Source: an uncultured Alphaproteobacteria bacterium (GTDB taxonomy: Bacteria > Pseudomonadota > Alphaproteobacteria > HIMB59 > GCA-002718135). From it: a stretch of DNA of 34,012 bases. Numbering within the stretch: the stretch's first letter is position 1; each line of letters starts with the position of its first letter. A program made the translations under genes and the position numbers. Below are positions 1 through 34,012 of the stretch, piece by piece. Below the pieces are notes generated by a model, which was not told the origin of the DNA, searched no databases, and saw only the letters and a program-made list of their open reading frames with translations. The stretch covers positions 1 to 34,012 of the forward strand of contig CACKQA010000004.1 of NCBI GenBank assembly GCA_902602135.1, written 5' to 3'.

Positions 1-42
1 TTCATAACCTTCTTTTAATCTAACATTCATAATAATTTTCAT
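1..42 (-). CDS. 5' end of a truncated small ORF (MKIIMNVRLKEGYE...), possibly ABM/ferredoxin-fold family; continues beyond the window
   Basis: ATG on the minus strand at 40-42 preceded by a GGAAG-like RBS; open to position 1. Not in the ORF track because it is truncated. Confidence 0.45.
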   Translation of the reverse strand, partial: MKIIMNVRLKEGYE

Positions 43-65
43 AATACTTCCTTTTTTCTATTTAT

Positions 66-389
66 TTAATTTGCTTCTATAATTACCAAATTTCTCACAA
101 CAACATCCTCTTTATTTTCGCCTAAATATGCCAAAGCTTCTTGATAACGAGGATCATTGTACCCATCTATTGCATCTTGTACGCTATTAAATTCAACAAC
201 TGCTGAATATAATAAATCAAAATTCTTTTGAATATAGAACTTTGGTTCACTGCTAGCAGTAGGAACAAAATTTCCTGATTTCTTTTCTGCCTCCTCAGCA
301 ACAATATTCATAAATTTTTCTAAATATTGACCCCATTTTTCTTCATTTTTAATTTCTTTTACTTGTCCTACCCAATATCCTTTTTTCAT
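66..389 (-). CDS. DUF1330-like small protein (dimeric alpha/beta barrel type)
   Basis: 107 aa ORF; pattern GYWVGQVKEIKNEEKWGQYLEKF...FNSVQDAIDGYNDPRYQEALAYL...VVRNLVIIEAN resembles DUF1330. Confidence 0.7.
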   Translation of the reverse strand: MKKGYWVGQVKEIKNEEKWGQYLEKFMNIVAEEAEKKSGNFVPTASSEPKFYIQKNFDLLYSAVVEFNSVQDAIDGYNDPRYQEALAYLGENKEDVVVRNLVIIEAN

Positions 390-414
390 AAATCCTCCTT
401 AAAAATAAGTTTAT

Positions 415-735
415 TTACATTTCTGTAGCGCCAGTTTCTGTTCTCCAAATTAATCCATCTTTTTTTAATGCAACCATCATTAAGGCTTCCTTATCTCCAG
501 ATGCATAAGTATTAAAGCGATGTGTAACTAAAATTTCATCATTTTCATAAATACAACGAACTTTATCTTGAGTAATATTATTGAACATTTCTAATGTTTG
601 TTCTTCACTTCCTTCACTTTTTTTAAAAACTTTATTTTGCTTATGACTAATAAATTCATGGTCTTCATGGAAAAGAGCTCTGTGAGCTTTTGCATCTTTT
701 TCTTCAAATGTTTTTTGTAATTTTTCAAATAACAT
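415..735 (-). CDS. SnoaL/NTF2-like small protein
   Basis: 106 aa ORF with NTF2-like pattern (FEEKDAKAHRALFHEDHEFISH...VRCIYENDEILVTHRF...LIWRTETGAT). Confidence 0.6.
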   Translation of the reverse strand: MLFEKLQKTFEEKDAKAHRALFHEDHEFISHKQNKVFKKSEGSEEQTLEMFNNITQDKVRCIYENDEILVTHRFNTYASGDKEALMMVALKKDGLIWRTETGATEM

Positions 736-970
736 AAATCTCCTTTTGTTTTTTAAAAATTAAAATTCAAATTTTACAATTTTATAAATATTCTATTATT
801 GAATAATAATTAAGTTAAGTAAAAATAATATTATTAATAAAAAATAATAAATATTGACGAATAGTTATTCAAACCTTTTAGTTTTATTTAAAAAAAGATT
901 GTTGATCTTGATAAATTTTTAATAAAAAATTCAATCATAATTTATAGTTAAATTGAAAGGAGAGTATTAA

Positions 971-1288
971 ATGTCAATTTTTGTATCACTTGGTATTTAT
1001 TCTCAAAAAGGTGCTGACGGTATTATTAATGGAGACTCTGACAGAAAAGCAGCTATGGAAAAAATGGTTAGCAGTGTTGGGGGTAAATTAATTGATTATC
1101 ATATAACAAGAGGTCAGTATGATTTTGTGATGATTACTGAGGCAGAATCATTTGAAAGTATGGCTGCTTGCGCTTTAAAAGCAAAAGCTGCAGGTACTCT
1201 TACTGAGGCAGTTACTTTAGAGTCTGTTGATTTAAACAAAGTAAGAGAAATGGGAAATAAAGTCGATTTTTCTCCTCCAACTTCGTAA
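971..1288 (+). CDS. GYD domain protein
   Basis: 105 aa ORF with RBS (aaaggag); YSQKGADGI...GGKLIDYHITRGQYDFVMITEAES matches the GYD family pattern. Confidence 0.75.
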   Translation: MSIFVSLGIYSQKGADGIINGDSDRKAAMEKMVSSVGGKLIDYHITRGQYDFVMITEAESFESMAACALKAKAAGTLTEAVTLESVDLNKVREMGNKVDFSPPTS

Positions 1289-1293
1289 TTTAA

Positions 1294-1321
1294 GAAGCAC
1301 TCAAACTAGAGTGCTTTTTTT
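1294..1321 (+). terminator. Rho-independent terminator after the GYD gene
   Basis: Perfect hairpin AAGCACTC-AAACTA-GAGTGCTT (1295-1316) followed by a T tract. Confidence 0.8.
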
Positions 1322-1328
1322 CATTAAA

Positions 1329-1718
1329 TTAAATAAATTTTTCTTTTCTTATGTAACCAACTTCTGTTGTTTTAAAGTGTTTGAAGGGTACATTTAGAGC
1401 CTTAATTGCATTGATTGTTTCATCAGTAATATTACCGTAAACTTCTATTTCAAATTTATCAGCTATTTCTTGATGTTTTTCTACATATGCTACAACAGGA
1501 GGGTTATTAATGTGATGAACCATTGCCTCACTTGTACGGTAGACTTCACTCCAGGTAAACTCTAAGGGATCTGTTGGATCTTGATCAAAAGTATGGATCA
1601 GCATATCTGGTTCTGATGCATTAACGGCGTCATCAGCTTCTTTTGCTATCTTGAGATACTCTTCAATCTTACCTTCTTTTACACGTATTCTAGCTATTAA
1701 AATAAAAGGATTAGACAT
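1329..1718 (-). CDS. Antibiotic biosynthesis monooxygenase (ABM)-like protein
   Basis: 129 aa; NPFILIARIRVKEGKIEEYLKIAKEADDAVNASEPDMLIHTFDQDPTDPLEFTWSEVYRTSEAMVHHI is typical of ABM domains. Confidence 0.75.
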   Translation of the reverse strand: MSNPFILIARIRVKEGKIEEYLKIAKEADDAVNASEPDMLIHTFDQDPTDPLEFTWSEVYRTSEAMVHHINNPPVVAYVEKHQEIADKFEIEVYGNITDETINAIKALNVPFKHFKTTEVGYIRKEKFI

Positions 1719-1983
1719 ATTATTTATCTTAACATAATCAAGATACTTTCACACTAATAAGTACTAAACAATCTTTTTAATTGGTAATGGGTTTCAAAAC
1801 TAAAAATGCCAACTCCAAAATGCGTTAAGATAACAATTAGATTTATAAATTTGCTAGGTAACTTAGATTTATTTTTCTAAAATTATTAAAAAAAGAAATT
1901 GTAAATGTAGTTAAAATGTAACCAAAATTTAATATTTTATTTTTATATTAATTTTTTATATTCTTATAAAATAAAAATCATAA

Positions 1984-2901
1984 ATGTCTAAAACTGCAAT
2001 AGTAACAGGTGCATCTCGTGGATTTGGTCGAGGTATAGCTCATGTTCTTGCTACCGAAGGTAATTTCAAGGTATTTGCAACTGCAAGAAATAAATCTGCT
2101 CTTGATGCTCTAAAAAATGAAGTTGATTCTTTTAAAGGTGATGGAGAATTGATTCCTTATGTTTTAGATCAAAATAATGATGAAGATGTCAAAAAATTTT
2201 CTGAAGAAATAATTTTAAAAGAAAAAAAAATAGATTTACTCGTAAATAGTGCTTATCAAGGGCTAGTAGCAATGACACCTCATTTTGGTAAGCCATTTTG
2301 GGAGAGACCTATCTCAGTGTATGACGGACATATGAATGTAGGTGTTAGAAGCTCATATGTAATGAGTAAGCTAATAGTACCATCAATGATAAAAAACAAT
2401 AATGGGCTGATTTTACAAATTTCTAGTTATGGAGGTTTTTTTTATCTTTTTGATGTTGGGTATGGAGTTGCACATGCTGCAATGGATCGTCTGAGTTGTG
2501 ATATGGCTATTGAGTTAAAAGAGCATAATGTAAAAGCAATAACTTTACATCCTGGAGGTGGTCAAACAGAAATTACTGCATTTCCTGATGGAGAAAGTCC
2601 AAAATTTGTTGGTCGAGCTGTATATGCTTTAATTGAAAAAGCTGATGACTCTTTTTTATCTAAATCAAATGGGAAAACATTATTTACAATTGATTTGGCA
2701 AAAAAATTTGATTTTAGAGAAGATTATGATCATGATGGATCTATCAATGAAGCACGTTATGAAAATTCAAAACCTATTAAGGAAATGATGTTAAAGGCAT
2801 TACCACAATATGATAGTGAATCTCCATTACCATCATTCAAAGATACTAATAATTCTGGTTTTGCAGATTTATTTCCTGGAGCAAAAAATAAAAAATTATA
2901 A
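1984..2901 (+). CDS. Short-chain dehydrogenase/reductase (DHRS1-like SDR)
   Basis: N-terminal TGASRGFGRGIA Rossmann motif, VNSA (NNAG-like) segment, ISSYGG and YGVAH at the catalytic Tyr position. Confidence 0.85.
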   Translation: MSKTAIVTGASRGFGRGIAHVLATEGNFKVFATARNKSALDALKNEVDSFKGDGELIPYVLDQNNDEDVKKFSEEIILKEKKIDLLVNSAYQGLVAMTPHFGKPFWERPISVYDGHMNVGVRSSYVMSKLIVPSMIKNNNGLILQISSYGGFFYLFDVGYGVAHAAMDRLSCDMAIELKEHNVKAITLHPGGGQTEITAFPDGESPKFVGRAVYALIEKADDSFLSKSNGKTLFTIDLAKKFDFREDYDHDGSINEARYENSKPIKEMMLKALPQYDSESPLPSFKDTNNSGFADLFPGAKNKKL

Positions 2902-2913
2902 AGGAGTTATAAA

Positions 2914-3225
2914 ATGTCATTAATGGTTTGGATCAAAGTTCATATTAAAGAAGGTAAAATGGAAGAATATATAAATTTACATAACTTACCAAATGGAAGG
3001 GCTTACACTTTATCGCAAGAAGGGTGCAAAAGTATTATTAGATCCATAGATACAGAAAATAAAAATGTTTTACTTTTAACCGAGGAATGGAGTAGTATGG
3101 ATGATTGGGATAAATATATAGCTAAAAGAGAAAGTGGTGAAGAAGACGATAATTTTTTAAAGAAGATAGAAAATCTTCTTACCGATAAAGGTCACGAAAT
3201 CACTTTTTCAGAAATAACTAAATAA
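2914..3225 (+). CDS. ABM-like small protein, probably co-transcribed with the upstream SDR
   Basis: 103 aa; MSLMVWIKVHIKEGKMEEYINLH...VLLLTEEWSSMDDWDKYIAKRESG; starts 12 nt after the SDR with a clear AAGGAG RBS. Confidence 0.65.
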   Translation: MSLMVWIKVHIKEGKMEEYINLHNLPNGRAYTLSQEGCKSIIRSIDTENKNVLLLTEEWSSMDDWDKYIAKRESGEEDDNFLKKIENLLTDKGHEITFSEITK

Positions 3226-3273
3226 ATTGATTTATGTTTGTGACAAAAGAATTTGGCAATAATAAATAGTGGT

Positions 3274-3295
3274 TTAGCCCTTAAAAAAGGGCTAA
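3274..3295. terminator. Bidirectional terminator between convergent genes
   Basis: Perfect inverted repeat TTAGCCCTT-AAAA-AAGGGCTAA between the stops at 3225 (+) and 3300 (-). Confidence 0.65.
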
Positions 3296-3299
3296 TTAA

Positions 3300-3782
3300 T
3301 TATTGTGGTAATACTACTTTATTAATGACATGAATAACGCCATTTGTAGTTTCAATATCTGCAGTAATTACTTCTGCATCATTTACAAAAACTTTACCGT
3401 TTTCTGCTTTTACAATTAATTTTTGACCATTAACTGTTACTGCTTCGATGGTTCCAGATATGTCTCCTGACATTACTTTTCCTGAAAGCACATGGTACGT
3501 TAAAATTCCTGCTAGAGTACTTTTGTTCTCTGGCTTAAGAAGATCATTTAGTGTTGCTTCGTCAATTAGAGCAAATGCATCGTCTGTTGGTGCAAATACT
3601 GTAAAAGGACCCATGCCTTTAAGTGTATCAACTAAGTCAGCTGCTTGTACTGCAGCAACCAATGTATTAAACGCGCCAGCTTTAACAGCAGTGTCAACAA
3701 TATCATGTTTGTGTCCGTCTGCTTTTAAAACATTAGCAAAAAATACGAATGGAATAATTAATGTAATAAATATTTTTTTCAT
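3300..3782 (-). CDS. Secreted fasciclin (FAS1)-domain protein
   Basis: Signal peptide plus [14 protein letters not shown]...[16 protein letters not shown]...[16 protein letters not shown]1 motifs. Confidence 0.92.
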
Positions 3783-4096
3783 ATTATTTCCTTTTCTAAT
3801 ATTTTGAAATAGTTTGAAAAAAAATAAAAAAATGTGACAACCTGTACAAAATGAAATTTTTTTAAAATTTTTTTTTAATTTTTTTTTATAAAATTAATTT
3901 TTATAAATTTGACTTTTATAAGTATTAATAGTGTGGCGTATGTGTCGCGATCACTTACGACTAATAAAAAAGAAGAGTTGTTTGTCTAAGGAGACAGGAT
4001 AATATAAAAAATAATTTAAAAAGAAAATTTATTTTCAAATATCAATAATATTTAACAAAGTATTTACTATTTAAAATAAAGACCTATTTATTATAG

Positions 4097-4465
4097 ATGC
4101 GACAATTTATAGTTGAATGTTGGGATAGTATTATGAATCATGACTTTAACCCATTAAAGCACATTCCCGACCTACAAGTAAGACACATGGTATTGCAAAT
4201 ATTAGCTTGGATGTGGTGCATCGCATTTAGTCTCTATGTAGGATCATGGTATGTAATGGGAGTAACTTTTGCTACACATTTTCTTTTAATCGCAGCTATT
4301 GCTATCACTATTGCTACTTTTAAAATATCTGAGAATGTTTATAAATTTAAAGAAGGTTACCATTCAGCGAATAGAGCACGAGGTAGCGTTATTTATAGAG
4401 ATAAATATGGTAACCCCTATAAAGTTGAACTGCCAAAAAATGATCCAGGTGGAGAACACGACTAA
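4097..4465 (+). CDS. Small membrane protein of unknown function (two predicted TM segments)
   Basis: 122 aa ORF with two hydrophobic stretches (MVLQILAWMWCIAFSLYVGSWYVMGVTF / ATHFLLIAAIAITIATF). Confidence 0.6.
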   Translation: MRQFIVECWDSIMNHDFNPLKHIPDLQVRHMVLQILAWMWCIAFSLYVGSWYVMGVTFATHFLLIAAIAITIATFKISENVYKFKEGYHSANRARGSVIYRDKYGNPYKVELPKNDPGGEHD

Positions 4466-4543
4466 TCCTTTTAAATAAATAACAACCTCTGACTTGATAG
4501 ATTAACAATTAAAAATAATTAGTGATTATTGTGAAGAAGATTA

Positions 4544-4960
4544 ATGAATATTAGATTTTATATAAAGATCATAGTTGGTTTATTGATTTTTAAATTTGCA
4601 TTTGCAGAAGTTATAGATGTTGATGATCAAGAAATGATAAAATTATCAAACGATAATATTCCAATTGTAGATGTAAGAAGAAGTTCAGAGTGGGATCAAA
4701 CCGGCGTTATTCCAAATAGTATTTTACTAACTTTTTTTGATGATGAGGGGAATTATAATTTTGATGAATGGTACGAAAAATTACAACTAGAAATAAATGT
4801 AACCGATCCAATAATCTTAATTTGTAGATCAGGAAAAAGGTCTAAGGTAATTGCAAATATGATAGATGAGAAATTTAATACTATTATTTACAATGCACAA
4901 AGTGGAATAAACTCTTGGATTAGTAAAAAATTAATAACAGTTGAGCATCAAACTAATTAA
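4544..4960 (+). CDS. Secreted rhodanese-like domain protein
   Basis: Signal peptide; NIPIVDVRRSSEWDQTGVIPNS and active-site loop ICRSGKRS. Confidence 0.85.
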   Translation: MNIRFYIKIIVGLLIFKFAFAEVIDVDDQEMIKLSNDNIPIVDVRRSSEWDQTGVIPNSILLTFFDDEGNYNFDEWYEKLQLEINVTDPIILICRSGKRSKVIANMIDEKFNTIIYNAQSGINSWISKKLITVEHQTN

Positions 4961-5052
4961 TAAAAATAGAATTTTTTTTTCTTTCTTTCGCTTAGCTTCA
5001 ATTAGAATCAAATGTTTTTTAAAATTTTCAGATAATTATACTCTAAATAATT

Positions 5053-5661
5053 TTATGCTTTTACAAATGCATTAAAAGAAAAACATCTTCGCTCGCCATC
5101 TTTACGAAACGGATGAACATCATGCATTAAAAAAGCAGGAAATAAATACATATCTCCGACACGAGGTTTAAAGGTAATACGATGCTTTACCAAAGGAGGG
5201 CTATTACGTGGCATAGAGACACGACCATCAAAAAAAGAGAGTCTACCTGCAAAAGCTATCTCTTTGTTATATTTAATAGAATTTGGAACCTCAAGATAAC
5301 ACACTCCACTAACGTTACCTCTATGAATATGTGGTGGATTAAAATCACCTGCAAATTGTCTAACGATCCATGCGCGATCAATTTTAATAGAAGAGGGTTT
5401 TATTTGAATAACGTTTTTGTAATAAGATTGAATAATGCGGTTAAGTTGTTTTTCTAAACCGCTTCTAAAAAGAAAATCCTTTGTTAAGCGAAATTGTTGC
5501 TGAACATTTCCCACTAATCTGTGCGAATGATCTAACACTTTACTTTTATGTTTACTGTCAATTATTTTATTAGCATAAGAATTAACTTTATCAGTCAATT
5601 TATTTGATAAATTATATTTACCTATTGTGGGTCCAAAGGGTTTATAATACGTTTCTTTCAT
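5053..5661 (-). CDS. Putative 2OG-Fe(II) oxygenase
   Basis: 202 aa; FNPPHIHRGNVSGVCYLEVP, FPAFLMHDVHPF, GERRCFSFNAFV match the HxH...H...R oxygenase pattern. Confidence 0.75.
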   Translation of the reverse strand: MKETYYKPFGPTIGKYNLSNKLTDKVNSYANKIIDSKHKSKVLDHSHRLVGNVQQQFRLTKDFLFRSGLEKQLNRIIQSYYKNVIQIKPSSIKIDRAWIVRQFAGDFNPPHIHRGNVSGVCYLEVPNSIKYNKEIAFAGRLSFFDGRVSMPRNSPPLVKHRITFKPRVGDMYLFPAFLMHDVHPFRKDGERRCFSFNAFVKA

Positions 5662-5810
5662 ACATTTTTATTTAATAACAGTCTTAGTAAAATCAATTAA
5701 CTTTCACACCTTTCATCATCTAGTTCTTCTAATCTGATGAAAACATAGTGAACGAAAAAGAAGATTATTTTTGTTTACCAAAGATATTTCAAATATTTCA
5801 GCATTAAGTA

Positions 5811-6731
5811 TTGTTGATTGAAACATCAAACTCTAATAAACTAAACATAAATAAAAATATGAGAGAAACTGAAAAAAAAGAAGCTACTTATAATAATATT
5901 GAAAAGTGGGATACAAATAAATTACTTGAGGAGTTACTTCAATCACAGAACAAATCGTTTATAGCGGTAAAAAATTCTCTTAAAGATATTGAATTTGCTG
6001 TATCTTCCTCAATAAAAAAACTTGCAAAAAAAAATTCTAAAATTGTTTATGTCGGTGCTGGCACCTCTGGAAGAATTGGAGCTATCGATGGTGTAGAGCT
6101 CATTCCAACATTTGGTTGGCCTTATGAAAGAGTGCAATTTTGTTTCTCAGGTGATAATCCACTTAAACCAACAGAAGGTTCCGAAGACAGTGAAGAACTT
6201 GCTATACAACATTTCAATGATAAAAAAATAAATCAAGATGATGTTGTTATAGGTATAGCAGCAAGTGGATCAACTAAATATACTTTAAAAATTATTGAAT
6301 TAGCAAAAAATATTGGTGCATTAACTATTGGGGTTTCAAATAACAAAAATTCTTTACTAAAAAATTTAGCAGAAATAAACATATGCCTAGAAACTGGAAG
6401 TGAATTTTTAGCTGGTTCTACGCGTTTAGCTGCAGGAACAAGTCAAAAAATTGCTCTCAATCTTTTTTCAACTTCCTTAATGATAAAATTAAATAGAGTT
6501 TATAAAGGTTTCATGATTGATGTTATTGCATCAAATGAAAAATTAAAAAAAAGAGCGCAATTTATATTATCAGAAATCACTGGATGTTCAGAAAAAATTG
6601 CTAATAATCTTTTATTGCAAACAAATTATAATATTCGCATGTCTCTTATGCTTTTTCATAATTATACTATTGAAGATGCAAAAAAAATTCTTGAAGAAAA
6701 CGACAATAATCTTCATAAGATTTTAAAATAA
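5811..6731 (+). CDS. murQ: N-acetylmuramic acid 6-phosphate etherase; real start may be the ATG at 5859
   Basis: VYVGAGTSGRIGAIDGVELIPTFGWP, GEDNPL-like GDNPLKPTEGSEDS, VIGIAASGSTKYT, LAGSTRLAAGTSQKIALN. Confidence 0.93.
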   Translation: MLIETSNSNKLNINKNMRETEKKEATYNNIEKWDTNKLLEELLQSQNKSFIAVKNSLKDIEFAVSSSIKKLAKKNSKIVYVGAGTSGRIGAIDGVELIPTFGWPYERVQFCFSGDNPLKPTEGSEDSEELAIQHFNDKKINQDDVVIGIAASGSTKYTLKIIELAKNIGALTIGVSNNKNSLLKNLAEINICLETGSEFLAGSTRLAAGTSQKIALNLFSTSLMIKLNRVYKGFMIDVIASNEKLKKRAQFILSEITGCSEKIANNLLLQTNYNIRMSLMLFHNYTIEDAKKILEENDNNLHKILK

Positions 6732-6738
6732 TATAAAT

Positions 6739-7632
6739 TTAAAATTTATTTTCAAATTCTCCTTTTAGTCGAGGATCAAGTCTATCTCTCAAACAATCTC
6801 CAAGTAGGTTAAATCCAAAAGAAAGAAATAAAATTGCTAAGCCCGAAAATACCGCTGGCCAAGGAGATAATAAAAGAAAATTTCGACCTTCAGATAATGA
6901 TAATCCTAAAGACGGAATAGGGGGTTGCGCGCCTAATCCCAAAAATGAAAGTGAAGCCTCTACTAATATTGCAGCAGATAATAAAAGACTTGACTGAACT
7001 AAAATAACAGAAGTCAAATTTGGAAGTATATGAAAAAAAATAATCCTAAAATCTGATGCTCCAACAGATAAAGCACTTTCAACATACTCTGTTTCACAGA
7101 TAACTAGCGCAGGTCCACGAATTAATCTTGAAAAAATTGGTGTATAAACGATGGCAATTGCAATTGCAGCTCCCCAAATACTTGGGCCTATTACTGCAAT
7201 TATGCCTATAGCCAATAATAGGATTGGAAATGCAAATAAAATATCCATAAATCGCATTATAATTCTGTCAAATAAACCTCTGTAATAGGCAGCTAACAAG
7301 CCAATAGTTCCACCAATAATAAGCGATAAAATTACAGCAAGTGAGCTAGTTAATAATGATGTTTGATAACCATACACAACTCTGGCTAAAACATCTCTAC
7401 CTAAATGGTCAGTACCAAATAAATTCATTAAGTTAGGATCTTTCAATCGATTGATCATGATCATTTTATATGGATCTTGAAAGCCTAATATTGGCGCACA
7501 AATAGCTAGTGCGACTTGGAAGGAAACTATAATAATTGAAAAAAATAATAACTTATCATTTTTCATAATATTTGAAAAAAATTTAATCATTTCTGGAAAT
7601 TCTTGGATCAATGAAAAGATATAAAATATCAA
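6739..7632 (-). CDS. Peptide-type ABC transporter permease (DppC/OppC-like); probable start near 7590
   Basis: GTDHLGRDVLARVVYGYQTSL, ASLSFLGLGAQPPIPSLG, GDCLRDRLDPRLKG. Confidence 0.92.
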   Translation of the reverse strand: MIFYIFSLIQEFPEMIKFFSNIMKNDKLLFFSIIIVSFQVALAICAPILGFQDPYKMIMINRLKDPNLMNLFGTDHLGRDVLARVVYGYQTSLLTSSLAVILSLIIGGTIGLLAAYYRGLFDRIIMRFMDILFAFPILLLAIGIIAVIGPSIWGAAIAIAIVYTPIFSRLIRGPALVICETEYVESALSVGASDFRIIFFHILPNLTSVILVQSSLLLSAAILVEASLSFLGLGAQPPIPSLGLSLSEGRNFLLLSPWPAVFSGLAILFLSFGFNLLGDCLRDRLDPRLKGEFENKF

Positions 7633-8539
7633 CTATAAAATTTACTAAAACAAATGCTGCGGTCATAACTAAAATACTTGATTGCAAAAGAGGATAATTA
7701 CGTTCTGCAATTGCGCCTAGTACTAAGCGTCCTAAACCTGGAATTGCAAAAACTTGTTCAATCACAATTGAGCCTCCTAAAAGATAACCAACAGATACAC
7801 CTACACTTGTAATATATGGTATTAGCGCATTGCGAAGAGCATGCTTATATACAGTAGAAAAATTACTGACACCTTTTGCTTTCGCTGTTCTTATATAGTG
7901 CTGACTTAATGCATCTAGCATTGCAGAGCGAATAAGTCTGGAGAGATTAGCAATCATAGGAAGTGAGAGTGCAAAGACTGGCAACACCATTCTTTTTAGA
8001 TTTTCAATGGGATCTTCAAAAAAAGGAACATACCCAAGAGCAATAAAACTTGGAAAAAGTTTTGCTACTAGAAATATAGATACAATACCTAACCAAAAAG
8101 AGGGAATAGTTAATCCTGCGATTGCCGTCACTCTAGCAAAAATCTCTGATATACTTCCACGTGATATTGCCATGAAACATCCAATGGGTATTGATAAGCC
8201 AGCTCCTATTAATACTGCTAAAACTGTTAACTCTATAGTGGGCCAAGCATTTAAATAAATTTCATCAATAACAGGTCTCCCAGTCCAAATAGAAGTCCCA
8301 AAATCACCTTTAAAAATATTGGACACCCAAAAAAAATATTGCTCTATAATTGATTTATCTAAACCTAATCTCGAGCGTAATTCATTCATCGCTTCATCAG
8401 TAATTTCAGTATTAGCTCCAAGCATGATTGCAACAGCATCACCTGGTATTAGTCGGATCATAGAAAATACGATGATTGAAATTCCAATTAGTACGATTGA
8501 AAGATCAAAAATACGATTGATAAGGTATTTGTAGTTCAT
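7583..8539 (-). CDS. Peptide-type ABC transporter permease (DppB/OppB-like)
   Basis: MIRLIPGDAVAIMLG, LGLDKSIIEQYFFWV, RTAKAKGVSNFSTVYKHALRNALIPYIT, EQVFAIPGLGRLVLGAI. Confidence 0.93.
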   Translation of the reverse strand: MNYKYLINRIFDLSIVLIGISIIVFSMIRLIPGDAVAIMLGANTEITDEAMNELRSRLGLDKSIIEQYFFWVSNIFKGDFGTSIWTGRPVIDEIYLNAWPTIELTVLAVLIGAGLSIPIGCFMAISRGSISEIFARVTAIAGLTIPSFWLGIVSIFLVAKLFPSFIALGYVPFFEDPIENLKRMVLPVFALSLPMIANLSRLIRSAMLDALSQHYIRTAKAKGVSNFSTVYKHALRNALIPYITSVGVSVGYLLGGSIVIEQVFAIPGLGRLVLGAIAERNYPLLQSSILVMTAAFVLVNFIVDILYLFIDPRISRND

Positions 8540-8541
8540 AT

Positions 8542-8578
8542 AAAAAAAACACCTTAATATAAATTAAGGTGTTTTTTT
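8542..8578. promoter_or_regulatory. Strong intergenic hairpin between the SBP gene and the permease gene
   Basis: A7CACCTTAAT-ATAA-ATTAAGGTGT7: a 16-bp perfect stem ending 2 nt before the permease start codon (minus strand). Confidence 0.8.
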
Positions 8579-8588
8579 AAGATTTTTA

Positions 8589-10085
8589 TTATTTTGTAAC
8601 AGAAATCAAACTTGCCAGTCTTCCAGTTGCGTAAATTTCAAAACCTTTTACACTCTTGTTTACTGCCGTTGAAAGATCGCCATATGCTAAATGCGCAATT
8701 GGACCTTCACATGCTAATTTTGTTTGAACCTGATCATAAATTGTTTTTCTTTCAGAAATTGATGTGGATTTTCTACCTGCATCTAAAAGGGAGTCTATCT
8801 CACCATCACTGTATTTAAATACGTTTGTTGACCCTCCAGTTCTAAAAGTTCGATAAAAATATTGGTCTGGATCTGGGTTTCCACCATTTGCAGAAACAAA
8901 CATATCAAAATCAGAATTTCGCCAATCTTGAACAAATTCACCAATTTCTTTATTTGCAAGAGTAATTTCAAATCCACCAGCATTTAATTGCTGTTGAATT
9001 ACTTGTGAAATATCTTTTGCATCTTGTCGTGGAAGTACAAGTATTTCTAATTTAATAGGCATAGAAATACCTGCATCAGACAATAATTTTTTTGCTGCAT
9101 CTACATCATGTGAGTAACAACTAAAGCTATCCGTGTTCATAGCCCATGTTGCTAATGCTGGAGATAAGGGGCCACCAGGTACAGCAGCGCCAAACAAAGC
9201 TCCATCAATTATTTCTGATCTATCTAAAAGTAAATTGATTGCCTTCCTTACATTTGCGTTGTCTAGAGGCGCTCTAGTAGTATTCATTCCAAGCAATGTG
9301 TATGACAAATTTCTTGTTTGAAAAATATCAATATTGCTATTTGCTTGCAATTGAAGTGCAGTAGCTGGATCTACACCTGGTAAAATATCATACTCTCCAT
9401 TTGCCAAACCAACTTGTCTAGTAGCTGACTCAGGGACAAAACTAACTCTTACTCCATCAACTTTAGGAAAACCAGGTGTTCTATAGTTTTCATTTTTAGA
9501 CATTTGAATATGGCTATTTGGCTGCCATTCCTCAAATTTAAAAGGTCCCGTTCCGATAGGAGTTTGTTGAAGAGTATCTATATCATTTTCATACTCTGAT
9601 GGAACAATAGCAATTCCCGCAAGAGAAGATAAGATTGCTGCGAATGGCTCGTTAAGTTTAAGCTCAATTGTTGAACTATTAACTACGTTCATATTAACTA
9701 TAGGTGATACTCTACTTGCTAGTGGTGATGCCACATCTTCACTTTGTACTCTCATAATGGATGATTTTACATCATTAGCATCCATAGTTGATCCATCATG
9801 AAATGATACACCTTTAGCAAGATTAAAAGTATAAGTTAATCCATCACTACTTACGTCCCATGATTCTGCTAATCCCGGACCAACACTTAAATCACTGTTA
9901 ATATGTGTTAAACCTTCATAAATATTATTTTGAACTATTATTACTGAATTGAAAGCAGTAATTAGATGTGGATCTAGTCCTGCAGGGGAAGAGTCAATAG
10001 CAACATTTATATTAGTTGCTGATGCACTATTAATGTGGGTGAAGAACATTAATGTAGCAAAAATTGAAAGTATTAATTTTTTCAT
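8589..10085 (-). CDS. ABC transporter substrate-binding protein, family 5 (peptide type)
   Basis: Signal peptide; SSPAGLDPHLITAFNS, GLAESWDVSSDGLTYTFNLAKGVSFHDGSTMDANDVKSS. Confidence 0.93.
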   Translation of the reverse strand: MKKLILSIFATLMFFTHINSASATNINVAIDSSPAGLDPHLITAFNSVIIVQNNIYEGLTHINSDLSVGPGLAESWDVSSDGLTYTFNLAKGVSFHDGSTMDANDVKSSIMRVQSEDVASPLASRVSPIVNMNVVNSSTIELKLNEPFAAILSSLAGIAIVPSEYENDIDTLQQTPIGTGPFKFEEWQPNSHIQMSKNENYRTPGFPKVDGVRVSFVPESATRQVGLANGEYDILPGVDPATALQLQANSNIDIFQTRNLSYTLLGMNTTRAPLDNANVRKAINLLLDRSEIIDGALFGAAVPGGPLSPALATWAMNTDSFSCYSHDVDAAKKLLSDAGISMPIKLEILVLPRQDAKDISQVIQQQLNAGGFEITLANKEIGEFVQDWRNSDFDMFVSANGGNPDPDQYFYRTFRTGGSTNVFKYSDGEIDSLLDAGRKSTSISERKTIYDQVQTKLACEGPIAHLAYGDLSTAVNKSVKGFEIYATGRLASLISVTK

Positions 10086-10162
10086 ATTTTCTCCAATTTA
10101 AATTTATTTATTATAAAAAAAATACTATGTTTAATAATTTTATACAATATCTTTTTAAAAGT

Positions 10163-11008
10163 ATGAATGAGAATAATATTGAAATTTTAAATATACAAAA
10201 ATTAAATATATCTACATTTAATAATAAAATTTTAAATAACGTTTCATTAAAAATTCATAAAGGTGAAATGATAGGTTTGGTTGGTGAGTCAGGTAGTGGA
10301 AAATCTGTCACAGCATTATCAATATTAGCTTTGCTTGATGAAAAAGCTATGAAAATTGATACTGGAAAAATTTTTTTATCGAACGAAAATATATTAGAAA
10401 AAAATGAAAAGGAAATGCAAGAAATCAGAGGTAATAAAATATCAATGATTTTTCAAGAACCAATGACTTCACTTAATCCTGTTTTTACTATTGGAGATCA
10501 AATTAATGAAGTTCATAGTATTCATAATAATCTAAATAGAGATAAAGCTAATGAATTGACTATCAGTTTATTGGATAAAGTTGGTATTCCAAATCCTGAA
10601 ATTTCAATTAAAAAATATCCGCATCAGTTATCTGGCGGTCAAAGACAAAGAGTAATGATAGCTATGGCTCTTTCTTGTAGGCCCAAACTGCTCATAGCAG
10701 ATGAACCAACAACAGCATTAGATGTTATAGTTCAAGCACAGATATTAAAAATAATTAATGATCTTAGAAAAGAATTAGAAATGTCAGTTCTATTAATCAC
10801 ACATGATTTAGGTGTTGTTCAAGATTATTGTGATAGAGTTTATGTTATGTATAAAGGAAGAATTTTAGAGAATTCTAAAACAAAGGATCTTTTTTCGAAA
10901 CCCAAACATTCTTATACAAAAGATTTGTTAAACACTAGACCTGCTGTAAATCCACCGGGAAAAGAATTGCCGATTATTAAAGAAGATTATAGTTTTGATG
11001 ATGAGTAA
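10163..11008 (+). CDS. Peptide-type ABC transporter ATPase (DppD/OppD-like); the ORF opens at 10064 but likely starts at the ATG at 10163
   Basis: Walker A GESGSGKS, signature LSGGQRQR, Walker B LLIADEPTTALD, HDLGVVQ; the 10064 start would overlap the divergent SBP gene. Confidence 0.92.
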   Translation: MNENNIEILNIQKLNISTFNNKILNNVSLKIHKGEMIGLVGESGSGKSVTALSILALLDEKAMKIDTGKIFLSNENILEKNEKEMQEIRGNKISMIFQEPMTSLNPVFTIGDQINEVHSIHNNLNRDKANELTISLLDKVGIPNPEISIKKYPHQLSGGQRQRVMIAMALSCRPKLLIADEPTTALDVIVQAQILKIINDLRKELEMSVLLITHDLGVVQDYCDRVYVMYKGRILENSKTKDLFSKPKHSYTKDLLNTRPAVNPPGKELPIIKEDYSFDDE

Positions 11009-11777
11009 TAAAATTCTTGAAATAAACAATTTGGAGAAAAGTTTTTTAGACCCAAATAAAAATCCTTTTAAAGTATTAAAAAATATATCACTATCGATTA
11101 AGAGTGGGGAAATTCTTGGTTTAGTTGGAGAATCAGGATCAGGGAAAACAACACTTGGAAGAGTTATAATTCGCTTACTTAATTCTGATAGTGGTCAAAT
11201 AATATTCAATGGACAAGATATTACCAGTTTATCAAAAAAATTGATGCGAAAAGTTAGGAAAGATATGCAAATTATTTTTCAAGATCCTTTTGGCTCTCTT
11301 AATCCAAGACATACAATAAAGAATATAATATCAGAACCTCTAGTTATTCATAATTACAAAAAAAATATCTTAGATAGAGTTTATGAACTTCTTCATCAAG
11401 TAGGTTTAGATAAATCTTCAATAAACTTATATCCACACGAATTTTCAGGTGGTCAAAGACAAAGAATAGCTATTGCAAGAGCTATTGCTTTGAAACCTAA
11501 ATTTTTAATCGCGGATGAGTCAGTATCCGCTCTTGATGTATCAATTCAAAGTCAAATTTTAAATTTAATTTCAAGATTAGTACGTGAAAACAATATTTCA
11601 ATGATTTTTATAAGCCATGATTTATCAGTAATAAGACATATTAGTGATAATATTGCTGTGATGAATAAGGGTTCTATTGTTGAGCGTGGAAAAACCGAAG
11701 ATGTCCTTGTAAAACCAACACATAATTATACAAAAATGTTAATTGACGCTGTTCCAGGTTTTAAAACAAATTTTTAA
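10995..11777 (+). CDS. Peptide-type ABC transporter ATPase (DppF/OppF-like)
   Basis: GESGSGKTTLGR, QDPFGSLNPRHTI, FSGGQRQRIAIARAIALKPKFLIADESVSALD; overlaps the preceding ATPase. Confidence 0.93.
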   Translation: MMMSNKILEINNLEKSFLDPNKNPFKVLKNISLSIKSGEILGLVGESGSGKTTLGRVIIRLLNSDSGQIIFNGQDITSLSKKLMRKVRKDMQIIFQDPFGSLNPRHTIKNIISEPLVIHNYKKNILDRVYELLHQVGLDKSSINLYPHEFSGGQRQRIAIARAIALKPKFLIADESVSALDVSIQSQILNLISRLVRENNISMIFISHDLSVIRHISDNIAVMNKGSIVERGKTEDVLVKPTHNYTKMLIDAVPGFKTNF

Positions 11778-11780
11778 ATA

Positions 11781-12794
11781 ATGAGAAATAAAAAAAATTT
11801 TAATATCAAAAGAATTTCAAAATTAATTAACACATACATAAATAAGAAGAAGATACCTGGTGCTGTTTTTGGCGTAGTTAATATTAAAAAAAAGAAAACG
11901 ATTATTTCAGATGGTTATCGGCAATTAATCAATAAAAAGATTAAAGTAAACAATGCAACAACATTTGATTTAGCATCTCTAACTAAGGTGTTATTTACAA
12001 CTCATCAAATATTAAAACTTCATTCAAAGAAAATTCTAAATATTAACGACCTCGTATCTTTGTATATTCCTGATTTTTGTCAATATGATTATAATTCGTG
12101 GGAAAGAAAGGTATCTATAAAGGAGTGTTTATCTCATCATACTAATTTTCCAGCTGTAGAACCTATTTATACATATGGAAATGATCCTGACACGCTGAGA
12201 GCATTTATTCTACAACGACGATGGAAAAAAAATAAATCAGTATATTCGGATATTAATTTTATATTGCTTGGTATTGTTCTTGAGAGAATTTATAAAAAAA
12301 GTATTACAAAAATACCTACTGGTTATAATTTTTCCTTTAACCCTTTATCCAAGAATATTGCTGCTACTGAAATTTGTAAGTGGCGAAACAGAATTATATG
12401 TGGAGAAACGCATGATGAAAATGCTTTCGCTCTTAAAGGATCTGGTCATGCGGGACTTTTTGGAAATGCGGATAGTATTTTAAATTTTGCTTTTGATATG
12501 CTGAATAATAATATCTCAAAAGAGCATTCTAAACTGATAAAAAACAAAATATACAGAAACAGAAGTTGTGGATGGGAAGTATCATATAAAAATTGGTCTG
12601 GAGGCAATTATTGTTCAAAAGAAGCAATAGGACATACGGGATTTACTGGTACCGGTTTATGGATTGATTTTAAAAATAAACTTGCATGGACTTTATTGAC
12701 GAATAGAGTTCATCCATCAAGACATACGGATAGCGGAATACAAGAATTGAGATCAAAAGTAGGTGATCTTGTTATTCAGGATTGTGTTTTATAA
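11781..12794 (+). CDS. Serine hydrolase, beta-lactamase/S12 family, without an obvious signal peptide
   Basis: SxxK motif ASLTK, YSD motif, HTG motif in IGHTGFTGTGLWID; basic N-terminus without a hydrophobic core. Confidence 0.85.
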   Translation: MRNKKNFNIKRISKLINTYINKKKIPGAVFGVVNIKKKKTIISDGYRQLINKKIKVNNATTFDLASLTKVLFTTHQILKLHSKKILNINDLVSLYIPDFCQYDYNSWERKVSIKECLSHHTNFPAVEPIYTYGNDPDTLRAFILQRRWKKNKSVYSDINFILLGIVLERIYKKSITKIPTGYNFSFNPLSKNIAATEICKWRNRIICGETHDENAFALKGSGHAGLFGNADSILNFAFDMLNNNISKEHSKLIKNKIYRNRSCGWEVSYKNWSGGNYCSKEAIGHTGFTGTGLWIDFKNKLAWTLLTNRVHPSRHTDSGIQELRSKVGDLVIQDCVL

Positions 12795-13906
12795 TGAATT
12801 ATAAATGGTCAATAGGTTTAATGACAGGCACAGTTAATGATGGCTTTATTGATGTTGCTGCCCTAAAGACTGATGGCCATCAAATCATTGAATACGGTCC
12901 CTTTGAATTAATTCCATATCAGAATAAAAATATTCAATCGAAAATAATAGAAACTTTTGAAGCTGCTAAAAAATGGCGATTTGATAACATTGAGCCTGCA
13001 ATTTTTGCAGAGACTGAAAAATTAATATCTGTAGAACAGTCTGAAGCTGTAAATAAATTTATGCATAAATTTAATATTAAACGAGATGATATTTCTTGTG
13101 TTGGTTTTCATGGATTAACAGTTCTCCATCAAGCGCCATTAGGTGATATAGAAGGTAAGACTAAACAGCTAGGTGATGGTAATTTAATGGCTAATTATCT
13201 AAAAATACCAGTGGTTAATGACTTTAGATCAAATGATATATTGAATGGTGGGCAAGGTGCGCCCCTTGCACCAATTTATCATTTAGCTGTAAGTCATTAC
13301 ATTAATAAAAAAAATATCATCATTTTAAATATAGGTGGTGTATCTAATATTACTTATATAGGCGAAGATGATAAACTAATTGCTTTTGATACCGGACCTG
13401 GAAATGCACCAATAAATGATTTTGTTCGTAAAAAAAATAGTGGTCAAATGGATACAAATGGTGACTTTGCATCTAAAGGATCGGTCAATTTTGATTTTAT
13501 TAATTCTTTTTTATCACATCCATATTTTGAATTAAATTTCCCAAAATCTTTGGATAGAGATCAATTCTCCTATAATCAAATAGATGAGATGTCCTTAGAA
13601 GATGGGTGCGCAACGCTAACAAAATTAATTGGAGAGAATATCTCTAAAGCTATTAAGTTATTACCAAAAAAGCCTGAGCGCATTATTGCATCAGGGGGAG
13701 GGAGAAAAAATTTATCAATTATGAATGCTATTAGCAAAAGTACAAATATCAAATGTGAAGGTATTGAAAAATATGGGCTAAGAGGAGATGCCATTGAGGC
13801 TGAAGCTTTTGCGTTCCTTGCTGTAAGAAGTCTTAAGAAACTTCCGTTAAGTTTCCCTTCAACAACTGGTGTTACAAATCCTCTTACTGGAGGAAAGATT
13901 AATTAA
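12794..13906 (+). CDS. anmK: Anhydro-N-acetylmuramic acid kinase (ATG overlaps the upstream stop as TAATG)
   Basis: SIGLMTGTVNDGFIDVAALKTDG, VNDFRSNDILNGGQGAPLAPIYH, LNIGGVSNITYI, FDTGPGNAPIND, ASGGGRKNLSIM, GDAIEAEAFAFLAVRS. Confidence 0.95.
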   Translation: MNYKWSIGLMTGTVNDGFIDVAALKTDGHQIIEYGPFELIPYQNKNIQSKIIETFEAAKKWRFDNIEPAIFAETEKLISVEQSEAVNKFMHKFNIKRDDISCVGFHGLTVLHQAPLGDIEGKTKQLGDGNLMANYLKIPVVNDFRSNDILNGGQGAPLAPIYHLAVSHYINKKNIIILNIGGVSNITYIGEDDKLIAFDTGPGNAPINDFVRKKNSGQMDTNGDFASKGSVNFDFINSFLSHPYFELNFPKSLDRDQFSYNQIDEMSLEDGCATLTKLIGENISKAIKLLPKKPERIIASGGGRKNLSIMNAISKSTNIKCEGIEKYGLRGDAIEAEAFAFLAVRSLKKLPLSFPSTTGVTNPLTGGKIN

Positions 13907-13923
13907 AATATTTTTCTATTAAA

Positions 13924-14145
13924 AGGTGTAGCTCTAATACCAGAATTAAATCAATCTGTGGAAAAACTCCAAATAGAAAAAATTTAACCTATCCAATAAT
14001 CTTAATTTGTAGATCAGGAAAAAGATCTAAGATAGTCGCTAATATGATAGATGAGAAATTTAATACTATTATTTACAATGCACAAAATGGAATCAACTCA
14101 TGGATTAATAAAAAATTCATAACAGTTGAACCACATCTGAATTAA
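13924..14145 (+). pseudogene. Decayed or truncated second copy of the rhodanese gene (3' end)
   Basis: PIILICRSGKRSKIVANMIDEKFNTIIYNAQNGINSWINKKFITVE is near-identical to the C-terminus of the 4544-4960 ORF. Upstream SVEKLQIEK matches WYEKLQLEI but is in another frame, and no intact start or 5' half was found. Confidence 0.8.
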
Positions 14146-14356
14146 AACAAAATAACGTTTGCTAGGATATACAAAGCTGTAAGGACACAGAAAATTAGCA
14201 CCAGATATCTGATAATAAACATTTTTTCATATAATAAAAAATAGTACCTATAAGAGCAACTCTTAACTGCATCCTTAGTTGGTGTTAGGATTATTAAAAT
14301 GATTATAATTTTGTTAAAAATTATTATTAATTTTTATTTTAAATTAGTTTAACAAA

Positions 14357-14911
14357 ATGTTTTATTGTAAAATTATGATTAAATATTTTTTATCAGCACT
14401 TTTATTATTATCTTTTAGTTGTAATGCTATAGAAATAACGTCTCCAGCATTTAATGATGGAGAAAGTATACCAAAAAAGTATGCATGTGAGAAAAGAGGT
14501 GGTGAGAATATATCTATTCCAATAAATATCTCTAATGTCCCTGAAAATGCTAAATCAATTGTATTAATAATGGATGATCCAGATGCAATGAGCCTGGCAG
14601 GTAAAATTTGGGTTCATTGGATATTATTTAATATCCCAACTGACGTAAATGAATTGCCAGCTATGAAAGATGGAAAAATTGGTATTGGCAAGAGTGGCCA
14701 AAACAGTAATTACAAAGAAAATTATGATGGACCATGTCCTCCGCACGGAATGCATGTATATAATATTAAAGCTTATGCTCTAAATATAGAAATAAAAGAA
14801 AGCTTTGGAGAATTACCACAAATTGAATTTGAAAAAAAATATAAGGATGCAATTCTCAGTTCTTCAGTCTTATCTGGGAAATATGCAATTTTACATATTT
14901 TAAAAAAATAG
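14357..14911 (+). CDS. Secreted YbhB/YbcL-type PEBP (Raf kinase inhibitor-like) protein
   Basis: ITSPAFNDGESIPKKYACE, LIMDDPDA, WVHWILFNIP, YDGPCPPHGMHVYNIKAYAL. Confidence 0.92.
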   Translation: MFYCKIMIKYFLSALLLLSFSCNAIEITSPAFNDGESIPKKYACEKRGGENISIPINISNVPENAKSIVLIMDDPDAMSLAGKIWVHWILFNIPTDVNELPAMKDGKIGIGKSGQNSNYKENYDGPCPPHGMHVYNIKAYALNIEIKESFGELPQIEFEKKYKDAILSSSVLSGKYAILHILKK

Positions 14912-15118
14912 GTCCTAACAAATTAATTAGCTTTAGTAGAAAATGTTTTCCTCTTTTGTTTTAAAAATATGTATAAATATTTAGATTTTTATTATAACTA
15001 ATTGAAAAATAACAATTTTTAATTATTTAAGAAATAAATAATAAATATTTATTTTTAATCTTAAAACTTACTTGTAGTTTCGGCTTAAAAATTACATAAA
15101 AAGCTTTATAGATTCAGT

Positions 15119-15136
15119 AAAAAAGCATGCTTTTTT
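15119..15136. promoter_or_regulatory. 18-bp perfect palindrome abutting the giant-ORF start codon
   Basis: AAAAAAGCATGCTTTTTT immediately followed by ATG at 15137. Confidence 0.6.
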
Positions 15137-18100
15137 ATGAAGAAAATTGTCCTTTCACTTTTTCTAATTCTATCTAGTTCTCAATTATTTGCTTTTGATT
15201 TTAATACATTTCAGGAGGTTGATAAATGTATTAAATATTCTGAAGATCTTGAGCAATATAAAAAGAATTTTCAAAGCTGTTTAGACTCTAAAAATTTATC
15301 AATAGAAAATAATTTAACCCAATCTTTTAAAACAAAATTACCAAAGAATTTTCATGAAAGAGTTGATTTTGGCAAAAATGTAAATCAATTTATAGATAAA
15401 AAATATATCCCTAATAATCCTGAATTCACAATTGATGAATTTATCAAAAAATATCCAAATCATATTTTTACAATTGATAGTTTATTAAGAGGTAAAAATG
15501 CAATTATCAGTGATTATCAATTAAGAAAATTAGATCTTCTTCCAAAATTATTTTCAAATATTCAAACTATTGAAATAATTGAAAATAATAAAAGTGAAAA
15601 ACAGATCAAACAAGAAACAAATTTTGCTACTCTTTTAACTGGTTATTTTCTATACCTTGTTACTAGTGACGATGAGATACAATGTAATCAGAATGCTTCT
15701 CTTTCACAGACTTCTACATCAATTGATGAGAATTCATCAGATACTATCGATTTTACTATATCAGGTGCTCCTGCTGGTGTTACTTATAGTGTAAATACTA
15801 GTGGCACAGCTACAGAAGGAACTGATTATGAGAGTATAAGTGATATAACAATTAATAGCTCTACAACAACTTTTTCGTTAACTTTAATAGATGACTCAAT
15901 ATCAGATATAAATGAAACTGTTGATATTAGTCTTACACCAACTGGTGGAGATATTACATTTTGTAAAAATACTTTAAACTCTCAAACAATAACAATTGTA
16001 GATAATGAAGCAGCTCCAACTATTACATTGTCAGCTAGTGCATCTAGTATTGCTGAAAACGCTGGGTCATCAATTACTCTTACAGCAACGAGTTCCATAG
16101 TATCTGGTTCAGACATTACAGTGTCATTTGATACTTCCGGCACAGCAACGGAAGGAACTGATTATGGAACAATATCAGATATTACTATTTCAGCTGGCTC
16201 TACAACAGGCACAACAACATTCACACCCACTGATGATAGTATGTATGAAACATCTACAGATGAGACAGCAACTGTTGCTATTGGAACTGTATCAGGAGGA
16301 GGGGCAACAGAAAGCGGTTCTCAATCAGTAACATTAACGATTGAGGAAAATGATAGTGCACCGACAGTTACATTGGCTGCTAGTTCATCGAGTATTGCAG
16401 AGAATGCTGGCACTTCTATTACTTTAACAGCAACCTTATCAAACCCTACAAGTGCAGATGTAACTGTTTCAATTGGAACATCTGGAAGTGCAACAGAAGG
16501 AACAGATTACGGAACAATTTCTGATATTACTATTTCTTCTGGTGATACTACGGGAACAGCTTCATTTACTCCAACAGATGATAATTTATATGAAACAAGT
16601 ACTGATGAAACAGCAACAGTTTCTATTACCGGTGTCTCCGGTGGAAGTGCTACTGAAAGTGGATCTCAATCAGTAACACTAACAATTGAAGAGAATGAAA
16701 GTGCGCCAACTGTAACTCTAACAACGAGTGCAACAAATATTGATGAAAATTCTGGATCTTCATTAACTTTAACTGCAACGTTATCAGTTGCAACAACCGC
16801 TGATGTTACAGTTACTATTTCAACTTCAGGTAGTGCTACAGAAGGAACTGATTATACCGATGGAAGTGGAAATATCGATGATCTTGTTATTTCAGCTGGC
16901 AATACAACAGAGACAATTAGTTTTAAACCAACTGATGATAGTGTGTATGAAGGAGATGAAACAGCAACAATTTCTATTGATAGTGTTTCAGGTGGTGAAG
17001 CATCAGAAAATGGAACGCAAGCTGTTACCATTACAATAAACGAAAATGAATCTGCGCCAACAGTCACTCTTTCAGTTAGTGCATCTAGTATCGCAGAAAA
17101 TTCTGGGTCAACATTAACGATTACAGCTACATCATCCATTGTTGCAGATGAAAATATTACTGTTGGAATCTCCACCTCTGGTACTGCTACAGAAGGAACG
17201 GATTACGGAACAATTTCTGATATTACAATTACAGCTGGTAATACAACTGGAACAGCAACGTTTGATCCAACTGATGATAGTATTTCTGATGTAGCCGAAA
17301 CAGCCATTGTTGCCATAAGTAGTGTCTCAGGAGCTGATGCAACAGAGAGTGGATCACAATCAGTTACAATTACGATAAATGATAATGAAGCAACGCCAAC
17401 AGTTACATTAACTGTTAGTGCAACATCGATTGCAGAGAATGCAGGTTCATCATTAACTTTAACAGCAACGAGTTCAATTGTTTCAGGTTCAGACATTACA
17501 GTTACACTTAGTACAAGTGGTACAGCAACAGAGGGAACAGATTATGGATCTCTCTCTGATATTACCATTAGTGCTGGCTCTACAACAGGCACAACAACAT
17601 TCACACCCACTGATGATAGTATGTATGAAACATCTACAGATGAGACAGCAACTGTTGCTATTGATACAGTTAGTGGTGGTTCAGCAACAGAAAATGGAAC
17701 ACAGTCTGTTACCATTACAATAAACGAAAATGAATCTGCGCCAACAGTAACACTTGCAGCTAGTGCAACAAGTATTGCTGAGAACGCTGGATCATCAATT
17801 ACAATTACTGCATCATTAAGCGGAACAACAAGTCAAGATGTAACTGTTTCATTATCAAGTTCTAGCACGGCAACAGAAGGAACAGATTATGGAACTGTTT
17901 CGGATATAACTATTACTTCTGGATCAACGTCTGGAACAGCTACGTTTACACCAACAGATGATAGTATTTATGATGCAACGTCAAATGAAACAGCTATCCT
18001 TTCTATTAGTGGTGTTTCAGGTGGTGGAGCAACCGAAAGTGGTGATCAAAAAGTTACCATTACAATAACGGATAATGAAAGTGCGCCAACAGTTACTTTA

Positions 18101-21100
18101 AGTGTTAGCGCAACATCGATTGCAGAAAACGCAGGATCATCTCTCACATTAACAGCAACGTTATCAGGTGCAACATTCCAAGATGTTACCGTTGGTATTG
18201 ATACATCGGGAGGTGCAACAGAAGGAACAGACTATACGGATGGAAGTGGCGTCATTAATGACATTACTATTAGTGCAGGAAGCACATCAGGCACCGTTAA
18301 TTTCACACCAACAGATGATTCCGTTTACGAGGATGATGAAAGTGCAACAATTTCAATTGGTAGTGTGTCTGGTGGTGGTGCATCCGAGAGTGGAACACAA
18401 TCTGTTACAATAACAATTTCTGAAAATGAATCTGCCCCGACAGTTACTTTAAGTGTAAGTGCAACGTCTATTGCAGAGAATGCAGGATCATCTTTAACAA
18501 TTACTGCAACTCTATCTGGTGCAACAGATGAGAATGTTACAGTAGGAATAGATACAGCAGGTACAGCAACAGAGGGGACAGATTATACTGATGGTTCTGG
18601 TAATCTAGATGATATTACAATTTCAGCTGGATCAACAACAGGCACTGTTTCTTTTACACCTAGTGATGACTCAGGTGATCCTGTTTATGAAGAAAATGAA
18701 ACAGCTATTATTTCTATTGGATCTGTTTCTGGAGGTGGTGCAACAGAAAGTGGTTCGCAGTCAGTTACTATAACGATTACAGAAAATGAAAGTGCGCCTA
18801 CAGTTACTTTAACAAGAAGTGCTGCATCGATTGCTGAAAATTCAGGCTCTTCAGTTACTTTAACAGCGACTCTTTCTATTAAAGTCGATGAAGCGGTAAC
18901 AGTGTCTCTGAGTACAAGTGGTGCTGCAACAGAAGGAACGGACTATACAGATGGAAGTGGTAACTTAGATGACATAACTATATCTGCTGGTTCAACAACT
19001 GGCACGGTATCATTTACACCAACAGATGACAGCGTGTATGAAGGTGATGAAGCAGCTGTTATTGCTATTGATACAGTTTCTGGTGGTGGTGCAAGTGAAG
19101 ATGGAACACAATCTGTTACTGTTACTATTTCTGAAAATGAATCTGCACCAACTGTAACTCTCGCTGTTAGTGCAACAAGTATAGCTGAAAATTCAGGATC
19201 ATCTCTTACTTTAACTGCCACATTATCAAATGTTGCCGATGAAAATGTAACTGTATCTCTAAGTACAAGTGGTGCAGCAACCGAAGGTACGGATTATACG
19301 GATGGATCAGGCAATCTAGATGATATCACTATTACAGCTGGTTCAACAACAGGTACAGTAAGTTTCACACCAACCGATGATAGTGTGTATGAAGATGATG
19401 AAGCTGCTGTTATAGCGATTGATACGGTATCAGGTGCTGATGCAACAGAAAGTGGAACGCAATCAGTTACCGTTACGATTACAGAAAATGAAAGTGCACC
19501 AACAGTTACACTTGCGGTAAGTGCAACGTCAATAGCAGAGAATGCAGGATCATCTCTAACTTTAACTGCAACGTTATCTGGTGCAACTGATGAAACTGTA
19601 ACTGTAGCACTTGGAACTTCTGGAAGTGCAACAGAAGGAACGGACTATACCGATGGAAGTGGCAATGTTGATGACATAACCATTAGTGCTGGTAGCACTA
19701 CTGGAACAGTAAACTTTACACCAACTAATGACAGTGTGTATGAAGGTGATGAAACAGCAACAATTGCTATCACCGGTGTATCTGGAGGAGGAGCGAGTGA
19801 GAGTGGATCTCAATCTGTTACTATTACCATTTCAGAAGATGAAAGTGCACCAACTGTTACTTTAAGTGTTAGTGCAACAAGTATAGCAGAAAATGCTGGA
19901 TCATCATTAACATTAACGGCGACACTATCAGGAGCTGCTGATGAAGCTGTTATTGTTGCTTTATCAACGTCAGGTACATCAACAGAGGGAACCGATTACA
20001 CGGATGGATCAGGTAACATCGATGATATTACTATTAGTGCAGGTTCTACAACAGGGACGGTCAACTTTACACCAACTGATGATTCAGTTTATGAAGGAAA
20101 TGAAACAGCCATTGTTGCGATTAGTAGTGTCTCAGGTGCTGATGCTAGTGAAAGTGGATCACAATCTGTTACGATTACAATTACAGAAAATGAAAGTGCA
20201 CCAACAATTACATTAACAAGAAGTGCAGCATCAATTGATGAAAATTCTGGTTCGACTATCACATTAACGGCGACTATTTCTGGTGTAACAGATTCAGCTG
20301 TTACCGTCGCGCTTGATACGTCTGGTACCGCAACGGAGGGAACAGACTATGGAACAATTTCGGATATTACCATTAGTGCAGGTGCAACAACAGGTACAGC
20401 AACACTCGATCCAACAGATGATAATATTTATGAGGGTGATGAAACGGCAACCATTGATATTGCAAGTGTTTCAGGAAAATCTGGTGTTACTGAAAGTGGA
20501 ACACAACAAGTAAGTGTTACAATTGCAGAAAATGAGTCAGCGCCAACCGTCACACTTGCAACAAGTGCAACATCCATTGCAGAAAATGCTGGTACATCGT
20601 TAACACTAACTGCAACTCTATCTGTTGCAACAACCGCTGATGTTACTGTTGCTTTAAGCACAAGTGGTACCGCAACAGAGGGAACGGATTATACGGATGG
20701 TGCAGGAAATTTAGATGACATTGTTATTTCAGCTGGCTCAACAACAGGTACAGTAAGCTTTACACCTACAAATGATAGTTTGTATGATGCAGCATCAGAT
20801 GAAACTGCAACAATTGCTATAAGTGGTGTCTCGGGTGGAAGTGCTAGTGAGAGTGGATCGCAATCAGTAACAATTACAATAACAGATGATGATAGTGCAC
20901 CAACTGTTACATTAGCAGCATCATCAACTAGTATTGCAGAAAATTCATCTTCAACTATTACGTTAACAGCGACACTATCAAATGCAACCTATCAAGATGT
21001 AACTGTTTCAATTGGAACATCTGGTACGGCAACAGAGGGAACGGATTATGGTAATATATCTGATATTACTATTAGTGCTGGTTCCACAACAGGAACGGCA

Positions 21101-24100
21101 ACTTTTGATCCAACCGATGACTCCGATGAAACAGATACTGTTACTGCAACGATTGCCATTAGTGGTGTCAGTGGTGGAGGTGCTACAGAGAGTGGTTCAC
21201 AATCTGTTACGATTAGTATTTTAGATGATGAAAGTGTTCCGCGTGTTACCTTAACTGTTAGTGCAACATCGATTGCAGAAAATGCTGGTACATCCTTAAC
21301 CTTAACGGCAACGCTATCTAAAACGGCATCAGAAGATGTTACCGTTACGCTTGGTACGTCTGGTGCTGCCACAGAAGGAACAGATTATGGATCTTTATCA
21401 AATATTACTGTTACTGCTGGAGCATTAACAGGAACTACGACTTTTACTCCAACAGATGATAGTATTTATGATGCAACATCAAATGAAACTGCAACGGTGT
21501 CTATTGATTCAGTTTCAGGAGGTGATGCATTAGAAAATGGAACTCAATCAGTAACAATTACTATTACCGATAATGAAAGTGCACCAACCGTAACTTTATC
21601 AAGAAGTGCTGCAGCTATAGATGAAAATTCTTCTAGCACAGTTACCATAACCGCAACGTTATCGAATGCAACGTATCAAGATGTTACTGTCAGTATTGGT
21701 GCATCGGGTGGAACAGAAGGAACAGACTATGCAACTATTTCTGATATTACGATTAGTGCAGGTAGCACAACAGGGACAACGTCTCTTGATCCAACTGATG
21801 ACTCGGTTTACGAAGATGATGAGGTAGTCACTGTTACAATTGATGGAGTCTCTGGTGGAAGTGCTAGTGAAAGTGGATCACAATCAGTTTCCATAACAAT
21901 TACAGAAAATGAATCTGCACCAACCGTAACTTTATCTGTTAGTGCAACATCGATTGCAGAAAACGCAGGAACATCCTTAACACTAACGGCAACTTTAAGT
22001 GGTGCAACAGATGAAACAGTAACTGTTGGAATTGATACAGGTGGCACTTCAACAGAAGGAACCGACTATACCGATGGAAGTGGTAATGTTGATGATATTA
22101 CCATTAGTGCTGGAAGTACAACAGGTACAGTCAACTTTACACCAACTGATGACTCTATTTATGAAGGAAATGAAACTGCGATTATTTCTATTGGATCAGT
22201 TTCAGGTGGTGGAGCATCAGAGAGTGGAACGCAATCCGTTACTATTACGATTACAGAAAATGAAAGTGCACCAACAGTTGCTTTAAGTGTTAGTGCAACT
22301 AGTATTGCAGAGAATTCCGGATCATCTCTTACTATTACAGCAACACTATCTGGAAAAGCAGATGAAGATGTAACTGTTACAATTGGAACAGGTGGAACAA
22401 GTACAGAGGGAACTGATTATACCGATGGAAGTGGAAATTTAAATGACATAACTATTTCTGCTAATTCAACAACTGGGACTGTTACATTTACTCCTACTGA
22501 CGATAGTGTGTATGAGGGAAGTGAAACAGCAATAGTTTCTATTGACGGCGTATCAGGAGCGGATGCAAGTGAAGACGGAACACAAGCTGTAACTATTACA
22601 ATAACGGATAATGAATCAGCACCAACTGTAACACTTGCTGTTAGTGCGACGAGTATTGCGGAGAATGCAGGATCATCTTTAACCTTAACGGCAACATTAA
22701 GTGGTGTAACAGATGCAGATATTACTGTTACTTTAGATACTGCTGGAACAGCAACTGAAGGAACAGATTATACCGATGGCTCGGGCAACATCGATGATAT
22801 TACTATTAGTGCTGGTGCAACAACAGGAACGGTATCGTTTACACCAACAGATGATAGTATTTATGATGCAACGTCAAATGAAACTGCAACCATATCAATT
22901 AATGGCGTTTCAGGAAAAACGGGTGTTGCTGAAAATAGTACACCGCAAGCAGTTACGATAACAATAACAGATAATGAATCAGCACCAACTGTTACTCTTA
23001 CTTCGAATTCTTATACAATGGCTGAAGATGCTGGTGGTTACCATGTAATAAGAGCATCATTATCAGGTGCAACTTATGAAGACGTAACAGTATCAATAGA
23101 TGGAACTGGAGGTACAGCAACAGAAGGAACAGATTTTGGAACGGTATCTGATATAACTATTAGTGCTGGAAATACATTAGGAACAACTACATTTACTGCA
23201 ATTGATGATAGTATTTATGAAGGAAATGAAACAGCAGGTATTTCTGTGTCTGGTGTGTCGGGTGGTGGAGCAAGTGAAAGCAGCCCTCAAGCTTTTAATA
23301 TTACAATTACAGAAAATGAAAGTGCACCAACAGTAACTTTAAGTACTAGTGGATCAAGTATAGCAGAGAATGCTGGATCATCTCTAACATTAACAGCAAC
23401 ATTATCAGTTGCAACTACTGCTGATGTTACAGTTGCATTATCAACTTCTGGAACAGCAACAGAAGGAACCGATTATACGGATGGAAGTGGAGCTATAGAT
23501 GACATCACCATTAGCGCTGGTAGTACAACAGGAACAGTTAACTTTACACCAACTAATGACAGTGTGTATGAAGGTGATGAAACTGCAACAATTGCTATTA
23601 GTAGTGTTTCGGGTGGAAGTGCAACAGAGAGTGGATCACAATCGGTTACGATTACAATTTCTGAAGATGAATCTGCGCCAACAGTCACTCTTTCAACAAG
23701 TGCAACATCCATTGCGGAGAATGCTGGATCATCTTTAACCATTACAGCAACCTTATCTACAGCTACGACTGCGGATGTAACCGTTACTATTGGAACAGCT
23801 GGTACCGCCACCGAAGGAACCGATTACACGGATGGTTCCGGTAATCTCGATGATATTACGATTAGTGCTGGTAGTACAACTGGTACCGTAAGTTTCACAC
23901 CTACAGATGATGCATCAGATCCTGTCTATGAAGAAAATGAAACAGCTATCATTTCAATTGATGGTGTCTCTGGGGGAAGTGCTAGTGAGAGTGGATCACA
24001 ATCGGTAACAATTACAATTACAGAAAATGAAAGTGCACCAACAGTAACATTAGCAAGAAGTGCTGCATCAATTGCTGAGAACTCTGGATCGTCAGTTACT

Positions 24101-27100
24101 TTAACGGCGACTCTTTCTATTAAAGTTGATGAAGCAGTAACAGTTGCCTTAAGTACAAGTGGTGCTGCAACAGAAGGTACTGATTACACTGATGGAAGTG
24201 GTAATTTAGATGATATTACAATTAGTGCAGGCAATACAACTGGTACAGTAAGTTTCACACCAACAGATGATTCTGTTTACGAGGATGATGAAGCTGCAAC
24301 AATTGCTATTGATACCGTATCTGGAGGAGGGGCAAGTGAGAGTGGTTCTCAATCTGTAACTGTAACAATAACAGAAAATGAATCAGAGCCAACAGTAACG
24401 CTTGCAGTAAGCGCAACATCGATTGCAGAGAATGCAGGAACATCATTAACATTAACAGCAACATTATCTGGTGCAACCGATCAAAATGTTACTGTTGTAT
24501 TAGGTACATCTGGTACAGCAACAGAAGGAACGGATTATACTGATGGCAGTGGCAATGTTGATGATATTACGATTAGTGCTGGTAGTACCACTGGTACTGT
24601 TTCGTTTACGCCAACTGATGATAGTGTCTATGAAGGAAATGAAACTGCTACAATTGCCATAAGTAGCGTTACCGGTGAAGCAAGTGAAAGTGGAACACAG
24701 GCAGTTACCATTACCATAACAGAAAATGAAAGTGCACCAACCGTAACTTTATCTGTTAGCGCAACATCCATTGCGGAAAATGCTGGAACATCTTTAACTT
24801 TAACAGCAACATTATCTGGTGCAACAGATGAAGCAGTAACTGTTGCTTTAAGTACAAGTGGTACAGCAACAGAGGGTACCGATTACACTGATGGTAGTGG
24901 ATCAATAGACGATATTACTATTAGTGCAGGAAGTACAACAGGTACAGTCAACTTCACACCAACTGATGATTCAGTTTATGAAGGAAGTGAAACAGCAACA
25001 ATTGCTATTAGTAGTGTTTCAGGTGGAAGTGCCACAGAGAGTGGATCACAATCGGTTACGATTACGATTACAGATAATGAAAGTGCGGGAAGTGTTACTT
25101 TAACTGTTAGTGCAACTTCTATTGCAGAGAATGCCGGTACTTCTCTTACTATAACTGCAACTCTCTCTAGTACAAGTGATGAAGATGTTACTGTTGCTCT
25201 ATCAACTTCTGGCACAGCAACTGAAGGAACCGATTACACGGATGGAAGTGGAGCAATAGATGATATTACAATTAGTGCCGGTGCAACAACTGGAACAGTT
25301 AACTTTACTCCAACAGATGATTCAGTTTATGAAGGAAATGAAACTGCTACGATTGCTATCAGTAGTGTCTCAGGTGGAGATGCATCAGAAAGTGGTGATC
25401 AATCAGTTACAGTCACAATAACAGAAAATGAAAGTGCACCAACAGTTACACTAAGTGTTAGTGCAACATCGATTGCAGAGAATGCTGGTACATCTATTAC
25501 CGTAACGGCAACACTATCTGGAGCGACAGATGAAGCAGTCACTGTTGCTTTAAGTACATCTGGAACAGCAACAGAAGGAACGGACTATACAGATGGAAGT
25601 GGTAATGTTGATGATATTACAATTAGTGCTGGTGCAACAACTGGAACAGTAAACTTTACACCAACTGATGACTCTATCTATGAAGGAAATGAAACTGCTA
25701 CTCTTGCTATTAGTGGTGTTTCGGGTGGAAGTGCTACAGAGAGTGGTTCACAATCAGAAACAATTACAATTACGGATAATGAATCAGCACCAACCGTCAC
25801 ACTTGCAACAAGCGCAACATCCATTGCAGAGAATGCTGGTACATCGTTAACACTAACTGCAACGTTATCAGTTGCAACAACAGCTGATGTCACTGTTGCT
25901 CTATCAACTTCTGGTACAGCAACTGAGGGAACAGATTATACCGATGGCAGTGGATCAATTGATGATATTGTAATTTCTGCTGGCTCGACAACAGGAACAG
26001 TTAGTTTTACTCCAACAGATGATAGTATCTATGATGCAACTTCAAATGAAACAGCAACAATAGATATAAGCGGTGTATCTGGAGGTAGTGCAACTGAAAG
26101 TGGAACACAAAATGTAACAATAACAATTACAGATAATGAAAGTGCTCCAACAGTTACATTATCGAAAGGCGCAGATACTATAGATGAAGATTCTTCTAGC
26201 ACTGTTACCATTACAGCAACTTTATCTGTAGCAACATTTCAAGATGTAACGGTTACTATTGATGGAACAGGGGGAACAGGTACGGAGGGAACAGACTTTG
26301 GAACAGTTTCTGATATAACGATAAGTGCAGGTGCTACAACAGGCACTGCAGCAGTAGATCCAACCGATGATTCTGTATATGAAGGAAATGAAACAGCAGG
26401 TATTTCAATTTCAGGAGTTTCAGGAGGTGGTGCTAGTGAAAGTGGTTCTCAATCTGTCACTGTAACAATCACTGAAGATGAATCTGCACCAACAGTTACT
26501 TTAACTGTCAGTGCAACATCTATTGCAGAAAATGCTGGTACATCCTTAACCTTAACAGCAACCTTATCACAAGCAGCAGATGAAGATGTTACTGTTGTTA
26601 TCGGTACATCAGGAACAGCAGTTGAAGGAACCGATTATACGGATGGAAGTGGAGCTATAGATGATATGACTATTAGCGCAGGATCTACATCAACGACTGC
26701 TAACTTTACACCTACAGATGATAGTATTTATGAAATAAATGAAACAGCAACAATTTCGATTAGTAGTGTATCAGGAGCAGATGCATCAATTTCTGGAGGT
26801 TCACAATCTGTAAGTATTACATTAACAAGTAATGAAAGTGCACCAACTGTAACTTTAACTGTAAGTGCTTCTTCAATTAATGAAAATGCTGGTTCATCAG
26901 TTACAATTACCGCAACACTTTCAGGCACAACCTATGAAAATGTAACCGTCGGACTTGGTTTTTCTGGTGCAACTGAAGGTACAGACTTTACAGATGGAAG
27001 CGGGAGTGTTGATGACATAACAATTAGTGCTGGTAATACAACTGGAACTGTCAACTTTACACCGGAAGATGATAGTGTTTACGAAGGAAATGAAACAGTA

Positions 27101-30100
27101 ACAGTTACCATAGATAGTGTTTTAAATGGTGGAGCAGTTGAAAGTGGATCACAATCTAAAACAATTCAAATAACCGATAATGAATCTGCACCAACCGTAA
27201 CGCTTGCAACAAGTGCAACATCTATTGCGGAGAATGCTGGTTCGTCTTTAACATTAACAGCAACATTATCTGGAGCAACTGATTCAGATATTACTGTTGC
27301 CCTTGATACATCAAGTTCAGCAACAGAAGGGACAGATTATGGAGCAGTTTCTGATATTACAATTAGTGCGGGTGCTACAACGGGAACAACAACTTTTACA
27401 CCAACAGATGACTCTATATATGATGCAACATCGAATGAGACAGCTACCATTGCAATTAATGGTGTGTCAGGAAAATCAGGTGTAAACGAAAATGGAGATC
27501 AGTCTGTAACAATTACGATAACAGATAATGAAAGTGCACCGACAGTTACTTTAACAGTTAGTGCAACGTCTATTGCAGAGAATGCAGGAACATCTTTAAC
27601 TTTAACTGCAACATTATCTAATGGTACATATCAAGATGTAACTGTCGCACTAAGTACATCTGGAACAGCTACAGAAGGAACTGATTATACAGATGGAAGT
27701 GGAGCTATAGATGATATGACTATTAGTGCAGGATCAACTACTACTACTGCTAATTTCACACCAACTAATGATTCAACTAATGAAGGAAATGAAACAGCAA
27801 CAATAGCTGTCAGTGGAGTCTCTGGAGGTAGTGCAAGTGAGAGTGGTTCTCAATCTGTAACAATAACTATTACCGATGATGATAATTTTAGTTTTTCAGT
27901 TGATGATGTTACTGTTGCTGAGAATGCAGGTAGTGCAACTATTACTGTAGATATGAGTAGTGCAAGTGTTTCTACAACTACGATACAATATGAAACATCA
28001 AATGGAACAGCAACAGCTGGACCAGACTATGGGGGAACAAGTGGAACTCTTAATTTTAGTGACGGAGATACTTCTGAAACATTTACGGTACTTATTACCA
28101 ATGACTCTGTTTACGAAGGTAATGAAACTTTTACAGTTACTCTAAGGAATGCGTCTGCAGGTTCTATAAGTGATAATGAAGCAACAGTAACAATTACTGA
28201 TGATGAATCTGCACCAACAGTATCGTTAAGCACCAGTGGTACAAGTGTTTATGATAATGGATCTAATATAACCTTAACCGCAACTTCAACACAAGAAGCG
28301 GATGAAGACATAACTGTTGTAATAGGAACAAGTGGTACAGCAACTGAAGGAACAGATTATGCAAATATTTCTGATATTACTATTAGCGCTGGAGCTACTT
28401 CAGGTACGGCAACATTTAATCCAACTGAAGATACAGTTAATGAAGGATCAGAGACTGCAACGATATCTATTTCAAGTGTTTCAGGAGCTGACTCATCAAC
28501 TTCAGGAACAACATCTGTTACCATCACGATAACAGAATATGCATTAAGAACTGCAACTGCATTTGCAGATAGTGGGTCAGACTCAGTAACAAGCTCTACA
28601 ATAGCCGCTGACCCTCAATACAGTAATGTTGATACAACAAATACAGGTACTACAGTTCATCCATATACTCAAATGAGAATAAATGAAGTCCATGCCATGA
28701 CAGATGGTTCAAATTATCTAACAGGTGTTGGACAAACAATTCATATTGCTGATTTTAACTGTAATGATAATCATAAAGTTTATGATAATAAAACTATATA
28801 TAACCTTGATGACGGTGGAGCAGGCGAAAGTACATTTGCTAATGATACACCAAATAATGGCGAATACCATTGCCAAGCAGTTGCTACAATGGCTGCAGGA
28901 GATAATCCGGCTAGTTATAATACAAATCTTATTACTGGAACTAATCTCATAGGTGGTGTTGCTCCTGATGCGGATTTAGTATTATCATCTATACCTAATT
29001 GTCTCGGTTCTTATTGTGCAGATGATTTTGCAAGAGATTTAGATAGTGCAAGAGGTTACAGTGCAGTAGCTTCTAATCAGAGCTGGACTGTTGGTGACAA
29101 AGTAGGTTTCTCCACTTGTGCTTCTGGAGACGCAAATTGCAATTACAATGCTACTGAATTTCAATCTACTATAAATACTTATAGTAGTTATTCAACTGAT
29201 CAATTACTAGGATTTTTATTAGAAGGTACTACTGCTGCTGTATCAGAAGCACAACAATATGTTACAGCTTTAGATAATTTTCAAAATAATGGCGTTGTTA
29301 TTTTTGCCGGTGGAAATTCCTCTTTTGAATCTGACGTTTCTGCAATTGCCGCTCTTCCACAATGGTATTCACAATTAGCTGAAGCATGGCTTGTAGTTAA
29401 TTTCGCAGATTTCAGTGGTACTGATATGTCAGGTATTACAGAATCTGAATTTACCATTTTAGGAAACCCATGTGGAACGGCAAAAGAGTATTGTCTCACA
29501 GTTGATGGTTATCAAGTAAATGTAAATACCTATTATGATGAAAGTACTGGGGCTTCAAATTATAAATTAGCTGATTCGGGCTCATCTTACGCAGCACCCA
29601 TGGTAGCTGGTGGTGTAGCTTTAATTAAACAAGCATTTCCTAATCATACTCCTGAACAAATTACAGATAGAATTCTAGCATCTGCCGATAATAGTTGGTT
29701 TACACCTGCAGGTAATACTACCTTCACAACACACGGAGCAAGTATTACACATGGTTATCATGCAACATGGGGTCACGGGCTACCTGATTTCATGGCAGCA
29801 ATGTCTCCAATAACTTCTAATTCTAATCCTGCTAGTATAACAACAAGTGGAAACTTAAATGATACAGCTCCCTTGGAAGGAACATCTGGTAGCTCTTCTT
29901 CACAAAATCCTGGAAGATATAGTATTGCTTCTTCATCAATATCACTCCCTGGTTTATTGGGAGATGCAATTAGTGAAGGACTTTCAAATGAAACTGGATA
30001 CTTCTATGATGGATTAAATGGTGGATTTAAATTTAATATGTCTTCTCTTCTAAATGATGAAAAGACAATTCAAAAACCACCGGCCTATAATATTAATAAA

Positions 30101-31024
30101 GATTTAGCTAAACTTGGTCAGATAAAAGATAGCACACAATTTGAAAGTGAATTTAATGCAGCTAACGCATTATCATATTCAACGGATGAAGAAAAAACCG
30201 CTTATATTACTTTAGAAGCACCAAATGCAGCAATACAAAAATTTGCCAGCTTTAATAATGGAAATAATTTTTATTTTGGACCTCAACGTAATCCGTTTGT
30301 TGGTAAAACAAATGGTCTTGGTGTGAACAGTGAATACACAATAGGAAATATAAAAGCAGTATTAGGTTATCACAACTCTCAATACAAAGGAGAGGAATTA
30401 GATAATGAATTAAAAACAGAAACTTTAGCTGCTTCCTTTGAATTAGATACAGATGAAAATACAAAAGTAGAATTCTTAATTGGTACGCTAGATGAAAAAG
30501 ATACATTCTTATTCTCAGAAGGAAAAGGAGCGTTAGGATATCGCAATGCAAATCCTAATTCTTTATTTACTGGTATGAATTTGGGGAAAAGAATTGATAA
30601 TTTATCTTTAAGTTTCTCTGGAACACTTGGTCAATCAAGAATGGATAATGCAAATCATAGTTTAATAGAAGGAACAACTAATGTTATTAGTTCAAGTTTA
30701 AATGCATCTGTTTCATTACATAATCTGCAAGGTAAACAAAACAAGTTATCATTCTCAGTTAGTCAGCCAAATAGAATTGAAAGTGGTGCTTTAAAAGTTC
30801 GTATTCCTGGATTAGCAGATGTTGATGGAAATATTCCTTATGCATATAAAGAAATAGATTTAGAAAGCTCAGGAAGACAATTAGATATGAGTATTAATTA
30901 TACTCAATCATTTAGTAATAATGTTGATATTGGAATTAATTTCAGTCAAATTAATGATTACAATCACGTTGAAGGAAATGATTCTGGTATTAGAATGAGT
31001 TTAACTGGCCAATATAAATGGTAA
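15137..31024 (+). CDS. Giant Calx-beta-repeat / S8 subtilase / autotransporter beta-barrel protein (5295 aa)
   Basis: Uninterrupted ORF; signal peptide MKKIVLSLFLILSSSQLFA; about 37 repeats APTVTLxVSATSIAENAGSSLTLTATLS...GTATEGTDY...TDDSVYEGNETATI...GSQSVTITITENES; subtilase motifs; C-terminal barrel ending SLTGQYKW. Confidence 0.93.
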   Translation: MKKIVLSLFLILSSSQLFAFDFNTFQEVDKCIKYSEDLEQYKKNFQSCLDSKNLSIENNLTQSFKTKLPKNFHERVDFGKNVNQFIDKKYIPNNPEFTIDEFIKKYPNHIFTIDSLLRGKNAIISDYQLRKLDLLPKLFSNIQTIEIIENNKSEKQIKQETNFATLLTGYFLYLVTSDDEIQCNQNASLSQTSTSIDENSSDTIDFTISGAPAGVTYSVNTSGTATEGTDYESISDITINSSTTTFSLTLIDDSISDINETVDISLTPTGGDITFCKNTLNSQTITIVDNEAAPTITLSASASSIAENAGSSITLTATSSIVSGSDITVSFDTSGTATEGTDYGTISDITISAGSTTGTTTFTPTDDSMYETSTDETATVAIGTVSGGGATESGSQSVTLTIEENDSAPTVTLAASSSSIAENAGTSITLTATLSNPTSADVTVSIGTSGSATEGTDYGTISDITISSGDTTGTASFTPTDDNLYETSTDETATVSITGVSGGSATESGSQSVTLTIEENESAPTVTLTTSATNIDENSGSSLTLTATLSVATTADVTVTISTSGSATEGTDYTDGSGNIDDLVISAGNTTETISFKPTDDSVYEGDETATISIDSVSGGEASENGTQAVTITINENESAPTVTLSVSASSIAENSGSTLTITATSSIVADENITVGISTSGTATEGTDYGTISDITITAGNTTGTATFDPTDDSISDVAETAIVAISSVSGADATESGSQSVTITINDNEATPTVTLTVSATSIAENAGSSLTLTATSSIVSGSDITVTLSTSGTATEGTDYGSLSDITISAGSTTGTTTFTPTDDSMYETSTDETATVAIDTVSGGSATENGTQSVTITINENESAPTVTLAASATSIAENAGSSITITASLSGTTSQDVTVSLSSSSTATEGTDYGTVSDITITSGSTSGTATFTPTDDSIYDATSNETAILSISGVSGGGATESGDQKVTITITDNESAPTVTLSVSATSIAENAGSSLTLTATLSGATFQDVTVGIDTSGGATEGTDYTDGSGVINDITISAGSTSGTVNFTPTDDSVYEDDESATISIGSVSGGGASESGTQSVTITISENESAPTVTLSVSATSIAENAGSSLTITATLSGATDENVTVGIDTAGTATEGTDYTDGSGNLDDITISAGSTTGTVSFTPSDDSGDPVYEENETAIISIGSVSGGGATESGSQSVTITITENESAPTVTLTRSAASIAENSGSSVTLTATLSIKVDEAVTVSLSTSGAATEGTDYTDGSGNLDDITISAGSTTGTVSFTPTDDSVYEGDEAAVIAIDTVSGGGASEDGTQSVTVTISENESAPTVTLAVSATSIAENSGSSLTLTATLSNVADENVTVSLSTSGAATEGTDYTDGSGNLDDITITAGSTTGTVSFTPTDDSVYEDDEAAVIAIDTVSGADATESGTQSVTVTITENESAPTVTLAVSATSIAENAGSSLTLTATLSGATDETVTVALGTSGSATEGTDYTDGSGNVDDITISAGSTTGTVNFTPTNDSVYEGDETATIAITGVSGGGASESGSQSVTITISEDESAPTVTLSVSATSIAENAGSSLTLTATLSGAADEAVIVALSTSGTSTEGTDYTDGSGNIDDITISAGSTTGTVNFTPTDDSVYEGNETAIVAISSVSGADASESGSQSVTITITENESAPTITLTRSAASIDENSGSTITLTATISGVTDSAVTVALDTSGTATEGTDYGTISDITISAGATTGTATLDPTDDNIYEGDETATIDIASVSGKSGVTESGTQQVSVTIAENESAPTVTLATSATSIAENAGTSLTLTATLSVATTADVTVALSTSGTATEGTDYTDGAGNLDDIVISAGSTTGTVSFTPTNDSLYDAASDETATIAISGVSGGSASESGSQSVTITITDDDSAPTVTLAASSTSIAENSSSTITLTATLSNATYQDVTVSIGTSGTATEGTDYGNISDITISAGSTTGTATFDPTDDSDETDTVTATIAISGVSGGGATESGSQSVTISILDDESVPRVTLTVSATSIAENAGTSLTLTATLSKTASEDVTVTLGTSGAATEGTDYGSLSNITVTAGALTGTTTFTPTDDSIYDATSNETATVSIDSVSGGDALENGTQSVTITITDNESAPTVTLSRSAAAIDENSSSTVTITATLSNATYQDVTVSIGASGGTEGTDYATISDITISAGSTTGTTSLDPTDDSVYEDDEVVTVTIDGVSGGSASESGSQSVSITITENESAPTVTLSVSATSIAENAGTSLTLTATLSGATDETVTVGIDTGGTSTEGTDYTDGSGNVDDITISAGSTTGTVNFTPTDDSIYEGNETAIISIGSVSGGGASESGTQSVTITITENESAPTVALSVSATSIAENSGSSLTITATLSGKADEDVTVTIGTGGTSTEGTDYTDGSGNLNDITISANSTTGTVTFTPTDDSVYEGSETAIVSIDGVSGADASEDGTQAVTITITDNESAPTVTLAVSATSIAENAGSSLTLTATLSGVTDADITVTLDTAGTATEGTDYTDGSGNIDDITISAGATTGTVSFTPTDDSIYDATSNETATISINGVSGKTGVAENSTPQAVTITITDNESAPTVTLTSNSYTMAEDAGGYHVIRASLSGATYEDVTVSIDGTGGTATEGTDFGTVSDITISAGNTLGTTTFTAIDDSIYEGNETAGISVSGVSGGGASESSPQAFNITITENESAPTVTLSTSGSSIAENAGSSLTLTATLSVATTADVTVALSTSGTATEGTDYTDGSGAIDDITISAGSTTGTVNFTPTNDSVYEGDETATIAISSVSGGSATESGSQSVTITISEDESAPTVTLSTSATSIAENAGSSLTITATLSTATTADVTVTIGTAGTATEGTDYTDGSGNLDDITISAGSTTGTVSFTPTDDASDPVYEENETAIISIDGVSGGSASESGSQSVTITITENESAPTVTLARSAASIAENSGSSVTLTATLSIKVDEAVTVALSTSGAATEGTDYTDGSGNLDDITISAGNTTGTVSFTPTDDSVYEDDEAATIAIDTVSGGGASESGSQSVTVTITENESEPTVTLAVSATSIAENAGTSLTLTATLSGATDQNVTVVLGTSGTATEGTDYTDGSGNVDDITISAGSTTGTVSFTPTDDSVYEGNETATIAISSVTGEASESGTQAVTITITENESAPTVTLSVSATSIAENAGTSLTLTATLSGATDEAVTVALSTSGTATEGTDYTDGSGSIDDITISAGSTTGTVNFTPTDDSVYEGSETATIAISSVSGGSATESGSQSVTITITDNESAGSVTLTVSATSIAENAGTSLTITATLSSTSDEDVTVALSTSGTATEGTDYTDGSGAIDDITISAGATTGTVNFTPTDDSVYEGNETATIAISSVSGGDASESGDQSVTVTITENESAPTVTLSVSATSIAENAGTSITVTATLSGATDEAVTVALSTSGTATEGTDYTDGSGNVDDITISAGATTGTVNFTPTDDSIYEGNETATLAISGVSGGSATESGSQSETITITDNESAPTVTLATSATSIAENAGTSLTLTATLSVATTADVTVALSTSGTATEGTDYTDGSGSIDDIVISAGSTTGTVSFTPTDDSIYDATSNETATIDISGVSGGSATESGTQNVTITITDNESAPTVTLSKGADTIDEDSSSTVTITATLSVATFQDVTVTIDGTGGTGTEGTDFGTVSDITISAGATTGTAAVDPTDDSVYEGNETAGISISGVSGGGASESGSQSVTVTITEDESAPTVTLTVSATSIAENAGTSLTLTATLSQAADEDVTVVIGTSGTAVEGTDYTDGSGAIDDMTISAGSTSTTANFTPTDDSIYEINETATISISSVSGADASISGGSQSVSITLTSNESAPTVTLTVSASSINENAGSSVTITATLSGTTYENVTVGLGFSGATEGTDFTDGSGSVDDITISAGNTTGTVNFTPEDDSVYEGNETVTVTIDSVLNGGAVESGSQSKTIQITDNESAPTVTLATSATSIAENAGSSLTLTATLSGATDSDITVALDTSSSATEGTDYGAVSDITISAGATTGTTTFTPTDDSIYDATSNETATIAINGVSGKSGVNENGDQSVTITITDNESAPTVTLTVSATSIAENAGTSLTLTATLSNGTYQDVTVALSTSGTATEGTDYTDGSGAIDDMTISAGSTTTTANFTPTNDSTNEGNETATIAVSGVSGGSASESGSQSVTITITDDDNFSFSVDDVTVAENAGSATITVDMSSASVSTTTIQYETSNGTATAGPDYGGTSGTLNFSDGDTSETFTVLITNDSVYEGNETFTVTLRNASAGSISDNEATVTITDDESAPTVSLSTSGTSVYDNGSNITLTATSTQEADEDITVVIGTSGTATEGTDYANISDITISAGATSGTATFNPTEDTVNEGSETATISISSVSGADSSTSGTTSVTITITEYALRTATAFADSGSDSVTSSTIAADPQYSNVDTTNTGTTVHPYTQMRINEVHAMTDGSNYLTGVGQTIHIADFNCNDNHKVYDNKTIYNLDDGGAGESTFANDTPNNGEYHCQAVATMAAGDNPASYNTNLITGTNLIGGVAPDADLVLSSIPNCLGSYCADDFARDLDSARGYSAVASNQSWTVGDKVGFSTCASGDANCNYNATEFQSTINTYSSYSTDQLLGFLLEGTTAAVSEAQQYVTALDNFQNNGVVIFAGGNSSFESDVSAIAALPQWYSQLAEAWLVVNFADFSGTDMSGITESEFTILGNPCGTAKEYCLTVDGYQVNVNTYYDESTGASNYKLADSGSSYAAPMVAGGVALIKQAFPNHTPEQITDRILASADNSWFTPAGNTTFTTHGASITHGYHATWGHGLPDFMAAMSPITSNSNPASITTSGNLNDTAPLEGTSGSSSSQNPGRYSIASSSISLPGLLGDAISEGLSNETGYFYDGLNGGFKFNMSSLLNDEKTIQKPPAYNINKDLAKLGQIKDSTQFESEFNAANALSYSTDEEKTAYITLEAPNAAIQKFASFNNGNNFYFGPQRNPFVGKTNGLGVNSEYTIGNIKAVLGYHNSQYKGEELDNELKTETLAASFELDTDENTKVEFLIGTLDEKDTFLFSEGKGALGYRNANPNSLFTGMNLGKRIDNLSLSFSGTLGQSRMDNANHSLIEGTTNVISSSLNASVSLHNLQGKQNKLSFSVSQPNRIESGALKVRIPGLADVDGNIPYAYKEIDLESSGRQLDMSINYTQSFSNNVDIGINFSQINDYNHVEGNDSGIRMSLTGQYKW
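15695..28539 (+). repeat. About 37 tandem Calx-beta-like repeats, about 347 nt (116 aa) each
   Basis: Counted by eye from the translation; unit boundaries at (E/D)SAPTVTL. Unit 36 (NFSFSVDDVTVAENAGSATITV...) is the most canonical Calx-beta. Confidence 0.9.
28640..29800 (+). other. Divergent subtilisin-like (S8) peptidase domain within the giant ORF
   Basis: Candidate triad D4539 (IHIADFNCND), H4578 (GEYHCQAVATMAAG), S4817 (GSSYAAPMVAGGVALIKQAFPNHTPEQITDRI); oxyanion Asn in VVIFAGGNS. Confidence 0.8.
30200..31021 (+). other. C-terminal autotransporter-type outer-membrane beta-barrel domain
   Basis: Alternating amphipathic strands; LSFSVSQPNRIESGALKVRIPG...EIDLESSGRQLDMSINYTQSF... resembles barrel C-termini of alphaproteobacterial S8 autotransporters; terminal aromatic W. 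Confidence 0.75.
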
Positions 31025-31025
31025 T

Positions 31026-31571
31026 TTAATAATCTAATTTTTTTTCTACTCTTGGATATTTAGAAGAATTATTATTATCTAAATATTTTATCTTTTCTAA
31101 TAATTCTTTTGATTTGTTTTTTTTGCCAAGTGTAACATATAATTCTGATAAGTATTCAAGAGTAGGGATGTGATTTGGATCTGCCTCAAGAGCAATCATA
31201 TAAAAAGAATACGATTTATCTAAATCAGGATTACTTTGTTTACGGTAAGAATATCCAAGTAGATTATAAAAATCAGCTGTTCTTTCGTTTAAATCTTTTC
31301 GCTTAATAACTTTTTCGAGTAACTTAATAGCTTTTGTATATTTTTTTTCATACACAAGGTCATACGATTTCTTATACAAAATAAATAAATGATCATCTCT
31401 AGAAATACTAATATTAGCTGATGGACCTAGATTGGAATTATTAGTTTCACTGGTATTACTGCTTGAATTATTATTCGATGGAGGGGAACTTTCTTCCTCT
31501 GATGGAGGAGATGCAGCAGAGAAAAGACTGCTAGAAAATAAAAAAATAAATAAAAAAACAAGCTTATGCAT
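31026..31571 (-). CDS. Secreted tetratricopeptide-repeat protein
   Basis: Signal peptide, S/N/P-rich linker, then TPR-like helices (YDLVYEKKYTKAIKLLEKVIKRKDLNERTADFYNLLGYSYRKQ...ALEADPNHIPTLEYLSELYVTLGKKNKSKELLEKI). Confidence 0.75.
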   Translation of the reverse strand: MHKLVFLFIFLFSSSLFSAASPPSEEESSPPSNNNSSSNTSETNNSNLGPSANISISRDDHLFILYKKSYDLVYEKKYTKAIKLLEKVIKRKDLNERTADFYNLLGYSYRKQSNPDLDKSYSFYMIALEADPNHIPTLEYLSELYVTLGKKNKSKELLEKIKYLDNNNSSKYPRVEKKLDY

Positions 31572-31614
31572 AGTTTTAAATTAGTTCAGCTTATTATGAT
31601 GTAAAGATAAGGTT

Positions 31615-32070
31615 TTATAAAAAAGTAAAATCTTCAAGAGGGGACATGTGCCCATTTTCAATTTCATCAAGTGTTTGTTGACCTCTCTCCACAAGTTTCA
31701 TAGCATTATTTAAAGCCCAAATTTGCTTAGTAGCAATGTGAACATCAAAAATTTTATTTCCTAATTCAATTTGCTTTTGCTCTTCTTGAATTTTATTGAT
31801 TATATATTCTGCAGCACTTATTGCATTAAAAGAAACATTGGTAAGCTTAGAAGCTTTTCCCATAAAATCTTTTCTCATTTTAATTGTTTCTTTAAGATCA
31901 ATTCTTTCTTTTCTTTTTGAAAGCCAGCCTTCATTTGCTGCTTGTTTTCTTAGCGTTGATAAAGAATAATTAAATTCAGTAGCGATATCTTGAAGAGTAG
32001 GGTACTCATTTCCCTCTCCTTTAATATAATAATTACGCGCTTTAGTGTAATCAGGACGTATTTTTGTCAT
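31615..32070 (-). CDS. HTH protein resembling a phage terminase small subunit
   Basis: KARNYYIKGEGNEYPTLQDIATEFNYSLSTLRKQAANEGWLSKRKERI: HTH followed by the W-x(3)-R-x(3)-I pattern typical of such proteins. Confidence 0.55.
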   Translation of the reverse strand: MTKIRPDYTKARNYYIKGEGNEYPTLQDIATEFNYSLSTLRKQAANEGWLSKRKERIDLKETIKMRKDFMGKASKLTNVSFNAISAAEYIINKIQEEQKQIELGNKIFDVHIATKQIWALNNAMKLVERGQQTLDEIENGHMSPLEDFTFL

Positions 32071-32153
32071 AACAACATTAATGCGAATGATTCTTTATAA
32101 AGAAAGTTCTAGAAAAATTTTTTTGTTAAAAAAAATTTAATAACGTGAATAAA

Positions 32154-32888
32154 TTAGTTTTTTATATTGCTTAAAAGTAAATTTTTAAATTCTTCAACCG
32201 CAACTGTTGCTGGTTTATGAATTGCAAAATCAAATTGTTCTTGATTACTTGATGGTTCCAGATTTAATTCAACTGTTGGTTTACGCATATCTCTAAACAT
32301 CGTAACAAAACCAGCAGCAGGGTAGACTTGTCCAGAAGTACCTATTGAAACAAATAGACTAGATTGCTCTGCTAAATCATGAATTTCATCCATTTGCATT
32401 GGCATTTCACCAAACCACACAATATGAGGCCTCATCTGAGATCCACATTCAGGACATTTATGAGTCTCATTTAGGTCCCCTAACCAATCAAATACATGGT
32501 TTTCATTCATGATACATCTAGCTTTATTAAGTTCACCATGCATATGAATAATTGATGATGATCCTCCAATTTCATGTAAATTATCGATATTTTGTGTAAC
32601 TATATGAATTTTATATGTTTTTTCTAATTCATGTAGTAAAATATGGGCCCTATTTGGCTTTATTCCTGAATTCAGTTCTTTTCGACGTTTATTATAAAAA
32701 TCGTAGACAAGAGTAGGGTTTCTATAGAATCCTTCCGGACTAGCAACATCTTCAATCCTGTGATTATTCCATAATCCATCTGAGTCTCTAAATGTTTCAA
32801 TTCCAGACTCTTTACTTATACCAGCACCCGTTAATACAAAGATCTGGGAATCAGCTGAAATCTGCGGTAATTGTTCCATTTCATACAC
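32154..32888 (-). CDS. cobB: CobB-type NAD-dependent protein deacylase (sirtuin)
   Basis: VLTGAGISKESGIETFRDSDGLW, TQNIDNLHEIGG, MHGEL, CPECGSQMRPHIVWFGEMPMQMDEI, SIGTSGQVYPAAGF, ELNLEPS. Confidence 0.93.
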   Translation of the reverse strand: MYEMEQLPQISADSQIFVLTGAGISKESGIETFRDSDGLWNNHRIEDVASPEGFYRNPTLVYDFYNKRRKELNSGIKPNRAHILLHELEKTYKIHIVTQNIDNLHEIGGSSSIIHMHGELNKARCIMNENHVFDWLGDLNETHKCPECGSQMRPHIVWFGEMPMQMDEIHDLAEQSSLFVSIGTSGQVYPAAGFVTMFRDMRKPTVELNLEPSSNQEQFDFAIHKPATVAVEEFKNLLLSNIKN

Positions 32889-33006
32889 TATATACAGTAT
32901 TTTATTACACGTGAAAATCTATATCTAGTTTATGATATTATAAATGATATTAATTTATATATTTAAAATATTGATTTATATATATTATTATTTCTTCTTG
33001 ACTATT

Positions 33007-33034
33007 ATTTACGATAACTGTAATTATCGTAATA
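33007..33034. promoter_or_regulatory. Palindromic site, dif-like recombination core or operator
   Basis: ATTTACGATAA-CTGTAA-TTATCGTAATA; 9-bp perfect arms (33009-33017 / 33024-33032) with a 6-bp spacer, 3 nt before the recombinase ATG when flanks are included. Confidence 0.5.
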
Positions 33035-33037
33035 TAT

Positions 33038-34012
33038 ATGGTTAAAATATCACTAAATGAAAACGTAAGTAAACTAAAGGAAAAATCCAAAGCTAAAAAC
33101 ACTCAGGATAAGTATCAGGGAGATTGGTTAAAGTTTATAGATTATTGCAAAAATAAATACAATTGCAGTCCTTTAGATGTTGATGATCTAGATAGCGCTT
33201 ACGCATTAACAGCTAATTATATGGATTGGCTACATGAAGATCCAGAAGCGAAAATACTCAAAGGATCGAGCAACATACCGGGTAGAGAAAATGTAAATAA
33301 CAACCCCTACTCCTCTACTGCCTATAAAGCTTCCACTATACAAAGAATCTTAGCATCTATTACATATAAATATAGAGTTAACGGATTTCAATTTGATAGA
33401 AAAAATCCAAATATTTCTGAAACAATTAGTGCAATTGTAAGAGATGAAAAAAATAATAAATCTGGTCAAGCAAGAGAGTTGTTAAAAGCAGATATTGAAA
33501 AAATTATTGATAAAATTCCAAATGATAACGAAGATTTTAGAAACATAAGAGATAGAGCTCTTATTTTAATTGGTTTTTATAGTTTTTGTAGAAGATCTGA
33601 GCTTTTAGGCATGAAATACGAACATCTAAATTTTGAAGAAGATGGTGTTCAAGTATTAATACCTTTTTCTAAGACTGATCAAAAAGGTGAAGGAAGAATG
33701 ATCTATTTACCTAAAAATAATTCACCCTATTGTCCCGTATCTGCTTTAAAGAATTGGTTAGGGGTAGCACTAATTGATTCAGGTCCACTCTTTTATAAAA
33801 TTAACAAAGCTAATAATATAGAAAAATATATTCTTAATAATAAGAATCAAAAAGTAAGTTTGACTGACACAAGTTTTGTTTTAATTTTAAAGAAAAGAGC
33901 TGAGGACGCAGGTATAGAAAATTGTGATAAAATTTCTGGTCACAGCTTAAGAATAGGTTCGATTACTCAGGCTAGAATGAATGGAGTGCCTACTCATGAA
34001 ATTATGGCTCAA
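33038..34012 (+). CDS. Tyrosine recombinase / phage-type integrase, truncated by the window end
   Basis: My translation from the ATG at 33038 is open for 325 codons: ...RDRALILIGFYSFCRRSELLGMKYEHL...KTDQKGEGRMIYLP...ISGHSLRIGSITQARMNGVPTHEIMAQ; catalytic R (CRRSELL) and HxLR (HSLRIG). Absent from the ORF track because it has no stop. Confidence 0.92.
   Translation, partial: MVKISLNENVSKLKEKSKAKNTQDKYQGDWLKFIDYCKNKYNCSPLDVDDLDSAYALTANYMDWLHEDPEAKILKGSSNIPGRENVNNNPYSSTAYKASTIQRILASITYKYRVNGFQFDRKNPNISETISAIVRDEKNNKSGQARELLKADIEKIIDKIPNDNEDFRNIRDRALILIGFYSFCRRSELLGMKYEHLNFEEDGVQVLIPFSKTDQKGEGRMIYLPKNNSPYCPVSALKNWLGVALIDSGPLFYKINKANNIEKYILNNKNQKVSLTDTSFVLILKKRAEDAGIENCDKISGHSLRIGSITQARMNGVPTHEIMAQ

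Follow-up and report, generated by a model that had tools for sequence, protein, structure and literature searches.

Subtilisin-like autotransporters are built from an N-terminal protease followed by a β-helix and a PF03797 translocator (PMC9289746, PMC9977779), and stalks of Calx-beta units are known from adhesins of the T1SS type (PMC12153261). In the literature that we searched, no paper joining Calx-beta with a subtilase was found, and co-mention of Calx-beta and autotransporters was rare. The window analysed here, a whole contig of 34,012 bases from a genome in 75 contigs that is 59% complete (G000), contains a single open reading frame (ORF) that unites these elements (positions 15137..31024, plus strand, as for all parts of the protein given below). 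The ORF reads through uninterrupted and encodes 5295 aa (~530 kDa), and the GC content rises to as much as 0.40 across the stalk, compared to about 0.29 in the surroundings. From the N- to the C-terminus it specifies a Sec-type signal peptide without lipobox, as read from the sequence itself (residues 1-20, 15137..15196; MKKIVLSLFLILSSSQLFAF, kept in the homologues from genomes G046, G096 and G130), a unique domain (residues 21-187, 15197..15697), 37 Calx-beta units (residues 188-4467, 15698..28537), an S8 subtilase domain (residues ~4500-4890, 28634..29806), a short linker and a strand-rich C-terminal region (residues 4936-5295, 29942..31021). The domain order given by the first-pass annotation, from signal peptide to predicted C-terminal strands ending in W, is thereby borne out, including its unique N-terminus of ~165 aa, for which we find ~167 aa without family match.

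Akin to the group 15 subtilisin-like autotransporters (NalP, SphB1, Ssp and fusolisin), the giant protein has a Sec signal, an S8 domain and a predicted C-terminal barrel. In group 15, however, the protease is N-terminal (~400 aa) and is followed by a β-helix of ~200 aa, whereas the protease of the giant protein begins near residue 4500, behind a tip domain and a 4280-aa Calx-beta stalk, and its barrel is not of the PF03797 type. An AlphaFold2 model of residues 4460-5295 (mean pLDDT 59.8), in which the S8 domain was confident and the C-terminal region moderate, contained no β-helix in the low-confidence stretch between S8 and barrel. The giant protein would work like a subtilisin-like autotransporter, yet it departs from that class in the position of the protease, the β-helix and PF03797.

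The S8 assignment itself is firm: PF00082 scores 58.1 bits against a curated cut-off of 21.8 (E 1.1e-15), and alignment places the catalytic triad D4539, H4578 and S4817 in order together with the oxyanion residue N4727, the triad being conserved in those relatives whose alignment spans these positions. A Foldseek search with the S8 model returned the passenger of the Ssp autotransporter (8e7f) as nearest structure, with fusolisin lower on the list. The domain is therefore present, as the first-pass annotation had claimed, it lies on the membrane-proximal side by sequence order, and it is presumably proteolytic.

The claim of a C-terminal β-barrel stood in part. The model predicts, at moderate confidence, ~12 strands from residue ~5045 onwards; they are amphipathic, with alternating hydrophobicity, and the final residue is W. 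No Pfam family matched the region, and PF03797 was absent from the giant protein, from 26 relatives and from the proteins of its own genome, so that ‘barrel’ is used here as a prediction, albeit a likely one. A search of the PDB with barrel profiles gave nothing convincing. Homology to the autotransporter barrels of E. coli K-12 was considered and dropped, as hhalign against these barrels returned a probability of 2.5%.

What the first-pass annotation held to be unusual, namely the adjacency of S8 domain and barrel, turned out to be ordinary, because the C-terminal family trails S8 domains in ~19% of the sampled alphaproteobacterial genomes (72 of 387), where it mostly ends S8 proteins of 700-1000 aa. 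Some 100 other alphaproteobacterial S8 proteins carry the S8 domain directly ahead of this homologous C-terminal region, as the giant protein does, and they have neither Calx-beta stalk nor N-terminal domain, with the exception of a protein from a distant alphaproteobacterial family (G542; 2019 aa) that shows the same order of architecture with 9 Calx-beta units. In the taxonomic order of G000 itself, S8 likewise directly precedes this barrel in short proteins of ~820 aa in G077, G047, G083, G090 and G157, which bear a lipobox (LFNC-GGGG and similar) as NalP does, while the giant form has none. These short proteins resemble a module that could have given rise to the giant form, and the new part of the architecture is the giant N-terminal stalk together with a tip domain confined to it. 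The short lipobox genes (loci L021-L025) adjoin a small gene for a secreted protein or lipoprotein of 124-132 aa, which might act as partner or inhibitor. Two further S8-barrel proteins, of 3381 aa in G393 (L059, 1872-12014) and of 1919 aa in G215 (L060, 5519-11275), have long N-terminal extensions to which no Pfam family matched.

An HMM built from the stalk units themselves delimited 37 units of 106-121 aa, and Pfam recovered PF03160 in 37 stretches (769.7 bits, E 3.2e-236). The stalk has a net charge of −573, K and R are nearly absent, and sequence comparison, with the calcium-binding domains of NCX1 as the best solved relatives, indicated that the acidic calcium-ligand positions are retained in nearly all units; the number of units and their calcium-binding type thus agree with what had been proposed at first. 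Such an acidic stalk fits a rod in calcium-rich seawater. Calx-beta units measure ~4 nm each; on this assumption the stalk would be ~150 nm long.

Calx-beta stalks also occur in the LapA/Bap-type adhesins and in BapP of Pseudoalteromonas tunicata, by analogy with which the giant protein would be extracellular and calcium-dependent. It is a plausible, although not our favoured, reading that the protein is a giant adhesin for particles or cells, with a tip that binds, a stalk that reaches and an S8 domain that cuts its own base for release. In known systems LapA is released by LapG, and FHA by SphB1. The stalks of BapP and LapA (PMC12153261, PMC7616799), a Pfam score for the LapA domain PF20579 within the stalk and the location of the protease at the base speak for such an adhesin. 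The giant protein differs from these adhesins, however, in having no RTX repeats by Pfam and no adjoining type I secretion genes but a predicted C-terminal barrel of its own and a built-in protease; its distribution is patchy, and the cleavage site is only hypothetical.

This distribution was traced with the N-terminal domain, the presumed tip, which is helical, has invariant cysteines C31 and C48 and was found only with the giant architecture. Among 163 genomes of the order it occurs in five (G000, G046, G096, G092 and G130), always within a giant frame. It was absent from 399 genomes of the phylum except in the window, and absent elsewhere in the samples of the class and the family, and Pfam returned only chance-level matches. 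Viral contigs contained neither this domain nor the 151-aa protein described below. The predicted model of the domain was of poor quality; its hydrophobic helix at residues ~163-177 would be odd for a secreted tip.

The homologues from G046, of the same genus, and from G130, of another family, comprise 5534 aa with 39 units and 5973 aa with 43 units, respectively; that of G096 has at least 4756 aa and reaches the contig edge, and that of G092 is split across two contigs (4646 + 1070 aa). G046 and G130 match contigs of the isolates AG-426-J11 and AG-337-K21, respectively. Besides G000, four species of the order and G542 thus share this N-to-C arrangement. Assemblies often break at long repeats, and several contigs end at the slot in which the gene resides, which could suggest that the ORF is a chimera of separate genes or a decaying repeat gene. 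We regard this as very improbable: the independent assemblies G046, G130 and G096 contain this gene with its units in the same order, which makes misassembly a poor explanation, and the ORF has no stops, an intact triad and, in the stalk, a dN much lower than dS.

Comparison of these homologues revealed that the giant gene is a mosaic. With Lon as background, G000 is 81% identical to G046 and 56% to G130, and synonymous sites are saturated. The N-terminal domain (36%) and the barrel (about 66%) of G000 and G130 are as divergent as expected from this background, and dS is saturated in the barrel as in Lon. Unlike these, units 2-31 of the stalk (residues 294-3784, 16016..26488) are mostly 95-99% identical between the two families, with dS of 0.2-0.6 in most units, and the stalk of G000 is equally close to those of G130 and G046. 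Conversely, units 32-37, the S8 domain and the linker (residues 3785-4935, 26489..29941) diverge within the genus, with dS of about 1 between G000 and G046 against 0.04-0.3 in the barrel and N-terminal domain. For residues 3785-4134, one type is common to G096, G092 and G130 (dS 0.16-0.29). Codon bias was considered as a source of the low stalk dS and rejected, because in a paralogous-unit control the median dS was 0.47 for positional partners and 1.1 for non-partners, and because G000 is as near to G130 as to G046. The stalk has therefore crossed between families, the stalk base and protease are divergent within the genus, and the contrasting dS of the two parts implies that recombination moves the stalk and the base-plus-protease segment independently.

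The genomic setting of the giant gene was unexpected. Downstream lie genes for a secreted 181-aa protein with Pfam TPR repeats (31026..31571, minus strand), for a 151-aa protein that fits no known family and on visual inspection resembles a helix-turn-helix protein (31615..32070, minus strand), for a Sir2-family protein that forms a conserved border of the slot (32154..32888, minus strand; Pfam SIR2, E 3.6e-46) and for a tyrosine recombinase that runs off the contig end (33038..34012, plus strand; Phage_integrase E 2.6e-17 for the full G092 copy), homologues of which occur in 85 of the 163 genomes. The TPR gene is a paralogue particular to the slot and associated with the giant gene: copies 92-100% identical were present only in G000, G046 and G092, the three carriers whose flank is resolved, and elsewhere in the genus there is a core TPR paralogue at about 50%. 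Despite saturated Lon, the TPR, 151-aa and Sir2 genes show dS of only 0.06-0.20 between species, which argues that the slot block has been exchanged as well. We inspected the same slot in 12 genomes that lack the giant gene, identifying defence systems with PADLOC. Five slots held such systems (Mza in G081, DISARM in G026, Zorya I in G090, and type III restriction-modification in G015 and G038), one contained methyltransferases by eye (G082) and one tandem ORFs of no assigned function (G095); in G078, G085, G048, G077 and G071 there was no large cargo beside Sir2. In G130 the giant gene resides at another site, where it is flanked by nuoA and tRNA-Asp; these two stand about 100 bases apart in G118 and G157, and their spacing is variable elsewhere.

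Mosaic evolution across families and the location in a defence slot are the two strongest clues, neither of which was available to the first-pass annotation. Our preferred reading, which we hold with modest confidence, is that of a mobile giant rod that is anchored at the cell surface and carries a protease at its base, as a variant on the subtilase autotransporters. The protein would be exported via its Sec signal, and the C-terminal barrel would insert into the outer membrane, the passenger following it outward; C-terminal insertion would leave the S8 protease just above the membrane. The Calx-beta units, stiffened by seawater calcium, would hold the N-terminal domain off by the predicted length of the stalk, where it may serve contact with other cells, particles or phages away from the envelope, and the protease at the base may trim its own protein, neighbouring surface proteins or captured material. 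In evolution, a short S8-barrel module would have gained stalk and tip, and the gene would have become cargo in a slot bordered by a recombinase. It would be transferred from species to species, and intragenic recombination would swap stalk and protease segments separately. About 1% of a genome of ~1.5 Mb is spent on this one surface protein. Such marine lineages are regarded as streamlined.

Since the slot is filled by anti-phage systems in sister species, the giant protein may be a swappable surface weapon or tether. That the rod and protease block or destroy phage or competing cells, hence their place in an anti-phage slot, is an unlikely alternative. The five slots in which the recombinase-Sir2 pair borders intracellular systems favour it, as does the fact that the divergent part is the protease segment. 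Compared with the PADLOC component sets, however, the giant protein matched no defence system and gave only a weak generic subtilase match (E 1.4e-4); co-location is not function, the G130 copy lies elsewhere, and surface genes are generally carried by flexible islands (PMC4535781). Flexible islands such as GI1 of Haloquadratum likewise combine large acidic surface proteins with recombination (PMC4535781), although the slot studied here differs from them in alternating a giant surface protein with intracellular defence systems. In the window, a Dpp-type peptide ABC transporter is encoded 3-8 kb upstream of the giant gene, and it could be fed by a protease that traps proteins close to the cell and degrades them at the surface. 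This nutritional role is quite doubtful, as in G096 and G130 the giant gene does not have this transporter next to it, those ABC genes that lie upstream in G046 show only distant similarity, and a 37-unit stalk would be unnecessary for digestion at the envelope. The giant protein of Haloquadratum is halomucin.

Returning to the surface-anchored rod, its gene combines modular recombination across families with alternation against intracellular anti-phage systems at one site. The reading that this stalked protease forms an exchangeable defence cassette acting outside the envelope, its segments reshuffled across families, strikes us as improbable; if the link to defence were true, it would suggest an extracellular, protease-armed layer of defence against phages or competitors in ocean bacteria, and a testable role for giant bacterial proteins.

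Several minor observations concern the slot itself. The recombinase gene is mosaic, the G000 copy being 99% identical to that of G092 but 78% to that of G046, while the neighbouring genes are uniformly close. The gene for the 151-aa protein accompanies the giant gene and several defence cargoes; it stands beside most large cargoes and is missing from most empty slots, and may mark or serve cargo insertion. The recombinase-Sir2 slot (loci L102, L104, L112, L110 and L109) is a candidate defence-island hotspot of small-genome marine alphaproteobacteria. In G082 (L103, 7945-11076), the slot neighbourhood contains a tandem array of six type IV pilin-like genes whose leader regions are nearly identical, and in G095 (L108, 2817-14149) five tandem large secreted ORFs of 600-950 aa fill the slot.

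Follow-up and report, generated by a model that had tools for sequence, protein, structure and literature searches.

Large bacterial surface proteins built of repeats are usually discussed in terms of their variable length, and in the higher-order repeats of satellite DNA a block of several units is the unit of duplication. Periscope proteins consist of near-identical repeats whose number varies (PMC9704523). BapP of Pseudoalteromonas tunicata, a protein of 1600 aa with 7 Calx-beta-like repeats, is probably exported by type I secretion (PMC12153261). A literature search found no paper that joins Calx-beta and SAR86.

The window, which is the whole stretch of 34,012 nucleotides analysed here, contains one open reading frame of 5295 codons (15137..31024; + strand, as are all features below unless stated). 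A signal peptide, recognized by eye, and an N-terminal domain are followed by 37 Calx-beta-type units, an S8 protease domain, and a C-terminal beta-rich domain. As in Calx-beta adhesins such as BapP, the units stand in a row, have acidic positions suited to calcium binding, and are preceded by an N-terminal signal peptide; unlike BapP, the protein carries as many as 37 of them, and it continues into an S8 protease and ends in a barrel-like domain. It resembles the periscope proteins as a predicted long surface stalk of tandem folded domains, but its units are only about 68% identical at the nucleotide level, and units 2-31 are constant in five genomes. Thus, the variation in repeat number that characterizes periscope proteins is absent from units 2-31, although beyond unit 31 the arrays are not constant. 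Unlike satellite higher-order repeats, the array holds at most one old, eroded block, and it lies inside a protein-coding gene.

Results and discussion

The N-terminal domain (15137..15676, 180 aa) has no match among the Pfam or NCBIfam families. Its amino acid identity is 85-91% to three congeners and about 35-36% to AG-337-K21 (G126). The array, in which a unit profile search finds 37 units, extends over 15677..28540. The Calx-beta profile (PF03160) matches at 35 places in the array with E <= 1e-3, 28 of them above the curated cut-off, with a best value of 6.5e-24, and unit 36 (27881-28207) is the canonical Calx-beta unit. Ten unit columns are more than 80% acidic, seven of these 97-100%, and, as sequence columns only, they are candidate calcium ligands. 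A PDB sequence search with two units as queries gave no match. The subtilase (Peptidase_S8) domain follows at 28730..29695 (PF00082, E 1.3e-15), with the catalytic D/H/S motifs IADF, YHCQAVATMAAG, and GSSYAAPMVAGG readable by eye. The C-terminal domain (29900..31021) ends in YKW, with an aromatic last residue. The model shows 12 long strands in a barrel-like beta structure at a pLDDT of 60, which is low confidence. Among known structures it comes closest to outer-membrane barrels, EspP and EstA among them, with TM-scores of about 0.2-0.4.

The order of an S8 domain and then an outer-membrane barrel-like C-terminal domain is that of the subtilase autotransporters of the fusolisin type (NF033865). 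Unlike those proteins, the array protein has a 37-unit stalk ahead of the protease; its match to NF033865 is far below the cut-off, and a Pfam search found no autotransporter domain in it. Proteins from the same order with the same two C-terminal domains, 31-35% identical, occur without the array (L011-L015, 814-1070 aa); these are far too short to contain it, and three of those read have at their N-terminus a lipoprotein-like signal followed by glycines. The array protein does not fit an RTX or LapA-type adhesin secreted by the type I route, since no RTX repeats were found in it; its C-terminus consists of the S8 and barrel-like domains, and the LapA domain match on the last unit is below the cut-off. 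We infer that the gene product is a giant cell-surface protein, exported and located at the surface. Judged from its domains, it likely functions as a calcium-stiffened stalk that presents the protease or mediates attachment.

Downstream of the array gene are a SIR2-family ORF (32154-32888, - strand) and a phage-integrase-family ORF (33038-34012, + strand) that runs off the contig. This downstream flank is 90.5% identical at the nucleotide level in G014, whereas on the upstream side the genomes have different flanks. The array gene may therefore mark the border of a flexible island. No tRNA that could be an island attachment site was found within the window.

In the preliminary description of this DNA, the units were read as a string of long-loop (L) and short-loop (S) types, and rare markers were reported to recur 15 units apart. 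The string was recovered letter for letter over the 37 units on recomputation, and the markers are as exclusive as claimed. TCTTTCTATTAAAGT occurs exclusively at 18871 and 24112, a spacing of 5,241 bp, and CAACCGTCACACTTGCAACAAG exclusively at 20544 and 25791, a spacing of 5,247 bp. The DPVYEENETAIIS insertion is confined to units 9 and 24, and SIKVDEAVTV to units 10 and 25, so that units 9 and 10 (18431..19141) share both with units 24 and 25 (23672..24382). The markers of 9/24, 10/25, and 15/30 are found in this order in the arrays of all five species examined, save for changes in AG-337-K21, where units 24 and 25 are altered.

An excess of similarity at an offset of 15 units, which the preliminary description had predicted, is found in the window both by the unit identity matrix and by self-alignment. 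Among offsets 1-25, offset 15 has the highest mean nucleotide identity, 0.699, compared with 0.676 for shuffled orders (sd 0.007, z 3.1). In the self-alignment, the 15-unit diagonal is the highest, at 71.9% over 6.7 kb, while other long diagonals are at about 68-70%. When unit means and the L/S class effect were removed, with shuffles within class and the maximum taken over offsets, the residual test for the window gave P = 0.002, or P = 0.020 without the window's replaced units. Offsets 4, 8, 10, and 13 are, as means, weaker or not significant. Hence, the offset-15 excess in the window is real, but it is small.

The excess is unevenly distributed. The pairs 10/25 and 15/30 have large residuals and 8/23 and 9/24 smaller ones, while most other pairs have residuals close to zero; in the comparison of units 8-15 with 23-30, it comes mainly from 10/25 and 15/30. 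Unit 15 (20537..20893) and unit 30 (25784..26140) are the most similar pair in the array, with 82.4% nucleotide identity, and are sisters in the unit tree with a support of 98. Beyond unit 30, the strongest pairs are 18/31 (offset 13; 21578..21913 and 26141..26482, sisters with a support of 97) and 21/33 (offset 12), which is seen in the other genomes. Paired units are mostly 70-82% identical, so the copies at offset 15 are old, and a duplication event, if there was any, would be ancient.

A gapped unit alignment joins 8/23, 9/24, 10/25, 15/30, 18/31, and 21/33 in a collinear chain, with P = 0.007-0.03 on the all-species nucleotide or amino acid matrices and P = 0.05-0.10 on the five-species consensus. 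The chain and the sliding of the partners point to a block of about units 8-22 (18080..23320, limits uncertain) copied onto units 23-34 (23321..27532), a second copy that is shorter by about three units, which would have been lost. The ordered markers shared by 9/24, 10/25, and 15/30 are most simply explained by a duplication of several units at once. The evidence for an old copy of about units 8-22 onto 23-34 is nevertheless suggestive only.

The strongest rival has no block copy at all. Scattered copying of single units or of a few units would have made the array, and the likeness at offset 15 would come from gene conversion and chance in a few pairs. The excess is limited to about four pairs, the only ones in which the five-species consensus shows it, and the consensus tests fail correction (P = 0.31 for ungapped offset 15). 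There are also strong unit pairs at other offsets, where 19/27, 12/23, 27/29, 13/27, 2/6, and 22/31 are closer; 2/6 has a support of 99 in the unit tree. Furthermore, conversion at offset 15 can be seen directly. A patch was scored when two units of the same genome share a nearly identical stretch in which one of the two is unlike the corresponding units of other genomes. This definition yields 30 patches. Five of them lie at offset 15, against an expectation of about one from pair counts; in distinct unit pairs, this is 4/27 at P = 0.012. The clearest is a run of 196 identical bases in units 9 and 24 of G121, in the direction 9<-24, and further patches at offset 15 include 13->28 in G014 and 15/30 in G028. 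Because similar units convert more easily, this excess of patches is no proof that an offset of 15 is special, and some of the patches could be assembly errors. In the window genome, a stretch of 91 bp in unit 2 (16193..16283) that is identical to unit 6 (17573..17663) is a recent conversion. Part of the offset-15 likeness is thus due to later gene conversion, and the likeness of 9/24 and 10/25 could be the product of conversion alone. However, the ordered markers lie in adjacent units, 9-10 and 24-25, of every array, with the alterations in AG-337-K21 given above, and collinearity holds for the strongest of the ancestral pairs. For these reasons, we consider an origin without a block copy unlikely, though by no means negligible.

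The version in the preliminary description amounts to a clean tandem copy, 15 units and 5.24 kb long, of units 1-15 onto units 16-30. Of this version, the excess at offset 15 and the ordered markers stand, but the limits and the coherence of the copy do not, and its date would be older. Both the L/S string and the spacing of the markers speak for it, as does the best ungapped run at offset 15, which extends from unit 5 (nucleotide) or 3 (amino acid) to unit 18 or 19. The L/S agreement at offset 15, however, is 15/22, with P = 0.039 alone but 0.38 after correction over offsets 5-22; a consistent excess is missing from the pairs 1/16 to 7/22, and past unit 30 the partners shift to offsets 13 and 12. 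The synonymous signal is weak as well, with a maximum-over-offset P of 0.32 for the excess at synonymous codons in the window, and no test on synonymous sites only or on third positions was significant at any offset after correction. With the excess in so few pairs, we regard a coherent copy of 1-15 onto 16-30 as quite improbable.

The same weakness could suggest functional convergence, in which selection rather than copying gives the same loop type or face at matching heights of the stalk, and in the window the amino acid signal (z 3.7) does exceed the synonymous signal (z 2.2). This explanation is, in our view, more doubtful still than the clean copy, since the likeness of 15/30 extends to synonymous sites and to the serine codon class, where it is high too, and the shared odd insertions are hard to explain by convergence. 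Least probable of all is an artefact of short-read assembly, with units wrongly joined or copied: at least two of the genomes carry single-cell isolate names and the longest exact paralogous repeats are 91-196 bp, but the unit order agrees among five genomes. In addition, the isolate names seem to be those of GORG-Tropics single-cell assemblies, for which about 1.5 misassemblies per 100 kb are reported (PMC11247762).

Relatives of the array were found in four further genomes. With the C-terminal part as the query, G014 (AG-426-J11; 82% aa) and AG-337-K21 (G126, which corresponds to G199) were retrieved, and with the N-terminal domain, G121 and G028. AG-337-K21 belongs to a different family of the same order; the other three are congeners of the window, and with the window the five arrays represent five species. 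The array is present in 4/102 genomes of the genus and 5/162 of the order, many of which are incomplete, and no relatives of it were found in viral contigs.

Up to and including unit 31, all five arrays have an identical order of units, almost all of which are also equal in length. For units 2-31 (16010..26482), the closest unit of another genome bears the same number in 556/600 comparisons, compared with 31/80 for units 32-35, and 24/34 units are monophyletic across species in the unit tree. The growth by single-unit slippage that had been suggested has left no sign in the five species sampled, in which the number and order of units 2-31 are the same. Synonymous codons approach saturation in some units of the same number (0.50 for unit 13 of the window and G014), which indicates that the unit order has long been maintained.

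Outside this fixed part, units 32-34 of the window (26483..27532) have been replaced or rearranged when set against the other genomes. From unit 36 onward, the window has a single canonical unit, compared with several in G028 and in G126. Unit 27 (24731..25081) has 117 aa and is ordinary in the window; in the four others it has 127-128 aa and an unlike first half. In G121 (L022), the S8 domain after unit 37 is unlike that of the window, as if it had been exchanged as a cassette. Many units of G014 (L016) and G121 have the variants PTND, S[DN][TN][TS]IAEN, and EDE endings, as if these had spread through the units in that lineage, while the other three genomes have mostly PTDD, SATSIAEN, and ENE.

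The arrays are more alike than the genomes that carry them. The core proteins of G126 are distant, with amino acid identities of about 54% for IF-2, 64% for LepA, and 82-84% for EF-Tu, and its barrel domain is 66% identical to that of the window (0.71-0.72 in nucleotides to the window or G014), whereas its array units have median nucleotide identities of 0.84-0.90 to the genus. For G028 and G126, the median for the units is 0.900 and the core genes are at 0.65-0.77, where the core-gene controls are a handful and a different set for each genome pair. Near-identical tracts listed by a run finder include 1091 bp with 18 mismatches in units 33-37 of G028 and G126; 770 bp with 3 mismatches in units 2-5 of G014 and G028, whose conserved genes are 73-85% identical; and 1922 bp with 30 mismatches in units 9-15 of G014 and G121, whose conserved genes are 83-88% identical. 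Since the likeness of the arrays exceeds that of both the core genes and the protein's own ends, the simplest reading of this pattern is that segments of the array have been exchanged horizontally, in register, between species and families.

Conclusions

The explanation that we prefer, with a probability of about 0.6, is a joint one: a surface protein with an ancient copy of units 8-22 onto 23-34, in an array that is locked by its own divergence, exchanged in register, and marked by conversion patches. The stalk would have arisen long ago by repeated duplication, probably including this one multi-unit copy, and about three units were probably lost later from the second copy. The units would then have diverged to about 68% nucleotide identity, at which they would rarely recombine with each other, so that their number and order became locked. 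Units of the same number in different cells, which are mostly 80-100% identical, could still recombine. Short conversion patches, somewhat commoner between partners at offset 15, would keep the old signal visible. In tests with phage lambda, RecABCD recombination in E. coli was reduced about a hundredfold at 22% divergence (PMC2327257). A barrier of divergence within the array, together with permitted exchange between units of the same number, would account for the fixed order of the units as well as for their mosaic sequence.

An array that looks locked and exchanged is a more interesting finding than the block duplication. Tentatively, and at somewhat short of even odds, we propose that the divergence among its units holds an array of at least 30 units in strict register, and that the array passes from one bacterial family to another as an exchangeable cassette. 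If this is true, unit n pairs with unit n between cells, unequal exchange is kept down inside the array, and the result is a mosaic stalk of fixed length. In two families, 30 units of this protein of 5,000 residues stand in the same order although lineages appear to swap its sequence, which provides a natural test of the divergence at which repeats cease to slip. It also points to a surface stalk that moves between streamlined marine bacterial lineages independently of its own anchoring domains.
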